A DNA stretch of 64,000 bases from positions 1-64,000 of the forward strand of contig JAJEIH010000078.1 of assembly GCA_022827685.1 (NCBI GenBank). Reading direction: 5' to 3'. Positions 1 to 64,000 of this stretch are shown here, one piece after another. Source of the stretch: Alphaproteobacteria bacterium (GTDB lineage: Bacteria > Pseudomonadota > Alphaproteobacteria > Bin95). The translations under genes were made by a program, and so were the position numbers. A model generated the notes under the pieces. That model had not been told where the DNA came from. It saw nothing but the letters and a program-made list of their open reading frames with translations, and made no database searches. Position 1 is the stretch's first letter. Every line of letters starts with the position of its first letter.

Positions 1-361
1 ACGCCCCGGCATCGTGCGACCGTGACAAATCCCGGCCCGCGAACCCCCGATTGTCACCAATCGCCGTCAAGCGACCTCCAAAACGAACAGGAAATCCATA
101 TAAATCATACAGTTCCAATCGCTATCTCAGACTTGCACCCGTTCGTGGAGTGGAGATACGCGCATGAACACCATTCTCTGTTTGCCGAAACGGGTATCCT
201 GAAGACGGCGCTCAAGGCAATTGTTGAAGCATATTTCGTCGAGATTCCTCCGGCACGGCGACTGAAAGGTTAGGTCTTCCTGTCCGGCTTCGTCGCCATC
301 CGACCAGTTCCAGGCTGCGTTTATCCCGGGCCTTTGCCGGCCTTTCAGGAACGCGATTCGG
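1..361. other. Stretch without a recognisable gene
   Basis: I see no gene I can support here. A plus-strand open frame at 22-273 (83 codons, GTG start) has no good ribosome binding site and no recognisable domain. The minus-strand frame at 127-471 is arginine-rich in the way antisense frames are in GC-rich DNA. The segment 85-130 is clearly more AT-rich than the rest of the window and could hold a promoter, but I cannot define hexamers with confidence. Confidence 0.4.
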
Positions 362-484
362 TCAATGCGCCGGCCCGGCCTTCTTTCCGCGCGACGACTT
401 GCCAGGGCTCCCCGTCGCGTCAAGAACGACCACCGCCAGTCCCCCGAGAAACACCAGCAGCGCGACGACAACCAGCCACTCCAT
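362..484 (-). CDS. Small single-pass membrane protein (40 aa)
   Basis: A 40-residue frame starts at ATG 484 and stops at 362-364. Residues 3-21 form one hydrophobic segment (WLVVVALLVFLGGLAVVVL), followed by a short basic tail with SSRGKKAGP. A GGAGG ribosome binding site lies at 490-494, about six bases upstream. The gene begins 42 bases after the luciferase-like oxidoreductase stop on the same strand, so it is probably the last gene of that operon. No family is recognised. The strong binding site and clean membrane-segment-plus-tail design argue that it is real; its function is unknown. Confidence 0.6.
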   Translation of the reverse strand: MEWLVVVALLVFLGGLAVVVLDATGSPGKSSRGKKAGPAH

Positions 485-526
485 CACAGGTCCTCCAGTT
501 CGGCGATTTTCCTCGCGGCTCCATCG

Positions 527-1594
527 TCAGCCGCGGCGGTGGATCGCGAAGTGCGGCGCGATTTCTTCCGTGAAGCGCGTCATCTGGTCCTTGACCTCTT
601 CATGCGGCTTCAGGCCGTAGTTGAAGTAGAGCACGACCTCGTCGATGCCGGCCGCCTCCACCAGCTTGAGGTCTTCCACGATCTGCGCCGGCGGGCCGAT
701 CAGCACCGAGCAGTTGGTGAGCTTGTCGGGCGACATCTCGCGCAGCAGGCGGCAGATCTCGACGAAATAGCGGTAGCTCGGCGGCGCGGTCGCCGGGTCG
801 CCGGGGAAGGCGGCCACCAGCGCGTCCTGGAAATAGCGCACCAGCGCCTCGCGGCCCCGCAAATCCTCCGCCGGCGTATCGGCGATATGGATGAAATAGG
901 AGCAGACCGCCCGCCTCGGCGGCCGGGCATGCTCATCCTCGCAGGTCCGGCGGTAGATTTCGACGGCTTCGGCGAGCGAGCCGTAAACCATGGCGGCGGC
1001 GAAGGGGGCATAGACGACATGCCAGTCGCGCCGGGCCGCCAGTTCCATGCTGGGCCGGGAGAAGCAGGCGACATGGGGCCTCAGCGGCTTTTGCGCCGGC
1101 TTCGGGCGCACATCCACATTCTCGAAGCGCCAGAAGCGCCCGTCATGAGAGAACGGGCCGGTCTCGGTCCAGGCGCGCCAGACGATGTCCAGCCCCTCGG
1201 CGAACGCCTCGGCCGAGTCCTCGAACGGCGCGCCGAAGGGGCCGTATTCCAGCCGGTCGTAGCCGCGCCCGGCGGCGAAATCCACCCGGCCGCCGGAGAG
1301 CAGGTCGAGCGTCGCCCAGTCCTCCGCCACCTGCAGCGGGTGGTGGACCGGCAGCAGCACGACCGCCGGCGCCAGCCGGATGCGCGAGGTGGCGCCGGCA
1401 AGCTGCGCCAGCAGCATGTGCGGCGAGGCGTTGACGCCCAGCAGGTTGAAATGATGCTCGCCGATCCAGGCAGAATCGAGGCCGACGGCTTCGGCGTGAA
1501 GCGCCTGTTCGTAGATTTCGCGGACCAGCGTTTCGGCCGAGCGCGTATTGCCGGGATAGCGGTTGTCCGAGAGGGTGAAGTAGCCGAACTTCAC
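527..1594 (-). CDS. LLM-class flavin-dependent oxidoreductase
   Basis: A 355-residue bacterial-luciferase-like monooxygenase (TIM barrel, expected to use reduced FMN or F420-type flavin). The N-terminus MKFGYFTLSDN and the segment AWIGEHHFN near residue 42 are typical of the family, as are the substrate-strand sequence APAVVLLPVHHPLQVAED and the following GRVDFAAGRGYD. Length is normal for the family. It lies 7 bases after the alpha/beta hydrolase stop, in an operon with that hydrolase and the molybdenum hydroxylase upstream, which suggests oxidation and ring opening or ester cleavage of an organic substrate. The actual substrate cannot be read from the sequence. Confidence 0.9.
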   Translation of the reverse strand: MKFGYFTLSDNRYPGNTRSAETLVREIYEQALHAEAVGLDSAWIGEHHFNLLGVNASPHMLLAQLAGATSRIRLAPAVVLLPVHHPLQVAEDWATLDLLSGGRVDFAAGRGYDRLEYGPFGAPFEDSAEAFAEGLDIVWRAWTETGPFSHDGRFWRFENVDVRPKPAQKPLRPHVACFSRPSMELAARRDWHVVYAPFAAAMVYGSLAEAVEIYRRTCEDEHARPPRRAVCSYFIHIADTPAEDLRGREALVRYFQDALVAAFPGDPATAPPSYRYFVEICRLLREMSPDKLTNCSVLIGPPAQIVEDLKLVEAAGIDEVVLYFNYGLKPHEEVKDQMTRFTEEIAPHFAIHRRG

Positions 1595-1601
1595 GGGGAG
1601 G

Positions 1602-2501
1602 CTACGGCGCGCCGGTGCGGGCCCGGATGAAGGCCGCCGCCTCGTCTATGCCCTCCCTGGCGCGGTCGAGCAGGCGGTCGAACCAGTGCCAGACATGGAT
1701 CATCTCGTCCGCCACGGTGAGTTGCACTTCAACGCCTGCCCGGCGGGCCGCCTCCACCAGCGACACCGAGTCGTCCAGCAGGACTTCCTCGCTGCCGACC
1801 TGCACCAGCAGCGGCGGCAGGCCTTCCAGATCGGCGTAGAGCGGCGAAGCCCAGGGGTGGCGGCAGTCGGTCTCCGCGCCGAGATAGACGCCGGCCCAGC
1901 GCTCGATCTGGTCCTTCTTCACCATCGGGTCGGAGCCGGCCTTGGCCGCGTAGGAGCCGGCCTCCATCGTCATGTCCGTCCAGGGGGAGATGCAGAGCCC
2001 GCCGGCCGGCATGGGAAGCCCGTCGTCGCGCGCCTTGACGAGCGTTGCGACCGTCAGGCCGCCGCCCGCCGAGTCGCCGCCGATGACGGCGTGGGCCGGG
2101 TCGATGCCGCTCTCCAGCAGGCCCTGCCATGCTGCCGCGCCGTCCTCGACGGCGGCGGGGAAGGGATGCTCGGGCGCGAGCCGGTAGTCGGCCGAGAAGG
2201 CATGGACGCCGGCGCCGGCCGCTAGCGCCGCGACCATGTGCCGGTGCGAGCGCGTCGAGCCCAGCACATAGCCGCCGCCGTGGAAGTAAAGCAGGACGCG
2301 GGTCGCGTCCGCACCCTCGGGCCGCAGCCACTCGCCCGGAACGCCGCCCAAGGTCCCCTCTTCGCGGGAGACGCCGTCCGGCAGCGGGAAGATCTCGACT
2401 GCGCGGTCGTATTCCGCCCGAAGGTCGGCGATGGCGGCGGTTGCGCCGTCGGGCCGTTCGGCAAGCTTTAGCCGCAACGCGGCGATCGAACGGTCTTTCA
2501 T
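1602..2501 (-). CDS. Alpha/beta hydrolase, hormone-sensitive-lipase-like
   Basis: A 299-residue esterase or lipase of the HSL family. The oxyanion-hole motif HGGGY is at about residue 94 and the nucleophile elbow GDSAGGG at about residue 164. The acidic residue and histidine of the triad are expected in the VQVGSEEVLLDDSV and MIHVWHWF segments near the C-terminus. No signal peptide is visible, so it is probably cytoplasmic. Its ATG lies 22 bases after the stop of the MoaD-like gene and it is followed by the LLM oxidoreductase, so it belongs to the same minus-strand operon. The substrate is unknown; short acyl esters or lactones are typical of the family. Confidence 0.92.
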   Translation of the reverse strand: MKDRSIAALRLKLAERPDGATAAIADLRAEYDRAVEIFPLPDGVSREEGTLGGVPGEWLRPEGADATRVLLYFHGGGYVLGSTRSHRHMVAALAAGAGVHAFSADYRLAPEHPFPAAVEDGAAAWQGLLESGIDPAHAVIGGDSAGGGLTVATLVKARDDGLPMPAGGLCISPWTDMTMEAGSYAAKAGSDPMVKKDQIERWAGVYLGAETDCRHPWASPLYADLEGLPPLLVQVGSEEVLLDDSVSLVEAARRAGVEVQLTVADEMIHVWHWFDRLLDRAREGIDEAAAFIRARTGAP

Positions 2502-2523
2502 GGGATTGCTTCCTTCCGGCGGG

Positions 2524-2781
2524 TCAGCCGCCTTCCAGCTTCGGGATGAAGAACACCTCGCCGCCCGGCGGCACGGGCTGGAAATAGGCGGTCTCGTGCA
2601 TCATGCCGTCTATGGCGACGGTGGTCTCTTCCACCAGGCGTTCGCCGAGGCCGGGGAAGCGCTCGTTCATCGCGCGGATGACATCGCGCAGGAGCCGCGC
2701 CTCGACCTCGAATTCGCGCACGCCCCCGGTGAAGGCGCGCGCAAACCCTTCGGTGAACCGGACCTGGACGGTCGGGCCCAC
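2524..2781 (-). CDS. MoaD/ThiS-like ubiquitin-fold protein
   Basis: An 85-residue protein with GTG start at 2781. It reads as a beta-grasp sulfur carrier: hydrophobic first strand (VQVRF), the helix LLRDVIRAMNERFPGLGERLVE, the late-family pattern PPGGEVFFIPKLEGG, and a terminal Gly-Gly. In MoaD and ThiS the C-terminal diglycine is adenylated and converted to a thiocarboxylate. The gene starts 18 bases after the molybdenum hydroxylase large subunit, so a link to cofactor supply is attractive, but that is inference. MoaE and the other moa genes are not in the window. The family call is firm at fold level and weak for the exact role. Confidence 0.75.
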   Translation of the reverse strand: MGPTVQVRFTEGFARAFTGGVREFEVEARLLRDVIRAMNERFPGLGERLVEETTVAIDGMMHETAYFQPVPPGGEVFFIPKLEGG

Positions 2782-2799
2782 GCGGCCCTGCTCCCGGTC

Positions 2800-5082
2800 T
2801 CAGTCGTCCCCGTCCGCTCCGTTCGCGTCCATGGCGGCCAGCAGCCTCGGCGGCGACATCGGCAGTTCGTACATCCGCGTGTCGACCGCCTGGTCGATGG
2901 CGTTGGCGATCGCGGCCATGGGCGGGCAGATATTCACCTCGCCCACGCCCTTGACGCCGTAGGGATGGCTCGGATTGGGGACCTCGACCAGGACCGCGTC
3001 GATCATCGGCAGGTCGGAGGCCACGGGCACGCGGTAGTCGAGGAAGCCCGCATTCTCCAGCCGGCCCTGGTCGTCGTAGATATATTCCTCGTTCAGCGCC
3101 CAGCCGATGCCCTGCACGACACCGCCCTGGATCTGGCCCTCGACATAGGAGGGATGGATCGCGCGGCCCACATCCTGCGCCGCGATGAAGCGCAGCACCT
3201 GGACATGGCCGGTCTCGGGATCGACCTCGATATCGCAGAACTGGCTGGAGAAGCCCGGAGCCTGGGCGCCGGCATTGGTGGTGCCGGCCGCGCCGATGGG
3301 CCCGCCCGTCAGCGCCCGCTTGGCCGCGAGCTCGCCGATGGTGAGCGGTTCGAAATCTCCGACATTGGCGCCGGCGGGGTGGGCCGCGCCGTCCCGCCAT
3401 TCGACGGCGTCTACATCGACGTCCCAGATCATCGCGGCGCGCTGGCGCAAATCGTCGATCACCTTGTTGCAGGCCTGGTGGACGGCGATGCCGGTGGCGA
3501 AGGTCACGCGGCTGCCGCCGGTGACATGCGTGTAGCCGACCGACGCCGTGTCCGAGACGACGCAGCGCACCTTGTCGTAATCGACGCCGAAGGTCTCCGC
3601 CGCCATCAGCGCCATGCTCGCGCGCGACCCGCCGACATCGACGCTGCCGCTGCCGACGATCACCGTGCCGTCGTCGTTCACGTGGACGGTCGCGCTCGAT
3701 TCGCCGCCGCCGTTGAACCAGAAGCCCGAGGCGACGCCGCGGCCCTGGTTCGGGCCGATGGGCTTCTTGTAGTCGGGATGGGCCATGAGCGCTTCCAGCG
3801 TCTCGACATAACCGTCATGGCTGAGCTTCGGCCCATAGACCATCTGGGTGCCCTGGCGGGCGGCATTCTTCAGGCGGAATTCCACCGGGTCCATGCCGGT
3901 CTTCTTGGCGAGCATGTCGAGGACGCTCTCGACCCCGAAGGCCGAGATCGGCGAGCCGGGCGCGCGGTAGGCCGCCGCCTTCGGGCGGTTGCACACCACG
4001 TCGTAGCCGACCGTGCGCGCGTTCCCGATGTCGTAGGGGGCGAAGGCGCACATGCAGGCATTCACCACCGGCGAGCCGGGGAAGGCGCCCGCCTGGAAAT
4101 TGAAGGTGGCGTCGGCGGCGGTGATCTTCCCGTCATCGGTGCAGCCGATCTTGACGCTCATCGAGGCGCCGGAAGTCGGGCCCGTCGCCTTGAAGACCTC
4201 CTCGCGCGTCATCTGCATGCGCACGGGCTGGCTGCATTTCCGCGACAGCGCGGCCGCCAGCGGCTCCAGATAGACGATGGTCTTGCCGCCGAAGCCGCCG
4301 CCGATCTCCAGCGCCGTCGCGCGGATATCGCCGGGGCTGATGCCGAGCAGCTTGGCGGTCATCGCGCGGACCACGAAATGGCCCTGGCTCGACGACCAGA
4401 TCTCGCCCTGTCCGTCGGCGTCGAAGCGCGCCATGCAGGCATGGGTCTCGATATAGCCCTGGTGGACGGGCGCGGTCTTGAAGCTCTTCTCGACGATGTG
4501 GTCGGCCGCTGCAAAGCCGGCTTCCAGGTCGCCGATGCCGAACTCCACCCGCTTCGAGATATTGGACGGCTTTTCGGGCGCCGGCTCGACGCCGCGCGTG
4601 GTCATGTCCTCGAACAGAAGCGGCGCGTCCGGCTTCATCGCCTCATCGACATCGATCACATGCGCCAGCACCTCGTAATCGACCTCGATGAGCGAGAGCG
4701 CTTCCTCGGCGACGGCGGCGCTCCCTGCGGCCACGGCGGCGACGGCATGGCCCTCATAGAGCACCTTCTCGCGCGCCATGATGTTGCGGGTGATGTGCCA
4801 GAAATTCTGCGCCACCCGCTCCGGGCCGATATAGGCGAAGGGGTGGTCCGGGAAGTCGGCCGAAGTGACCACTGCCCTGACGCCGGGCAGGGCCTCGGCC
4901 TTCGAGGTGTCGATGCCCCGGATGCGCGCATGGGCATGGGGGCTGCGCAGCACCTTGCCGATCAGCTCGCCGGGCAGCCGGTAATCGGCGCCGTACTGGG
5001 CGCGGCCGGTGACTTTCGGCACGCCGTCCGGGCGGACGGGGCGGGTGCCAACCCACTTGAACTCTTTCGCTTCGGCGCTCAT
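2800..5082 (-). CDS. Xanthine-dehydrogenase-family molybdopterin-binding subunit
   Basis: A 760-residue large subunit of a molybdenum hydroxylase (CO dehydrogenase/xanthine dehydrogenase type). ATG 5082 is preceded by GGAG and gives the usual family start (WVGTRPVRPDGVPKVTGRAQY); the frame extends further upstream without support. Visible signatures are the Q-loop-like SSQGHF, the cofactor-binding GGGFGGKT, AYRAPGSP, and near the C-terminus GVKGVGE, whose Glu is the conserved catalytic base. The [2Fe-2S] and FAD subunits that normally accompany it are missing from both sides. A MoaD-like gene follows instead. It is divergent from the TauD-like gene and leads a minus-strand operon of four or five genes. 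Confidence 0.92.
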   Translation of the reverse strand: MSAEAKEFKWVGTRPVRPDGVPKVTGRAQYGADYRLPGELIGKVLRSPHAHARIRGIDTSKAEALPGVRAVVTSADFPDHPFAYIGPERVAQNFWHITRNIMAREKVLYEGHAVAAVAAGSAAVAEEALSLIEVDYEVLAHVIDVDEAMKPDAPLLFEDMTTRGVEPAPEKPSNISKRVEFGIGDLEAGFAAADHIVEKSFKTAPVHQGYIETHACMARFDADGQGEIWSSSQGHFVVRAMTAKLLGISPGDIRATALEIGGGFGGKTIVYLEPLAAALSRKCSQPVRMQMTREEVFKATGPTSGASMSVKIGCTDDGKITAADATFNFQAGAFPGSPVVNACMCAFAPYDIGNARTVGYDVVCNRPKAAAYRAPGSPISAFGVESVLDMLAKKTGMDPVEFRLKNAARQGTQMVYGPKLSHDGYVETLEALMAHPDYKKPIGPNQGRGVASGFWFNGGGESSATVHVNDDGTVIVGSGSVDVGGSRASMALMAAETFGVDYDKVRCVVSDTASVGYTHVTGGSRVTFATGIAVHQACNKVIDDLRQRAAMIWDVDVDAVEWRDGAAHPAGANVGDFEPLTIGELAAKRALTGGPIGAAGTTNAGAQAPGFSSQFCDIEVDPETGHVQVLRFIAAQDVGRAIHPSYVEGQIQGGVVQGIGWALNEEYIYDDQGRLENAGFLDYRVPVASDLPMIDAVLVEVPNPSHPYGVKGVGEVNICPPMAAIANAIDQAVDTRMYELPMSPPRLLAAMDANGADGDD

Positions 5083-5251
5083 CCACAGGGTCTCCAGAAT
5101 CGGGGCGTAACGGTCCCGCCTATGCAAGCCCATCCGGCGGCCGCGCGCAAGTGCGCCGGCGCGCGTGGAGGGCAAGGGACTTGCCCCGGCCGGCGGTTTC
5201 GGCAAGCTGGCGGCAGGTGACCGTTTTCTTGCACCGGGGAGGGCGCCGGCG

Positions 5252-6100
5252 TTGCAGATCGTTCCGTTCGATGCCCCGCTTGGCGCGGAGTTGCGCGGGC
5301 TGGACGCCTCGCAGCCGGTCGACGCGGCGGATGCGGCGGCGCTCCGCCGCGCGCTCGACGAACATCTCGTGCTGCTCGCGCGCGGCCAGCGGCTGGACGA
5401 CCCGGCGCTGATGGCCTTCTCGCGCGTCTTCGGCGAGTTGGACCCGCCGGGGCCGAATCCCTATGGCGCGCCCTTCCTGCCCGAGTTCCCGGAGATCAAT
5501 GTCATCTCCAATGTGGTCGAGAACGGCCGGCCCATCGGCAATCTCGGCGCGGGCGAGGCGGTCTGGCATGCGGACATGACCTATGTCGAAAAGCCGCCGA
5601 AAGCCGCGCTCCTCTATGCGCTGGAGGCGCCGGACGGCGAGGGCGACACCTGGTTCGCCAACCAGTTCGCCGCATGGGCGGCGCTTCCCGACGAGGACAA
5701 GGCGCGGATCGAGGGGCTGCGCTGTGTCCATGACAGCGCGCATAACAGCGCCGGCATGCTGCGGCGGGGCTACCGGGAAACCGAGGATGTGCGCGAGACG
5801 CCGGGCGCGCGCCAGCCGCTGGTGCGCACCGACCCGGCGACGGGCGAGCGGGCGCTCTTCCTCGGCCGGCGGCCCCATGCCTGGGTCGTCGGGCTTGAGG
5901 TGGCGGAGAGCGATGCGCTGCTCGACCGCCTCTGGGCCCACGCTTCCGACCCGCGCTTCGTCTGGCGCCACCGCTGGCGGCCGGGCGACCTGCTTGTCTG
6001 GAACAATCTGGGCGTCCTGCACCGCCGCGACGCCTTCGACGCCAGCGCCCGCCGGATCATGCACCGCACCCAGATCCGGGGCGAGCGGGAGATCGCGTGA
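5252..6100 (+). CDS. TauD/TfdA-family Fe(II)/2-oxoglutarate dioxygenase
   Basis: A non-heme iron, 2-oxoglutarate-dependent dioxygenase. The facial triad is visible: HAD in AVWHADMTY, and the distal His in GVLHRRDAFD. The 2-oxoglutarate-binding Arg follows in ARRIMHRTQ. I place the start at TTG 5252, eight bases after GGGGAGGG, because the protein then begins at the family start (QIVPFDAPLGAELRGLD). An ATG at 5165 in the same frame would add 29 residues with no family match. Length from TTG is 282 residues, normal for the family. The substrate is unknown. The gene is divergent from the molybdenum hydroxylase operon and is followed four bases later by the ATP12 gene. Confidence 0.88.
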   Translation: MQIVPFDAPLGAELRGLDASQPVDAADAAALRRALDEHLVLLARGQRLDDPALMAFSRVFGELDPPGPNPYGAPFLPEFPEINVISNVVENGRPIGNLGAGEAVWHADMTYVEKPPKAALLYALEAPDGEGDTWFANQFAAWAALPDEDKARIEGLRCVHDSAHNSAGMLRRGYRETEDVRETPGARQPLVRTDPATGERALFLGRRPHAWVVGLEVAESDALLDRLWAHASDPRFVWRHRWRPGDLLVWNNLGVLHRRDAFDASARRIMHRTQIRGEREIA

Positions 6101-6104
6101 GGCC

Positions 6105-6797
6105 ATGAAACGGTTCTACGAGCAGGCGGATGCGGTGCCGCTCGACGCGGGCGGCTACGGCGTCGCGCTGGACGGCCGCCGGGTGCGCACGCCGGCGGGC
6201 CGGTCGCTCGCCCTGCCGAGCCGGGCGCTGGCGGCCGCCGTGGCGGACGAATGGTCCGAACAGGGAGAAAGGGTCGAGCCCCGGACCATGGCGATGATGA
6301 CGCTGTCGGCAACCGCGCTCGACCGGGTCGCGCCCCGCGCCGGCGAGGTCGCGGCCGAGATCGCGCGCTATGGCGAAACGGACCTGCTCTGCTACCGCGA
6401 TGCGGCCGGCGGCGAGCTCGCGCGGCGCCAGAACGCCGCCTGGCAGCCCGTGCTCGACTGGCTGGCGGCGGTCCACGGCGCGAAGCTCGGCACGGTTGCG
6501 GGCGTGATGCCAGCCGCGCAGGAGAAGGGCGCGATCGAAGCGCTCAGGCGGGCGGTGGACGCCCATGAGCCGTTCCGCCTGACGGCGCTGCACACGGCCG
6601 TTGCCGCCACCGGCTCCGCGGCGCTCGGCATGGCGCTCCTCGGCGGCCGGCTGAACGCCTGCCAGGCATGGCGCTGCGCGCGCCTCGACGACGAGTGGCA
6701 GGCGGAGCGCTGGGGCGAGGAAGAGGATGCACGCAGGCGGGGCGCGGCGCTGAGGGGTGAACTCGCCGCCGTGGAGCGCTTCGCGGCGCTGCTATAG
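6105..6797 (+). CDS. ATP12-family F1-ATPase assembly chaperone
   Basis: A 230-residue protein starting MKRFYEQADAVP. ATP12 proteins bind the F1 alpha subunit during ATP synthase assembly in mitochondria and alphaproteobacteria. Family features visible are the early block YGVALDGRRVRTPAGRSLALPS, the segment AVADEWSEQGERVEP, the conserved YGETDLLCYRD, and the end block LDDEWQAERWGEEEDA. The start codon lies 4 bases after the dioxygenase stop, and the gene precedes an acyl-CoA carboxylase gene. The protein family is well established and is one marker for an alphaproteobacterial source. Confidence 0.9.
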   Translation: MKRFYEQADAVPLDAGGYGVALDGRRVRTPAGRSLALPSRALAAAVADEWSEQGERVEPRTMAMMTLSATALDRVAPRAGEVAAEIARYGETDLLCYRDAAGGELARRQNAAWQPVLDWLAAVHGAKLGTVAGVMPAAQEKGAIEALRRAVDAHEPFRLTALHTAVAATGSAALGMALLGGRLNACQAWRCARLDDEWQAERWGEEEDARRRGAALRGELAAVERFAALL

Positions 6798-6827
6798 ACG
6801 CTGCTACAGACAGGGAGGCCCGAGGCC

Positions 6828-8360
6828 ATGACCGACATCGTGGACATGCTGGAAGCCAAGCGCGCCCAGGCCCGCCTCGGCGGCGGCGAGCGGCGCATCG
6901 AGGCGCAGCACCGGCGCGGCAAGCTGACGGCGCGCGAACGGCTGGACGTGCTGCTCGACGAAGGGTCCTTCGAGGAATACGACATGTTCGTGGAGCACCG
7001 TTGCGCCGATTTCGGCATGGAGGCGCAGCGCATTCCGGGCGACGGCGTGGTCACCGGCCACGGCACCGTCAACGGGCGGCTCGTCTTCGTCTTCAGCCAG
7101 GACTTCACCGTGTTCGGCGGCTCGCTGTCCGAGGCGCATGCGGAGAAGATCTGCAAGGTGATGGACCGGGCGATGAAGGTCGGCGCGCCGGTCGTCGGCC
7201 TCAACGACTCGGGCGGGGCGCGCATACAGGAGGGCGTCGCCTCCCTCGGCGGCTATGCCGAGGTGTTCCAGCGCAATGTGCTGGCCTCCGGCGTCGTGCC
7301 TCAGGTCTCGGTCATCATGGGCCCCTGTGCGGGCGGGGCGGTCTATTCCCCGGCGATGACGGATTTCATCTTCATGGTGGAGGACACCTCCTTCATGTAT
7401 GTCACCGGCCCGGACGTGGTCAGGACCGTGACCCACGAGACGGTGACGCATGAGGAGCTCGGCGGGGCGCGCACCCATGCCAGGCGCTCGGGCGTTGCCG
7501 ACCTTGCGCTCGACAACGACATCGAGGCGCTGCTGCAGGTGCGGCGGTTCCTGGGCTTCCTGCCGTCCTCCAACCGCGAGGCGCCGCCGCTGCGCCCCAC
7601 CGAAGACCCGATAGACCGCCGGGAGCCCTCGCTCGACAGCCTGGTGCCGGACAACCCGAACAAGCCCTACGACATCAAGGAGCTGATCCGGAAGACCGCG
7701 GATGAAGGCGTCTTCTTCGAGCTCCAGCCGGACTGGGCGGCGAATATCGTCATCGGCTTCGCGCGCTATGGCGGCCAGCCGGTCGGGGTCGTCGCCAACC
7801 AGCCCATGGTGCTGGCCGGTTGCCTCGACATCGACAGCGCGCGCAAGGGCGGGCGGTTCGTGCGCTTCTGCGATGCCTTCAACCTGCCCATCGTCACCTT
7901 CGTCGATGTGCCGGGCTTCCTTCCGGGCACCGTCCAGGAATATGGCGGCATCATCAAGCATGGCGCCAAGCTGCTGTTCGCCTATGCCGAGGCGACGGTG
8001 CCGAAGGTCACGCTGATTACCCGCAAGGCCTATGGCGGCGCCTATGACGTGATGAGCTCGAAGCATCTGCGCGGCGACGTGAACTATGCCTGGCCGCAGG
8101 CGGAAATCGCCGTGATGGGCGCCAAGGGCGCGGTCGAGATCATCTTCCGCCAGGATATCGGCGACGAGGAGAAGATCGCCGGGCGGACGGCGGAATATGC
8201 GGAGAAGTTCGCCAACCCCTTCATCGCCTCGGCGCGCGGCTATATCGACGACGTGATCCGCCCCCGCAACACCCGCTTCCGCATCTGCCGCTCGCTGGAG
8301 GTGCTGCGCAACAAGCGGTTGGAAAATCCCTGGAAGAAGCACGACAATATCCCGCTTTAG
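6828..8360 (+). CDS. pccB: Acyl-CoA (propionyl-CoA) carboxylase beta chain
   Basis: A 510-residue carboxyltransferase subunit that moves CO2 from biotin to an acyl-CoA, most likely propionyl-CoA. Typical blocks are the N-terminal [33 protein letters not shown], the oxyanion-forming [12 protein letters not shown], the PNKPYD linker between the two crotonase-fold halves, and [11 protein letters not shown] with [13 protein letters not shown] in the second half. Length is that of PccB. An AGGGAGG binding site precedes the ATG. The biotin carboxylase alpha chain is not in the window. The transcript probably ends in the inverted repeat that follows at 8417-8503. Confidence 0.95.
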
Positions 8361-8416
8361 TGTCTTGGAATTGAAGTGCGTCGCATTGCAAAATAGCTGT
8401 CTGGGCGCCTCCATCC

Positions 8417-8503
8417 CGTCATGCCCGGACTTGTTCCGGGCATCTCCCTCATGGGCCGTCGCGACGGTGGCAGCGGATGCCCGGAACAAGTCCGGGCATG
8501 ACG
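8417..8503. repeat. Pair of REP-like palindromes in inverted orientation
   Basis: Two perfect 28-bp arms, 8417-8444 and 8476-8503, are reverse complements of each other, separated by 31 bases. Each arm contains its own hairpin: stem TGCCCGGA/TCCGGGCA with loop CTTGT. The element lies between pccB and the acyl-CoA ligase, where it could act as a transcript terminator or RNA stabiliser. Similar short palindromes recur between genes in many alphaproteobacterial genomes, so this is probably one copy of a dispersed family rather than a unique structure. Confidence 0.85.
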
Positions 8504-8600
8504 ATTATGGGAGCATGACGGAAGGGCAGTTGAACGCTCCAGACAAAACGATACGAACTTCAGAAACATGACACCAGGGCGCTTGAGAGGGACGGCACGG

Positions 8601-10139
8601 ATGCAATTCGAGACCTTCGACTGGATCGCGCACAACGCCTCGCGGCGGCCGGAAAGCACCGCGCTGGTCGATCTCGCAAGCGGCCGCGAAATCGACTATG
8701 CGGAGATGGACCGGCGGGTCGGGAGTCTTGCGGGCTTCATGCGCGGCCGTCTGGGGGTCGAGCCCGGCGACCGCGTGGCCCTGCTGGCCGAGAATTCCAC
8801 CGACTATCTGGAGATCCAGTTCGCCTGCTTCCGCGCCGGCGCCGTGTTCGTGCCGCTCAACTGGCGGCTCACCGTTCCGGAGCTCAACTACATCGTCGGC
8901 GACGCCGCGCCGAAGGCGATGATCCACGACCGGGGCTTTGCCGAAACGGCCGCGGCCGTGCAGGCCGGGACGGGCTTCCGGCACCGGCTGGAGACCGCCG
9001 CCGACGGCAGCCCGTCGGACTATGAGGCGGCGATAGAGGAGGGGCCCTGCGAGGCCGAAATGGTCCCGCAGCAGATGTCGGACCTCTCGACCATCATGTA
9101 CACCTCGGGCACGACCGGCCTGCCCAAGGGCGCGCGCATCACCCACGGCATGACCTTCATCAACACGGTGAATATCGGCATCCCGCACCGTATCTCCGCC
9201 GATTCGGTCACGCTCACCGTGCTGCCGCTGTTCCACACGGGCGGCCTCAACGCCTATGCCAATCCCGTGCTGCATGCGGGCGGCAAGGTGGTGGTCGCGC
9301 GGAGTTTCGACCCCGAGCAGTGCCTGCGGCTGCTGGCCGACCCGGCGGCCGGCATCACCAACTTCCTCGGCGTGCCGGCCAATTTCCAGTTCATGGCGCA
9401 GCTTCCAGCCTTCGAGGAGGCGGATTTCAGCCATGTGACCGTGTTCGGCGTCGGCGCCGCGCCCACGCCGCATGCGCTGATCGAGGTTTGGGCGGCGCGG
9501 GGCGGGCCGCTCGCCCAAGCCTATGGCATGACCGAGACCGCGCCGCTGGTGATGGCGCTCGACCCCGTGGACGCCACGCGCAAGATCGGCTCGGCCGGCA
9601 AGCCCGTGCTCTACACCCGAACGCGGGTGATGACCGAGGATGGCCGCGCGGCCGCGCCGGGCGAGCGGGGAGAGCTGCAGGTGGCCGGGCCGAACGTGAC
9701 GCCCGGCTACTGGAACAAGCCGAAGGAAACCGCCGAGTCCTTCGACGGCGAATGGCTGAAGACGGGCGACGCCGTCTGGGTCGATGAGGAGGGCTACTAC
9801 TACATCGTGGACCGCTGGAAGGACATGTACATCTCCGGTGGCGAGAACGTCTATCCGGCGGAGGTGGAAAACGTGCTCTACCGGCTGGACGGCATCGGGG
9901 AGGCCGCCGTGATCGGCATGCCGGACGAGCGCTGGGGCGAGGTCGGCTGCGCGGTGGTCGTCCGCCGCGAGGGCGCGGCGCTGGAGCCGCAGCAGATCCT
10001 CGACCACTGCGCCGGCCAGCTCGCCCGCTTCAAGCAGCCCCGCCGCATCCTGTTCACCGACGCCCTCCCCCGCAACGCCACCGGAAAGGTCCTGAAACAC
10101 GAACTCCGCCGCATGCTGGCGGAGGGGGAATTGGCCTAG
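8601..10139 (+). CDS. Acyl-CoA ligase (AMP-forming)
   Basis: A 512-residue ANL-superfamily enzyme that adenylates a carboxylic acid and transfers it to CoA. The P-loop YTSGTTGLPKG is near residue 168, YGMTETAP near 308, the hinge region TGDAVWVDEEGYYYIVDRWKDM near 390, and the catalytic Lys motif NATGKVLK near the C-terminus. I start at ATG 8601, which has GAGAGG upstream and gives the usual family N-terminus; ATG 8568 in frame would add 11 residues. The stop overlaps the stop of the convergent VKOR gene by four bases through a shared CTAG. Its location next to pccB fits acyl-CoA catabolism; the acid is unknown. Confidence 0.92.
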   Translation: MQFETFDWIAHNASRRPESTALVDLASGREIDYAEMDRRVGSLAGFMRGRLGVEPGDRVALLAENSTDYLEIQFACFRAGAVFVPLNWRLTVPELNYIVGDAAPKAMIHDRGFAETAAAVQAGTGFRHRLETAADGSPSDYEAAIEEGPCEAEMVPQQMSDLSTIMYTSGTTGLPKGARITHGMTFINTVNIGIPHRISADSVTLTVLPLFHTGGLNAYANPVLHAGGKVVVARSFDPEQCLRLLADPAAGITNFLGVPANFQFMAQLPAFEEADFSHVTVFGVGAAPTPHALIEVWAARGGPLAQAYGMTETAPLVMALDPVDATRKIGSAGKPVLYTRTRVMTEDGRAAAPGERGELQVAGPNVTPGYWNKPKETAESFDGEWLKTGDAVWVDEEGYYYIVDRWKDMYISGGENVYPAEVENVLYRLDGIGEAAVIGMPDERWGEVGCAVVVRREGAALEPQQILDHCAGQLARFKQPRRILFTDALPRNATGKVLKHELRRMLAEGELA

Positions 10140-11083
10140 CCCTTCGGCGCTGCGTCCTGCGCCGCCGCGTCCCATTCGAATTTCGACGCCCGGGCGAGAC
10201 GTTCTGTGTCCACCACGCCGGTAAGGCGGCGGCCCTCGACGATCCATGTCGGGTAGCGCCGGATGTCCTGGACCGTGCAGGCGGCCGTGAGGGGGCCGTT
10301 CGGTCCCGAAGGCGCGCATTCGGTGTAGGGCAGCCGCTTGGCGGAGGCGGCGAACAGCGCCTTCTGCTCCTGGCAGGCCCGACACCAGTAGGCGCCGTAG
10401 AAGCGCGCGCCGCTGTCCTGCAGGTGGGTCGCGAGCGCCTTGAGGTAAGGGTCCTCCGGGCCGGCGGCGGGGTCGAAGAGGCCGCTGAAATGCAGATGCA
10501 GGCCCAGCACCAGGACGAGGGCGGCGCCGACCGGATACAGCAGGGTCCGGCGCCGCTCCCGCTCCGGCGTCCCGGAAGGACGGCGCAGGACCACGAGCAG
10601 CAACAGCAGGTTCATGAGCGCGAAGGAGGCAAGGCAGTATTCGCAGACCGCCCTGATCTCGAAGACCGACACCAGGGTCAGGAACCAGCTCACGCCAAAG
10701 CCGATGCAGGCGACGAAAAACAGGGCGCCCCATGCCGGCGGGCGGGAGCGCAGCCGCCACGCCAGGCCGGCAAGAAGCGCGTAGGTGAGCAGGCCCCAGA
10801 GCGCCATCGGCAGGCCGAGCAGGGTGGACCACCGGCTCGACTGCACGATGTCGCATCCGGAATCCACGCCGCAATAAGCCGGGTGCTCGCCCAGCCAGGC
10901 GGTCAGGGTCAGGTAGCCGGTGAGCAGGACGCCGGCTGCCGCCAGGCCGAGAATCCAGTTGTCGAGGGGGTGCCTCCTGCGTGCCGGCGTTCCGGATGCG
11001 CCCGCGGCCTGCTGCCGGGCAGGCGCGCCCGCATTGCGGGCATGGCGGGCGCCGGACCTCGATCGTTTACGCTTCCTGGGCAT
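10136..11083 (-). CDS. VKOR-thioredoxin fusion membrane protein
   Basis: A 315-residue protein. The first 40 residues are a basic, low-complexity tail. A vitamin-K-epoxide-reductase domain of four to five membrane segments follows (about residues 42-200). It carries the loop cysteines CGVDSGC and the quinone-proximal CEYC pair. The C-terminal domain (about 215-315) is thioredoxin-like with active site WCRACQ and the cis-Pro segment YPTWIV. Such bacterial fusions reoxidise periplasmic thiol oxidoreductases by passing electrons to quinone, so this protein probably supports disulfide formation. It overlaps the end of the convergent acyl-CoA ligase by four bases. Confidence in family is high. Confidence 0.93.
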   Translation of the reverse strand: MPRKRKRSRSGARHARNAGAPARQQAAGASGTPARRRHPLDNWILGLAAAGVLLTGYLTLTAWLGEHPAYCGVDSGCDIVQSSRWSTLLGLPMALWGLLTYALLAGLAWRLRSRPPAWGALFFVACIGFGVSWFLTLVSVFEIRAVCEYCLASFALMNLLLLLVVLRRPSGTPERERRRTLLYPVGAALVLVLGLHLHFSGLFDPAAGPEDPYLKALATHLQDSGARFYGAYWCRACQEQKALFAASAKRLPYTECAPSGPNGPLTAACTVQDIRRYPTWIVEGRRLTGVVDTERLARASKFEWDAAAQDAAPKG

Positions 11084-11282
11084 TGTCGCGCTTCCCGGCT
11101 GTCGGCTCGTCCCGCCCCTCGGGAGGACGATTCGTCCCGATAGTGGTAGGCGGTTGTTCGATGCCTTTCAATTGCCTGCATTACCGGTTCGCAAGACAGC
11201 GCCGCCGGCCGGAGCGGAGCCCTTCCAAAGCCGTGAGCATGAAAGAAATCTGATATAATTGATTTTTGTTCATGATTTGGGC

Positions 11283-11309
11283 TTGACATCTGGCGGAGTG
11301 TGTTATGAT
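11283..11309 (+). promoter_or_regulatory. Candidate sigma-70-type promoter
   Basis: TTGACA at 11283-11288 and TATGAT at 11304-11309 match the consensus boxes well, but the spacer is 15 bases, shorter than the usual 16-18. It points along the plus strand into the GC-rich block and the possible small frame at 11542. Nothing else on the plus strand starts nearby. I call it only as a candidate. Confidence 0.3.
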
Positions 11310-11541
11310 GGTCCCCAGGGAAGCGGCATCCGGAGCCGCGTCCCGGGCGTTGCGCGGCCGGGCGGCGCCACTTTTTTGAAAACCCGTGAGAAGCCGACGG
11401 GAGAGGTGCGCCCTCTGCCTCGCGCGCGCAATCAGGCGCGCGAACCGCGCCGCCGCGATACGCGCGCCGGCGCGCGCACAGGCGCCCGCGCAGGATACGC
11501 GCGGAAAAGGGACCCGCTCCCGGTCGGAGCAAGGAGGAACG

Positions 11542-11739
11542 ATGAGGGCAACCGACCCCGCCCCGCACTGGCGGCGATGCCAGCCGAAAGGCTCACCCCC
11601 GCCGCGGCCCTTGCCGGCGCCTGTGCGGAGGACATGGCCATGCGGTTTGCGCCAGAAGGAGAGGGTTCTGAATGGGGCGTTATGCCCGGACGGACTGCAG
11701 GACATACCCCCTGTGCATGCAGAACATGACATCTCATGA
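11542..11739 (+). CDS. Possible small protein of unknown function (65 aa)
   Basis: ATG 11542 is preceded by AAGGAGG at 11531-11537, a near-perfect ribosome binding site, and the frame runs 65 codons. The protein is rich in Pro and Arg, has four cysteines and no recognisable domain. The last codons run into the CATGAC repeats. The composition is no better than that of random GC-rich frames, so the binding site and the promoter-like sequence upstream are the only support. It may instead be the leader of an untranslated RNA. Confidence 0.2.
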   Translation: MRATDPAPHWRRCQPKGSPPPRPLPAPVRRTWPCGLRQKERVLNGALCPDGLQDIPPVHAEHDIS

Positions 11740-11806
11740 CATATCGGAACTGCATCCCGGGGAAGGCGCAGGGCGTCTCATGACGAAACATGACATCTCA
11801 TGACAT
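11725..11806. repeat. Helically phased CATGAC direct repeats
   Basis: The hexamer CATGAC occurs at 11725, 11735, 11779, 11789 and 11799: two clusters in which copies are exactly 10 bases apart. The 20-base segments 11723-11742 and 11787-11806 are identical. Copies spaced by one helical turn lie on the same DNA face, as in operators bound by cooperative regulators. No gene starts directly downstream on the plus strand; the VKOR gene starts about 640 bases to the left. The regulator and target are unknown. Confidence 0.6.
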
Positions 11807-11864
11807 CCGGAAGGATGAGGCCGGGCGAAGCCGCCCGGTTGCCGGACGGGGAAGGGAACGGGGC

Positions 11865-12890
11865 TCAGCCTGTCCCCGGGGCCGAAGGAGCGTCCGGCCG
11901 GCCGGGGGCGGCTCCCGGCCGCCGCCTGCCGCCGCCTGCCGCAAGCTGCTTCTCGCGCCAGTAGACATAGATGCCGGAGCCGGCGATGAGCGTGCAGCCG
12001 AGCAGCACCCAGTGGTCCGGCAGATGGTCGAACACGAGCCAGCCGAGCAGGATGGCGGAGGGCAGGGCGACATATTCGAAGGGCGCCAGCGTCGCCGCGT
12101 CGGCCAGCCTGTAGGCCTGGGTCAGCGAATAGGCGATGAAGCCGGAGAGGCCGCCCAGCAGCACGAACAGCAGCCAGTGTTCCGGCGTCGGCCACACCCA
12201 GGCGCGAAACAGGAACAGCCAGGTCCTGTTCTCCATGCCCTCGGCGAAGCGCCCGTCGCCGGCGACGACGAAGAAGCCGAGGCTGACGGTAATGAACATG
12301 ACCTGGATATAGGCCGCCATGGCCGAGGCCGGGGCGCTCGCCCGGAGCTTTCGCGTCAGGATCTGCATGGTGGCGTAGGCGAGCGCGGCCGCCATGGGCA
12401 GAAGCAGGGTCCACCGGTCCGGGGCGTGTTCGAGTTCGCCGGTTCCGGGCCGGAGCATGACCAGCACGCCGAGGAACCCGACCAGCACGGCGGAGAACCG
12501 CCTGATGCCGACCTTCTCGCCGAGGAAGGGAATGGACAGCAGCGTGATGAGCAGCGGGGCGACGAAGAAGAGCGCCGTCACGTCGGCCAGCGGCGCCGAC
12601 GCCAGCGCGCCGAAGAAGGCGAGATTCGCCAGGACCATGCAGAGCCCGCGCGCAATGTGGGCGGCAGGCCGTCCGGTGCGCAGCGCCCTCAGGCCCCCCT
12701 CGAAGCGCAGCACGGCGAGGCTGAACAGCAGCGCCACGATGGCGCGCACGAACACGATCTCGTGCAGCGGGTAGCGGTCCGAGAGCGCCTTGACGATGGA
12801 GTCGTTGATGGTGATGACCACCATGCCGAGGCAGATCATGGCGATGCCCAGGCGGGGATCGTTCGCCGGTCGAAACGCTCTGCCAGCCAT
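11865..12890 (-). CDS. EamA/DMT-family transporter
   Basis: A 341-residue inner-membrane protein with about ten hydrophobic segments in two EamA repeats. The first repeat starts LGIAMICLGMVVITINDSIVKAL, and the second begins near the ALAYATMQIL segment. The family holds drug/metabolite exporters and includes many 10-TM permeases. I start at ATG 12890 because the protein then begins just before the first membrane segment; an in-frame ATG at 12971 adds a hydrophilic, GC-biased leader. The substrate is unknown. The C-terminal tail after the last segment is basic and glycine-rich. Confidence 0.88.
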   Translation of the reverse strand: MAGRAFRPANDPRLGIAMICLGMVVITINDSIVKALSDRYPLHEIVFVRAIVALLFSLAVLRFEGGLRALRTGRPAAHIARGLCMVLANLAFFGALASAPLADVTALFFVAPLLITLLSIPFLGEKVGIRRFSAVLVGFLGVLVMLRPGTGELEHAPDRWTLLLPMAAALAYATMQILTRKLRASAPASAMAAYIQVMFITVSLGFFVVAGDGRFAEGMENRTWLFLFRAWVWPTPEHWLLFVLLGGLSGFIAYSLTQAYRLADAATLAPFEYVALPSAILLGWLVFDHLPDHWVLLGCTLIAGSGIYVYWREKQLAAGGGRRRPGAAPGRPDAPSAPGTG

Positions 12891-13025
12891 CGGCGGGAAA
12901 CCCTCGAACCCCGGACGGAACGCCGCCGCCCGGTCGCGGGAATCATAGGGATATCCGGCCGCGCCCGGCAACGGGGAAGTTCGGCGCCGCGGGGCCCCGG
13001 CCGCCGTGGGCGCGGCCGCCGTCCG

Positions 13026-13967
13026 TCAGTCGATATGCAGCACGGCCTTGCCGGGGAAGCGGCGCTCGATCAGGTCGTCGGCGGTGCGCGCGACCTCGCT
13101 CCAGGACGCCTCGCGCTCGATGGCGGTGTCGAGCCGGCCCTGCGCCACGAGGCCGAGCAGGCGGGCGAGATGGTCGCGCGGCGGGGCAGTCTCGCTCTTG
13201 TAGTAGAGATGGAAGCCGAGGATGCGCGCGAGGCCGCGGGTCATGAAATCCCCGACGGCGACGGAGATCGCGGGCGCGGCGGTGACGCCGTAGCAGACCG
13301 CGAGCCCTTCGGGGCCGAGCGCGCGCACGCCGGCTTCCAGGATCGGCCCGGCGACGCCGTCCACCACCAGCCGGTAGGGGCCGGCGGCTTCGATGCTGCT
13401 GCCGTCCGGGCTCACGATGAGCTGGCCGAGGCCCACCCGGTCGGCGAAGGCGCGCTGGTCCTCGCGCCGGATCTGGGAGAGCACTTCCGCCCCGCCGATG
13501 CGCGCAAGCTGGGCCGCGAACAGCCCGACGCCGCCCGTAGCCCCGGTGACCAGCACGCGCGCGCCGATCAGGCAGTCGCATGCGTCGATGGAATGGAGCG
13601 CCGTCAGGCCCGCGACCGGCAGCGTCGCCGCCGCGGCGTCGCTCACCCCGTCCGGGATCGGACAGAGATAGGAGCCGGGGATCGGCGCGCGCTCCGCCCA
13701 GCCCTCCATGCGCGGCGAGAAGCCCACGACGCGCGCGCCCTCCGGCGGGCTGGAGCCGTCGGCCGCAGCCTTCTCGACGGTGCCCGCAATGTCCCAGCCG
13801 ATGCGGATCGCGCGCTCCGCGCGCTCGGACCGGCGCACCTCGCCCCGGTTGAGCGAAAAGGCGGAAACGCGCACCAGCGCCTCGTTGGAGAAGGGCGGTC
13901 GCTCCTCGACCTCTGCGACTTCAAGCCGGTCCGGGCTTCCGGGAACGGCGCGGACGGCCCGGATCAT
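13026..13967 (-). CDS. Quinone-oxidoreductase-like MDR enzyme
   Basis: A 313-residue medium-chain dehydrogenase/reductase of the zinc-free type. The N-terminal catalytic domain has SLNRGEVRR in place of the zinc ligands, and the cofactor-binding fold shows VTGATGGVGLFAAQLA near residue 138. The partner is NADPH in most relatives. Its ATG overlaps the stop of the preceding MDR gene by four bases (ATGA), so the two paralogous enzymes are translated as a coupled pair. Substrates of this group are enoyl compounds or quinones; no more can be said. Confidence 0.9.
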   Translation of the reverse strand: MIRAVRAVPGSPDRLEVAEVEERPPFSNEALVRVSAFSLNRGEVRRSERAERAIRIGWDIAGTVEKAAADGSSPPEGARVVGFSPRMEGWAERAPIPGSYLCPIPDGVSDAAAATLPVAGLTALHSIDACDCLIGARVLVTGATGGVGLFAAQLARIGGAEVLSQIRREDQRAFADRVGLGQLIVSPDGSSIEAAGPYRLVVDGVAGPILEAGVRALGPEGLAVCYGVTAAPAISVAVGDFMTRGLARILGFHLYYKSETAPPRDHLARLLGLVAQGRLDTAIEREASWSEVARTADDLIERRFPGKAVLHID

Positions 13968-14950
13968 GGCGATACCTCCAGCAGGACCTTGCCCCAGGTG
14001 CGGCGCGAGGCAAGCGCGCGCAGCGCCGCCGGCAGGTCGTCGAATGCGTAGCGGGCGGAGATGACGGGGTCGATCTCGCCGCGCGCGAGCATGGCGTAGC
14101 AGTCCGCGACGACCTCATGGGTGTATTCGGGGTGGCTGCGGAAGAAGCCGCCCCAGATGGCGCCGACGGCCGAGGCGTTCTTGAGCAGCAGGCGGTTGGC
14201 GGCGATCTGCTGGATGGCGCCGCCGGCGAAGCCGATGATGAGCGCGCGGCCCTCGACCGCGATGACCTTGAGCGCGAGATTGAAGACCTCGCCGCCCACA
14301 GGGTCGAAGATGACATCCGCGCCGCGCCCGCCGGTCGCCTCGCGCACGGCCTCGACCCAGCCCTCGTCGGTGTAGTCGAGCGCGAGCTCGGCCCCGTGGG
14401 CGCGGCAGACGGCGAGCTTCTCCTCGCTGCCGGCGAGCGCGATGACATGCGCGCCCCAGGCCCTGCCGATCTGGATCGCCGCCAGCCCGGAGCCGCCCGC
14501 GCCGGCCGTCACCAGCAGCCACTCGCCGGCCTTCAGCCCGCCGCGCCGGCCGAGCGCGATATGGCCGGTCGGATAGACCACCGGCACGCAGGCGGCGAGG
14601 TCCATCGCCACGCCGTCCGGGATCGGATTGATCTGCAGGTCATCGACCACCGCATATTCGGCGAAGGCGCCCCAATAGGGCTGGGCGGCGACGCGCTGGC
14701 CGACCCTGCAGTTCGAGCCGGGTCCGACCGCCGCGATCTCGCCGGACAGCTCGCAGCCGGGCGTGAACGGGAAGTCCGGCTTCATCTGGTATTTGCCCTG
14801 GACCATCAGGATGTCGAGGAAGTTGAGCGCGGCGTTGCGGACCCTGACCAGCGCCTGGCCCGGCCCCGGCTCCGGGCGCGCCACGGTCTCGAACGCCATG
14901 TCCTCGGGCTCGCAGAATTCACGCACCCGCCATGCCTGCATCTGGCTCAT
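13964..14950 (-). CDS. NADPH:quinone oxidoreductase family protein
   Basis: A 328-residue zinc-free MDR enzyme. AALNFLDILMVQGKYQ near residue 38, PGCELSGEIAAVGPG near 64 and the Rossmann motif VTAGAGGSGLAAIQIG near 146 are characteristic of the QOR/YhdH-like branch. No structural zinc cysteine cluster is present. It is the first gene of a two-gene operon with the next, more divergent MDR enzyme, joined by an ATGA overlap. The likely reaction is NADPH-dependent reduction of a conjugated ketone or acyl-CoA. Confidence 0.92.
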   Translation of the reverse strand: MSQMQAWRVREFCEPEDMAFETVARPEPGPGQALVRVRNAALNFLDILMVQGKYQMKPDFPFTPGCELSGEIAAVGPGSNCRVGQRVAAQPYWGAFAEYAVVDDLQINPIPDGVAMDLAACVPVVYPTGHIALGRRGGLKAGEWLLVTAGAGGSGLAAIQIGRAWGAHVIALAGSEEKLAVCRAHGAELALDYTDEGWVEAVREATGGRGADVIFDPVGGEVFNLALKVIAVEGRALIIGFAGGAIQQIAANRLLLKNASAVGAIWGGFFRSHPEYTHEVVADCYAMLARGEIDPVISARYAFDDLPAALRALASRRTWGKVLLEVSP

Positions 14951-15019
14951 GCAACCGGCTCCCGACGGCTTCCGGAAAGGTGAGGCAATCGATAGCGCCT
15001 TTGCCCCCGGCGCGCCAGT

Positions 15020-16003
15020 TCAGCCGAGCCAGGCGCGGCAGCCGGTCGCCTCCAGCACCGGGTCGAGCGCGGCGCGGTCGGCGAGCGCGGCGTATTTCCC
15101 GCGCAGCACGCGGAGCGAGCGGGCATGGTAGCGCTGCGGCGCCTGCATCCAGCGCCCGCCTGCGATATCGACGGCGAAGCTTTCCGCGCCGCCGGCGATC
15201 GCGCGGGCGTTGGCGTCCGACCAGGGCAGGAACCGTGCGCCGACCTCCTCGGCGAGCAGCGGCTCGAGCGTCGGCGCGAGCGCGTCCCAAGCCTCGAAGG
15301 GCCCTTCGTTCTCAGGGTCCTGCATTCGCCGGCACCAGCCGCGGGTGCGCGGCGGCACGAGGGTGCTGCCGGTCGGGTCGGTCCACGCCTCCCATATCTG
15401 GGCGGCAATGCCGAAATCCGCGAAAGCCGGCCGGGTGCCGAACAGGTAGCGGCGGCCCTCCAGATGCGCTTCCAACAGCTCCAGCTGGCGGGCGAAGGAG
15501 GCCTCGATGATCGGCGCCGTCTCCGGCGAGGAGCCGACGAAGCTCACGCGCGGCACCATGCGCTCCCGCACCGCCCGCGCGCGTTCGGCCACCGTTTCCC
15601 CGTCGGCGTCCGGCAGCATGGAGCGGGCGATGCGCTCCGCCGCCGAGACCTGGTCGGCCTCGTCGCGCCAGCGATAGTGGAACATGTGCTTGTTGCCCCA
15701 CTCGTCGCCATATTCCTCCAGCAGCGCGGAGAGGAAGGCGAGCATCGGGTCCCCGGGCTGGGTCGCGGGCTCGGGGAAGGCGGCCTCGAACCGCTCCATG
15801 ATGGGCGTCGAGTCCTGGATGCCTTCGCCTTCGGGCGTGATGACCAGCGGCACGAGCGGCAGCCGCGCATGGGCCTCGTATTCGGCCCGGTTCTCCGGCG
15901 TGCGCGTCAGCCAGTCATGCGCGATGCCCTTGTAGCGGAACCAGGCGCGAACCTTGACCGAATAGGGTGAAAGCTCCGAACCGAAAATGCGATAGCGCGC
16001 CAC
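15020..16003 (-). CDS. Glutathione S-transferase family protein
   Basis: A 327-residue protein with GTG start at 16003, eight bases downstream of AGGGAGG. An ATG at 16036 in frame has no such site. The N-terminal thioredoxin-like domain begins YRIFGSELSPYSVKVRAWFRYKGI, with SPYS where glutathione-binding Ser or Cys sits. The helical domain follows from about residue 95 and includes RYLFGTRPAFADFGI, the N-capping motif region of GSTs. It is about 100 residues longer than a standard GST, the extra being in the C-terminal half. The substrate is unknown. It stands alone between der and the MDR pair. Confidence 0.85.
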   Translation of the reverse strand: MARYRIFGSELSPYSVKVRAWFRYKGIAHDWLTRTPENRAEYEAHARLPLVPLVITPEGEGIQDSTPIMERFEAAFPEPATQPGDPMLAFLSALLEEYGDEWGNKHMFHYRWRDEADQVSAAERIARSMLPDADGETVAERARAVRERMVPRVSFVGSSPETAPIIEASFARQLELLEAHLEGRRYLFGTRPAFADFGIAAQIWEAWTDPTGSTLVPPRTRGWCRRMQDPENEGPFEAWDALAPTLEPLLAEEVGARFLPWSDANARAIAGGAESFAVDIAGGRWMQAPQRYHARSLRVLRGKYAALADRAALDPVLEATGCRAWLG

Positions 16004-16063
16004 GGAAGCGGCCTCCCTGCCGAGTTGCGGGACCATGCCAGCAAGTCCCGCAACGGGGCAAGG

Positions 16064-17419
16064 CTAGCGCTGCCTGTCCTCCGCATAGGGGTTGGCGGCA
16101 GCGCGGAGCAGGATGCGGATGGGCACGCCCGGCAGGTCGAAATCGCGCCGGAGGCCGTTGGCGAGATAGCGGACATAGGACTCCGGCACCGCGGAGGGAC
16201 GCGAGCCGAAGATCGCCACGGTCGGCGGCCGGCGCTTGATCTGCGCGGCGTAGCGCAACTTTAGGCGCCTGCCCTTGACGATGGGCGGCGGATGCGCCTC
16301 CAGCGCCTCCTGGAGCCAGCGGTTTAGGGCGCCGGTCGGGATGCGCCGGCTCCAGACCTCGCGGCTCTCGAACGCGGTGCGGACCAGCCGGTCGACGCCG
16401 CGGCCGGTGACGGCGGAAACCGTGAGCAGCGGCACGTTGCGCACCTGCGGCAGCGAGGTTTCGATCCGGTCCCGCAACGCGCCGAGCGCCTCCGGAGCAT
16501 CGTGGACGAGGTCCCACTTGTTCGCCGCAAGCACCAGCGCGCGGCCTTCCTCGATCGTCCGGGCGGCGATAGCGAGGTCCTGGCGCTCCAGCCCGTCGGC
16601 GGCGTCGAGCAGCAGCACGACCACTTCGGCGAAGCGGATGGCGCGGTCGGTATCCGCCGCCGAGAGCCGTTCGATCCGGTCCTGCACGCGGGCGCGGCGG
16701 CGCAGCCCGGCCGTATCCACCAGGCGCACGGGCCGGCCCTTCCAGACCCAGTCGATGGCGATGGCGTCGCGCGTCACGCCCGGCTCCGGCCCGGTCAGCA
16801 GGCGGTCCTCGCCGAGCAGCCGGTTGATGAGCGTCGATTTGCCCACATTCGGCCGGCCGACGATGGCGAGCCGGAGTGGGCCTTCGGCTTCGTCATCGTC
16901 TTCATCTTCTTCCGGGACGGGCGTTTCGATGAAGGGCGCGAGCGCCTCGTAAAGCCCCGCAAGCCCCTCGCCATGCTCCGCCGAAATCGCGACCGGCGCG
17001 CCGAAGCCGAGTTCATAGGCTTCGAACGCGCCGTCCATGCCGCGCCCGGACTCCGCCTTGTTCGCCGCAAGCACGACCGGCGCGGGGCCCCGCCTGAGCC
17101 AGGCGGCGAAGTGCCGGTCCAGCGCCGTTACCCCGGCGCGCGCATCGACCAGAAAGAGCGCGGCATCGGCACCGGCGAGCGCCGCTTCGGTCTGGCGGCG
17201 CATGGCGGTTTCGAGCGTGTCCGCCGGCGCATCCTCCAGCCCGGCCGTATCGATGACCGTGAACTCGGCGCCGCCGAGCGACGCCGCGCCTTCGCGGCGG
17301 TCGCGCGTCACGCCCGGGCGGTCGTCCACGATCGCCTCGCGCCGCCCGACAAGGCGGTTGAACAGCGTCGATTTGCCAACATTGGGCCGTCCGACAATGG
17401 CGATAACGGCGCCCGGCAT
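16064..17419 (-). CDS. der: Ribosome-associated GTPase Der
   Basis: A 451-residue essential GTPase acting in 50S subunit maturation. Two G domains are present, each with its P-loop: GRPNVGKS near residue 10 and again near 190. Each has a DTAGL switch-II region (near 56 and 235), and NKAE and NKWD base-recognition motifs. The C-terminal KH-like domain starts at about 360. An acidic linker (EDEDDDEAE) joins the two G domains. The start ATG 17419 gives the standard N-terminus AVIAIVGRP. It lies 5 bases after the bamB stop, completing the yfgM-bamB-der order seen in many proteobacteria. Confidence 0.97.
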
Positions 17420-17424
17420 GGCGG

Positions 17425-18744
17425 TCAGCGATAAGCGGTCAACACGCCGTCGTCGTCGAGCAGCAGCAGTGTCCGGGCCGCGACGACGGGCGCCAGGCGG
17501 TGGGGTCGTCCGGCATCGAGCGTCGCGCCCTTCTTCCCGGTCTCCGGGTCGAGGAAGACGATCTCGCCATGCGAGCCCGCCAGCACCAGCCGCCCGCCCG
17601 CCAGCACCGGGCCGGCCCATTCGATGCGGTCTTCGCGGTCCTCCTCGTCCTCATAGCGCGCCAGCGGCATGACCCAGCGCACCTTGCCTGTCCCGGCCTC
17701 CGCCGCCACGACCTCGCCCCGCGCCGTTACGGCGAACAGGTGGGCGCCGGCGAGCCACGGCATGTGCAGGCCGCCGAACTCCTTGCTCCAGATCCTGCGG
17801 CCGGTCCGCATGTCGATGGCGCCGGCGCGGCCGGTATTGCTGAGCGCGAAGAGCCGTCCGTCATGGACCACCGGCGGGGCCTGGACATCGGCCAGCGCCG
17901 CCACGAAATCCGCGCGGCGGGCCACGGTGAGGTTGTCGGACCAGAGTTCCCGCCCGGTCTCCGTCTTCAGCGCGACGATCTCGCCCGAGGAATAGGCGGA
18001 CACGGCCGCGCCCTGCGCGACTGCCGGGCCCGCGCCGCCGAGGAGCGCGGTCTGCTCCGCCACGGAATCATGGGTCCAGAGAGCGGCGCCGTCGCCGGTG
18101 TCGAGGGCATGGGTCTTGTTGTCGAGCGTGGCGACGAAGAGCCGGCCGCCTTCGACCGCCGGCGCCCCCCGCGCCGGAGCCGACAGCAGCCGGCGCCATA
18201 TCACGGCTCCGGAGGAGGCGTCGATCGCCAGGGCTTCGGCATAGCCTGTCGCTGCGAACAGGCGGCCTCCGGCAAAGGCCACGCCGCCGCCCGTCGATTC
18301 TTCCTCGCCCTCGGGCCGGGTCTCGACCGACCACAACCCGCTGCCGTCCTGCAGGCTGAAAGCGCTGACCGCGCCGACGGCGTCCATGGCATAGACCCGG
18401 CCATTGGCGACGACGGGCTGCGCCATCAGGCGGCGGCCCTCGCCGGAGCCGGCGCCGACGGACCGGGACCACGCCGGACCGGACACGGAGCCGAGCGCCG
18501 GGTGACCGATGGCGTGGAAGGACGCGCCTCCGGCCTGCGGCCAGTCGATATTGGCGGCCTGTTCCGGCAGCTCCAAGGGGCGCGCCGCCGCCTCGGGGTC
18601 GCTCTTGAGCGCGCGGTCCAGCGCGAGCACGGCGACGCGGTCGCCGGGAAGCGGCGGGTCCTCGGATTCGCCGAACCAGCCGTCCGACTCGCAGCCGGCG
18701 AGCAGGAACGCGCCCCCGACCGCCAGAAGCAGCGTCCGTCTCAT
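17425..18744 (-). CDS. bamB: Outer-membrane assembly lipoprotein BamB
   Basis: A 439-residue lipoprotein. It starts with a signal peptide and lipobox (FLLAGC), with Cys at about residue 18, so it should be lipidated and sent to the outer membrane. The rest is a PQQ-type beta-propeller, with repeated blades such as [36 protein letters not shown] and [16 protein letters not shown]. BamB supports BamA in inserting beta-barrel proteins. Start and stop are coupled with the upstream TPR gene by an ATGA overlap at 18741-18744, and der follows. The synteny makes the call firm. Confidence 0.93.
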
Positions 18745-19379
18745 GAGGAGCCTCCCAATGCGGCCAGCATTTCCGCCGCACGCCGGCGCACGCCGACAGG
18801 AGCCTCGGGGTCGTCGGCCAGCGCCTTGAAGCCCGCGACCGCCGCCGTCGTTTCGCCGAGCGCGGCCCGCGCCGCCGCTATCGTTTCGGCCGCAGAATGG
18901 CGCAGCGCTCCCGAGAGCCCTTCCACCGCCGCGATGGCCGCTTCCGGCCGGCCGGCATCCAGTTCGATCATGCCGCGGAACAGTTGCGCTAGGTCGCGAT
19001 AGACCGGAGCTGCGTCCGCATCGGCCGCCAGCGCCTCGTAGCGGGCGAGCGCGGAAGCGGTGTCGCCCTGCCGGGCGAGCTCCGCCGCTTCGCCGAACCG
19101 CGCCAGGAGGCCGGCCCCGCCGCCCTCGGCAGCGAGCGCGGCAAAGGCCGCTGCGGCGTCCGCCGGCTTGTCCTCCCCGGCCAGGGAAGCCGCCTGTTCC
19201 AGCCGCTGGCTCGCCTCGGCGGCCGCCTCCGCCTGCATATGCTTCCAGAGTTGCAAGCCGCCGACCGCCAGCACGGCCAGCACGGCCGCGCCAACCACGA
19301 AGACACCGTATTTCCGCCAAAGTTCCTTGGCGCGCTCGGTGCGGACTTCCTCGTCCACCTCGCGAAAGATATCGGCCAC
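18741..19379 (-). CDS. Membrane-anchored TPR protein, YfgM-like
   Basis: A 212-residue protein with GTG start at 19379, just after AGGAGAGG. The N-terminus (VADIFREVDEEVRTERAKELWRKYG, split by the membrane at residue 26) is the family signature. One membrane segment lies at about 27-45, followed by a periplasmic alpha-helical region of TPR-like repeats rich in Ala. In E. coli YfgM binds the Sec translocon chaperone PpiD and is encoded just upstream of bamB, as here. An in-frame ATG at 19955 would add about 190 residues without family support and was rejected. Confidence 0.9.
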   Translation of the reverse strand: MADIFREVDEEVRTERAKELWRKYGVFVVGAAVLAVLAVGGLQLWKHMQAEAAAEASQRLEQAASLAGEDKPADAAAAFAALAAEGGGAGLLARFGEAAELARQGDTASALARYEALAADADAAPVYRDLAQLFRGMIELDAGRPEAAIAAVEGLSGALRHSAAETIAAARAALGETTAAVAGFKALADDPEAPVGVRRRAAEMLAALGGSS

Positions 19380-19535
19380 TTTGCCTCTCCTGGACGGCCG
19401 CCGCGTTATAGCTTTCACCGGCCCCTGTGCGCAAACACCGTCGGCTATCACGGAATCGGCATATTTCGTCTGGACGACGCCCGGAGATTCGGGGCAGCAT
19501 GGCCGTGCCGTCCAGCGAGGAGGACAGGGGAGGCC

Positions 19536-19871
19536 ATGGGAGAGGTCGTCGCGCTCGAAAACCAATACCGTCCGGCGAAGCCGGTCTTTTTCGACAAGAG
19601 AGAGCTTCGCCACCTGATGAATGTTTACAGCCGGCGCGTGTCGGCGGGGGACTGGCGGGATTACGCGATAGACTTCCAGCGGGGCGAGGCCGTGTTTTCG
19701 ATTTTCCGGCACAGCTCCGAAGCGCCCCTCTACAGGGTGGCCAAGACCGGGCGCAAAGGCCGGTCCGCGGCGGAATACTCCGTGAGCGAAGGCCCCCGGC
19801 TGCTGAAGCGCGGGCAGAACATCCGCGACGTGCTCTCCGTGATCGAACGACGGCTCGAGCTGGTCACCTGA
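19536..19871 (+). CDS. DUF2794 domain protein
   Basis: A 111-residue protein of a family found mainly in alphaproteobacteria. The block VFFDKRELRHLMNVYSRRV followed by AGDWRDYAIDF is the family core, and the protein ends with a basic segment KRGQNIRDVLSVIERRL. No biochemical role is known for the family. A GAGGAGGACAGGGGAGG run lies before ATG 19536. The gene is divergent from the yfgM-bamB-der operon and shares its 156-bp upstream region. Confidence 0.88.
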   Translation: MGEVVALENQYRPAKPVFFDKRELRHLMNVYSRRVSAGDWRDYAIDFQRGEAVFSIFRHSSEAPLYRVAKTGRKGRSAAEYSVSEGPRLLKRGQNIRDVLSVIERRLELVT

Positions 19872-20000
19872 CGGCGCGGTTCCGGGCCTCGTCTCATCCG
19901 GCAAGGCCTCTCCCCTCGCTCTGGGGCGGGCATGACGAGAAGAGTGTCGGGGCACTGGACCGAATATCGGCTGGAGCCGTACGGTGTGGAGGTCCCCGAT

Positions 20001-20027
20001 CGTCCCCGGATTGGTTCCGGGGCGACG
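20001..20027. repeat. Single REP-like palindrome
   Basis: Stem CCCCGGA/TCCGGGG with loop TTGGT, flanked by CGTC and GACG that extend the pairing with one bulge. Its design is the same as each arm of the element at 8417-8503. It sits in the 220-bp gap between the DUF2794 gene and the convergent DsbA-family gene, where it may terminate one or both transcripts. Confidence 0.6.
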
Positions 20028-20094
20028 ATTGAGGTTCTATGGACGGGGCCGTTTCAACCTGAACGAATCGTGTGCTGGAGGCCCCGCCGAGCGG

Positions 20095-20727
20095 CTACTC
20101 GGCGGCGGCCTCGCCGTTCTGCACGAGATCGAAGAGGGGCGCGAAATATTCCGGTTCCTGGGCGCCGGAGATGGCGTAACGGCGGTCCACCACGAAGCAG
20201 GGCACGCCCTGAATGCCCATCGTCCGCGCCCGCGTGTCCTCCTGCCGGACTTCCCGGCTTGCGGCGTCAGAGGCAAGAAAGGCTTCCGCCTCGCATCTGT
20301 CCCAGCCGGCGCGCGAGGCGATATCCGCCAATTGCCCCTTGTCGCCAATATCCTCGCCGTTCAGGAAATAGGCGTCGAAGAGTGCATCCACCACCGCCGT
20401 CTGCCGCTCGCCCGACTCCCGGATGAGCCTGTGCGCGGCGAGCGTGCTCGGCGTGCGCTCTATGGCGTCGAAACGGAAGTCGATGCCTTCCGACCGTCCG
20501 GTCTCGCGGATGCGGTCATAGGCGGGGCCGCCGCCCTCCGCGCCGAATTTGAGCGCGAGATAGTCCTGGCGCGCCATGCCTTCGGGCGGCATGCCCGGAT
20601 TGAGCTGGAACGCCCGCCAGCGAATGACCGGGTCCAGGCCGGGACGGGACTCCAGGGCGCGGGCGAGGCGCCGGCGCCCGATGAAGCACCAGGGACAGAT
20701 GACGTCGGAGAAAATCTCGATCAGCAT
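20095..20727 (-). CDS. DsbA-family oxidoreductase, FrnE-like
   Basis: A 210-residue cytoplasmic thioredoxin-fold protein with no signal peptide. It starts MLIEIFSDVICPWCFIGRRRL split around the CPWC active site at residues 11-14. The helical insertion runs from about 50 to 150, and the cis-Pro loop is GIQGVPCFVVD. Members of this branch (FrnE, polyketide-synthesis isomerases) act as disulfide isomerases or glutathione-dependent isomerases in the cytoplasm. It is divergent from the SDR gene with 39 bases between the starts. The redox motif is intact; the substrate is unknown. Confidence 0.9.
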   Translation of the reverse strand: MLIEIFSDVICPWCFIGRRRLARALESRPGLDPVIRWRAFQLNPGMPPEGMARQDYLALKFGAEGGGPAYDRIRETGRSEGIDFRFDAIERTPSTLAAHRLIRESGERQTAVVDALFDAYFLNGEDIGDKGQLADIASRAGWDRCEAEAFLASDAASREVRQEDTRARTMGIQGVPCFVVDRRYAISGAQEPEYFAPLFDLVQNGEAAAE

Positions 20728-20766
20728 GGACCGGCAATATAGGAGCGGCCCCGAAGGGAGGAAAGC

Positions 20767-21528
20767 GTGTCGATCGGGGGAATTCTGCGGCTCGACGGCA
20801 AGACCGTTCTGGTGACGGGCGCCTCGCGCGGTCTGGGACGCGGATTCGCCGAGGTTGCGGCTGCGGCGGGCGCACGGGTGGCGCTGGCGGCGCGGGACAT
20901 GGAGGCGCTTGCCGGGGTGGCGGCAGGCATCGGCAATGCCGCCGTCGTTTCCATGGATGTCACCGACCGCGGACAGGTGTCCGCCGGCTTCGATGCTGCC
21001 GAAGAAGCGCTCGGGCCCATTCATGCCCTCGTCAACAATTCCGGCGTAGCCGTGAGCCGGCGGCTGCTGGAAACGGAGGAAGAAGACTGGCGCCGGGTGA
21101 TCGACACCAACCTCACCGGGGCCTGGTTCGTGGCGCAGGAGGCGGCGAAGCGGATGGTCGCGCGCGGGGAGGGCGGCAGCATCGTCAATATCGGCTCGCT
21201 GCTGGGCCTGCGCACCGGGCGCGGCGCCATCGGCTATGCGGCATCCAAGGCCGGGCTTCATCATCTGACGCGCGTCATGGCCGCGGAGCTCGCCCGCGAC
21301 GATGTGCGGGTGAACACGCTCTCCCCCGGCTATGTGCTGACCGACCTCAACGAGGAATTCTTCGCCTCGCCGCCGGGGCAGGCATTGATGCGCCGCGTGC
21401 CCATGGGCCGCCTGGGCCAACCGGAAGACCTGGCCGCCCCGCTGTTGTTCCTGCTCTCGGACGCCTCGGCCTACATCACCGGCCAACTCCTTGCCGTGGA
21501 CGGCGGGCATTCCGTGTCGAATGCGTGA
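20767..21528 (+). CDS. SDR-family oxidoreductase
   Basis: A 253-residue classical short-chain dehydrogenase. The cofactor motif TGASRGLGRG is near residue 18, followed by the NNSG block near 94, the catalytic Ser in IGSLLGLRTG and YAASK near 157. The C-terminal SDASAYITGQLLAVDGG is the usual end block. It starts with GTG at 20767. It probably reduces a ketone or oxidises an alcohol with NAD(P); the substrate cannot be inferred. It stands alone between the DsbA-family gene and tRNA-Ser. Confidence 0.93.
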   Translation: MSIGGILRLDGKTVLVTGASRGLGRGFAEVAAAAGARVALAARDMEALAGVAAGIGNAAVVSMDVTDRGQVSAGFDAAEEALGPIHALVNNSGVAVSRRLLETEEEDWRRVIDTNLTGAWFVAQEAAKRMVARGEGGSIVNIGSLLGLRTGRGAIGYAASKAGLHHLTRVMAAELARDDVRVNTLSPGYVLTDLNEEFFASPPGQALMRRVPMGRLGQPEDLAAPLLFLLSDASAYITGQLLAVDGGHSVSNA

Positions 21529-21541
21529 AGGGCAGGGAGTC

Positions 21542-21631
21542 TGGCGGATGGGGAGGGATTCGAACCCTCGGTGGACTTGCGCCCACGCCGGTTTTCAAGA
21601 CCGGTGCATTCAACCGCTCTGCCACCCATCC
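21542..21631 (-). tRNA. tRNA-Ser (anticodon TGA)
   Basis: The minus strand folds as a class II tRNA of 90 bases including an encoded CCA. The acceptor stem is GGATGGG/CCCATCC with discriminator G. The anticodon stem is CCGGT/ACCGG with loop CTTGAAA, giving anticodon TGA. A long variable arm (about GCGTGGGCGCAAGTCCACC region) and the T arm with GGTTCGAAT are present. It reads UCA codons and, with modification, other UCN codons. Confidence 0.97.
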
Positions 21632-21733
21632 GGCAGGCCGGGCGGGGGTGAACGCCCGCCCCGTGCAGCAGCCGCGCCATCCTGCTAGGCTGGGGCCTCG
21701 CGAACAAGCCGGATCACGAAAGGCGCGTCTTCC

Positions 21734-22819
21734 ATGAAGGTCGGCATTCTCTTCACCTCGCATCCGGACCCGAAGTCCGAGCCCTATCCGCACCAGGCCA
21801 TCCATGAGCGCACCACCCGCGAAATCCTGGAGGCGGAAGAACTCGGCTTCGACAGCGTGTGGATCGCCGAACACCACTTCTCGAACAAATACGGCATCCT
21901 GCCGGACCCGTTCAGCTATCTCTCCTATCTCGCTGCGAAGACGACGAGAATCCAGCTCGGCGCCGCCGTGATGGTCGTGCCGCTGCACCATCCCATGCGC
22001 ATTGTCGAGAATGCGGCCTTCGTCGATATCCTGAGCAACGGGCGCTTCCAGCTCGGCCTCGGCTCCGGCTACCGGCCCTACGAGTTCGAAGGCCTTGGCA
22101 TCAGCTACGAGGAACGCCGCGACATCCAGGCGGAAGCGATTCCGCTGATCCTCGACGGCTTCCACAAGAAGCGCGTGAACGCCGACGGCAAGTATTTCAG
22201 GATCGAGATGGACGACATCTACGAGGTGTTCCCGCAGCCAGTGCAGCAACCCCACCCGCCGTTCTACATGGGGGCCGGCACGGAAGGCTCGATCCGCATG
22301 GCGGCGCGGAACGGCTTCGGCCTGATGCAGTCGTCCCTGCCCTCGGCCGCCACCATCGGCGAGCATATCGCGGTCTATCGCGAGCACATGGCGGAGGCGC
22401 CGGCCCCGCTCAACGCCAACCCGGCCTTCGGCGAGGTGGATGTGGTGCGCATGGCCTATGTGGCGCCGAGCGACGCCAGAGCCCGCGAGGAGAGCGAGGC
22501 CGGCATCACCCACCACATGAAGACGTTCCTGAGCGGCGCGGTCGGGCGCTATCTGGGCGACGTGACCGAGAAGGCGGACGAGAGCCAGTTCGCCTATGAG
22601 CACCTGGTGAAGGACACCATCCTGCACGGCTCGCCGGACACGGTGCTGCGCAAGATCGAGGCCTTCCGCGATGTCGGCACGACCTCACTGATGATCCACT
22701 ATCCGCCCTATTACGGCGTCGAGCGCACGTTGGACATGCTGCGGCTCTTCGCTGCCGAGGTGCTGCCGGAACTGAAGCGGATGGAGGCACGGCCCGAGCC
22801 GCTCCGCGCCGCCGGGTAG
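21734..22819 (+). CDS. LLM-class flavin-dependent oxidoreductase
   Basis: A 361-residue luciferase-like monooxygenase. Typical segments are VWIAEHHFSNKYGILPDP near residue 42, AAVMVVPLHHPMRIVENAAF near 76, GRFQLGLGSGYRP near 103, and PPFYMGAGTEGSIRMAARNG near 172. It is the first gene of a plus-strand run with a hydratase, a CoA-transferase and an acyl-CoA ligase, so it probably performs an oxygenation feeding a CoA-bound degradation route. It is a paralogue of the LLM enzyme at 527-1594. Confidence 0.92.
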   Translation: MKVGILFTSHPDPKSEPYPHQAIHERTTREILEAEELGFDSVWIAEHHFSNKYGILPDPFSYLSYLAAKTTRIQLGAAVMVVPLHHPMRIVENAAFVDILSNGRFQLGLGSGYRPYEFEGLGISYEERRDIQAEAIPLILDGFHKKRVNADGKYFRIEMDDIYEVFPQPVQQPHPPFYMGAGTEGSIRMAARNGFGLMQSSLPSAATIGEHIAVYREHMAEAPAPLNANPAFGEVDVVRMAYVAPSDARAREESEAGITHHMKTFLSGAVGRYLGDVTEKADESQFAYEHLVKDTILHGSPDTVLRKIEAFRDVGTTSLMIHYPPYYGVERTLDMLRLFAAEVLPELKRMEARPEPLRAAG

Positions 22820-22826
22820 CGCCCCG

Positions 22827-23975
22827 GTGGCCTGGGGGGAGATTACCGGGGAGCGCCTGGCGGAGGCGGCCGCGCTGATCGGCAAGCCCCTGCGCCGCTC
22901 CCGGCTGCAATGGATCGAGACGGCGACGCGCGACGCGATCCGCCATTTCGCCTGGGGCGTGGGTGACGACAACCCGCTCTGGCTCGACGAGGACTATGCC
23001 CGGGCGTCGCCTGCCGGCGGCATCGTCGCGCCGCCCTGCATCCTCTATGCCGTGGACATGACCATCGTTGCGCCCAAGCTCTCCGGCGTGCAGTGGATCT
23101 ATGCGGGAACCGACTTCACCTGGTTCGACCGCATCCGCCTCGACACGCGCTTCGACGTCGAGGCGCGGCTGGTGCGCCAGGAGATGAAGTCCGGCCGGCG
23201 CTTCGCCAGGTGGGTGTTGCAGACCGGCGAGGTGGACTACCGGGACAGGAGCGACGGCCGGCTTGTCGCCAGGGCTGTCGGCCAGGTGGCCCGCACCCCG
23301 CGCGGCGAGCAGTTGAAGGCGGAGCGGGGCGGTGAGGCGGGAAGCGCTTCAGCGCACCGCTACACGCCGGAGGAACTGGACGGGATCGAGCGCGAGATCC
23401 TCGCCGAAACCCGGCGGGGGCCGGAGCCGCTCTACTGGGAGGACGTATCGGTCGGTGACGCCTTGCCGCCGGTGGTCAAGGGACCGCTTACGATCACCGA
23501 TATCGTGGCCTGGTATTCCGCGACGCAGGGCGCCATGCCCTATGGCGGTGCGCATGGGGACGCGGTGCGCTACCGCCGGCGCCACGACGACTACCACATC
23601 AACCCGGAAACGGGCGCCAAGGACGCAGCCGGCCGCGGCCATCTCGAAGCCGCCACCGGCCGCGATGTCGGCATGGGCGGGGCCTACGATGTGGGACCGC
23701 AGCGCATCTCCTGGGCGCAGCACATGCTGACGAACTGGATCGGCGACCACGGCTTCCTGCACCGGCTGAATGTCTCCGTGCGCCGGCCGAACCTCGTGGG
23801 CGACACGATCCGGTGGCGGGGCAGGGTGACGGCCAAGCGGGAGGCTGGCGGCGCCATGCTGGTGGACCTCGACGTCGAGGCGCGGAACCAGTCCGAAATT
23901 GTCTCGGCCTTCGGGACCGCAACCGTCGCGCTGCCCTCGCGAAAGACGGGGCCGGTGCCCCTGCCGCTGTCGTGA
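22827..23975 (+). CDS. Double-hotdog MaoC-like dehydratase
   Basis: A 382-residue protein with GTG start, 7 bases after the LLM stop. The N-terminal half resembles FAS1-like dehydratase domains (WGVGDDNPLWLDEDYAR, APPCILYAVD). The C-terminal half is a second hotdog beginning near YWEDVSVGDALPPVVKGPLTITDIVAWY. This matches the two-domain enoyl-CoA hydratase/mesaconyl-CoA hydratase group. Its stop overlaps the GTG of the CoA-transferase gene (GTGA), so the two are translationally coupled. Hydration of an enoyl-CoA is the expected reaction; the acyl group is unknown. Confidence 0.85.
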   Translation: MAWGEITGERLAEAAALIGKPLRRSRLQWIETATRDAIRHFAWGVGDDNPLWLDEDYARASPAGGIVAPPCILYAVDMTIVAPKLSGVQWIYAGTDFTWFDRIRLDTRFDVEARLVRQEMKSGRRFARWVLQTGEVDYRDRSDGRLVARAVGQVARTPRGEQLKAERGGEAGSASAHRYTPEELDGIEREILAETRRGPEPLYWEDVSVGDALPPVVKGPLTITDIVAWYSATQGAMPYGGAHGDAVRYRRRHDDYHINPETGAKDAAGRGHLEAATGRDVGMGGAYDVGPQRISWAQHMLTNWIGDHGFLHRLNVSVRRPNLVGDTIRWRGRVTAKREAGGAMLVDLDVEARNQSEIVSAFGTATVALPSRKTGPVPLPLS

Positions 23976-25675
23976 AGGAGCTTCGCCGGCTTCCGGTCGG
24001 CCCGGTGCCGGCGTGCTTCGACGGGACCGGCCGCGCGCCGGCCTATGCCGAAACCTGGCTCGCAATGGCCGGGGCCGAACCTGCGCCAGGCGGCCCGGCA
24101 ATCCGGCTCTGGGACTTCCAGGTGGGCATGGAAGGCAGCGGCGCAGACGCCTGCGCCGTCGCCGGGCCGGCCGCGGCCATCGGCCATGCGGACGGTCCGG
24201 GCGTGCCGCTGCCGGCGGACATGCCGGAGAAATGGTGCGGGCTGGTGGGGGCTGTTCTGGCGCTTGCGGAGGCCTGGCGCGGGCAGGACGGCCGCGCGCC
24301 CGGATACGATATCTCGTCCGCAGACATCATGCGTTCCTTCGCGCTCCAGAACTCCGGCACGCCGGAGGAGCGCCGCCGTCTCTGGAAGCGCAACGGGCGC
24401 ATCTGCGTCGAGCACGGCCTGATCTTCCCCATGGGCTTCTTCGCCTGCCGCGACGGCTATGTCGCGCTGCTCGGGCGCTCGCGGCGCGACTGGCGGCGCA
24501 TTGCAAAGGCCGTGGGCGATCCCGACTGGGCGCGTCGGCCCGGCTTCGACAATCCCTTCGTTCTTGCGAGGCAAAGCACGGAAGCGGATGCATTGCTCGA
24601 AGAAACCCTCGCGGACCGGGAGCGTGACGGTCTCCTGGCGCGCGGGCTGGAGGAAGGCGCGGTCATTGCTCCCGTTTACAGCTACGGAGAGGCGCTGGCC
24701 CGCGGTGTGTTCCGGGCCGGTTTCGAGGAGCCCGCCATGCCCTTCCTGGCGGCGCCATCGGGTGATGGGGACATCAAGGTCCGCCGGAAGCGGGGTGGCC
24801 CGGCGGGGCCGCTGGAGGGGCTTGTCTGTGTGGAGCTTTGTTGGATCTGGTCGGGGCCGATGGTCGGCCAGATTCTCGCCGATCTCGGCGCGGAGGTCGT
24901 CAAGGTCGAGTCTCCGGACCGCTTCGATCTCTACCGCACGCGCGGACTGGAGCATTTGCGGGGCGAGATGGATGAGCAGGTCCGGCTCGAAAGCTCGCTT
25001 TACTTCCACAGCCTGAACCGGAACAAGACCGGGCTTTCGCTCAACCTCAAGTCGGAGGAGGGCAGGGCGCAGCTGCTTGAACTGGTCGCGCAAGCCGACC
25101 TGCTGATCGAGAATTTCACCGTGGGGACGATGGAGCGGATGGGGCTCGGGCGCGATGTGCTGAAACGGGCCAATCCGGGCCTGGTCAGCCTGTCGATGAG
25201 CGGGCCGGGCAAGGGCTCGTCGGTAGAGCGGCTCCGGTCCTACGGTCTGGTGCTGAGCGCGCTCGGCGGCGCGGAAATCCTGATCCGGGACGATGAGGGC
25301 GCCTTTATCGGCTCGCCGACCTTCTCGATCAGCGACCCGAATGCCGCCTGTTTCGGCGCGTTCGCGGCGCTGGCGGCCCTGCTTGCGGGGAACCGCGACG
25401 GCAAGGGCCGGGCGCTAGACCTCTCGCAGATCGAGGCCGCCGCCGCGATTGCCGAAACGCCGGCCCTGGGTCCTTCGCGGCCGATGACCGCCCCGGTGGT
25501 CGAACTCGATGACAGCGACGCCTCGCCGGTCTTTGCGGATTGTCCGGGCTGGATCGAGGCGCACCATCCCGTCACCGGCAGGGAACGGCTGGTGGCCGCG
25601 CCCTGGCGCGCCGACGGCCGGCGCCCGCCCTTTCGCAAGCCTGCACCGATGCTCGACCGGGGAGCCGAGAGATGA
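23972..25675 (+). CDS. Class III (CaiB/BaiF) CoA-transferase with rearranged domains
   Basis: A 567-residue protein, longer than the usual 380-410. From about residue 280 it has the standard family N-terminus (GPLEGLVCVELCWIWSGPMVG, ILADLGAEVVKVESPD) and runs through the catalytic-Asp region SISDPNAACFGAF at 452-464. But residues about 70-260 carry what is normally the C-terminal part: an Asp-containing stretch PADMPEKW, then DGYVALLGRSRRDWRRI and the helical tail to EEPAMPFLAAP. The order is therefore C-part then N-part, with the middle segment present twice. Coupled to both neighbours by GTGA and ATGA overlaps, it probably activates an acid by CoA exchange. Confidence 0.85.
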   Translation: MKELRRLPVGPVPACFDGTGRAPAYAETWLAMAGAEPAPGGPAIRLWDFQVGMEGSGADACAVAGPAAAIGHADGPGVPLPADMPEKWCGLVGAVLALAEAWRGQDGRAPGYDISSADIMRSFALQNSGTPEERRRLWKRNGRICVEHGLIFPMGFFACRDGYVALLGRSRRDWRRIAKAVGDPDWARRPGFDNPFVLARQSTEADALLEETLADRERDGLLARGLEEGAVIAPVYSYGEALARGVFRAGFEEPAMPFLAAPSGDGDIKVRRKRGGPAGPLEGLVCVELCWIWSGPMVGQILADLGAEVVKVESPDRFDLYRTRGLEHLRGEMDEQVRLESSLYFHSLNRNKTGLSLNLKSEEGRAQLLELVAQADLLIENFTVGTMERMGLGRDVLKRANPGLVSLSMSGPGKGSSVERLRSYGLVLSALGGAEILIRDDEGAFIGSPTFSISDPNAACFGAFAALAALLAGNRDGKGRALDLSQIEAAAAIAETPALGPSRPMTAPVVELDDSDASPVFADCPGWIEAHHPVTGRERLVAAPWRADGRRPPFRKPAPMLDRGAER

Positions 25676-27258
25676 TCCGCATCATGGGCAAAACGCCGCA
25701 CGCCACCACGCTCCGCGATCTGGTGACGATGCGCGCTGCGCTCGGCGACAAACCGCTGCTCGTTTGCCGGGACGAGACCCTGACCTACGCCGATGCCGAT
25801 CGGCTCTCGAATCGCGCCGCGAACGCGCTTCTCGAACGCGGCATAGGCAAGGGCGATGTCGTTGCAACCTTCATGTACAACTCGCTCGCGCAGGAGGTCG
25901 TCTGGTTCGCCTGCGCCAAGATCGGCGCGGTCTATGCGGCCCTCAATGTTTCGCTCGCGCGCGACGACCTCGCCTACAGCCTGAACGACACCGGCGCGAA
26001 GCTGCTGGTCGCGGACGACGAGTTGATGGATGTCTGCGAGGCGGCGGCGGACCGGTTTTCGTCTCCCCCGAAGACTCTCGTCCACGGCGCGCCGCGCGCG
26101 GGATACGGCGCCTGGGAAGAGCTGCTGACGGGCTCCGAGGCGCTTCCCGAGGCGGAGGTGCGGCCGACGGACCCCGCGGCCATCGTCTATACCGGAGGCA
26201 GTACATCCATGCCCAAGGGCGTGCTCGTTTCCCACCTCTATTACATCGGCACAGCCATCCGCTATGCGGAGATCGCCGAGGCCGGTCCTGACGACGTGCA
26301 TTTTGCAAACTCGCATTTCTTCCATATCGGCGGTCAGCAATTCGGCGTCACCGGTCCGCTCTACACCGGCATGACCGGCGTGATGCACAAATGGTTCAGC
26401 GCTTCGCGTTACTGGGAGACGGTGCATCGCCACGGCGCCACCATCATCGATCCGCTGGGCACGATGATGTCCGTGCTGCTCCGACGGCCGGAAAGCGGGC
26501 TCGACCGCTCGCACCGGGTCAAGGTCGGGGTGGGGATTGCATCCGGCCAGGTGCGCCGCGAGCTCCGCGATGAGTTCGAGACCCGTTTCAGCATCCCGAT
26601 GCTGGAGGTCTATGCGATGACGGAGATGGGCGTGCTGCTCTGCTCCGAGCGCCTGCACGATCGCAAGGCCGGCACCTGCGGCCGGCCGCATGGATGGGCC
26701 GAGATCATGGTGGCCGACGCCGACGACAACCCGCTGCCTGCGGGCGAGACGGGCCAGTTGCTGTTGCGGCCCGGAGTGCCGAACACCTACATGATCGAAT
26801 ACATCAACAAACCGGAGGCAACTCTCGCCGCCTGGCGCAATCTTTGGTACCACTCAGGCGACCTCGGCTGGCTCGACGAGGACGGCTATGTCCATTTCGT
26901 CGGCCGCGAGGCGCACTGGATCCGCCGCCGGGGCGAGAACGTCTCGGCCTTCGAGGTGGAGAAGGCGATCACGGCCCATGACGCGGTCGTTGACTGCGCC
27001 TGCGTAGGTGTGCCGTCCGATCTCGGAGAGGAAGACATCAAGGCCTATGTGCAGGTCTCCGCGCCGGTGGAGCCAGGCGCGCTGGTGGCGTGGTGCCGCG
27101 AGCGCATCGCCTATTTCAAGGCGCCGCGCTACGTCGAGTTCGTGGACGAGTTCCCCCGCACGATGACCAAGAACGAGATCGCCCGCCACGAATTGCGCGA
27201 ACGGGGAATCGGCAATTGCTGGGACGCGGAGGCAGACCGGATGGCGCCGGCCTCCTGA
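25672..27258 (+). CDS. Acyl-CoA ligase (AMP-forming), CaiC-like
   Basis: A 528-residue ANL-family ligase, start ATG 25672 overlapping the CoA-transferase stop. Its P-loop reads YTGGSTSMPKG, a variant of the usual YTSGTTGxPKG. YAMTEMG, SGDLGWLDEDGYVHFVGR and the C-terminal Lys region MTKNEIARHEL follow in normal order. It is the last gene of the four-gene catabolic operon. Having both an acyl-CoA ligase and a CoA-transferase gives the pathway two ways to load CoA. The substrate is unknown. Confidence 0.9.
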   Translation: MIRIMGKTPHATTLRDLVTMRAALGDKPLLVCRDETLTYADADRLSNRAANALLERGIGKGDVVATFMYNSLAQEVVWFACAKIGAVYAALNVSLARDDLAYSLNDTGAKLLVADDELMDVCEAAADRFSSPPKTLVHGAPRAGYGAWEELLTGSEALPEAEVRPTDPAAIVYTGGSTSMPKGVLVSHLYYIGTAIRYAEIAEAGPDDVHFANSHFFHIGGQQFGVTGPLYTGMTGVMHKWFSASRYWETVHRHGATIIDPLGTMMSVLLRRPESGLDRSHRVKVGVGIASGQVRRELRDEFETRFSIPMLEVYAMTEMGVLLCSERLHDRKAGTCGRPHGWAEIMVADADDNPLPAGETGQLLLRPGVPNTYMIEYINKPEATLAAWRNLWYHSGDLGWLDEDGYVHFVGREAHWIRRRGENVSAFEVEKAITAHDAVVDCACVGVPSDLGEEDIKAYVQVSAPVEPGALVAWCRERIAYFKAPRYVEFVDEFPRTMTKNEIARHELRERGIGNCWDAEADRMAPAS

Positions 27259-27507
27259 CGGAGAGGCTCCGCCGGTCGTCAAGGCGTTGCTGCCGGAAGT
27301 CGATCCGGTCGTAATTCGCAGCTCTTCCGGTGCGTTCATTTGCCTGCAGGCGTCGGTTCTTTCTCCGGTTCTCTTCTTCCAGGACATTGTGTTGTTTCCG
27401 TTGCGCCGGGATGAAACCGGGCCGAAGAAGCAGAGAAGCAACGCTGGCGCGGAGACGATTGGGCGCTATGATTGCAGCAACGCAAGCGGCGGGATTGGCC
27501 GGCAAGC

Positions 27508-28245
27508 ATGAGACTGCGGATCAAGTTGGGATTGGCGTTCCTGGCCGGCGTTGCCTTTTCTCTCGCACTGGTCGTGTATGCCGCACTCGACACATTCGAT
27601 CGCGAACTCCAAACCGTTAAGGCGTCGCATTTCGGCTTCACCGTCGATGAAATCGCCCATGCGGTTACGGTCCGCACAGATTTGGGCCTTCGACTCGAAA
27701 CCATCCCGGAAATTGCGGCATTGCTGGACCGTATCCAGGCGGCCGACCCGGATATCGACCGGCTGCTGGTTTTCGGGGCGGACGGCCGGGTCGTATTCTC
27801 CACCGACCAGACAGACCTCGGGACCACGATCGATACCGGTGACCGGACCGGGCGCTGGATCGAGGCGGATGAGCGGGCGGTGACGGTGGGCAGCCCGCTC
27901 ATCAACAATTTCGGCAAGGTCGTCGGGGGCGTCCTGCTGGAAAGCGAAGTCCGGCACAGCGCGCCGCTGCGCGAACGCGCGGCTATTACCGTTTTCGGCA
28001 TTGCCGCCGGTGCATTCGCGGTCTGCCTCCTGCTCGTTTTCCTGTTTGCCCGCTGGGTGCTGCATCCCGTTCTCGACATGCTGAGGCGAAGCGATGCCTC
28101 GTTGCTGGCGATGGCGGAAGGCCAGGCGGTGAACGTAGAGGGTGCGCCGCCGTCGCTTGCAGGTTTCCATGACACTGCGGCGAGAATGCTGGCGACGATG
28201 GACGACGATGCGCGCGAGGTCGACCGGCTGGACCGGATCGGATGA
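27508..28245 (+). CDS. Two-pass membrane sensor partner protein (cassette A)
   Basis: A 245-residue protein with membrane segments at about 5-25 and 159-183. The periplasmic domain between them reads as a small Cache/PAS-like sensor (PDIDRLLVFGADGRVVFSTD) and ends with VGSPLINNFGKVVGGV at 127-142. The cytoplasmic tail of about 60 residues is HAMP-like and has no output domain. It shares topology and the VGxPxINNFGKxxGGV motif with the protein at 34275-35027, so the two are paralogues. Its stop overlaps the start of the phosphatase gene by four bases, which suggests a complex of the two proteins. The ligand is unknown. Confidence 0.75.
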   Translation: MRLRIKLGLAFLAGVAFSLALVVYAALDTFDRELQTVKASHFGFTVDEIAHAVTVRTDLGLRLETIPEIAALLDRIQAADPDIDRLLVFGADGRVVFSTDQTDLGTTIDTGDRTGRWIEADERAVTVGSPLINNFGKVVGGVLLESEVRHSAPLRERAAITVFGIAAGAFAVCLLLVFLFARWVLHPVLDMLRRSDASLLAMAEGQAVNVEGAPPSLAGFHDTAARMLATMDDDAREVDRLDRIG

Positions 28246-31166
28246 CGGGCATGGGACGGGTCTCGCGAATGATCTGCCTGAAAGCCTGCGTCGCTGCCAT
28301 CGTGGTTGCGCTGTTGCAGGCGGTCCTGACGACCGCAGCGTTCCACTGGTGGGCCGAGGAGCCGCTGACGGGCGAGCTCGACCGCAAGGCACTCGCGGTC
28401 GGTCAGGCTATGAAGGCCGAGATGGAGCGCGCCGCTCGGGTCGGCATCCCGCTCGAGGAGCTCCGGGGAGTCGAGCCATTCTTCCAGCGCTTCCTCGACG
28501 ACAACCCGGACATACGCTTCATCGCAATGACCACGCCGGACAAGGAGCCGGTCTATTTCAGCGGCGTCGCGCGCACCCGGCTGGAAAAAGTCCTTGAGTC
28601 GGCGGAGACCGCATTTGAGGAGCGCCGCCTAGCGGGAGGAATGACGGAAGCCCGGAGCCGTCACACCTTCGGCGACCTTTCTGTCGATATCCGTCCGATA
28701 GGTCCGGCGGACTATCCGCTCGCCCTCTTGCATGTCGCAGTTGAAAAGGACTTCGTGACGCATGTGCTGCGTCGCAATTGGCCGGGCTTTGCCATTGCTG
28801 GCGTCGTCGGCATCCTCGTCGGCTTGCTGTGCACGATCATTCTGACATTACGGGTCGGCCGGCGCTTGCAACGCCTCGACGACGGAATCGCGCAAGCGGC
28901 CGGCGGCCACCCGGTGCTGCTCGCGGATCTGGGGCAGCGGGATGAAATCGGCTATGCCGCCCGCGCGTTCAATGCAGTGCTGCACGGCCTCCGCACGCGA
29001 TATGACGAAACCCTGGATCATGCGGAGGACGCCCGGGACGCCGCAGTCGGCCGGACGGTGCGGGATTCGCTGGAACGCATTCGCCGGGGGCTGGTTCAGA
29101 GGCTGGAGCCGGCCTTCCGCGATATTCCCCCGACGCCGCCCACCGCGGTCGGCCGCTTCGGCAGGAATGTCTCGATACGCCTGCGGCTGACGGCAATCAT
29201 CAGCCTTGCGGGGCTTCTGCTGGCGGTGGGCCTCGGCTACGGCAGCATCGTGCGTGAGCGCCTTCTTGCCGAAAGCTATAACGAGGACCGCGAGACGGCA
29301 CTGAAGACCGTCTGGAAGACCTTGTCGCAGCGCGAGACGGACACGGTCGCGCGCCTGCTGGTCCCGTTGCGCGCCAACGAAGACATCCGGTCCGCCCTTC
29401 TCGCAGGCGATACACTGCTCGCCGCGCGCCTGATCGAGGATCTTTCCGCGGGAAGCGGAATCGAACGGCTCGTGACTTTCGACCCCTCGGAAGGAGCAGG
29501 GGGACGCCTGTTCGTAGGCCGCAACCCCCTGTCGCCGCGCGTGGCCAAGCGAATCGTCGATACCGGAACGCGGGCAAGCGGCGGCGACATCGACGCCGAC
29601 GGACGACCGGTCTGGACGGTTGCGGAGGCCTTGGGAGACTCTGAGCAGGGCGATGTGTTGATCGTTGCCGCAAGCCTCCCGCTCGCCTCCGCGGTGCAGG
29701 AAGCGGGTGCGGTCCTCGGCGGAGAAGCCTTTCTGGTCGGGAGCGAGGGTGGACTGATCTTCGGCACCGACCCGCCGCTCTGGCAAGGTCTGGACCAAAA
29801 CAGCGCGGACTATTCTACGACGACAACGAACATCCCAGCCCTGAACGGCGGACGTCTCGCCGGCCTGCATGTCGTCGCCGATATCAGCGAACTCGCTGCG
29901 CGGCAGCAGGCGCTGCGCATTGCCTATTTCGGAGCAGCGGCGGTTTTCGCCTGCATTGCCCTTTGGGCGCTCTATGCAAATCTGAGCGGCTCCCTGCAGC
30001 CGCTCGACCGGGTGATCGGCGTGCTGGAGGCGCTCTCCGACGGCCGGCGCGGCGTGTGGCTCGAACAGGAGGCCGGCAGGGACGAAATTGCCCGCATCGC
30101 CAGGGCAGTCGAGGCGTATCGAAGTTCCCTGGGCGAAGTCGAACGCCTGTCGGCCGAGCGCCGCCGGGCGCAAAGGCGGCGCGAACGCTTCCTGCGCCAG
30201 CAGATGGCCGGACTGACCTCGGCTGTGGGCGCGGAAGCCCGCCAGGCCGTTACGGACCAGCTCGCCGAGCTCGAACGGGAAGGCGCCAGTGACGAGTTCG
30301 AGGCTCTCACGCTCGTGTTCGAACAGATGGCGCAGCGCATCCGTGAACAGCATGGACGCCTGACCGAGCTGATCGAGGAACTGCGCGAGGCGCTCAAGCA
30401 CAAGGAACGCCTGGTCGCGATCGAGCGAGAACTGTCCATCGCGCACGACCTGCAGCTCTCGGTGCTGCCGCGCGAGACGCCGCCGCAGCGTACCGTGGAG
30501 ATCGCCGCTCAGATGCTTCCGGCCAAGGAGGTCGGCGGCGACTTCTACGACTATTTCGCCATCGACGAACAACGCATCGGGCTCGTCATCGCGGATGTCT
30601 CGGGCAAGGGCATTCCGGCCGCCTTCTTCATGCTGATTGCGCGCACCCTGCTCAAGGCCACCGCTCTGATCGGTGAGTCGCCGGGCAGGGTGCTGACCGC
30701 GTTGAACGACATGCTGGAGGCCGAGAACGAGCAGATGATGTTCGTGACCGCCTTCTATGCTGTCGTGAACACCGAAACCGGCCATGTGACCTTCGCCAAT
30801 GCCGGACACAATCCGACTTACCGGATCGACGGCGGGGGGAAGCTATCGACCCTGCCGATGGATCCCGGCCTGGCGCTCGCCATCATGCCGGGATTCAATT
30901 TCGAGGAGGGGGAGACGACGCTGGCGCCGGGCGACACGCTGTTCCTTTACACGGACGGCGTGAACGAGGCCTTCAACGAAGCGGGCGAGCAGTTCGGCGA
31001 GCCGCGGCTGGAAGCGGAATTGGCAGCCCATGCAGACGCCTCGCCGGCCATCATTTGCGATGCGATGCGCGCGTCGGTCGAGGAATTCTCGACAGGAGTC
31101 GAGCAGAGCGACGACATCACGACGGTGGCGGTGCGCTATCTGGGAGACGGTCCGGCCGCGTCCTGA
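28242..31166 (+). CDS. Membrane PP2C/SpoIIE phosphatase with two sensor modules
   Basis: A 974-residue protein. Membrane segments lie at about 13-34, 182-203, 315-335 and 560-580. The two periplasmic regions are 35-180 (with GIPLEELRGVEPFFQRFLDD) and 336-558, each followed by a HAMP domain (204-256, 582-632). A basic coiled coil (632-735) leads to a SpoIIE/PP2C domain at 738-968. Metal-binding acidic residues are present: GGDFYDYF (766-773), ADVSGKG (784-790), TDGVNEA (904-910) and SDDITTV (956-962). Such RsbU-type phosphatases act on anti-sigma-antagonist proteins, but none is encoded nearby. The 3' end overlaps the convergent ATP-grasp gene by 31 bases. Confidence 0.9.
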   Translation: MTGMGRVSRMICLKACVAAIVVALLQAVLTTAAFHWWAEEPLTGELDRKALAVGQAMKAEMERAARVGIPLEELRGVEPFFQRFLDDNPDIRFIAMTTPDKEPVYFSGVARTRLEKVLESAETAFEERRLAGGMTEARSRHTFGDLSVDIRPIGPADYPLALLHVAVEKDFVTHVLRRNWPGFAIAGVVGILVGLLCTIILTLRVGRRLQRLDDGIAQAAGGHPVLLADLGQRDEIGYAARAFNAVLHGLRTRYDETLDHAEDARDAAVGRTVRDSLERIRRGLVQRLEPAFRDIPPTPPTAVGRFGRNVSIRLRLTAIISLAGLLLAVGLGYGSIVRERLLAESYNEDRETALKTVWKTLSQRETDTVARLLVPLRANEDIRSALLAGDTLLAARLIEDLSAGSGIERLVTFDPSEGAGGRLFVGRNPLSPRVAKRIVDTGTRASGGDIDADGRPVWTVAEALGDSEQGDVLIVAASLPLASAVQEAGAVLGGEAFLVGSEGGLIFGTDPPLWQGLDQNSADYSTTTTNIPALNGGRLAGLHVVADISELAARQQALRIAYFGAAAVFACIALWALYANLSGSLQPLDRVIGVLEALSDGRRGVWLEQEAGRDEIARIARAVEAYRSSLGEVERLSAERRRAQRRRERFLRQQMAGLTSAVGAEARQAVTDQLAELEREGASDEFEALTLVFEQMAQRIREQHGRLTELIEELREALKHKERLVAIERELSIAHDLQLSVLPRETPPQRTVEIAAQMLPAKEVGGDFYDYFAIDEQRIGLVIADVSGKGIPAAFFMLIARTLLKATALIGESPGRVLTALNDMLEAENEQMMFVTAFYAVVNTETGHVTFANAGHNPTYRIDGGGKLSTLPMDPGLALAIMPGFNFEEGETTLAPGDTLFLYTDGVNEAFNEAGEQFGEPRLEAELAAHADASPAIICDAMRASVEEFSTGVEQSDDITTVAVRYLGDGPAAS

Positions 31167-32164
31167 CCCCACTGCCGGTCGAGGCTTGTGGCAAGAATGT
31201 GCTCGACCAGGGCCTCCGAGGATATGCCTGCGCGCGCCGCGCTTTGCGCGAAGGCCATCGCGCCGCCGATCGAGCAGGCGAGGTTGAACTCAAGGAAGGC
31301 GTGTCCGGCGGGACCGAATCGAAAATCACAGCGCAGATAGTCGTATGGCTCCACCGCTCTCGCGAACCGCAGGGCGTCTTCGACGATGGGCTTGAGCCAG
31401 GGCTCATCGCCGGGGAACTCGCGTGTGAGACCGGGTTCCAGCTTCCGTTTCTGACGGTGGGTGAATAGCCCGTAAGGACTGTCGCAGGTCTGGGTAGCGG
31501 GGGGCAGGGCCACCGGCCCGTCCTCGCCCACCAGGATCGGCACCGTCACGTCGAAATCACCGAAGACCTGCTCGACAAGGCACTCGTCGATGCTGGCCCC
31601 CAGAACCGCGACCCGCGCTTCGAGGGCATTGAAATCCTCTTGCGCGCTCGAGGCGTCAATGCCTGTCGATGCTGCGCCGAAACGCGGCTTGGCTACATAG
31701 GGTCCGTCGAAGTCCGGCTTCTGCAGCGGGCCGTTTCCTGCGAACACTTTCCCGTCCGGCGCCGGTATGCCGAGCGCCCGCGCCGCCAGCTTGCTCAGCC
31801 ACTTGTCTTCGGCGAGCGCGCGAATGTTCGCCGGCGCGCCCATGCAGGCGATGCCGGCTTTCGCCGCCAGGGCGGAGACGTAGATCTCGGAATTGCGGAA
31901 CGGCGCAATGTTGTAGAGCGAGAAGACGTAATTCCGTCCTTCGAAGGCCTGGGGTACGACGTCGAGATTGGAACTGCTTTCGACATCCAGGCCGAGACCG
32001 TTTTGCAGCACATCCCAGATCTCATACTGGTAAGCCGGCTGCACGCCGTAATCCGGATGGATGTCCGGAGGCCTGGGTGTGTCGGGCGACGGCGCATGAG
32101 GCGCCAGATACAGGATTTTGACCGCAGCGCGGCGTTTGGCGTCCAAACGTTTCAGGGCGATCAA
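31136..32164 (-). CDS. ATP-grasp ligase, D-Ala-D-Ala-ligase-like (copy 1)
   Basis: A 342-residue ATP-grasp protein. The core blocks are GAPANIRALAEDKWLSKLAAR near residue 117, the ATP-lysine strand GPYVAKPRFGAASTGID near 165, and the metal ligands in YLRCDFRF and LEFNLACSIGG near the end, corresponding to the D/E/N set of Ddl. It starts with TTG 32164, overlapping the stop of the upstream binding-protein gene (TTGA). It is a clear paralogue of the protein at 33268-34278. ATP-grasp enzymes join a carboxylate to an amine through an acyl phosphate; the substrates are unknown. The peptidoglycan ligase role is unlikely because of the divergent glycine loop and the two-copy context. Confidence 0.85.
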   Translation of the reverse strand: MIALKRLDAKRRAAVKILYLAPHAPSPDTPRPPDIHPDYGVQPAYQYEIWDVLQNGLGLDVESSSNLDVVPQAFEGRNYVFSLYNIAPFRNSEIYVSALAAKAGIACMGAPANIRALAEDKWLSKLAARALGIPAPDGKVFAGNGPLQKPDFDGPYVAKPRFGAASTGIDASSAQEDFNALEARVAVLGASIDECLVEQVFGDFDVTVPILVGEDGPVALPPATQTCDSPYGLFTHRQKRKLEPGLTREFPGDEPWLKPIVEDALRFARAVEPYDYLRCDFRFGPAGHAFLEFNLACSIGGAMAFAQSAARAGISSEALVEHILATSLDRQWGQDAAGPSPR

Positions 32165-33174
32165 GAATCGGCTCCGGTCTTGATGAATTGGGCGAAGCGC
32201 AGGATTTCCATGGGCGGATACACCTTCAGCTTGTGCGCCGTCTCCATGTTGACCACGAAGGAGAAACGGGAGAGCGTTTCGATGGGGATGTCGCCGGGGT
32301 CCTTGCCGCCGGTGAGAATCTGCTCCGCCTTGAAGGCCGCGAATTGTCCGACCGCATAGAGCGGGCTGACGAGCCCCGTCATGCAGTGCTGCCGGATCAG
32401 GGTCTCCACGCCGCAGAAAGTCGGCAGCCCGAGTTCGGTTGCTGTGCGGGTCACGAACTCGGCATGGGCGCCGAAGAAGTTGGACGGCGGGATATAGAGG
32501 AAATCGACCCCGGCCTGTTTCAGGCGCCGGAGCGTCGGCTCTATCTGGGCCGGGTCCCGCTCGACCTTGGGCTCCGTCGGGCTGTCGGAGATGAATTCGA
32601 TGCCGGATTCCTCAACCAGGGTCCGCATGGAGGCCTCGGTGCGGCGCTGCGCGCCCGAACTCTTGTCGTAGAGCATGCCGAGCTTCTCGAAGGGCATGTA
32701 GGTGCGCATCGCGTTGAGGCGCACGAGGTTCGAGACGACATGCCTTGCCCCGGTGATGTTGCGCTTCGAAAGCATCGGCGCCGCCGGGTCCGGAGGCTGG
32801 GGCACCAGTTGCGACCGGGCAGGAAACGAGACCATCGAAAACACGACGGGAATGTCGAGGACATGCTTCTGCGGGTCAGCCTCTTCAAGCCGCCCGACGA
32901 CCGCGCGCGTCACCGAGGTCGTCTGGGTATAGACGAGGTCGGGCTTGAGCGCCTTGATCTCCTCGACATAGCCGGGAAGACGGGATCGGTCGTTCTCCAT
33001 GTCGCGAAGGACGAAGTTCGCATCGACGCCGTTCGCCGTCAGGTAATCGCGAAAGCCGTCATCCGCGCCCGACCCGGCGCGATGCACGATCATGTAGATG
33101 GTGAAGGGATCGGCTTGGGAAGCCGGGGCCGCCACGGTCGAGATGGCGAGCGCCAGCAGAAGCACTCGTAACAT
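32161..33174 (-). CDS. Periplasmic ABC-type substrate-binding protein (TrpX/DUF534-like)
   Basis: A 337-residue exported protein with signal peptide at residues 1-21 (MLRVLLLALAISTVAAPASQ, then A). The mature part follows the pattern of the ABC sugar/amino-acid-like family with TrpX: KPDLVYTQTTSVTRAVVG, IPVVFSMVSFPARS, NITGARHVV and DFLYIPPSNFFGAHAEFV. No permease or ATPase gene lies in the window near it, so it may serve a sensor or a transporter encoded elsewhere. It heads a two-gene minus-strand operon with the ATP-grasp protein and is divergent from the second ATP-grasp gene. Confidence 0.85.
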   Translation of the reverse strand: MLRVLLLALAISTVAAPASQADPFTIYMIVHRAGSGADDGFRDYLTANGVDANFVLRDMENDRSRLPGYVEEIKALKPDLVYTQTTSVTRAVVGRLEEADPQKHVLDIPVVFSMVSFPARSQLVPQPPDPAAPMLSKRNITGARHVVSNLVRLNAMRTYMPFEKLGMLYDKSSGAQRRTEASMRTLVEESGIEFISDSPTEPKVERDPAQIEPTLRRLKQAGVDFLYIPPSNFFGAHAEFVTRTATELGLPTFCGVETLIRQHCMTGLVSPLYAVGQFAAFKAEQILTGGKDPGDIPIETLSRFSFVVNMETAHKLKVYPPMEILRFAQFIKTGADS

Positions 33175-33267
33175 GGGGAGGCGGGTCCGTTGCGTTGCCG
33201 GTGGAAGGGTTGAAGGTTATCATACGCTGGTTCCCTGTAATTTCGACACACATCTGGCCAATTTGCG
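33175..33267. promoter_or_regulatory. Divergent control region of the sensor/ATP-grasp locus
   Basis: The 93 bases between the minus-strand binding-protein operon and the plus-strand ATP-grasp operon must hold both promoters. The right half (about 33215-33265) is more AT-rich and contains TATCAT and TGTAAT, which are candidate -10 elements, but I cannot pair either with a convincing -35 box at normal spacing. No obvious inverted repeat operator is seen. Confidence 0.4.
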
Positions 33268-34278
33268 ATGCAAGAGCTGTTACAAATCGGCCCGGATCGG
33301 CGTGAGGAGCTGGATATCCTGTTTCTCGCCAAATACGCAGAGGACTGGACCGAGCCGCCGCCCACGGTGCATCCGCGCTACGGGCGGGAACTCTACACCA
33401 AATTCGAGGTGCTCTCGGTCCTGCGCGGCCTGGCGCGTTCGGTGGAGCCCTGCGCCAGCCTCGAGGCTTTCGAAGAACGCATGCGCCGCGGACCGGCGCC
33501 GGACTACATCTTCCAGATCTACAACCGGGAGCCTGTCCGCAATCCCGAGATACTGGTGTCCGCGCTCTGCGCGCGCACTGGCGTTCCCTATCTTGGCAGC
33601 CCGCCCAATGTGCGCGCCATGGCCGAGGACAAGTGGATCACGAAGCTGATGGCCCGGGCCGCGGGCCTGTCGGTGCCCGAAGGCGCCGTGGCGGTCGCCG
33701 AGGCCGATCTTGACGAGCCGCCCGGCTTCGACGGGCCCTATTTCGTCAAGCCCCGATTCGGCGCCAACTCGGAAGGCGTCGATGAGGGCTCGATCTGCGA
33801 TGGCTGGGAAGAGGCGCGGTCGCGGGCATCAGCCCTGCTGGCGGCCGGCGAGGAGGCGCTGATCGAGACCCTGGCGCCCGGCCTCGACGTGACCGTGCCG
33901 GTGCTGGGCGGGCCTCTTGCACTTCATCCCGTCGCCAACCATTCCGAACTGCGCGAAGGCGTGCAGACCGAAGGGCAAAAGCGCTTTCTGGAGCCAGGGA
34001 AACGGGGGGAACCCTTCGACGACGACGCCCTTTGCGAAGAGCTCCGGGAGGCGGCGGTTGCGTTCGCGAAGCTGGTGCAGCCCTGCGACTATCTCAGGGT
34101 CGATTTCCGGGTCGCGCCGGACCGGTCCTTCCGCCTGCTCGAGTTCAATGTCACCTGCAACCTGGCGACGGTCATGTCCATGAATATCGGCGCGGGCGCC
34201 GCGGGCGTGTCGCACGCGGCGATGATCGAGCATTTCCTTTGCTACAGCATGCGGCGCCAGGGGGTGCTGGCGGCATGA
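33268..34278 (+). CDS. ATP-grasp ligase, D-Ala-D-Ala-ligase-like (copy 2)
   Basis: A 336-residue protein paralogous to the one at 31136-32164. It shares the block LGSPPNVRAMAEDKWITKLMAR, the strand GPYFVKPRFGANSEGVD, and the metal-binding end YLRVDFRV ... LLEFNVTCN. The N-terminal domain has the same lead (LDILFLAKYAEDWTEPPP; PPTVHPRYGRELY versus PPDIHPDYGVQPAY in copy 1). Its stop overlaps the start of the sensor gene at 34275 by ATGA, so it is co-translated with the sensor and MFS genes. ATP-dependent amide or ester bond formation is expected; the substrates are unknown. Confidence 0.85.
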   Translation: MQELLQIGPDRREELDILFLAKYAEDWTEPPPTVHPRYGRELYTKFEVLSVLRGLARSVEPCASLEAFEERMRRGPAPDYIFQIYNREPVRNPEILVSALCARTGVPYLGSPPNVRAMAEDKWITKLMARAAGLSVPEGAVAVAEADLDEPPGFDGPYFVKPRFGANSEGVDEGSICDGWEEARSRASALLAAGEEALIETLAPGLDVTVPVLGGPLALHPVANHSELREGVQTEGQKRFLEPGKRGEPFDDDALCEELREAAVAFAKLVQPCDYLRVDFRVAPDRSFRLLEFNVTCNLATVMSMNIGAGAAGVSHAAMIEHFLCYSMRRQGVLAA

Positions 34279-35027
34279 GGCTGCTGGTTGTCCTGAACGC
34301 CGCTTTCCTGTGCGCCTTCGCGGTGACGATGGCGCTGATGATCCTGCTCAACCAGCAGAAATTCTCCGACATCCTGCGCGGGCTGGACGATTCGCGGGTC
34401 TCGGTCGTCACGCTCGACGCGTCCCGCCGGCTGCGGCAGGCCGTGGACCTCGGACTGCCGCTCAAGGACATCGCCGAGAGCCGGACCATGGTGGAGGCGC
34501 TGGTCGCAGAGCATCCGGAACTTCAGTCCGTCAGCATTTTCGATGCGGGGGGCAGGCTGCTTGTGCATGGCGGCAACGGGTTGAGCGGCGGAGGGTCGGA
34601 GGCGCCGCGGGTCTGGAGCGCCGGGAACCGGGAGGCGGCGGGGGAGGTCTGGCGCATCGAGGATCCGGAATCCTTCGTGGTCGGCGCGCCCGTCATCAAC
34701 AATTTCGGGAAGCTCGAAGGCGGCGTCGCGGTCCGCTACAGCAAGGCGCGTTTCAGCGGCATCGTCGAAGGGCTGACGGCGGAACTTCTGGAGGCCGCAG
34801 CCCTCATCTTCGTTGCCAGCGGGCTGCTGGCGGTGCTGGGAACCGCGGCCGCCCTCTGGAGACTGACAAGGACCGCCCGCTATCTGCGTCAAAGCGTTGA
34901 GAACCTTCTGGCGCCGGATCCGGGCGAAACGCCGTCGGACACCGACCTTGCCGAATTCGTCGGCTACAGCGCCTCCGTGCGGGAAACGGCGGCGACGCTG
35001 GCAGCTGCCGAAAGGAATACACCGTGA
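34275..35027 (+). CDS. Two-pass membrane sensor partner protein (cassette B)
   Basis: A 250-residue protein with membrane segments at about 5-25 and 174-195, a periplasmic sensor domain between, and a short cytoplasmic tail without an output domain. Residues 80-92 (HPELQSVSIFDAG) and 136-151 (VGAPVINNFGKLEGGV) match the protein at 27508-28245. The sensor also carries LGLPLKDIAESRTMVEALVAEH, a small-ligand Cache-type pattern shared by many alphaproteobacterial receptors. Its start overlaps the ATP-grasp stop and its stop overlaps the MFS-fusion start, both by four bases, so all three are made from one transcript and probably function together. Confidence 0.75.
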   Translation: MRLLVVLNAAFLCAFAVTMALMILLNQQKFSDILRGLDDSRVSVVTLDASRRLRQAVDLGLPLKDIAESRTMVEALVAEHPELQSVSIFDAGGRLLVHGGNGLSGGGSEAPRVWSAGNREAAGEVWRIEDPESFVVGAPVINNFGKLEGGVAVRYSKARFSGIVEGLTAELLEAAALIFVASGLLAVLGTAAALWRLTRTARYLRQSVENLLAPDPGETPSDTDLAEFVGYSASVRETAATLAAAERNTP

Positions 35028-37054
35028 GCGCCGAGCGCAGCGGCCGCCAGCGGGCTCCGACCCTTGCGGGCGTCGGCGTCCGCATCGGTTTCGTCGCCGT
35101 GGCGGCTCTCGTCGCCGCAAATGCGTTCCTGGCCTGGATTGCGCTCGGCGCAGTCGAGACGAGGCTGGAGCCGGTCATCAAGGACAAGGCGCACGTCCTG
35201 GCCCGGTCGATCGCCAACGATCTCTACACGGCGGTGCGCCTCGATATTCCGGTCCGGGGGCTGAGGGGCGTGGACGCCTATCTGGACGACCTGCTGACGG
35301 ACCACCCGGAGGTTGCCTATCTCGCCGTGACCGACGCCGGGGGCAAGGTGCTGTTCTCGGCGGAGGCCGACGACGGTGTCGAGGTCAGTTCCCACCCGTT
35401 GGCCGCGAATGCCGGCACCTTCGTTTCGATCGGCTCCGACTACAACATCGCGCATCCCCTCGTTCATGACGGCAAGCAGGTCGGGCATGCAATGGTGGGT
35501 ATAGACCGGCGTTATGTCCGCAACACCATGGCCGGCATCTTCACCGATATCGGCATTTCGCTGTGCGTCGCCATCCTGATCGTTCTCGAACTCACCCTGC
35601 TGGTGCTGTCGCTTACGGTCGCGCGGTCCATCGGCCTGATGAGGCGGTTGATGCATGCCGTCAGCGAAGGGGACTTCTCGGCTTCCATAGCCACGCGCGG
35701 GCGGGACGATCTGGCCCGGGTCATCGATGCGATGAACGGCATCAATACCGAGATCAACCGGCGTTTCCGCGAATTGGTCGCCGCCGGCGGCGCTGTCGAG
35801 AGGCTGCGGGAAGGGCGGGTATTCGCCGAGGCGGGCGCTTACCGGCCCGTGCAGGTGCTGCGCGCCGGAGATGTACAGTATCCGCTGTTCTTCTTCATTT
35901 TCGGCGTCGAGCTGTCGCGTCCGTTCTTCCCCCTCTTCGTGCGCGACCTTTACGATCCCGCGCTCGGCATCGATGCCTCGATCGCGATCGCCATGCCGAT
36001 GTCGGTCTGGGTAGTCGCAATGCTGTTCACGACGCCGCTCGCGCCGACGCTGATCCGGCGCCTGGGCACGCGCAACACACTGCTGCTCGGCATGGCGCCT
36101 ACGAGTGTCGGCCTTATCGCGACGGCTTTCGCGACCGGGTTCATCGAACTCATTGCGTGGCGTTGCGTGACGGCGGCGGGCTTCGGCCTCGTCACCGCGG
36201 CTATTCTCGTCAGGCTCGCCATCACGGCGCCGGAACGCCGGCGCGCGCTCAATATCGGCGTGTTCGTAACGGCCACGGGCGGCGGCAGCATCTGCGCGAC
36301 CGCAATCGGCGGTATCCTCGCCGAACGGCTGGGATACGAAAACACCTTTATCGTCGGGGCGACCATCGTCTTCGTCGCCATGACGATCACCTACGGCTTC
36401 CTGTCGTCGGAGGAAGGGGTCGGGACCAGCGTCGGTACGCCGGCCCATCGCAGGCGGCTGGGAATTTACGGCAGCGTGAGATTCATGACATTCATGGCGC
36501 TCTCGGCCCTGCCGTCGCGGACCGTGCTCACCGGCTTCCTGTTCTTCCTCGTGCCGCTCTATCTCGATTCGCTCGATTTCGGCGGGGCGGCCATCGGGCG
36601 CACCATGATGGTCTATTTCCTGGTTCTGCTGGTCATGAACCAGGCGGCGGCGCTGATAGCCGACAGGTTCCAGAACCACGGCATGCTGATCGTCGTCGGC
36701 GGGATTTCGGTTGCAGCCGGGTGCCTCCTGTTCGTTTCCACGACCGACGCCCTCTTGCTGGCCTGCGGCGTCGCGCTGATCGGGCTCGGCCAGTCCTTCG
36801 TGATGACGCCGCAAGTGGCCGTGCTGCCGACTTATTTCAGGTCCGAAACGGAGGCCTTCGGCACCGGCCCGGTCACGGCGGCGTTCCGGGTGGTGGAACG
36901 CGCCGGCAGTATTGCCGGCCCCCTGCTTGCCGGGAGCATCGTCGCTTTTGCCGGGCTGCAGCATGCAGGCCGGCTGCTCGGCTACGGCATAGCGGTCACG
37001 ACCCTGTTGCTGGCCCTGCTGCTCGTTGTTGGCGTGTTCACCCGCCGGCACTGA
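35024..37054 (+). CDS. Sensor-HAMP head fused to an MFS transporter
   Basis: A 676-residue protein of unusual design. Residues 20-42 and 173-198 are membrane segments framing a periplasmic sensor (DIPVRGLRGVDAYLDDLLTDHPEVAYLAVTD split around the loop at 82). Residues 199-250 form a HAMP-like region with the sequence VSEGDFSASI. From about 284 to 676 there is a complete MFS unit of about 12 segments, with the loop RRLGTRN after segment 2 and FMTPQVAVLPTYF late in the chain. The head matches the N-terminal sensor of the phosphatase at 28242. Transport regulated directly by ligand binding is the simplest reading, but is inference. Confidence 0.82.
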   Translation: MSAERSGRQRAPTLAGVGVRIGFVAVAALVAANAFLAWIALGAVETRLEPVIKDKAHVLARSIANDLYTAVRLDIPVRGLRGVDAYLDDLLTDHPEVAYLAVTDAGGKVLFSAEADDGVEVSSHPLAANAGTFVSIGSDYNIAHPLVHDGKQVGHAMVGIDRRYVRNTMAGIFTDIGISLCVAILIVLELTLLVLSLTVARSIGLMRRLMHAVSEGDFSASIATRGRDDLARVIDAMNGINTEINRRFRELVAAGGAVERLREGRVFAEAGAYRPVQVLRAGDVQYPLFFFIFGVELSRPFFPLFVRDLYDPALGIDASIAIAMPMSVWVVAMLFTTPLAPTLIRRLGTRNTLLLGMAPTSVGLIATAFATGFIELIAWRCVTAAGFGLVTAAILVRLAITAPERRRALNIGVFVTATGGGSICATAIGGILAERLGYENTFIVGATIVFVAMTITYGFLSSEEGVGTSVGTPAHRRRLGIYGSVRFMTFMALSALPSRTVLTGFLFFLVPLYLDSLDFGGAAIGRTMMVYFLVLLVMNQAAALIADRFQNHGMLIVVGGISVAAGCLLFVSTTDALLLACGVALIGLGQSFVMTPQVAVLPTYFRSETEAFGTGPVTAAFRVVERAGSIAGPLLAGSIVAFAGLQHAGRLLGYGIAVTTLLLALLLVVGVFTRRH

Positions 37055-38699
37055 CCACCGCTTCGATCAGGACGGGGCCCGAGCCCGCGAGCGCATCCCG
37101 GTAAGCCTTGCGGAAGGCGGCCGGCGTCTCGACCCGCAAGGCGGCCATGCCAAAGCCTTCCGCAAGCCGCGTGGCGTCGATAGGCGGATCGCGAAAATCC
37201 ATCCCTATCGGCGCGTCATTGTCGTGAAACGCCTTCATCCTGTCCTTCAGGATGCGGTAGCCGCCATTGTTGGCGATCACGAAGACGACCGGCAGCCGGG
37301 CGTTGACGGCGGTCCACAATGCCTGGATCGAATACATAGCGCTGCCGTCGCCAATAAGCGCCACCGTGCGCCGGGCGGGCTGTGCGATCTGCACGCCGAC
37401 GGCCGCCGCAATGCCCCATCCGATACCTCCCGAGACATTGCCGAAATATCCGTTCGCGTCCCGGAACGGCAGGAAGTCCAGAAGGCGCGCGCCAGTGGTG
37501 ATGCCTTCATCGACGACAATGCCGTCTTCGGGCAACTCTTCGGCAAGGCACTTGCAGAGCCAGGCCGGCGGAATGGGCCCTGCATCTTCCGGCACCTCCG
37601 CCAGGGCGTCCGCCGCCTTGCGCCGGTTCGCGGTCCAATTGCTTCCGGCAAGCGCAGCGATGCGCTCCCGCCGGCTTGCGCCGAGCTTGTCCTCCAGTAC
37701 CGGATTCAGGGCTGCAAGCGTCTCCCTCACATCGCCCAGCGCGGCGATCTCGGCGGGATAGTTCTTGGCAAGTTCCCAGTCCCTCAGACCGATCTGGATG
37801 ACCGACATATGGTCGGGCAGCGGGTCCGTTTCGCTCCAGACCGACATGCGCAGAAAATCGGCTCCGAGGCCGACGATCAGGTCGTAGGGCGCAAGCGTCC
37901 GGCGGACCTGGGGCTGACTGCGCGTGAGTGCCCCCATGAAGCAGGGGTGCTCCGAGGAAAAATGCGCGCCCTGGGGCACGCTTTGCTGATAGACGGGCGC
38001 GCCCAGCAATTCGGCGAACCGGGCGGCGGCATCGAGCGCATCGCCGGTGGCCGTCTCATGGCCGGCGAGGACAACCGGATTTGCGGCTGCGGCAATCCGG
38101 TCGGCCATCGCCGCCAGCGACTCGTCCGAAGGGCGGGCGCGGGCATCGACGCGGGTAGCCTGGCCAAGATCGATGGCCTCGTGGCGGTTCAGGATGTCTC
38201 CGGGCAGGGAGATGAACACGGGCCCCGTCGGCGGCGTCGTCGCAACCTTGGCGGCGCGGCGCAATATGCGGGGCAGGTCCTCGATTCTGGAGACTTCGAC
38301 GGCCCATTTGACCACCGGCTCGGCAATCGGGGTGAGCGGGGCATAGAGGAGCGGTTCCGTCAGCCCGTGGCCCTGTTCCTGCTGGCCGGCGGTCACGATG
38401 ATCGGCGAGCCGCTTTGCGAGGCGGTGTAGAGCGCGCCGATGGCGTTTCCCAGCCCCGGAGCGACATGAACATTGCAGGCCGCCAGCTTGCCGGACGCGC
38501 GCGCATAGCCGTCGGCCATCGCGACGACCACCGATTCCTGCAGTCCCAGCACGTAGCCGAGGTCGGTCTGCTCGGTCAGCGCGTGCATGATCGGCAATTC
38601 CGTCGTGCCCGGATTGCCGAAGAGATGCGTGACGCCCTCGTCCTTGAGCACGGCAAGGAAGGCGCTGCGGCCGCTGATCGCGTTGGAAGGGGATGACAT
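37038..38699 (-). CDS. Benzoylformate-decarboxylase-like ThDP enzyme
   Basis: A 553-residue thiamine-diphosphate enzyme of the acetolactate synthase/benzoylformate decarboxylase group. The activating Glu is in LQESVVVAMADGYA near residue 54, the active-site His region is NVHVAPGLGNAIGAL near 77, and the ThDP motif runs from GDGSAMYSIQALW to NNGGY. The central domain (about 190-330) lacks obvious FAD-specific features. The family decarboxylates 2-oxo acids or makes 2-hydroxyketones; I favour decarboxylation because of the benzoylformate-type N-terminus. Its 3' end overlaps the convergent MFS fusion by 17 bases. The SDR gene upstream on the same strand may act on its aldehyde or ketone product. 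Confidence 0.88.
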   Translation of the reverse strand: MSSPSNAISGRSAFLAVLKDEGVTHLFGNPGTTELPIMHALTEQTDLGYVLGLQESVVVAMADGYARASGKLAACNVHVAPGLGNAIGALYTASQSGSPIIVTAGQQEQGHGLTEPLLYAPLTPIAEPVVKWAVEVSRIEDLPRILRRAAKVATTPPTGPVFISLPGDILNRHEAIDLGQATRVDARARPSDESLAAMADRIAAAANPVVLAGHETATGDALDAAARFAELLGAPVYQQSVPQGAHFSSEHPCFMGALTRSQPQVRRTLAPYDLIVGLGADFLRMSVWSETDPLPDHMSVIQIGLRDWELAKNYPAEIAALGDVRETLAALNPVLEDKLGASRRERIAALAGSNWTANRRKAADALAEVPEDAGPIPPAWLCKCLAEELPEDGIVVDEGITTGARLLDFLPFRDANGYFGNVSGGIGWGIAAAVGVQIAQPARRTVALIGDGSAMYSIQALWTAVNARLPVVFVIANNGGYRILKDRMKAFHDNDAPIGMDFRDPPIDATRLAEGFGMAALRVETPAAFRKAYRDALAGSGPVLIEAVVSAGG

Positions 38700-38789
38700 C
38701 GGCTGTTCTTTTCCTTCATTCGCCGGGAAACCGGTCTGCCGGGGCGCCGGACGGGAGCGGCGGTCCTGTCCCGTCCGGACAGCAAAAGG

Positions 38790-39530
38790 TCAGGAGGCGA
38801 GAAAACCGCCGTCCACATAGAGCTCCACGCCGGAGCAGTAGCTGCTGTCGTCGGACGCCAGGAAGAGCACGGCCTTGGCAACCTCGTCCGCCCGTCCGTT
38901 GCGGCCCATCGGAACCCGCCGCAGCATCCGCTCGCGCACGGCCGGATCGGCGGTGGCGCCGGAGGTCCGCATCGGCGGCATCAGGCCCGGATGGACCGAA
39001 TTCGCCCTAATTCCCTCTGGCGCGTGGCGCACGGCCAGTGATTTCGTCAATACGCGGATGGCACCCTTGGAGGCATTGTAGCCGTGATGGACGACGTCCT
39101 GGCCGACCACGCCGGAGATCGACGAAATATTGACAATGACGCCGCCGCCCGCGGCGGCCATTTTCGGCACGAAATGCCGGCATCCGAGAAACGCCCCGGT
39201 GACGTTGATGGCCATGAGGCTGTTCCATGCGTCGAGATCGAACGGGTCGGCATAGCCGCTGCCGCTGATGCCGGCATTGTTGACCAGAATACCGGCTTCG
39301 GGCCGGGAGGCGGCCAGGCCCGCCCACTCCGAATCCTCCGTCACATCCAGCCGGTGGAAGGATACCTTGCCCCCGCCGGCGGCGATCTTCGCCGCCTGTG
39401 ACTTTCCTTCTTCTTCCAGAATGTCCGCGATGACAACGTCCGCTCCCTCGGAAGCAAGGAGTTCGGCCGTAACCGCCCCCATGCCCCAGGCCCCTCCGGT
39501 GACGATCGCGGTCTTGCCGGCAAGCTTCAT
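38790..39530 (-). CDS. SDR-family oxidoreductase
   Basis: A 246-residue classical SDR. The coenzyme motif TGGAWGMG is near residue 11, VADILEEEG near 33 suggests NAD preference through the acidic residue after strand 2, NNAG is near 85, the Ser is in ISSISGVVG and YNASK is near 149. It ends SSYCSGVELYVDGG. The gene lies 90 bases upstream of the ThDP enzyme on the same strand, so the two may form an operon. Function beyond alcohol/ketone redox is unknown. Confidence 0.93.
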   Translation of the reverse strand: MKLAGKTAIVTGGAWGMGAVTAELLASEGADVVIADILEEEGKSQAAKIAAGGGKVSFHRLDVTEDSEWAGLAASRPEAGILVNNAGISGSGYADPFDLDAWNSLMAINVTGAFLGCRHFVPKMAAAGGGVIVNISSISGVVGQDVVHHGYNASKGAIRVLTKSLAVRHAPEGIRANSVHPGLMPPMRTSGATADPAVRERMLRRVPMGRNGRADEVAKAVLFLASDDSSYCSGVELYVDGGFLAS

Positions 39531-39710
39531 CCTTCTTCTCCCGCAGCGAGGTTTTGCGCAAAGCGGCTCTCATCATGGCGTAACCGGAAAGGCCCCGAAA
39601 GATGCGCCATGGCGGGAACCGGCCGGCGCGACAGGCCCGGAATCGTCCGATATGTTGGCGCAGAGGTCATCGGGATTCCGGTTGCCGGGCCCGCGAACAA
39701 GGGGAAGGCG

Positions 39711-40724
39711 ATGCGGCGAGGCGCTCTCGCGCTTGCAGTGCTGGCCGGGGTCTGTTGCGCAGGCGGGAACGGGCAGGCGGACGAATTCGGCAGGTGGCTC
39801 GCGGAATTTCGCGCCGAGGCGGCAGGAAAGGGAATTTCGCCGGCCACGCTGGACGCCGCGCTGGCGGGACTGAGGCCGCTGGAGAAGGTCCTGAACCGCG
39901 ACCGCAAGCAGCCGGAGGTCAAGCTCACCTTCGAGACTTACAGCAACCGCCTCCTCAAGCCCGTCAATATCGAAGGGGGCAGGGCGATGATGGCGGAACA
40001 TGCCGGGCTGCTGCGGCGCGTGTCCGACCGCTATGGCGTACAACCGCGCTTCATTGTCGCAATCTGGGGCATCGAAACCCGATACGGCGCCATCAGGGGC
40101 AGCACGGAAGTGGTGCCCGCGCTGGCGACGCTGGCGTTCGACCGGCGGCGATCCCGGTTCTTCCGCGCGCAGCTGCTGGATGCGCTGCGCATGGTGGACA
40201 GGGGTTATATCGAGCTTGCCGACATGAAGGGCTCCTGGGCGGGCGCGATGGGCCACCCCCAGTTCATCCCGTCCAGCTACCTTGCATTCGCGCAAGATTT
40301 CGATGGCGACGGCCGGCGGGACATCTGGAATAATCTCGGCGATGTTTTCGCCTCAATTGCCAACTATCTCCGCCAGCACGACTGGTCGGATGCGCGCACA
40401 TGGGGGCGCGGGGTGCAGGTGCCGAAGACAGTGAGGCAGGCCTACGATTCGATGGCCGCCGGGAAAGCGAAGGGATGCCGGGCGCTCCGGCAGGCGACAA
40501 AAGCGAAGAGCCTCGCGGAGTGGCAGGTGGCGGGCCTGCGCCGCCTGTCCGGCGCCGGGCTGCCGGCCGTGACGCTCGACGCCAGGCTGCTCATGCCGGA
40601 CGGCGCCGACGGCAGGGCTTTCCTCGTCTATCGCAACTATGAGGGTCTGTTGCGCTACAATTGCTCCAATCTCTATGCGTTGACGGTGGGGCTGTTGTCG
40701 GACGCTGTCGGGGAACGCCGATGA
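39711..40724 (+). CDS. Lytic murein transglycosylase, MltB family
   Basis: A 337-residue exported enzyme. A signal peptide covers about residues 1-21 and ends near CCAGGNGQADE. The catalytic Glu lies in FIVAIWGIETRYGAIRGS near residue 121. Other family blocks are ALATLAFDRRRSRFFRAQLLDAL, the GSWAGAMGHPQFIPSSYLAFAQD loop split by the glycan cleft, and the C-terminal NYEGLLRYNCSNLYALTVGLL. It cleaves glycan strands to 1,6-anhydro muropeptides. ATG 39711 follows AAGGGGAAGGCG, and an in-frame ATG 34 codons upstream was rejected because it would bury the signal peptide. Its stop overlaps the rlpA start (ATGA). Confidence 0.93.
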   Translation: MRRGALALAVLAGVCCAGGNGQADEFGRWLAEFRAEAAGKGISPATLDAALAGLRPLEKVLNRDRKQPEVKLTFETYSNRLLKPVNIEGGRAMMAEHAGLLRRVSDRYGVQPRFIVAIWGIETRYGAIRGSTEVVPALATLAFDRRRSRFFRAQLLDALRMVDRGYIELADMKGSWAGAMGHPQFIPSSYLAFAQDFDGDGRRDIWNNLGDVFASIANYLRQHDWSDARTWGRGVQVPKTVRQAYDSMAAGKAKGCRALRQATKAKSLAEWQVAGLRRLSGAGLPAVTLDARLLMPDGADGRAFLVYRNYEGLLRYNCSNLYALTVGLLSDAVGERR

Positions 40725-41581
40725 TCCGCGTCCTTGCGCTGTTGATGGCATTCGCCGTTTGCGCCTGCAGTTCTCCCGACACGGTCGAGCGGACTGCGAA
40801 GACGGGGGAGCGAAGCGGAAAGGTCGTGGACAGGCGCCTCGGCGTCTCGGCATCGCCCTATCGCCCGCTGACCCACAATGTCAGCAGCTACAAGGTCGGC
40901 GAGCCCTACAAGATCGCCGAGCGCTGGTATCGACCGAAGGAATACGAGACCTTTTCGGAAACCGGCATAGCGTCCTGGTACGGGCATAAATTCCACAGCC
41001 GCCAGACGGCTAATGGCGAAGTCTTCAACATGTACGCGATGACGGCGGCGCATCGCGTGCTGCCGTTGCCGAGCGTGGTGCGCGTCACCAATCTCAGCAA
41101 TGGGCGAAGTGTGGTCGTGCGTATCAACGACCGCGGCCCCTATGCGAATGAGCGGATCATCGACTTGTCGCTCTCAGCGGCCGAGAAGATCGGTTTTCGC
41201 CGCAAGGGCATCACCAGGGTGCGGGTCGAATTGCTGCCGGTATTGAGCCGCAAGGTCGCCCGGATTGCGAAGGCCGGCGGCGGGGCCCGAGAGCAGGACC
41301 GCCTCGTGGCGGACTTCGTCGGAGGCGGCAGCCCCCGGACGGGCGTGTATTATGTGCAGGCGGGCACGTTTCGCGATCGCAGGAATGCCGAGATCATGGC
41401 GAACAGGTTGAGGCGGCACTTCGACGGCGTGCGGGTTCACACGAGCACGGCGAAGAATGGCAGGGTCCTGCATCGCGTCCGCATCGGGCCGGAAAGCACC
41501 AGGCAATCGGCGGACGCCCTGCAGGCCCGCGTGAAAACGCGCGGACCTCGGGACGCCTTTGTGGTCCGCTCGACCGGATAG
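40721..41581 (+). CDS. rlpA: RlpA-type septal lytic transglycosylase lipoprotein
   Basis: A 286-residue lipoprotein with lipobox FAVCAC near residue 15. A double-psi beta-barrel domain at about 80-165 has GIASWYGHKFHSRQTANGE and RINDRGPYANERIIDLS, where the Asp of NDRGP is the conserved catalytic acid. A SPOR domain (about 208-286, VYYVQAGTFRDRRNAEIMANRL) binds denuded glycan at the division site. It is coupled to mltB by an ATGA overlap and followed 11 bases later by dacC, forming a cell-wall operon. Confidence 0.95.
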   Translation: MIRVLALLMAFAVCACSSPDTVERTAKTGERSGKVVDRRLGVSASPYRPLTHNVSSYKVGEPYKIAERWYRPKEYETFSETGIASWYGHKFHSRQTANGEVFNMYAMTAAHRVLPLPSVVRVTNLSNGRSVVVRINDRGPYANERIIDLSLSAAEKIGFRRKGITRVRVELLPVLSRKVARIAKAGGGAREQDRLVADFVGGGSPRTGVYYVQAGTFRDRRNAEIMANRLRRHFDGVRVHTSTAKNGRVLHRVRIGPESTRQSADALQARVKTRGPRDAFVVRSTG

Positions 41582-41592
41582 GGAGCGCGCCC

Positions 41593-42723
41593 ATGCGATT
41601 GAGTGTCTTCACCATTCTGGCCTCGCTGCTGCTGGCCTTGTCCGCCCGCGCCGATACGACCATCGCTCCGCACGCCATACTAATCGACGGAACCACCGGG
41701 ACGGTGCTGCTCGAAAAGGAAGCCGACACGCCGCTTCCGCCGGCGTCGATGAGCAAGCTCATGACGGTGCTCATGGTCTTCGAGCGGCTGAAGGCCGGCG
41801 TGCTTTCGATGGACCAGACCTTCCCGGTCAGCCACAAGGCCTGGAAGATGGGCGGCTCCAAGACCTTCGTTCGCGTCAACAGGCGCGTCTCGGTCGCCGA
41901 CCTGCTGCGCGGCGTCATCGTGCAGTCGGGAAACGATGCCTCCATCGTCATTGCCGAGGGGATTTCGGGCAGCGAGGAGGCGTTCGCCGAAGCGATGACG
42001 GCGCGTGCGCGGGAACTGGGCCTTTCCAGCGCAAGTTTGATGAATGCGACTGGCTGGCCGCATCCGCAACATGTGATCTCCGCGCGCGATCTCGCCCGTC
42101 TTGCACAGATTATCGTGACCGAGTTTCCCGAACATTACGAGATGTTTGCGGAGCGCGAATTCGAGTTCAACAAGATCAAGCAGCGCAACCGCAACCCCTT
42201 GTTGGGGCGCGTTCCGGGCGCGGACGGCCTCAAGACCGGCCATACGAACGCATCGGGTTACGGCCTGACCGCCTCCGCCGAGCGCGACGGGCGGCGGCTC
42301 TATCTCGTGATGAACGGGTTGAAGAACTCCCGGGCGCGCGCGCGGGAATCGGAACGCCTGATCGAATGGGGCTTTCGCGAGTTTGCGGCTTATCCCCTCG
42401 TGAAAAAGGGAGAGACGGTCGAGAGCGCGGCCGTGTGGCTCGGCAGCGTGGACCATGTGCCGCTGGTTCCGGACCACGACGTGGTGCTTTCGCTGAAGCG
42501 CCAGGCGCGCTCCGGGCTGAAAGCGTCCGTCAGGTGGACGGGGCCGGTCGTTGCTCCCGTGAAGGAGGGCCAGCAGCTTGCGGTCCTGCGCCTGGAGGCG
42601 CCCGGCATCCAGCCGGTGGAGCATCCGCTTTACGCCGGAACGGATGTTGAGCGGATGGGCTTTTTCGGCCGCATCTTCGAGCGGATGCGCGCCATGATCT
42701 TCGGCTTCGACCCCGCAGCGTGA
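41593..42723 (+). CDS. dacC: D-alanyl-D-alanine carboxypeptidase (PBP5/6 type)
   Basis: A 376-residue penicillin-binding protein. It has a signal peptide (residues 1-21), then the active-site tetrad SMSK (in PPASMSKLMTVL), the SGN motif (QSGNDASI) and KTG (LKTGHTNASGYGLTA). The C-terminal beta domain and a last amphipathic segment FFGRIFERMRAMIFGF would anchor it to the periplasmic face of the inner membrane. It trims pentapeptides in peptidoglycan. Its stop is coupled to the tmk GTG start (GTGA). The DacA/DacC/DacF sub-type cannot be told apart by eye, so the symbol is approximate. Confidence 0.93.
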   Translation: MRLSVFTILASLLLALSARADTTIAPHAILIDGTTGTVLLEKEADTPLPPASMSKLMTVLMVFERLKAGVLSMDQTFPVSHKAWKMGGSKTFVRVNRRVSVADLLRGVIVQSGNDASIVIAEGISGSEEAFAEAMTARARELGLSSASLMNATGWPHPQHVISARDLARLAQIIVTEFPEHYEMFAEREFEFNKIKQRNRNPLLGRVPGADGLKTGHTNASGYGLTASAERDGRRLYLVMNGLKNSRARARESERLIEWGFREFAAYPLVKKGETVESAAVWLGSVDHVPLVPDHDVVLSLKRQARSGLKASVRWTGPVVAPVKEGQQLAVLRLEAPGIQPVEHPLYAGTDVERMGFFGRIFERMRAMIFGFDPAA

Positions 42724-43340
42724 CGGGCAGGCTGATAACCTTCGAAGGCGGCGACGGGGCCGGAAAATCGACCCAGATCGCGCGACTCGCCGGCTGGCTG
42801 GGGGAGCACGGCATTCAGGCGGTCTGCACACGCGAGCCGGGCGGTACGACGGAAGCCGAAGCCATCCGCGAACTGCTCGTCTCCGGCGAATCGGACTGGG
42901 ACCCGCTCACCGAAGCAATGCTGCACTACGCAGCGCGGCGGGAGCATGCCGAAAAGCGTATCCGCCCGGCGCTCGCGGCCGGGACATGGGTGCTGTCGGA
43001 CCGGTTTTTCGATTCGACGGTTGCCTATCAGTGCTATGGCCAGGGCGTTGCGCCGGACGACGAGGCGATCCTGCGCCGGCTTGCGATCGGCGCGCTGCGT
43101 CCCGACCTGACGCTGCTGCTGGACATACCGGTCGAAACCGGGCGCGACAGGGCGCGCGAGCGGCGGAAGAGCCGCTACGAGGAGATGAGCGACGAACTGC
43201 ATCTGCGCGTGCGCGCGGGATTTCTCGAAATCGCGCGCGGGGAACCGGAGCGGGTGGCAGTCATCGATGCAGGAAGAGACCCGGACAGCGTCGCGGCAGC
43301 CGTGCGGGCCATCGTCGCAGAGCGTCTCGGCCTGTCATGA
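42720..43340 (+). CDS. tmk: Thymidylate kinase
   Basis: A 206-residue enzyme making dTDP from dTMP. The P-loop FEGGDGAGKST is near residue 8, REPGGT near 37, the DRFFDSTVAYQ motif near 91, and the LID region RERRKSRYEEM near 147 (Arg-rich as in the LID of this family). It starts with GTG 42720 overlapping the dacC stop. Its end overlaps the holB start by ATGA, the usual tmk-holB arrangement in bacteria. Confidence 0.96.
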   Translation: MTGRLITFEGGDGAGKSTQIARLAGWLGEHGIQAVCTREPGGTTEAEAIRELLVSGESDWDPLTEAMLHYAARREHAEKRIRPALAAGTWVLSDRFFDSTVAYQCYGQGVAPDDEAILRRLAIGALRPDLTLLLDIPVETGRDRARERRKSRYEEMSDELHLRVRAGFLEIARGEPERVAVIDAGRDPDSVAAAVRAIVAERLGLS

Positions 43341-44350
43341 CGACCGGCGAGAAGGCGGAGCCGAGAAAACGGAAGAAGCTGGTCGGCCATCCGGCGGCGG
43401 CAGGCCTGCTTGCGGCCGATCATGCCGCCGGCCGGCTGCATCATGCCTGGATTCTCGCCGGGCCGCGCGGGATCGGCAAGGCAACCCTGGCCTTCAGGTT
43501 CGCGCGCTATCTCCTTGCAGGACAAACCGGATTGCTTCCGGAAGAGGCCGGGACCGCGCCGCTCCACCTCCCGGCCGACGACCCGATCTTCCGCCGCGTG
43601 GCGTCGGGCGGCCATGCCGATTTACGGACCGTCGAACCGGCAGGCGCCCGAGGAGAAATCCGGGTCGATGCCGTACGCGACGCGATTCGTTTCCTGAAGC
43701 TGACGCCCGGCGAGTCGGCATGGCGCGTCCTGATCGTGGACGGGGCGGATTCCATGAACCCGAACGCGCAGAACGCTGCCTTGAAGGTACTGGAGGAACC
43801 GCCGCGCAACGTATTGATTCTGTTGATTGCCCATCGTCCGTCGCTGCTTCTCCCGACGGTGCGCTCGCGCTGCCGCCTGCTGCGAATGGCTCCGCTCGAC
43901 CGCCCGGCTTTCAACGAGGTGCTTTCCGACATCGGGCCGGAACTGGATGCGGAGGCCTGCGCCCGCCTGTTCGCGGTTTCCGGCGGCAGTCCCGGCGCGG
44001 CGCTGGAACTGGAGCAGCTTGGCGGGCGCGGGATCAAGGAAGCGGTGGACGCCTTGCTCGAGGCGCTGCCGGCCATCGACCGCAAGGCACTGGAAGCAGT
44101 CGCCGCCACCGTAACTGAGAACCGCGAGCCTGAGCATTTCCAGGCGTTCGGGAGAATCCTTGCGGCAAGCCTGGCCGAACGCCTGCGGGCTACCGGTCCC
44201 GACGCCGCCTGGCTGGACGCGGAGGCTGGCGTGTCGCGCCTGCTGGAACGCTGCGTCGCGCTGTCCCTCGACCGGCGGCAGACGGTGTTCGAGATTTTCG
44301 GCGGGCTCGCCAGGACAGCCGCGGGCGGAGGGCAGGGCGCCCGTGCTTGA
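43337..44350 (+). CDS. holB: DNA polymerase III delta-prime subunit
   Basis: A 337-residue clamp-loader subunit. The AAA+ fold shows GPRGIGKATLAFRFARYLL (a P-loop with Ala after the invariant Lys), VDGADSMNPNAQNAALKVLEEPP with the LEEPP of clamp-loader proteins, and the sensor block LIAHRPSLLLPTVRSRC, where the SRC motif contributes an Arg finger. The zinc-binding cysteines of E. coli delta-prime are absent, as in other alphaproteobacteria. The start overlaps tmk (ATGA). metG follows 60 bases later. Confidence 0.94.
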   Translation: MTTGEKAEPRKRKKLVGHPAAAGLLAADHAAGRLHHAWILAGPRGIGKATLAFRFARYLLAGQTGLLPEEAGTAPLHLPADDPIFRRVASGGHADLRTVEPAGARGEIRVDAVRDAIRFLKLTPGESAWRVLIVDGADSMNPNAQNAALKVLEEPPRNVLILLIAHRPSLLLPTVRSRCRLLRMAPLDRPAFNEVLSDIGPELDAEACARLFAVSGGSPGAALELEQLGGRGIKEAVDALLEALPAIDRKALEAVAATVTENREPEHFQAFGRILAASLAERLRATGPDAAWLDAEAGVSRLLERCVALSLDRRQTVFEIFGGLARTAAGGGQGARA

Positions 44351-44410
44351 TTCCGCGAATTATAAGTGGGACAACGCGCCCGTGTTCCGGGACCCGGATG
44401 TCCGCCTCCG

Positions 44411-45961
44411 ATGAGCGACGCCACGCCGTTCTACATCACCACGCCGATCTATTACGTCAACGACGCGCCCCATATCGGCCATGCGTACACTACGCTGGCC
44501 TGCGATGTGCTGGCGCGCTTCAAGCGGCTCGACGGCTACGACGTCCAGTTCCTGACCGGCACGGACGAGCACGGGCAGAAGGTCGAGAAGGCGGCGGCGG
44601 CGGCCGGCGAAGCGGCGCAGCCCTTCACGGACCGGATGTCCGGAAACTTCCGCGATCTCGCGGGAACCCTGCGCGCATCCAACGACATTTTCATCCGCAC
44701 CACCGAACACCGCCACAAGATTGCGAGCCAGGCCATCTGGAAAGCGCTGGTGGCCGCCGGCGATATCTATCTCGGCAGCTATGCCGGCTGGTACTCGGTG
44801 CGCGACGAGGCGTTCTTTACCGAGTCGGAGGTGACGAAGCGCGAAGACGGCGCCCGGATCGCTCCGACCGGCGCCGAATGCGAATGGGTCGAGGAGCCCA
44901 GCTACTTCTTCCGGCTTTCCGAGTGGCAGGACCGCCTGCTTGCCTTCTACGAGGCCAATCCCGACTTCATCGGGCCGCAAAGCCGGCGCAACGAGGTCGT
45001 CAGCTTCGTCAGGGGGGGGCTGCAGGACTTGTCGGTTTCGCGCACGACCTTCAACTGGGGCGTTCCGGTCCCCGGGGACGACGCCCATGTCATGTATGTC
45101 TGGCTGGACGCGCTGACGAACTACATTACCGGCGTCGGCTATCCCAAGACCGACGGCGATTTTTTCTCCCGCTACTGGCCCGCCAGCCTTCACATGGTCG
45201 GCAAGGACATCGTGCGCTTCCATGCGGTCTATTGGCCGGCCTTCCTCATGGCCGCCGGCGTGGCGCCGCCCCGGCGCGTGTTCGCGCATGGCTGGTGGAC
45301 CAATGAGGGCGAGAAAATCTCCAAGTCGCTTGGCAATGTCATCGACCCCTACGACCTGATCGAGCGTTACGGGCTGGACCAGCTCCGCTATTTCCTGCTG
45401 CGCGAGGTGCCGTTCGGCAATGACGGCGATTTCTCGCACCGCTCGATGGTCCAGCGCATGAACGGCGAACTCGCCAACGACTACGGCAATCTGGTGCAGC
45501 GGACGCTGTCGATGATCGCCCGGAATTGCGGCGGCGAGCTGCCCGGGCCGGGGCATTTTTCGCCCGAGGACACAGGACTCCTGGGCGAAATTTACGGCCT
45601 GCTCGAACCGCTGCGGAGCGCGATGGATCGGCAGGCTTTTCATGAGGCGCTGGAGGACATATGGCGCGTCATCCGGGCGGCCAATGCCTATATTGCCGGC
45701 GAGGAGCCCTGGGCGCTGCGCAAGAGCGACCCGGAGCGCATGGGCACGGTCCTGTTCGTGGCCGCCGAGGCTATCAGGGGTCTCGCGCTTGCGACCCTGC
45801 CATTCATGCCGGATGCGTCCCACCGCATTCTCGACCAGCTTGCCGTCGAGCCCGAAGCCCGCGATTTCGCGGCGTTCGGAAAAGCCGGAACGCTCAACCC
45901 CGGCAGGGCGCTGCCGAAGCCGGAAGGCGTGTTTCCGCGTTACAGCGGCGAGGAAGCTTGA
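44411..45961 (+). CDS. metG: Methionyl-tRNA synthetase
   Basis: A 516-residue class I aminoacyl-tRNA synthetase. The HIGH motif occurs as PHIGHAYTT near residue 22 and the KMSKS motif as EKISKSLGNV near 300. The anticodon-binding helical domain follows from about 360 and the protein ends soon after, so the C-terminal tRNA-binding EMAP domain of E. coli MetG is absent, which is common in alphaproteobacteria. The zinc-finger insertion region lacks an obvious four-cysteine set. Its TGA shares one base with the tatD ATG (TGATG). Confidence 0.97.
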   Translation: MSDATPFYITTPIYYVNDAPHIGHAYTTLACDVLARFKRLDGYDVQFLTGTDEHGQKVEKAAAAAGEAAQPFTDRMSGNFRDLAGTLRASNDIFIRTTEHRHKIASQAIWKALVAAGDIYLGSYAGWYSVRDEAFFTESEVTKREDGARIAPTGAECEWVEEPSYFFRLSEWQDRLLAFYEANPDFIGPQSRRNEVVSFVRGGLQDLSVSRTTFNWGVPVPGDDAHVMYVWLDALTNYITGVGYPKTDGDFFSRYWPASLHMVGKDIVRFHAVYWPAFLMAAGVAPPRRVFAHGWWTNEGEKISKSLGNVIDPYDLIERYGLDQLRYFLLREVPFGNDGDFSHRSMVQRMNGELANDYGNLVQRTLSMIARNCGGELPGPGHFSPEDTGLLGEIYGLLEPLRSAMDRQAFHEALEDIWRVIRAANAYIAGEEPWALRKSDPERMGTVLFVAAEAIRGLALATLPFMPDASHRILDQLAVEPEARDFAAFGKAGTLNPGRALPKPEGVFPRYSGEEA

Positions 45962-46740
45962 TGCTGGTGGACAGCCATTGCCACCTCGATTTCCCGGATT
46001 TCGAGGGGGAAGTGGACGCGCTGGTGGAGCGCGCGCGCGAGGCCGGAGTCGGCTGCATGGTGACGATCTGCACCCGCCCGCGCCAGGCCGGGGCCGTGAT
46101 TGCGCTTGCCGAGCGCCATGAGAGCGTATTCTGCGCGGTCGGGCTGCATCCACACCATGTCGCCGCCGAAGGACTGTCGGAAGAGGGGGATCTTGCCGGT
46201 CTGGCGGAACATCCCAAGGTGGTCGCGCTCGGCGAGACCGGCCTCGACTACCATTACGACCGTAGTCCGCGCGAGCTCCAGCAGGAGAGCTTCCGGCGCC
46301 ATATCCGCGCCGCCGCAAGAGCGGACGTGCCGTTCGTGGTGCATAGCCGCAACGCCGATACCGACACCGCGACGATCCTCGAAGAAGAGGCGGCGGGGCA
46401 GGTTCCGGGCGTCATGCATTGTTTCAGCAGCGGTCGCGCACTGGCGGACAAGGCCCTGGAATTAGGGCTTTATATTTCGCTTTCGGGTATCGTGACCTTC
46501 CGGAATTCAGAGGGCCTGCGCGATATTGCGGCGGACGTGCCGCTCGACCGGCTGCTGGTCGAGACCGATGCGCCGTTCCTGGCGCCCGTGCCGATGCGGG
46601 GCAAACGCAACGAACCGGCCTATGTCGTCCACACGGCCGCGGTCGCAGCCGGACTGAAGGGCATTTCGGGCGAAGCCTTTGCGGCAGCCAGCACGGACAA
46701 CTTCTTCCGCCTGTTCCCGAAGGCGCGCCCTTGCGCATAA
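45961..46740 (+). CDS. TatD-family metal-dependent hydrolase
   Basis: A 259-residue TIM-barrel nuclease-like enzyme. The first metal motif is DSHCHLDF at residue 4. GLHPHHVAAE near 60, the Glu in ALGETGLDYHYD near 91, VVHSRNADTD near 126, HCFSSG near 155 and VETDAPFLAPVP near 203 complete the expected ligand set. The family contains 3'-5' DNases and D-aminoacyl-tRNA deacylase-like members. Its placement after metG is conserved in proteobacteria. The stop overlaps the proposed TTG start of the next gene. Confidence 0.93.
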   Translation: MLVDSHCHLDFPDFEGEVDALVERAREAGVGCMVTICTRPRQAGAVIALAERHESVFCAVGLHPHHVAAEGLSEEGDLAGLAEHPKVVALGETGLDYHYDRSPRELQQESFRRHIRAAARADVPFVVHSRNADTDTATILEEEAAGQVPGVMHCFSSGRALADKALELGLYISLSGIVTFRNSEGLRDIAADVPLDRLLVETDAPFLAPVPMRGKRNEPAYVVHTAAVAAGLKGISGEAFAAASTDNFFRLFPKARPCA

Positions 46741-48341
46741 CGGTTCTCGGCTGCGGCGGCTCTGCCGGCGTCCCGGTCGCGAGCGGCGACTGGGGCGCCT
46801 GCGACCCCGATGACCCGCGAAACCGGCGCAGGCGGCCGTCAATCCTGATCGAGGCGGACGGCGCGCGCATCGTCGTCGATACCGGGCCGGATTTCCGCGA
46901 GCAATGGCTTTCTGTAGGCGGCGGGCGGCTCGACGCCGTCATCTACACGCATGCCCATGCCGACCATATTCACGGCATCGACGACCTGAAATCCCTCTGC
47001 ACCGAGCGCGGCGGTCCCATCGATGTTTACGGACGGGCGGAAGTGCTGGAGCGGATCCGGCAGAGGTTCCCCTATGCCTTTGCCGGTCCCGTCGATGGGC
47101 CGATCTACTTCCGGCCTGCCGTCAATCCGCATCCCTTCGAAGACCGCTTCGAGATTTCAGGCATCGAGTTCCGGGCCTTCGAGCAGCAGCACGGGCAGGG
47201 ACGGTCCACAGGGCTCAGGATCGGGGACTTCGCCTACAGCACCGATGTCTCGGCCCTCGACGACGCCGCATTCGAGGCGCTCGAGAGAATCGATACCTGG
47301 ATCGTCGGCGCGGGGCATGCGGACTTCCCGAGCGGCAACCACGCCTTCCTGCCGGTCGTTCTGGAGTGGGTGGAGCGCCTCGGGCCGCAGCGTGTCGTGC
47401 TGACGCACCTCAATCATTTCATGGATTACCGCACGATTGCCGGCGAACTTCCGGAGGGGGTCGAACCCGGCATCGACGGCATGACCTTCGACGTCCTTCC
47501 TAATTCGCCCGCTCTGATTTCCCATAATATACATTATGCGATAACAGGATCGCAACCCGTTGATTCCCTTCTGGAAATCATGGCCACCCTGCGGGCGCCC
47601 TCTATCGGCTGTCCGTGGGATATCGAGCAGAACTTCGAGACCATCGCGCCATACACGGTCGAGGAAGCCTATGAAGTTGCCGAGGCCATTCGTTCCGGGG
47701 ACCTCGACGCGCTGCGCGACGAACTGGGCGATCTGCTCTTCCAGGTCGTCTTCCATGCAAGGATGGCCGAGGAGCGCGGCGCGTTCGCCTTCGGCGATGT
47801 CGTCAATGCGGTGTCCGCCAAGATGGTGGCCCGCCATCCCCATGTATTCGGCGGCGCAACGGTCGCCGATGCCGATGCGCAGACCGCCAATTGGGAGGCG
47901 CAGAAGGAACGCGAGCGCCAGCGCAAGGCCAACGATGCCGGCGCGCCGCGTTCGAGCGCGCTGGACGATGTGCCACTGGCCCTGCCGGCGCTGATGCGCG
48001 CGGAGAAGCTGCAGCGCCGGGCGGCGCGGATCGGCTTCGACTGGCCGAACGCCGAACCGATCTTTGACAAGGTGCGCGAAGAACTCGACGAAATCGGGGC
48101 GCCGGACGCCGATGTTCCGGCCGAACTCGGCGACCTGCTCTTTTCCGCCGTCAATCTCGCGCGTAAGCTCGGCGCCCAGCCGGAAACGGTGCTGCGGGAC
48201 GCCAACGCCCGGTTTGAAAGGCGGTTTCGCCGGGTCGAAGCCCTCGCGCGCAGGGAAGGCACGGCGCTGCCGGAGGCGCCGCTCGCGGAATTGGACCGCT
48301 TGTGGGACCTCGCAAAACGGGAAGAAAAGGATGCAGGCTGA
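46731..48341 (+). CDS. MBL-fold hydrolase fused in frame to MazG pyrophosphohydrolase
   Basis: One uninterrupted 536-codon frame. I start it at TTG 46731, which gives the usual N-terminus RITVLGCGGSAGVP. Residues 1-260 are a PhnP-like metallo-beta-lactamase-fold hydrolase: HAHADHIHGID near residue 72, RGGPIDVYG, TDVSALDD and the late His in LTHLNHF. Residues about 277-536 are a full-length MazG NTP pyrophosphohydrolase with two EEAYEV/ELGDLLF modules, starting VDSLLEIM, GCPWDIEQNFETI. In most relatives these are separate genes. The joining codons (47517-47544) are the dif site. A separate MazG start at ATG 47580 is possible but has only a weak binding site. Confidence 0.85.
   Translation: MRITVLGCGGSAGVPVASGDWGACDPDDPRNRRRRPSILIEADGARIVVDTGPDFREQWLSVGGGRLDAVIYTHAHADHIHGIDDLKSLCTERGGPIDVYGRAEVLERIRQRFPYAFAGPVDGPIYFRPAVNPHPFEDRFEISGIEFRAFEQQHGQGRSTGLRIGDFAYSTDVSALDDAAFEALERIDTWIVGAGHADFPSGNHAFLPVVLEWVERLGPQRVVLTHLNHFMDYRTIAGELPEGVEPGIDGMTFDVLPNSPALISHNIHYAITGSQPVDSLLEIMATLRAPSIGCPWDIEQNFETIAPYTVEEAYEVAEAIRSGDLDALRDELGDLLFQVVFHARMAEERGAFAFGDVVNAVSAKMVARHPHVFGGATVADADAQTANWEAQKERERQRKANDAGAPRSSALDDVPLALPALMRAEKLQRRAARIGFDWPNAEPIFDKVREELDEIGAPDADVPAELGDLLFSAVNLARKLGAQPETVLRDANARFERRFRRVEALARREGTALPEAPLAELDRLWDLAKREEKDAG
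47517..47544 (-). other. dif: Chromosome dimer resolution site (dif)
   Basis: On the minus strand the site reads as an 11-base arm TTATCGCATAA, centre TGTATA and arm TTATGGGAAAT. Compared with the E. coli dif site, as I recall it, 22 of 28 positions agree, including 18 in a row (CGCATAATGTATATTATG). XerC and XerD bind the two arms and cut at the borders of the centre. The AT-rich island stands out in GC-rich coding DNA. It lies in frame inside the MBL-MazG gene, contributing codons for ISHNIHYAI. The reversal of KOPS-like octamers at this point supports the call. Confidence 0.9.
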
Positions 48342-49479
48342 GCTTCAACAGGAACTCTCCCGCAGGCTGTTCGCCCATCTCGATGCGGGAACGACCGATG
48401 TCTGGCCGGAGGTCGTTCGCCAGCCGGTCAGCGCCTATACCTGCCCCGAGCGGGCCGAACGGGAAAACCGAGAGCTGTTCCGGAGGCGCCCGCTTTTTGT
48501 CGGGCTCTCGGGGTTGTTGCCGAATCCGGGCGACTGGATCACCAGCGATGAGACCGGCATACCGCTGCTGATCGTCCGCGGCCGCGACGGGGGACTCAGG
48601 GCGTTCGCGAATGTCTGCCGCCACCGCGGGGCGCGGCTCGTCGATGGCCGCGGCTGTGGCGCGGCCTCCTTCTCCTGCCCTTACCACGGCTGGACCTACG
48701 ACCTTGAAGGCCGGCTGATCGGCCTGCCCGACGAACGCAATTTCCCGGGCGTCGAACGGGACGGCCATCGGCTGGCGCCGGTGCCGGTGGCGGAGAAGCA
48801 CGGCATGGTCTTCGTGCAGGCTACGCCGGGCGAGCCCTTCGACATCGATGCGCTGCTCGAAGGCATGGCGGCGGAACTTGCGCCCTACCGGCTCGAGGGC
48901 TGGACGCCCTACTCCAGCCGGCGCTTCGACTTCTCCATGAACTGGAAGATCGCCGTCGATACCTTCCTGGAGCCCTACCACTTCCCTTTCCTGCACAAGA
49001 ACACCGTCGGCCCGATTTTTATCGGCAATCTCTGCCTTTACGACGGTTTCGGGCCGCATCTTCGCGAAGTGCTGCCGCGCCACGGCCTCCGCGAGATGCG
49101 CGGGAAGGCGCCGGAGGACTGGGACCTCGTGGACAACTCGGCGCTCGTTTACGTGTTCTTCCCGAACACCGCCTTCATCGTCCAGAAGGACCATATGGAG
49201 GTCTGGCGCTGCTTCCCGAAAACAGGCGGCGGCCCCGGCGAAACCACCGTGTTTTTCGACTTCTACATCCCGGAGCCGGTGCGGGGCGAAAAGGCGCGCA
49301 TCCACTGGGACAAGAATGTCGATCTTGCGGTGCGCACCGTGATCGAGGAGGACTTCCCGACCGGCGAGACGATCCAGGCGGGCTTCGCCGCCGGGGTGAA
49401 TGTACATGTCACCATCGGCCGGAACGAGCCGGCCGTCGCGCATTTCGAAACGACCACGAACCGCTACGCCGCGGCCTGA
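48331..49479 (+). CDS. Rieske-type aromatic-ring-hydroxylating oxygenase alpha subunit
   Basis: A 382-residue oxygenase component. The Rieske [2Fe-2S] ligands are CRH near residue 91 and CPYHGWTYD about 20 residues later. The mononuclear iron site is formed by DTFLEPYHFPFLHK near 211 (two His) with a later acidic residue. No beta subunit, ferredoxin or reductase gene is adjacent, so it depends on electron carriers encoded elsewhere, as in the monooxygenase-like members of this family. The start overlaps the MazG stop by 11 bases, and the 3' end overlaps the convergent Fe-S scaffold gene. Confidence 0.92.
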   Translation: MQAELQQELSRRLFAHLDAGTTDVWPEVVRQPVSAYTCPERAERENRELFRRRPLFVGLSGLLPNPGDWITSDETGIPLLIVRGRDGGLRAFANVCRHRGARLVDGRGCGAASFSCPYHGWTYDLEGRLIGLPDERNFPGVERDGHRLAPVPVAEKHGMVFVQATPGEPFDIDALLEGMAAELAPYRLEGWTPYSSRRFDFSMNWKIAVDTFLEPYHFPFLHKNTVGPIFIGNLCLYDGFGPHLREVLPRHGLREMRGKAPEDWDLVDNSALVYVFFPNTAFIVQKDHMEVWRCFPKTGGGPGETTVFFDFYIPEPVRGEKARIHWDKNVDLAVRTVIEEDFPTGETIQAGFAAGVNVHVTIGRNEPAVAHFETTTNRYAAA

Positions 49480-49892
49480 AGCGCCTCCAGCGTCGTCTCG
49501 AAAGGCAGCAATACCGCGCCGTGGCGCGCCGTAACCTCACGCACGGGCTCAAGGCGTTCGAATGCGCTCCACACGCCGCTCGGCGCCGCCCCGCCCTTCA
49601 GGAACGCTTCGACCTGGGCGCGCCCTTCCTCGACCTCCCGGGCGCTGCGCCCGGGCGCCGTTTCCGCGAACAGCGCCGCCGACGCCTGGCCGAAGGCGCA
49701 GGCCTGGATGCGCTGCCCATAGTCGGCAATCCGGCCGTCCCGGACCGCAACCTCGACCGTCATCACGCTGCCGCAAAGCCGGCTGGTGCGCGTCGCCGCC
49801 CCGTCCGCATCGGCCAGCTGCCCCACGCGGGAAATGCCTCCGGCGAGGCGAAGGATGTCGCGCGTGTAAAGCTTGAAGAGGGCGTCCGTCAT
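49464..49892 (-). CDS. NifU/IscU-like iron-sulfur cluster scaffold protein
   Basis: A 142-residue protein starting MTDALFKLYTRDILRLA at ATG 49892. It resembles the alphaproteobacterial branch of NifU N-terminal proteins: CGSVMTVEV (first Cys), QACAFGQASAALFAE (second Cys) and the end block RHGAVLLPFETTLEAL. In this branch the third IscU Cys is usually replaced, as here. An upstream in-frame ATG would add a long arginine-rich leader and was rejected. It overlaps the end of the convergent oxygenase gene by 16 bases. A role in Fe-S assembly is likely but not proven for this branch. Confidence 0.8.
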   Translation of the reverse strand: MTDALFKLYTRDILRLAGGISRVGQLADADGAATRTSRLCGSVMTVEVAVRDGRIADYGQRIQACAFGQASAALFAETAPGRSAREVEEGRAQVEAFLKGGAAPSGVWSAFERLEPVREVTARHGAVLLPFETTLEALQAAA

Positions 49893-49954
49893 GGCAGAGG
49901 CCATCTGGGCCCGGGGAGGGCCGGCGGCAAGGCCCTGCCCTCCCCCGCCGGCGT

Positions 49955-51529
49955 CTACTTCTTCGTGACGTAGTAGAGCATGAACTGGTTGTCGGCGCGC
50001 TGGGCGAGCTCGACGGAATCGCTCTTGCCCCATGCCAGTCCCTGCTGGTGCAACGGAATCGTTCCGACTTCCGAAGCGGCGATTTCATAGGCCTTCGCGA
50101 TCATGGCGTTACGTTCCGCCTCGTCGGTCGAGACCTTGATCCTGTCCGTCAGCGCATCGACTTCCTTGTTGCAGTAGCCGCCGACATTGAACTTGCCGCG
50201 CCCGGTTTCCTCCCGGCAATTCAGGAGGTTGTAGAGCACGTTCCAGCTGTCGAACGAACCCGGCGTCCAGCCGAGCAGGAAGAAGCTGGTGTCGTAGTTC
50301 GGCCCCAGGATCTTCTTGAAGAACAGCGCCTTCGGCTCGGCCACCAGATTAACCTTGATGCCGACCTTGGCGAGCATCGAGGAAATCGCAATGCAGATCT
50401 GCTCGTCGTTCACATAGCGGTTGTTCGGGCAGTTCATGCCGACCTCGAATCCCTCCGCGTAACCGGCTTCCGCCAAAAGCGATTTCGCCTTGTCCGGATC
50501 ATGGGCAAGGCGCCCGATGCCGGGGGCGTGCGGGAAGAGCTTCGGCGAGATCATCAGCGCCGAGGGGTCGGACAGGCGGCGCATGACCTTCTTGCGGATC
50601 GCGTCGATATTGATCGCGTGATAGAAGGCCTGCCGTACCCGCACATCCTTGAACGGATTGGCGCCCTTGACGCTCGAATAGAGAAGCTCGTCGCGGGCGA
50701 TGTCGAGGCCGAGGAAGATCGTGCGCAGTTCGGGGCCGATCAGCACCGAGGTGCCGTCATTGCCGTCCACGCGCTTGATGTCCTGCACCGGCACGGGATA
50801 GGCCATGTCGATCTCGCCGGAGAGCAGGGCTGCGACGCGCGTGGCGTCGGAGCCGATCGGCTTGAACACGACGCGGGTCAGGTTGTGCTTCGGCGTGTCC
50901 CACCAGCCCTCATGCGGCTCCAGCACTGTCTCCACATCGGTCTCGCGCTTCACGACCCTGAAGGGTCCGGTGCCGTTGGCGTTGAAGGCGGCGAAATTGT
51001 CGGTGCCTTCGGCAAGCGAGGTCGGCGAGGCGGCGTTGTTCGCTTCCGCCCACTCCTTGTCCATGATGTACCAGGTCGCCCATTCCGAGTGCAGGATCGG
51101 GTTGGGGCCGTCGGTCACGAAATCGACCGTGTAGTCATCGACCTTCTCGACCTTGACGCTCTTGGCGATGCGGGTCGTCAGGTCGGAGCCCTCGGCCCGC
51201 ACGCGGTCGGCGGAAAAGACCACGTCGTCGGCGTTGAAGGGGTTGCCGTTATGGAAGACGACGCCCTGCCGCAGGTGGAAACGCCACCGGTTCGGCTCGA
51301 CGATTTCCCAGCGTTCCGCGAGCGCGGGCTCGATCTGGAGGTCGGGGCCCCGGCGTATCAGCCCTTCATAGACATTGCCGAGCAGGCCGAGCGTGAAGGT
51401 TTCGTTCAGCACATAGGGGTCGAGCGCCTGCGCGTCGCCCTGGAACGACCAGGTGAAGGTCTTGGCCCCGGCGGGCATCGCCATGGCCATCGTCGCGGCA
51501 AGCGCCGCAGCAGCAGTTCGGAGTCGCAT
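49955..51529 (-). CDS. ABC transporter substrate-binding protein, family 5 (peptide/nickel type)
   Basis: A 524-residue periplasmic protein with signal peptide at residues 1-22 (ending MAMPAGA-K). The mature chain has the SBP_bac_5 pattern: LDPYVLNETFTLGLLGNVYEGLI near residue 36, the LAERWEIVEPNRWRFHLRQGV region near 70 and FHNGNPFNADDVVFS. DppA/OppA-like proteins bind peptides, but many bind other solutes. An OppD-like ATPase gene lies 640 bases upstream on the same strand with brnTA between; no permease gene is present. Confidence 0.92.
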   Translation of the reverse strand: MRLRTAAAALAATMAMAMPAGAKTFTWSFQGDAQALDPYVLNETFTLGLLGNVYEGLIRRGPDLQIEPALAERWEIVEPNRWRFHLRQGVVFHNGNPFNADDVVFSADRVRAEGSDLTTRIAKSVKVEKVDDYTVDFVTDGPNPILHSEWATWYIMDKEWAEANNAASPTSLAEGTDNFAAFNANGTGPFRVVKRETDVETVLEPHEGWWDTPKHNLTRVVFKPIGSDATRVAALLSGEIDMAYPVPVQDIKRVDGNDGTSVLIGPELRTIFLGLDIARDELLYSSVKGANPFKDVRVRQAFYHAINIDAIRKKVMRRLSDPSALMISPKLFPHAPGIGRLAHDPDKAKSLLAEAGYAEGFEVGMNCPNNRYVNDEQICIAISSMLAKVGIKVNLVAEPKALFFKKILGPNYDTSFFLLGWTPGSFDSWNVLYNLLNCREETGRGKFNVGGYCNKEVDALTDRIKVSTDEAERNAMIAKAYEIAASEVGTIPLHQQGLAWGKSDSVELAQRADNQFMLYYVTKK

Positions 51530-51624
51530 CCTTGGAGCCTCTCGGGATGGTTTGCGGGCGGGAACCTAGCCCGGAATTCCGCCCATTGTCATGGATTCCG
51601 CGCCGCTCCCGAATTATTGCCGCG

Positions 51625-51879
51625 TCAGGCCGTGGAATTTGCAATCCACTCCCGCAGCGCCCGGTCGATCCGGGTCTGCCAGCCGCTTCCTCCCGCCTTG
51701 AAGTGGTCGATCACATCCTGCGACAAGCGGATGGTAGTCGAGACTTTCGGCTTCGCGGCAGGGGGGCGTCCCCGCCTGACCCTTGCCGTGGCGAACTTTT
51801 CCGGCCACCTGCCTCTCGACAGGTCAGGCGCGGTGTCAGGGTCGAAGTCTCGGACCGTAGAGTCGTCGTTCCCGTTCAT
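51625..51879 (-). CDS. brnA: BrnA-type antitoxin
   Basis: An 84-residue protein with a C-terminal ribbon-helix-helix-like domain: VSTTIRLSQDVIDHFKAGGSGWQTRIDRALREWI split at the turn GGSG. The N-terminal part is acidic with ARVRRGRPPAAKPK as the linker, as in BrnA proteins. BrnA dimerises, binds the BrnT toxin and represses the operon. The start lies 44 bases inside the end of the brnT gene, the usual order toxin then antitoxin. Confidence 0.88.
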   Translation of the reverse strand: MNGNDDSTVRDFDPDTAPDLSRGRWPEKFATARVRRGRPPAAKPKVSTTIRLSQDVIDHFKAGGSGWQTRIDRALREWIANSTA

Positions 51880-52111
51880 TGGCCTTCCTCATGCTGATAA
51901 TCCGCTGCGCATTCGGCCGCGATGTCCAGACAAGAACCACGATCTCACCATCGAGAAAACCGATGGTGAGAAAGCGATCCTCGCCGTAATCCTGCCGGTC
52001 GTCCCTGACAGTCAAGCTCTCGCCCGCGAACACATCGCCGGCACGGGCCATATCCAGTCCTCGGGCTTCGAAAGTGGCCGTCCTTTTTGCCTCGTCGAAC
52101 TCGATTTTCAT
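51836..52111 (-). CDS. brnT: BrnT-type ribonuclease toxin
   Basis: A 91-residue protein of the BrnT family. It begins MKIEFDEAKRTATFEARGLD, has the central VRDDRQDYGEDRFLTIGFLDGEIVVLVWTSR region split at the RQDYGEDR turn, and ends IISMRKANERERRLYG, containing the catalytic RxxxxxE/R pattern of the family. BrnT is an RNase that halts translation until bound by BrnA. The fold and operon order make the call safe. The pair is inserted between two ABC transporter genes on the same strand. Confidence 0.9.
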   Translation of the reverse strand: MKIEFDEAKRTATFEARGLDMARAGDVFAGESLTVRDDRQDYGEDRFLTIGFLDGEIVVLVWTSRPNAQRIISMRKANERERRLYGPRLRP

Positions 52112-52114
52112 TTT

Positions 52115-52126
52115 ATGTTACTACAT
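52115..52126. promoter_or_regulatory. Candidate BrnA operator upstream of brnT
   Basis: A short inverted repeat, ATGT-TACT-ACAT, lies 3 bases before the brnT start codon in an AT-rich 20-bp stretch. BrnA-type antitoxins autorepress by binding palindromes at the promoter, so this is the natural candidate. The repeat is only 12 bp and could be chance. Confidence 0.3.
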
Positions 52127-52168
52127 CAAATGCAGCCGGGGAATTGTGCGCGAAAACGCACGGACCTC

Positions 52169-53134
52169 TCACCCGCCGTCGTAAAGCCAGCATGCGGCGC
52201 GGCTGGAGCCGGCTGTCGCCATCAGCTCCGGGCGCTGGCTGCGGCAGCGCGGGAAGACCTTCGGGCAGCGGGGTCCGAAGGCGCAGCCGGGCGGAATTTC
52301 GGTGAGGCGCGGCATGGCGCCCTCGATCTGGACCAGCCGGTCGCGCCGCTCCGCCATGGTCGGGATCGAGCCCATCAACCCCTCGGTATAGGGGTGGCGC
52401 GGGGCCTGGATGACATCGCGCACGGAACCGATCTCGGCGATCCGCCCGGCATACATCACCGCCACCCGGTCGGCCGTCTCCGCGATCACGCCCATATCGT
52501 GCGTCACCAGCATGACCGCCGTGCCGTGCTCGCGGCAGAGACGCTTCAGCAGCGCGATGATCTGCGCCTGGATCGACACGTCGAGGGCCGTTGTCGGCTC
52601 GTCGGCGATCAGCAGGCGCGGATTGGCCGCAAGCGCGAGCGCAATCACCACCCGCTGGCGCATGCCGCCCGAAAACTCGTGCGGATAGCTGTCGATACGA
52701 CGCTCGGGAGCCGGGATGCCGACTTCCGAAAGCAGCTCCAGCGCCCGGGACCGCGCCGCGCGCTCGCCGAGGTCGAGATGGGTGGAGATGGTTTCCACAA
52801 GCTGCCGGCCGATGGTGTAGAGCGGGTTGAGGCTGGTCAGCGGGTCCTGGAAGACGGCGCCGATCTGCTTGCCGCGAATACGGCGCATCGCCTCCGGTGC
52901 AAGATTGTCGATGCGCCGGCCGTCGAGGCGGACGCGCCCCGCCGCGACGCGCCCCGGCGGCTCCAGAAGGCCGATGATCGACATGCCGGTGAGAGACTTG
53001 CCCGCGCCCGACTCGCCGACCACCCCCAGCACCTCGCCCTCCTCTATCGCAAAGGAGATGCCGTCCACCGCGACCAGCACGCCGCGCCTGGTCGGGAATT
53101 CGACCCGCAGGTCCTCGACCTCAAGCAGAGGCAT
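52169..53134 (-). CDS. ABC transporter ATP-binding protein, OppD/DppD type
   Basis: A 321-residue ATPase. Walker A is [11 protein letters not shown] near residue 40, the ABC signature FSGGMRQRV near 152, and Walker [13 protein letters not shown] near 173, followed by the H-loop VTHDMG. The C-terminal extension with [14 protein letters not shown] has the cysteine pattern of OppD/DppD proteins, which often bind a [4Fe-4S] cluster. It should pair with an OppF-like ATPase and permeases, none of which are in the window. It shares a 73-bp divergent upstream region with the acyl-CoA ligase. Confidence 0.93.
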
Positions 53135-53207
53135 CGCATCGCTCCCGTTCGCCGCCGGCTGCCGCTATAAATACGCGCGGCGCAAGTCTTCGGGAGGAAT
53201 AACACCG

Positions 53208-54839
53208 ATGCTCGGACTGATCATGGACCGGCCGATGCTGATCTCGTCCCTGATCGATTTCGCCGCCGAATATCACGGCGGGACGGAGATCGTGACCCAC
53301 AATGTCGAGGGGGGCCTGCACCGCTACAGCTATGCCGACGCCCAGGCCGAGTCCAAGCGGCTCGCTAATGCGCTCGCAGAGCTCGGCATCGGCTTCGGCG
53401 ACACGGTCGGCACGCTGGCATGGAACACGAGGCGGCATTTCGAGATCTACTATGCGGTGTCGGGCATCGGCGCGATATGCCACACCATAAACCCGCGCCT
53501 CTATGTCGAGCAGCTTGCCTATATCGTCAACCATGCCGGCGACCGCGTCCTCTTCGTCGAGCCCGGATTCGTCCCGCTGCTGGAGAGCTTTGCGGCCGAG
53601 ATCGCCGATACCGTGCAGACGGTTGTCGTGCTTTGCGACGAGGCGAGCCTGCCCGAGAGCGAGCATTTCAGCCTCCTCTCCTACGATACGCTGGTCGCCG
53701 CGCAAGACCCGGTGTTTTCCTGGCCGAGCTTCGACGAGCGCACGGCCTCCTCGCTCTGCTACACCTCCGGCACGACCGGGAACCCCAAAGGGGTCCTTTA
53801 CAGCCATCGCGGCAACATCCTGCACAGCTATGCCTCTGTCGCGCCGGACTGCATGAATCTCTCGGCCCGCGCCACGGTCATGCCGGTGGTCCCGATGTTC
53901 CACGCCAATGCCTGGGGCATTCCCTATGCGGCGACCATGGCCGGCTCGAAGCTGGTGCTGCCGGGGCCGCATCTCGACGGCGAAAACCTCCAGGCGCTGA
54001 TTACCGGCGAAGGCGTGACCATGACGGCGGCCGTGCCGACCATCTGGCTGATGCTGCTCGACTATCTCAAGCGCTCCGGAAAGGACGTGCGCCCGCTTGC
54101 CGATGTCGTGATCGGCGGCTCGGCCGTCCCCCGCTCGATGATCGAGATCTTCAAGCGCGACTATGGCTCCATCGTCCGCCATGCCTGGGGCATGACCGAG
54201 ATGTCCCCGCTCGGCACGGTCAACACGCCGCTCGCAAAGCATGACGGCATGGAGGAAGAGGCGTGGCTCGACCTCTCCGAGAAGCAGGGCCGGCCGATCT
54301 TCGGCGTGGACATGCGCATCGTGGACGACGGCGGCGCGGAACTGCCGCGCGACGGCACCGCCTTCGGCGACCTGCAGGTGAGGGGATACTGGATCGCGAG
54401 CGCCTATCACAGGCAGGACGAATCGGACGCCCATACCGCCGATGGCTGGTTCTCCACCGGCGACGTCGCGACCCTGGACGGCGACGGCTACATGCGCATC
54501 ACCGACCGGACCAAGGATGTCATCAAGTCGGGCGGCGAGTGGATCAGCTCCATCGACCTGGAAAATATCGCCGTGGACCATCCCAGCGTGGTCGAGGCGG
54601 CCGTCATCGCCGTCGCTCATCCGCACTGGGACGAGCGGCCGCTACTCATTGCCGTCAGGGAAGAAGGCGCGGAACTGGACAAGTCCGATCTGCTCGACTG
54701 GTATGACGGCAAGATCGCGCGCTGGTGGAAGCCGGACGATGTCGTGTTCGTGGACGAACTCCCGCACACGGCTACCGGCAAGCTGCTGAAGACCAAGCTG
54801 CGCGACGACTTCAAGGACTACGCCCTGCCGACCGCGTGA
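53208..54839 (+). CDS. Fatty-acyl-CoA ligase (AMP-forming), medium/long-chain type
   Basis: A 543-residue ANL-family ligase. It begins [20 protein letters not shown], the N-terminus of the AlkK/DmdB-like branch. The P-loop [11 protein letters not shown] is near residue 184, [11 protein letters not shown] near 232, [12 protein letters not shown] near 326, [22 protein letters not shown] near 424, and the Lys motif [11 protein letters not shown] near the end. A GGGAGG binding site lies 12 bases before ATG 53208. Medium-chain fatty acids or dimethylmercaptopropionate are substrates of relatives; the substrate here is unknown. Confidence 0.93.
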
Positions 54840-54864
54840 GGAGCCGGCGGCGCCCTGCCCCTGC

Positions 54865-55770
54865 TCAGCGGCCCTCCCGGGCGCGTTCGGCGTGTGAGTT
54901 GTCCACGCAGGCTTCGAAGGGGATGTCGCGGGTGATGAAGCCGCCGGAGATGAGCGCGCCCTTGAGGCGCACGAAACCTTCGAGCGGCAGCACCGGGTTG
55001 CGGCCCCAGACGCCATTCGCCTTGTAGCGGGCGAGCGCGCCGGCGAGGCGGGCGGGAGCGAGCGTCGGGAAATAGCCGTGCAGCCGCTCGGCCAGCGCGT
55101 CGGCGTCGTGCCCGTGCAGCCAGTCGAGCGCCTCCATCACCCCGCCCGCCATGGCGGCGAGCGCATCGCCATTGGCCTCGGCGAAGCGCCGGGAGGTGTA
55201 GAGCGTCGTGTAGGAGGTCGGCCCCCGCGAGGCGGCGGCGTACCAGACATGGCCGGCGCCCTCATGCAGCAACTCTTCCACGAACGGCTCGAAGACCTGG
55301 ACCGCGTCCACCCTGCCCGCGCGCAGCGCCTCGGCATTCTCCGCCATGCTGCGGTCGGGCGCGCGGTTCAGCCCGCCCGGGTCGAAGCCGGCGCGGCGGA
55401 TGTCGTCCTGCAGGCAGAGCCAGGGCGTCGGCACTTCCGAAACCCGGGCGAAGCGCGCGTCCATGAGGTCGGCGAAGCGAAAGTCCGGCCCGGGCTCCCG
55501 CCCGACCACATAGAACGGGTCGCGTGTGACCGCCTCCGCAAACGCCACTACCGCCCCGTCCCCGTGCTGCTGCTGATACTGCATCATGCGCATCGGGCCG
55601 CCCCAGACGACATCGGCGCCGCTGCCGAACAGGCTCGAAGCTGCGTTGTCGGGGCTGTCGGGCCGGCCGAATTCGACTTCCAGCCCCCGCTTGCCGTAAG
55701 CGTCCAGTTCCAGAGCCAGGTAGAAGGGTGCGTAGAAGACCGCCCGAAGCGACTCGAACAGCCTCACCAT
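54865..55770 (-). CDS. SsuA/THI5-like substrate-binding protein without signal peptide
   Basis: A 301-residue protein starting MVRLFESLRAVFYAPFYLAL. The first strand and YLALELDAYGKRGLEVEF pattern match the NMT1/THI5-like and SsuA-type binding proteins. GADVVWGGPMRMM near residue 53 and GRVDAVQVFEPFVEELL near 155 are the hinge-region patterns. No signal peptide is visible, which sets it apart from true periplasmic binding proteins and makes a cytoplasmic role (as in THI5-type pyrimidine synthases) worth considering. Its ATG overlaps the SDR stop by seven bases; the operon also holds a PhyH dioxygenase. Confidence 0.8.
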   Translation of the reverse strand: MVRLFESLRAVFYAPFYLALELDAYGKRGLEVEFGRPDSPDNAASSLFGSGADVVWGGPMRMMQYQQQHGDGAVVAFAEAVTRDPFYVVGREPGPDFRFADLMDARFARVSEVPTPWLCLQDDIRRAGFDPGGLNRAPDRSMAENAEALRAGRVDAVQVFEPFVEELLHEGAGHVWYAAASRGPTSYTTLYTSRRFAEANGDALAAMAGGVMEALDWLHGHDADALAERLHGYFPTLAPARLAGALARYKANGVWGRNPVLPLEGFVRLKGALISGGFITRDIPFEACVDNSHAERAREGR

Positions 55771-56501
55771 GCGTTGTAGCCACCATCGACCAGCAGGTCG
55801 GCGCCGGTCATATAGCTGGACTCGTCGCTCGCGAGGAAGAGCGCGGCTTCGGCGATCTCCTCCGGCCGGCCCATGCGGTCCAGCATGGTGAGCGCGCCGT
55901 TCTCGCGTTCCGCCGCCTCCCGTCCTCCGTGCTTGGCGTGGACGCGCGGCGTGCCGATGGGACCGGGCGACAGGCTGTTCACGCGGATGCCCTGCCCCGC
56001 ATGGTCGATCGCCATGACCTTCGCCAACTGGATCAGCGCCCCCTTGGCGGCGTTGTACCAGCAGTGCCCCGGCTTGCCGACCTGTCCCAGCTGCGAGGCC
56101 ACATGGACGATGCTGCCGCCGCCGCTCTCCACGATCAGCGGAACGGCGTATTTGCTCATCAGGAACGGGCCGGTGAGATTGACCGCGAGCGAGCGTGTCC
56201 AGTCCTCCTCCGCGACATCCACAACGCTGCCGTAAGGCACGAAGACGGCGGCATTGTTGACGAGGACATGCAGCGCGCCGAAACGCTCCTTCGCCAGAGC
56301 CGCCGCGGCCCGGGCGTCGGCGGCGCGGGACACGTCGCAGCGCATCGCGACCGCGCCCTCCGGCGCGCGCTCCTCTATGTCCGGCGCATTGTCCGCAACG
56401 ATGACCTCCGCGCCCTCGCGCAGGAAGGCGGCGGCGATGGCGTGGCCGATGCCCCCGGCCGCGCCGGTGACGATGGCGGCCCTGCCCGCGAGCCGGCCCA
56501 T
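55764..56501 (-). CDS. SDR-family oxidoreductase
   Basis: A 245-residue classical SDR. TGAAGGIGHA is near residue 12, VADNAPDIEE near 35 (Asp after strand 2, so NAD preferred), NNAAVFVPYG near 85, the catalytic Ser in HVASQLGQVG, and YNAAK near 150. It ends SSYMTGADLLVDGG. The start ATG 56501 shares one base with the stop of the PhyH gene (TAATG on the minus strand). An in-frame ATG 29 codons upstream was rejected because the family N-terminus begins here. Confidence 0.93.
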   Translation of the reverse strand: MGRLAGRAAIVTGAAGGIGHAIAAAFLREGAEVIVADNAPDIEERAPEGAVAMRCDVSRAADARAAAALAKERFGALHVLVNNAAVFVPYGSVVDVAEEDWTRSLAVNLTGPFLMSKYAVPLIVESGGGSIVHVASQLGQVGKPGHCWYNAAKGALIQLAKVMAIDHAGQGIRVNSLSPGPIGTPRVHAKHGGREAAERENGALTMLDRMGRPEEIAEAALFLASDESSYMTGADLLVDGGYNAW

Positions 56502-57340
56502 TACTCCCAGCGCCCTGCTGCGTGCCACTCGACCTGCTCGGCGTAGCTCTCGCTGTAGGCGGCGCGGTGCCGGAAGTAGCTGTCCCATTCCAGCGCGCCT
56601 TCCGGTTCCGGTTCGAGCTCGAAATGGCCGTAGCGGTCCTCGCCCCGCACAAGCGTCGCCGGCACCCTGACAGTGCCGATATGGCGTACGCTCGCCGGAA
56701 TGTAGGAAATGCCGATGCCGATGCGCCGGTCTTCGGCCTCATTGGGGCCGGAAGCATGGACGGCCAGCGTGTGATGGATCGAGAACTCGCCGGGCTTCAA
56801 CGGCACGGGCACCGCGTCTTCCGTCCGGAAATCGACCTCGGTGCGCTGGCCCACATTGTTGATGCTGTTGGGAGCCGCGTTGGCGATATGGCGCAGCAGC
56901 CCGCCGCGGTTGGTGCCGGGAACGAAGCGCATGCAGCCCGCCTCTTCCGAAGCCTCGCTCAGCGCCAGCCAGGCTGTCACATGGCGATGCGGCCGCAGGC
57001 CGAAATAGGTAGCGTCCTGATGCCAGATCGTTTGCGCCTCGGTATGCGCGTCCTTCACGAACCAGGTGCTGGTCCAGCAGAGAATGTCCGGGCCGAGCAA
57101 CGCTTCCACCGCGTCGAGGATGCGCGGGTGGCGCGCCAGCTCCGCCGCGAACGGCATCAGCACATGCGTCTTGTAGCGGGTCTGCGGGTCTCCCTCCGTG
57201 ACGCGGTGGCCTAGCTCTGTCTCGTAAGCCTCGAACTTCCTGCGATATTCCGCCGCTTCTTCCGCGCTCATGGCGTAGTAGGGGCCGCCGAAGCCGTCCC
57301 GCTCGAAGGCCTCGACATCGACCTTATGCGCTGCGCCCAT
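56501..57340 (-). CDS. Phytanoyl-CoA-dioxygenase family protein
   Basis: A 279-residue Fe(II)/2-oxoglutarate dioxygenase. The HxD pair is in WHQDATYFGL near residue 106, and the distal His and 2-oxoglutarate Arg in FSIHHTLAVHASGPNEAEDRR near 195. WLALSEASEEAGCMRFVPGTNRG is the typical PhyH middle block. ATG 57340 has GGAGGAAG just upstream. It is the first gene of a tight three-gene operon with an SDR and a THI5-like binding protein, which points to oxidation of one small substrate. The substrate is unknown. Confidence 0.9.
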   Translation of the reverse strand: MGAAHKVDVEAFERDGFGGPYYAMSAEEAAEYRRKFEAYETELGHRVTEGDPQTRYKTHVLMPFAAELARHPRILDAVEALLGPDILCWTSTWFVKDAHTEAQTIWHQDATYFGLRPHRHVTAWLALSEASEEAGCMRFVPGTNRGGLLRHIANAAPNSINNVGQRTEVDFRTEDAVPVPLKPGEFSIHHTLAVHASGPNEAEDRRIGIGISYIPASVRHIGTVRVPATLVRGEDRYGHFELEPEPEGALEWDSYFRHRAAYSESYAEQVEWHAAGRWE

Positions 57341-57360
57341 CTTCTTCCTCCCTGCCCGCC

Positions 57361-58773
57361 TCAAAGCACGCGGATCATGCTTTTCATGCCGCTCGCCTGG
57401 TGCCCGAGGACATGGCAATGAAACAGCCAGTCGCCGGGATTGTCAGCAAGGAAAGCGATTTCCACCCGTTCGCGCGGGTCCATCAGCACGGTGTCCCGCC
57501 ATTCGCGGTGCGCCGTCGGCCTGCCGTTGCGGGTGAGGATGCGGAAGGCATGGCCGTGCAGATGCATCGGGTGATGCCAGGCGGTGGCGTTGGTCATGGC
57601 GATGACGCAGCTCCGGCCGCGCCTGAGCGTCAGCATCGGCTCCGGGACGTCTCCCGAAGCGGCCTCGCCATCGACGAACCAGAACGAGCGCGGGCCGACC
57701 GGGCCCATGCGGCCGCCCATTTCGGCCATGACCGCCCCGCCCATCGCGCCGCCGGTGAACATCATCTCATGGCGGATCGCGCCCCCGACCTCCGGCTCGG
57801 CCAACGGGTTGGGCGGCAGGGCGACCAGCCATGCGGGCGGCTCCCCGCGCAGCGGCTCGGCCGCATAGGCGAGGTCGAGCAGGCGGTATTCCCGGTTGCG
57901 GTAGAAGGCGTCGACCACGGGCGTCCTCGTCCCCGGCTCCCCGGCCATGTCGAGCACGATGTCGGCGCGCATGCCGGGGCCGAGCACGACCTGGCCGCCC
58001 TCCGGCGCATGGGGCGCGACCGGGTGGCCGTCGAGCGCCACGACCTGCGGACGGTGGCCCTCGAACTGCAAGCCGAAGACCCGCGCATTCGCGGTGTTGA
58101 CGAGGCGGAGCCGGATGCGCTCGCCCGGGCGCACGGCGAACTCTCCCGGACTGGAGCCGTTGACGGTGGCCCAATTGCCGAGGCGCCCGGCATGGCTCAT
58201 GTCGTGCGGGGCTTCGAAGGCGCCGGCAAGCTCGGCTTCCTCAGTCATCCGCCAGTCGTCCAGAACCCAGGTGACGTCCCGGTCCGCGCGAAGCGCCGAC
58301 TCGCGCTCCTCCACCACCAGCACGCCGTAAAGGCCGCGCGCAACCTGTTCGACGCTGTTGGTATGCGGGTGATACCAGAAGGTCCCGGCATCCACGGCGT
58401 CGAACTCGTAGGCGAAGGTCCCGCCGGGGGGCACCGGCGGCTGGGTCATGTCCGGCACGCCGTCCATGGCGTTGGGCAGCCGAAGCCCGTGCCAGTGGAT
58501 CGTGGTGTCCTCGCCGAGGCCGTTGTCGAGCAGGACGCGCACCCGGTCGCCTTGCCGAACGCGGATTTCCGGTCCCGGCACGCTGCCGCCGTAACACCAG
58601 ACGGGCGTTTCGCCGTAAGGCTCCGGTACGAGGCGGACGGATGCGGGCGCCGCGTGCAAGCGCATTTCTGCAGCGCCCGCCCTGCCCCCTCCAAGAGGCG
58701 CGAGCGCCAGGCCGGCCGTCGCCGACGCGAGAAACGCGCGGCGCGTCATTGCCGGTCTGGAAAATCGGGACAT
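57361..58773 (-). CDS. Multicopper oxidase (laccase-like), Tat-exported
   Basis: A 470-residue periplasmic oxidase. The N-terminus has a twin-arginine motif (TRRAFLAS at residues 10-17) and signal peptide to about 35. Copper ligands are HWHG near residue 93, HPHT near 135, HPMHLHGH near 405, and the C-terminal HCHVLGHQASGM, which supplies type 1 and type 3 ligands including Met as axial ligand. A Met-rich stretch MMFTGGAMGGAVMAEMGGRMG lies before the last domain (split over 330-352), as in CueO/CopA-type enzymes that handle Cu(I). Copper tolerance or phenol oxidation are the expected roles. Confidence 0.95.
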   Translation of the reverse strand: MSRFSRPAMTRRAFLASATAGLALAPLGGGRAGAAEMRLHAAPASVRLVPEPYGETPVWCYGGSVPGPEIRVRQGDRVRVLLDNGLGEDTTIHWHGLRLPNAMDGVPDMTQPPVPPGGTFAYEFDAVDAGTFWYHPHTNSVEQVARGLYGVLVVEERESALRADRDVTWVLDDWRMTEEAELAGAFEAPHDMSHAGRLGNWATVNGSSPGEFAVRPGERIRLRLVNTANARVFGLQFEGHRPQVVALDGHPVAPHAPEGGQVVLGPGMRADIVLDMAGEPGTRTPVVDAFYRNREYRLLDLAYAAEPLRGEPPAWLVALPPNPLAEPEVGGAIRHEMMFTGGAMGGAVMAEMGGRMGPVGPRSFWFVDGEAASGDVPEPMLTLRRGRSCVIAMTNATAWHHPMHLHGHAFRILTRNGRPTAHREWRDTVLMDPRERVEIAFLADNPGDWLFHCHVLGHQASGMKSMIRVL

Positions 58774-58793
58774 GGAACACGCGCCCGGAACTC

Positions 58794-58869
58794 TGGCGCG
58801 CCCGGCACGATTCGAACGTGCGACCTTCTGCTCCGGAGGCAGACGCTCTATCCACTGAGCTACGGGCGC
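58794..58869 (-). tRNA. tRNA-Arg (anticodon CCG)
   Basis: The minus strand forms a 76-base cloverleaf with encoded CCA. The acceptor stem is GCGCCCG/CGGGCGC with discriminator G. The D arm has AGCTCAGTGGATAGAGC, the anticodon stem is TCTGC/GCAGA with loop CTCCGGA (anticodon CCG), and the T loop is GTTCGAATC. It reads CGG codons. It lies between the multicopper oxidase and the amidohydrolase genes. Confidence 0.97.
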
Positions 58870-58905
58870 TTGTGCCCGGAGACCATAGATGCGCGGCCCC
58901 GCCTG

Positions 58906-60093
58906 TCAACCGAGATACGACCCGTCCCGGGCCACCAGCCTTCCGGCCTTGAACACCAGGCCGCGCGGCGGGTGCTGGGCGACCGCCTCCGCCAGTGTTT
59001 CGGCGTGGACCGTGAACAGGTCGGCGGGCGCGCCGGCGGCGATGCCGCGGTCGTCCTGCCCGAATACCCGGCGCGGGGCGGCAGTGGCGCAATCGAAGGC
59101 GATGGCGAGGTCGCCGTCGGTGCGAAAGCCCGAACGCCATGAGAGCAGCATGGCGCGGATCAGCAGGTCCCCGTTGCCGTAGGGGCCCCATGTGTCGCGC
59201 ACGTCGTCATTGCCGGCGAACACCTCGACGCCGCGCTCGCGCAGCTTCTTGACCGGCGGCAGCGGCGAGGCCCCGCCCCCGTGGGTGGCGAGCGACAGGC
59301 CCGCCTCCGCCATCGCGGCGGCCAGGCGCTCGAACACACCGTCCGGGCAGGCCCCGAGGCAGAAGCCGTGGCTGACGGTGACGCGGCCCTCCATGCCGGC
59401 CGCGCGGGTGCGTTCGGCGAGAGCCCCGATTTCCCGCAACCCCGCTTCGCCGGGATCGTGGATGTGGATGTCGATGCCCTTGCCGTGCTTCCCGGCCAGC
59501 CGGAACAGCAGGTCGAGCTGGCCGTCGAGGTCCCCGTCCTGGCCTATCGGGTCGATGCCGCCCACAAGGTCCGCGCCCATCGCCAGCGCCTCGTCCATCA
59601 GCTCATAGGTGCCGGGAGCAGCGAGTACGCCGTATTGCGGAAAGGCGACGACCTGGAAACCGGCGGCATGCGCGAAGGTGGCCCTGACCTCGAGTAGCGC
59701 CTCGACGTGCAGCACGCCGATATCGGGGCCGATATCCGCATGGCTGCGGAACGCGGTAGTGCCGAGCGCGACAGCCTGGCGGACGAGGTTGGATGCGCGC
59801 TCGGCCGGCGGCGGCAGCCCTGCGCGCAGGCCGCGCTCCGTCGCAATGCGGCTGGCCCGGTCCGGTCCGGCCGGATGCGGCATCCAGGGCAGGCCGGTCA
59901 GTGTCTTGTCGAGATGGATATGGCCGTCGATCATGCTTGGCAGGGCGAGCAGGCCACCGCCGTCGATGCGCCCGGCGCCCGCCGCGTCGAGGCCGGGCCC
60001 GACCTCTTCGATCGCGCCGCCGGCCATGCGGATATCCGCCTTGCTCCCGTCCGCCAGACGCACATTCGCAAGCAGGGTCGCCTCTTCATTCAT
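58906..60093 (-). CDS. Amidohydrolase, cytosine-deaminase-like
   Basis: A 395-residue metal-dependent hydrolase. Metal ligands are HIHLDKT near residue 58, His in FRSHADIG near 117, HIHDPGEAG near 199 and SHGFCLG near 230, with the Asp in FAGNDDVRDTWGPYGNGD near 290. The HLDKT form and the NDDVRDTWGPYGN block are typical of the CodA/N-isopropylammelide group that deaminates heterocycles. ATG 60093 follows GGGGAGG. The gene is divergent from the methyltransferase. The substrate is unknown. Confidence 0.9.
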   Translation of the reverse strand: MNEEATLLANVRLADGSKADIRMAGGAIEEVGPGLDAAGAGRIDGGGLLALPSMIDGHIHLDKTLTGLPWMPHPAGPDRASRIATERGLRAGLPPPAERASNLVRQAVALGTTAFRSHADIGPDIGVLHVEALLEVRATFAHAAGFQVVAFPQYGVLAAPGTYELMDEALAMGADLVGGIDPIGQDGDLDGQLDLLFRLAGKHGKGIDIHIHDPGEAGLREIGALAERTRAAGMEGRVTVSHGFCLGACPDGVFERLAAAMAEAGLSLATHGGGASPLPPVKKLRERGVEVFAGNDDVRDTWGPYGNGDLLIRAMLLSWRSGFRTDGDLAIAFDCATAAPRRVFGQDDRGIAAGAPADLFTVHAETLAEAVAQHPPRGLVFKAGRLVARDGSYLG

Positions 60094-60194
60094 GGTGCCG
60101 CCTCCCCGTTTCCGCTGTCCTCGACGTAACGCCGTTCCGGACACCGGCCAGAGGGCCTGCTATCGTCCGGCATTTCAAGGGGAAAGGGCCGGCA

Positions 60195-61031
60195 ATGAAT
60201 GCGGCGTCCGACATTTCAGGCCATTACGCGGATGGCGGCCTGCTCGCGCGGCTGGAGGTGAGCCTGGCCGAAGACGGGGTCGATCCGGAGAACCCGACCC
60301 TGGAAGAGCTCGCACCCTACGACCATTTCCACGGCCGCGGCCTGGAAGCGACCGAGGACATGGCGAACCGACTCCAAGTCTCCGCGAAGGACCGCATTCT
60401 GGATATCGGCAGCGGCCTCGGCGGCCCGGCGCGCTACATGGCCCGGCGCTTCGGCTGCCGCGTCGCCGGCATCGACCTGACGGCGGAGTTCTGCGAGGCT
60501 GCACGGCTCCTGACGGGACGGGTGGGTCTTGAGGACCGCGTGTCGTTCCAGCAGGGCGACGCGTTGACAATGCCGTTCAAGGACGCGGCCTTCGACGGCG
60601 CCTATTCCATGAACGTCTCCATGAACATCGCCGACAAGCGCGCCTTCTACCGGGAGGTCCGCCGCGTGCTGAAGCCCGGCGGGTGGCTCGCCCTGTCGGA
60701 AGTCGCCCGGGGTCCCGGCGGCGAACCCGACTACCCACTGCCCTGGGCACGGACCGCCGCGTCGAGCTTCCTCGCAACGCCGGAGGCCACCCGCACCGAC
60801 CTCGAAGCCTCGGGCTTCAGGATCGAGCGCCTGCGGGACACAAGCAGCGAAGCGCGCGACTTCGCCGTCCGCTCGCGCGCTATCGTCGAGGCCGGCGGAA
60901 AACCGCCGCATCGCGCCGTCATGCTTGCCCTCGGCGAACGCGCTCGCGAAGCGGTAGCAAACAACGGGCGCGCGTCGAGAGACCGATGCACGGTGCCGAT
61001 AGAGATTGTTTGCCAGAAGGTGCGCATCTGA
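60195..61031 (+). CDS. Class I SAM-dependent methyltransferase
   Basis: A 278-residue methyltransferase. Motif I is ILDIGSGLGGPARYMA near residue 67, with the acidic residue after strand 2 in VAGIDLTAEF. Motif III/IV region is GDALTMPFKDAAFDGAYSMNVSMNI, and VLKPGGWLALSEVARG follows. The N-terminal part (DPENPTLEELAPYDHFHGRGLEAT) resembles sarcosine/dimethylglycine and gamma-tocopherol-type enzymes that methylate small amines or lipids. ATG 60195 follows GGAAAGGG. The C-terminal 25 residues are basic and less conserved. Confidence 0.88.
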   Translation: MNAASDISGHYADGGLLARLEVSLAEDGVDPENPTLEELAPYDHFHGRGLEATEDMANRLQVSAKDRILDIGSGLGGPARYMARRFGCRVAGIDLTAEFCEAARLLTGRVGLEDRVSFQQGDALTMPFKDAAFDGAYSMNVSMNIADKRAFYREVRRVLKPGGWLALSEVARGPGGEPDYPLPWARTAASSFLATPEATRTDLEASGFRIERLRDTSSEARDFAVRSRAIVEAGGKPPHRAVMLALGERAREAVANNGRASRDRCTVPIEIVCQKVRI

Positions 61032-61082
61032 ACTGCCCCGGCTTTCCTGGAAGCTCCGTCTTGTGAGGAGGAGGAGCTGTTA

Positions 61083-61181
61083 TGGGAAGACATTTGAAAC
61101 GTTGTCCGGCGGGAGTTCGCAAGCTGTCCCAGGCCAACGGAATTCTGCGCAAATCCAGCGCCCGTTTCGCCCGGGTGTAGC
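61083..61181 (+). pseudogene. Remnant of an IS3-family OrfA transposase
   Basis: After a GGAGGAGGAG ribosome binding site, a 32-codon frame ends in QANGILRKSSARFARV. IS3-type OrfA proteins typically have a C-terminal block like ELRQANEILRKASAYFAQAELDR, and the match QAN-ILRK-SA-FA is clear. The next bases (GTAGCTCGATTGCCC) look like a shifted and stopped version of codons for ELDRP. Neither OrfB nor inverted repeats are visible, so only a short tail of the element survives. Confidence 0.5.
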
Positions 61182-61193
61182 TCGATTGCCCAC

Positions 61194-61619
61194 TCAGCGG
61201 GAGTCGGTGAAGCTTGACGAAAACTCCCCGGGCAATTGTCTCCGTGGGTAATTTTCAACCGAAGACTGTGGGTTTAGGCGTTCGTCCCGGGTCTTCTCGT
61301 GACTTTCGGCATATGAAGACGGGCAGGTCAGCATATCGTTTTCCGGGCCGTCGCTGCCTGGATGCATCAGCTTTTGCTCTCGCGCGATCCGGTTGCGTTC
61401 GTAGTGTCGGCGGCAATATTGTCCCAAGCCATCGAGCAGCCGCCGCTGCGCCTTGTAGTCCGCCATTGGATTTTGCAAATTCGCAACAATATTCTTGAGC
61501 GCCTTCAGCACAGCGTTCTGCTGGTTGCGGACACCAGACCCGCCGACGAAGTTGACCGGGCCGTTTTCGGCAAAGATGTGGGCGCCTCGAGAAAAATCGG
61601 GATCATCGTTTACCTCCAA
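61194..61619 (-). CDS. Doubtful hypothetical protein (141 aa)
   Basis: An open frame with TTG start at 61619. The central part, NAVLKALKNIVANLQNP then KAQRRLLDGLGQYCRRHYER, looks protein-like with helical periodicity, unlike most chance frames here. No family is recognised. An alternative short frame from ATG 61604 uses the GGAGG at 61612-61616 but gives only 33 codons. It may be a decayed gene within the lower-GC stretch. Confidence 0.25.
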   Translation of the reverse strand: MEVNDDPDFSRGAHIFAENGPVNFVGGSGVRNQQNAVLKALKNIVANLQNPMADYKAQRRLLDGLGQYCRRHYERNRIAREQKLMHPGSDGPENDMLTCPSSYAESHEKTRDERLNPQSSVENYPRRQLPGEFSSSFTDSR

Positions 61620-61930
61620 AATGCGCGCCCCGGAGGCGCCGCGCTTGGGGGCCGCGGCAATCCTCCGGAGCGCTGCCGTCCAGCAACCCAGGCGACTGCC
61701 GGACGGTGTTCCTTTGCGTTCGAGCGCCCCGGGAGGAAGAGGAGGAGCGGCCTTCCCCCCGGGTGCGCTGCCGGCCTGCGGTTTCGCAGAGGAACGAAAC
61801 CGCCACTCTCAGGCCGACGTTCTGTAGTCGCCGTTGTTGTCCGGTGCGACACCGGATGGCGGAAATGTTATGAAGGGAATTCATGTTCGTAGTCGGGTGT
61901 TCCACATGGGAAAATTCAAGGTAATGCAAC

Positions 61931-62149
61931 GTGGGAAAATGTCATGACGATGAGGCCCGGCTTCTAAGGAAATTCGATCGGGGATTTGGGAGCCTTTCGA
62001 ACAAGGGAAATGAAGGGGACTTGCATACATTGTTAGACAGCGTGGCTCGCGAGATATCTCAGGAAGATGGTAATCAAGCTTGTCTCGTTCACGCCACAAA
62101 CCCACTTGGTCGGAGCACCAATTGTCTCTACTTCTCAAAATCAAACTGA
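61931..62149 (+). CDS. Doubtful hypothetical protein (72 aa)
   Basis: A 72-codon frame with GTG start. The protein is mixed charged (DDEARLLRKFDRGFGSL; DLHTLLDSVAREISQEDG) and uses codons such as TTA, ATA and AAT that are rare elsewhere in the window, so if real it is likely of foreign origin. There is no clear ribosome binding site. It ends 30 bases before the LysR gene. No family is recognised. Confidence 0.25.
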   Translation: MGKCHDDEARLLRKFDRGFGSLSNKGNEGDLHTLLDSVAREISQEDGNQACLVHATNPLGRSTNCLYFSKSN

Positions 62150-62179
62150 GGCACTACCTGCACGGATACGCCCTCGACC

Positions 62180-63178
62180 GTGACGAACAATTCTGATAGA
62201 GGGGCGCAAAGGGTTTGTGAAATTCAAAGATTGAATAGGTTGACCCCCAATTCTGCTATACGAGGTCCGTTGCCTTCGATGCGCTTCCTGCGCGCCTTCG
62301 AGGCCGCCGCCCGGCACGGGAGCTTCAGCTCGGCCGCCGAGGAACTCTGCACCACGCAGTCGGTCGTCAGCCGCAACATTGCCGGGCTGGAGCGCCAACT
62401 CGCGGTTCGCCTGTTCGAGCGGCTCCACCGCGGCGTGCGGCTCACCGCGGCGGGCGAGATGTACTGCAAGATCGTCGCCTCCGCGCTCTCGCGCATCGCC
62501 GAAGGCGGTATCGTCGTCGGGGACCTGATCGAGGACAACCGTGTGGTCATCGCCTGCGGCCACGCGGTCTCGGAGATGTTTCTGATGCCGCGCTTCCAGG
62601 AGCTGCACCAGGCGCTCGGCGAAGGCAGCAGCGTCCGCGTCCTGGTCTCGGACTACGACCTGCTGGACCGGGTGGCGGACGACGCCGACCTCGTGCTGAC
62701 CTACGACGCCGGCGACAGCGCGCCGGAAGACCGGGCGGTGGCCTTCCGGGAGGCGGTGACGGCGCTGTGTTCGCCCGCCTATGCCGAGGAGCACGCCGAC
62801 ATCCTGCGCCGGCCGGTCGAGGATTGGGGTCCGCTGACGTTCCTCTACCTCGCGCGGCCCAGCCGGGGCTGGTCAACATGGGACGACTGGTTCGAGGCTG
62901 TCGGGGAACCGAACCCCAAACCGCGCTACGTGGCCTACGAAGACTATGTTTACCTGATCGACGCCGCCTGCGCCGGGCGCGGCCTCGCGCTCGGCTGGCG
63001 GTACTTCCTCGACCGCTATGTCGGGACCGGCGCGCTGCTCACGGTCCGGGACGGCTTCGTGGAACGCGACATAGCCTGCTTCGCCAGACTTACCGAACGC
63101 GGTCGCGCCCGCCCGGTCGCGCGGCAATGCCTCGAGTTCTTCGCGGCCCGCAGCCGGGACGATGGGACGCGCGGGTAG
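62180..63178 (+). CDS. LysR-family transcriptional regulator, GcvA-like
   Basis: A 332-residue regulator. The winged helix-turn-helix lies at about residues 35-95: LRAFEAAARHGSFSSAAEEL, TTQSVVSRNIAGLERQL and LFERLHRGVRLTAAG. The effector-binding domain follows from about 105. The pattern RAFEAAARHGSF is that of the GcvA group. The start is uncertain: GTG 62180 adds about 30 unmatched residues, while TTG 62240 or ATG 62279 would begin close to the helix-turn-helix. No neighbouring target is obvious; the adjacent zinc-finger/polA pair is housekeeping. Confidence 0.9.
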   Translation: MTNNSDRGAQRVCEIQRLNRLTPNSAIRGPLPSMRFLRAFEAAARHGSFSSAAEELCTTQSVVSRNIAGLERQLAVRLFERLHRGVRLTAAGEMYCKIVASALSRIAEGGIVVGDLIEDNRVVIACGHAVSEMFLMPRFQELHQALGEGSSVRVLVSDYDLLDRVADDADLVLTYDAGDSAPEDRAVAFREAVTALCSPAYAEEHADILRRPVEDWGPLTFLYLARPSRGWSTWDDWFEAVGEPNPKPRYVAYEDYVYLIDAACAGRGLALGWRYFLDRYVGTGALLTVRDGFVERDIACFARLTERGRARPVARQCLEFFAARSRDDGTRG

Positions 63179-63286
63179 CACCGGTCCAAACCGCCGTGCA
63201 GCGACCGGGGCCTGCCTTCCGTGTTGCGCGCCGAAAGGGCTTCGCTATCATTCCGGCACCGCCTGCAAGGCCGAGGGGAAGTGACG

Positions 63287-63466
63287 ATGGAACCGCCGGA
63301 GACGATTGAGGTCGAGGAGGCCGCGATTGCCTGCGACGGCGGCGGCGGCGCGCTCGGCCACCCGCGCGTCTATCTTCATCTGGACAGTGAAGGCCGGGTG
63401 GATTGCCCCTATTGCGGCCGGCGTTTCGTGCTGAAGGACGGAGCCGGCCTCCGCACGGCGCATTGA
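63287..63466 (+). CDS. Small zinc-finger protein, NDUFS6/zf-CHCC type
   Basis: A 59-residue protein. The zinc ligands are Cys in AIACDGGGG, His in GHPRVYLHL, and CPYC in [11 protein letters not shown], the CHCC pattern of the family related to the complex I accessory subunit NDUFS6. Most alphaproteobacteria encode such a protein. ATG 63287 follows GAGGGGAAG. Its stop overlaps the TTG start of polA (TTGA), so the two are translated together. Confidence 0.85.
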
Positions 63467-64000
63467 CGGAAGAAGCGCCGCGCCACGTCTTTCTGGTCGA
63501 TGGCTCCGGCTACATTTTCCGCGCCTTCCACGCCCTGCCACCCATGACGCGGCCGGACGGGACGCCCGTCAACGCCGTCTATGGCTTCACCGCCATGCTG
63601 ATGCGGCTGGTCGAGGACACCGACGCCGACCGTATCGCGGTCGTGTTCGATGTGGCGCGGACGACCTTCCGCAACGACATCTACGCCGACTACAAGGCGA
63701 ACCGCCCCGACCCGCCGCCCGAGCTCGTGCCGCAATTCGCGCTCATCCGCGATGCCGTCAAGGCGCTGAACCTGCAGGTCGCCGAACTGCCGGGCTATGA
63801 GGCCGACGACATCATCGCGACCTATGCCCGCCGGGCGGCGGCGCTGGGCGCCGAGGTCACCATCGTCTCCTCCGACAAGGACCTGATGCAGCTCGTGGAC
63901 GAGCGGATATCGCTCTTCGACCCGGTGAAACAGCGCAGGATCGGCGGGCCGGAGGTGGTCGAGCGCTTCGGCGTGCCGCCGGAAAAGGTGGTGGACGTGC
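63463..64000 (+). CDS. polA: DNA polymerase I, 5' part (runs off the window)
   Basis: The first 179 codons of polA, with TTG start at 63463 overlapping the zinc-finger stop. The 5'-nuclease domain is clear: [20 protein letters not shown] split at the GSG turn, [38 protein letters not shown] split at [17 protein letters not shown] and [13 protein letters not shown], with the metal-binding Asp residues in place. The proofreading and polymerase domains would lie beyond the right edge. The product acts in Okazaki fragment processing and repair. Confidence 0.95.

Follow-up and report, generated by a model that had tools for sequence, protein, structure and literature searches.

A receptor-type sensor head fused to a 12-helix MFS transporter within a conserved gene module

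In the 64,000-nucleotide stretch of alphaproteobacterial DNA that we analyzed (the window), a gene at 35024-37054 on the + strand encodes, from a GTG start, a protein of 676 residues in which a sensor and HAMP head of the receptor type precedes a complete MFS transporter. This architecture is real and conserved, and we found no description of it in the open-access literature searched. To judge from gene neighbourhoods, the fusion belongs to a conserved module, which the initial annotation of this DNA had not seen, and its being kept beside a half receptor and a periplasmic binding protein (SBP) in many genomes suggests a transporter that is switched directly by an outside signal.

Results

The fusion gene was defined from its ORF and translation, Pfam, AlphaFold2 and homologues, and its sequence and predicted structure together confirm the chain order as TM1, a periplasmic single-Cache fold, TM2, HAMP and a complete 12-helix MFS domain. 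On the + strand, TM1 covers residues 16-40 (35069-35143; hydropathy and the AlphaFold2 helix at 14-72), the sensor domain residues about 41-165 (35144-35518; AlphaFold2, Foldseek), TM2 residues 166-200 (35519-35623; hydropathy, and dN/dS for residues 178-200) and the HAMP domain residues 195-250 (35606-35773; Pfam, a profile match to solved HAMPs, and AS1 and AS2 of the AlphaFold2 model). A linker from HAMP AS2 to the first TM of the MFS domain occupies residues 254-281 (35783-35866; AlphaFold2), and the DHA1-like MFS domain extends over residues 284-676 (35873-37051; Pfam, sequence likeness to NorA and the VMAT2/NorA fold). The full-chain AlphaFold2 model, for which 21 homologues served as input (two rows from plasmid records were omitted), has a pLDDT of 80.3 and a pTM of 0.74. 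Apart from the helix at 14-72, it contains Cache strands at 97-104, 109-114, 141-148 and 151-160, a helix at 162-214 that comprises TM2 and HAMP AS1, AS2 at 229-253 and MFS helices that start at 282, while the linker at 254-281 is not modelled as a continuous helix and differs in both length and sequence among homologues. The initial annotation had proposed the input half of a receptor joined to a full permease, and this is borne out by Pfam, AlphaFold2 and Foldseek. Its boundaries for the permease (284-676) stand, and its head at residues 20-250 is here refined to the sensor at about 41-165 and the HAMP domain at about 195-250.

Modelled alone (residues 1-283), the head has a pLDDT of 84, and its best Foldseek match is WalK, followed by histidine-kinase sensor domains (prob 1.00). 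The model shows the long N-terminal helix and PAS-like sheet of a Cache fold, flanked by two TMs, and a profile built from 32 heads matches the solved HAMPs of AF1503, HtrII and NarQ, as well as the periplasmic domain of DcuS. Pfam Cache models score below their cut-offs in the fusion (13.3 vs 45 bits for dCache_1; 12.8 vs 28.4 for sCache_3_2), and we therefore describe the head as a Cache-like fold rather than as a member of a Pfam Cache family; related heads on kinases do pass the Pfam cut-off (sCache_3_2, 8.5e-17). After TM2, AlphaFold2 predicts the helix-connector-helix arrangement of a HAMP domain, which the profile matches relate to the solved HAMPs. Pfam places HAMP at residues 195-238 (8.2e-5; 23.3 bits, just under the curated cut-off of 25) and finds it at E<=0.1 in 14 of 23 members, with no match in the other 9. 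Since these nine have no Pfam match and since most alphaproteobacterial two-sensor forms have no room for it, HAMP is not essential. The initial annotation had allowed that the N-terminal region might prove not to be a HAMP/sensor fold; as structure prediction folds it as Cache plus HAMP, this objection falls away. Neither an MCP signalling domain nor a kinase domain was detected at the C-terminus by Pfam or AlphaFold2, the MFS domain being found there instead.

The MFS domain is recognized by Pfam MFS_1 at residues 289-616 (1.3e-26; 93.8 bits vs a cut-off of 33.4), and the same model is above its cut-off in all 23 homologues. Among the matches listed by Foldseek, the best PDB matches of the full model are the MFS antiporters VMAT2 and NorA, with a TM-score of about 0.8 on target length, as expected of a 12-TM MFS fold; NorA is also the closest by sequence. 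At motif C (GP..GG in TM5), the window protein has ATAIGG, and its motif A is degenerate; several relatives carry CGPAIGG and DRxGxR at motifs C and A, respectively. Conserved MFS features and an acidic residue in TM1 (E296 in the window protein) are present in nearly all members of the main MFS domain. The TM11 region (residues 620-642) contains R622, E625, R626 and G628, which are invariant across 23 homologues and form an FRxxERxG signature whose charges are unusual for a membrane helix.

A tblastn search of 385 alphaproteobacterial genomes gave a match in 39, with about 20 places at which head and core are spanned in one open frame, and a head-MFS fusion was found in 3 of 274 sampled gammaproteobacterial genomes. 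The single-frame fusion recurs across both classes, at 23-40% identity, and full-length relatives lie on replicons of Azospirillum brasilense and Vibrio sp. THAF190c. That MFS proteins rarely carry such a head, as the initial annotation held, agrees with the presence of fusions in well under a tenth of the sampled alphaproteobacterial genomes. A frameshift, or an assembly or annotation error, could in principle have joined two genes, and the initial annotation had foreseen two genes with a frameshift. This explanation is of negligible probability, as the same uninterrupted frame recurs in complete plasmids and in genomes, about 20 or more, that were assembled independently, and we found nothing in its support. 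An antisense ORF at 34964-37051 (-) is of the mechanical kind typical of GC-rich DNA, and no function was assigned to it.

When compared with four relatives of the same genus, the different parts of the chain showed dN/dS values of 0.00-0.06 (TM2), 0.04-0.10 (HAMP), 0.10-0.12 (MFS) and 0.17-0.31 (Cache), such that purifying selection is stronger on TM2 and HAMP than on the MFS domain, and weakest on Cache. When the MFS cores are placed on a tree, the headed proteins fall into a single supported group (100/96). Two headless proteins branch within this group, and for this reason the MFS domain can probably work without a head. The two-sensor label requires about three changes on this tree.

To describe the surroundings of the fusion, we considered 22 one-head loci, namely the window, one other locus from its genus and 20 more. 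Neighbourhood loci were chosen by the MFS match alone and scanned with HMMs of the head, core, half receptor, SBP, SpoIIE and ATP-grasp. In all 22, a half receptor with two TMs and no effector adjoins the MFS gene, typically via a 4-bp overlap. In the window this is HALF2 (34275-35027, +), identified by profile match and synteny as a TM-Cache-TM protein and the putative partner of the MFS head; its stop and the GTG start of the fusion share 4 bp (GTGA). Half receptors of this type are homologous to the head (hhalign probability 99.2%, E 1.3e-19). Half receptor, head and MFS domain are joined in a single 855-residue chain in two gammaproteobacterial genomes; apart from these, a large clade in Alphaproteobacteria carries two sensor modules ahead of the MFS domain, mostly without room for HAMP. 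Such natural fusions offer the best evidence, at the level of sequence, that half receptor and head would pair. Pairwise distances of core, head, half receptor and SBP correlate with r of 0.78-0.90, although shared ancestry yields the same, and as all parts share ancestry, this mirror-tree comparison is uninformative beyond linkage. Proteins of 355 residues at L121:8071-9138 and L122:1112-2176 consist of half receptor and head with no output domain, and a close relative of the SBP is encoded alongside.

An ABC_sub_bind SBP is likewise encoded near the MFS gene in 22/22 one-head loci, usually directly downstream, and it directly adjoins most two-sensor loci. The window SBP (32161-33174; Pfam 4.8e-15), which has an N-terminal signal segment, lies on the opposite (-) strand and is flanked by ATP-grasp, half-receptor, MFS and SpoIIE genes. 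It is the only PF04392 match in its 4.3-Mb genome, so that this genome encodes no homologue that would serve as the binding protein for a dedicated ABC uptake system, and the window cluster holds no ABC permease or ATPase gene of the kind found in TrpXYZ-like importers. An adjoining ABC_sub_bind SBP is also seen where related heads are borne by hybrid histidine kinases, as assigned by Pfam (L112:9089-11245 and L114:9825-12731), and at L113:7097-9979, which encodes a protein with a related head. As the SBP adjoins heads on kinases (L112, L114) or on no output at all (L121, L122), its occurrence tracks the head and not the MFS domain.

Two ATP-grasp genes complete the surroundings of the fusion in the window. 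GRASP2 (33268-34278, +; Pfam Dala_Dala_lig_C 5.8e-6), which resembles D-Ala-D-Ala ligase, is the first gene of the MFS operon, and GRASP1 (31136-32164, -), assigned by homology to GRASP2, overlaps the SBP gene by 4 bp. All junctions in the operons GRASP2-HALF2-MFS and SBP-GRASP1 are such 4-bp overlaps. The two proteins, which flank the SBP gene (31136-34278), are 41% identical, and both are only weakly D-Ala-D-Ala ligase-like. Between the divergent operons SBP/GRASP1 and GRASP2/HALF2/MFS lies an intergenic region of 93 bp (33175-33267), where a consensus scan found two promoter-like matches vs 0.5 expected over the scanned region. ATP-grasp genes are also neighbours of the A. brasilense fusion and of many of the two-sensor loci in Alphaproteobacteria. 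At the other end, the MFS gene meets a convergent gene for a thiamine-diphosphate enzyme (37038-38699), also present in three relatives of the genus, and the last 17 bp of the MFS gene are shared between the two.

At lower coordinates, the window contains a second set of related genes. A SpoIIE (PP2C-type) phosphatase of 974 residues (28242-31166, +; Pfam SpoIIE 2.2e-52), the only PF07228 match in the genome, carries an N-terminal head, over which the head HMM covers residues 5-284 (1e-34), as well as a second sensor-HAMP unit. It overlaps by 4 bp with its own half receptor, HALF1 (27472-28245, +; half-receptor HMM 3e-65), which is 30% identical to HALF2. STAS proteins are encoded elsewhere in the genome, and no anti-sigma or STAS gene lies beside the SpoIIE receptor in the examined part of the window. 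SpoIIE or adenylate cyclase accompanies the MFS gene in many other loci, and neither is found in the examined stretch of the one-head loci L052, L060, L062, L104, L105 and L109. Second cassettes were also seen at L054:12637-14664, L058:12581-14473, L059:5448-7343, L064:7027-9201 and L108:3185-5392. In these, the head sits on a degenerate 12-TM domain that is only remotely MFS-like, with its own half receptor and with a SpoIIE phosphatase or adenylate cyclase next door, which suggests a membrane domain that can act in signalling instead of transport.

In both Alpha- and Gammaproteobacteria, the module also occurs within or beside type VI secretion clusters (L104, L105, L106, L107, L072 and L126). 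In L104 it runs directly into VgrG, DUF6931, PAAR and ImpA genes, and gene sizes in L105 and in the Vibrio plasmid L072 match this layout. In L106 the module lies between ClpV-like and TssK (VasE) genes, with the same layout in L107, and in the alphaproteobacterial genome G274 the order VgrG, DUF6931, TssB, TssC starts about 4.6 kb after it; DUF6931 comes after VgrG in both classes. TssK was found in 10 of 30 genomes checked, and in 7 of the 10 it is no more than about 32 kb away from the module. As the window genome has no TssK, type VI secretion was rejected as the function of the window module, and the module is not specific to such systems.

Discussion

The initial annotation had suggested that ligand binding outside the cell could gate transport directly, and such gating is our best hypothesis, with the addition that it would also require the half receptor, the orphan SBP and, in many loci, the SpoIIE phosphatase. 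We thus propose, tentatively and at somewhat less than even probability, that the module is a receptor-controlled secondary transporter that is gated without a kinase. In the periplasm, the orphan ABC_sub_bind protein would capture a small ligand and, once loaded, dock on the heterodimer that HALF2 and the MFS head, which are homologous Cache sensors, would form. The half receptor would thereby supply the second chain that Cache/HAMP dimers need, so that the monomeric MFS protein need not dimerise. The change would then be relayed by TM2 and the HAMP bundle to where the MFS domain begins, and would switch transport with no enzyme step, while the pair of HALF1 and the SpoIIE receptor would read the same signal in parallel and give a phosphatase (partner-switching) output. 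From the gene arrangement, we infer that the SBP acts as a ligand-loaded co-receptor of the Cache pair, and it is more likely that the ligand is carried by the SBP than that it is bound by the head alone. As to the direction of transport and the substrate, we speculate that transport is export, as would fit the DHA1-like fold, and that the ATP-grasp ligases of the same operons make or alter the cargo. One could reasonably guess at a peptide-like compound that leaves the cell through the DHA1-like MFS domain and is then sensed on the outside. It should be considered that mechanical coupling is not obvious, as the linker between HAMP and MFS does not form a continuous helix in the model.

Signals might also flow in the other direction, with the MFS domain acting as a transceptor that senses its substrate or transport itself and signals back through the HAMP and Cache domains, first to the half receptor and the SBP and then to SpoIIE or cyclase, transport being secondary. 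The SpoIIE or adenylate-cyclase receptors that adjoin many loci would fit such an arrangement, as would the fusion of the head to the SpoIIE protein itself in the second cassette of the window, and the second cassettes in which the same head bears a degenerate 12-TM domain directly beside SpoIIE or cyclase keep this reading alive. We nonetheless consider it unlikely, given the six one-head loci without SpoIIE or cyclase in the examined stretch, and given the conserved MFS features and TM1 acid, which argue for a working transporter. SBPs deliver ligands in TRAP and ABC systems, and the Cache heads could, in a comparable manner, offer the SBP a docking site from which its ligand passes to the MFS domain for uptake, with HAMP as a spacer or weak gate. 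At most loci the SBP gene comes directly after the MFS gene or overlaps it, and the window genome has no further SBP of the ABC_sub_bind family, both of which speak for such uptake. However, the SBP is also found beside heads with kinases or without a transporter, the closest folds are DHA1-type antiporters, which are mostly exporters, and HAMP is more constrained than the MFS domain, which is odd for a spacer; uptake of this kind is thus improbable.

Less probable again is a passive fusion, in which head and MFS domain are functionally independent and the head does no more than partner the half receptor or the SBP in the membrane. While a variable, non-helical linker and the existence of close headless relatives speak for such independence, the join has persisted over large divergence in two classes and was repeated with an added second sensor, and HAMP is conserved where present. 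What the sequences establish for the gated transporter is its architecture and that this is conserved, together with the gene partners and the half receptor-head-MFS fusions. The fuller form of the gating proposal, a new kind of signalling output in which an SBP-loaded Cache/HAMP heterodimer gates a transporter in the same complex without a phosphorylation or nucleotide signal, with a twin SpoIIE receptor and with versions wired to type VI systems, is possible but somewhat doubtful.

By fold and profile, the head is the same TM-Cache-TM-HAMP unit as in Cache-HAMP receptors, which include the WalK and DcuS kinases, chemoreceptors and cyclases. Whereas their output is a kinase, cyclase, phosphatase or MCP domain, that of the window protein is a 12-TM secondary transporter. 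A large survey of Cache proteins (PMC4822843) describes output domains that, SMP_2 excepted, are known from signal transduction, and its text mentions neither MFS proteins nor transporters. With DHA1-type MFS antiporters such as NorA, VMAT and MdfA, the window protein has the 12-helix core in common, but those lack a sensor head, a partner half receptor and an SBP, and motifs A and C are degenerate in the window protein. In the SBP-assisted receptors TorT-TorS, LuxP-LuxQ and ChvE-VirA, the gene for a periplasmic binding protein lies beside that for a membrane receptor, as it does here, where the SBP probably also docks on the sensor domain; the present module differs in its transporter output, its ABC_sub_bind SBP and its apparent heteromer with an effector-less half receptor. 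In Amt-histidine kinase proteins and in SLC5-STAC-kinase proteins such as CbrA, a single chain likewise contains both a transport domain and modules for signalling. A sensor role has been proposed for their transport domain, and the kinase is the output, unlike the window protein, which has a receptor input upstream of the transporter and no enzyme domain. For the neighbouring SpoIIE receptor, the best named-family match is SiaA, one of the SiaA/SpoIIE membrane PP2C phosphatases, which differs in having neither the extra MFS-type N-terminal head nor the half receptor.

If gating is real, HAMP signalling would gain a transporter as an output that is neither an enzyme nor a chemotaxis scaffold, and HAMP coupling would become measurable as flux. 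The ways in which secondary transport can be controlled post-translationally would be extended, and effector-less half receptors would gain a plausible role as heterodimer partners. That the module recurs by type VI secretion genes in two bacterial classes, moreover, suggests that type VI systems have a regulatory or export module that has yet to be described.
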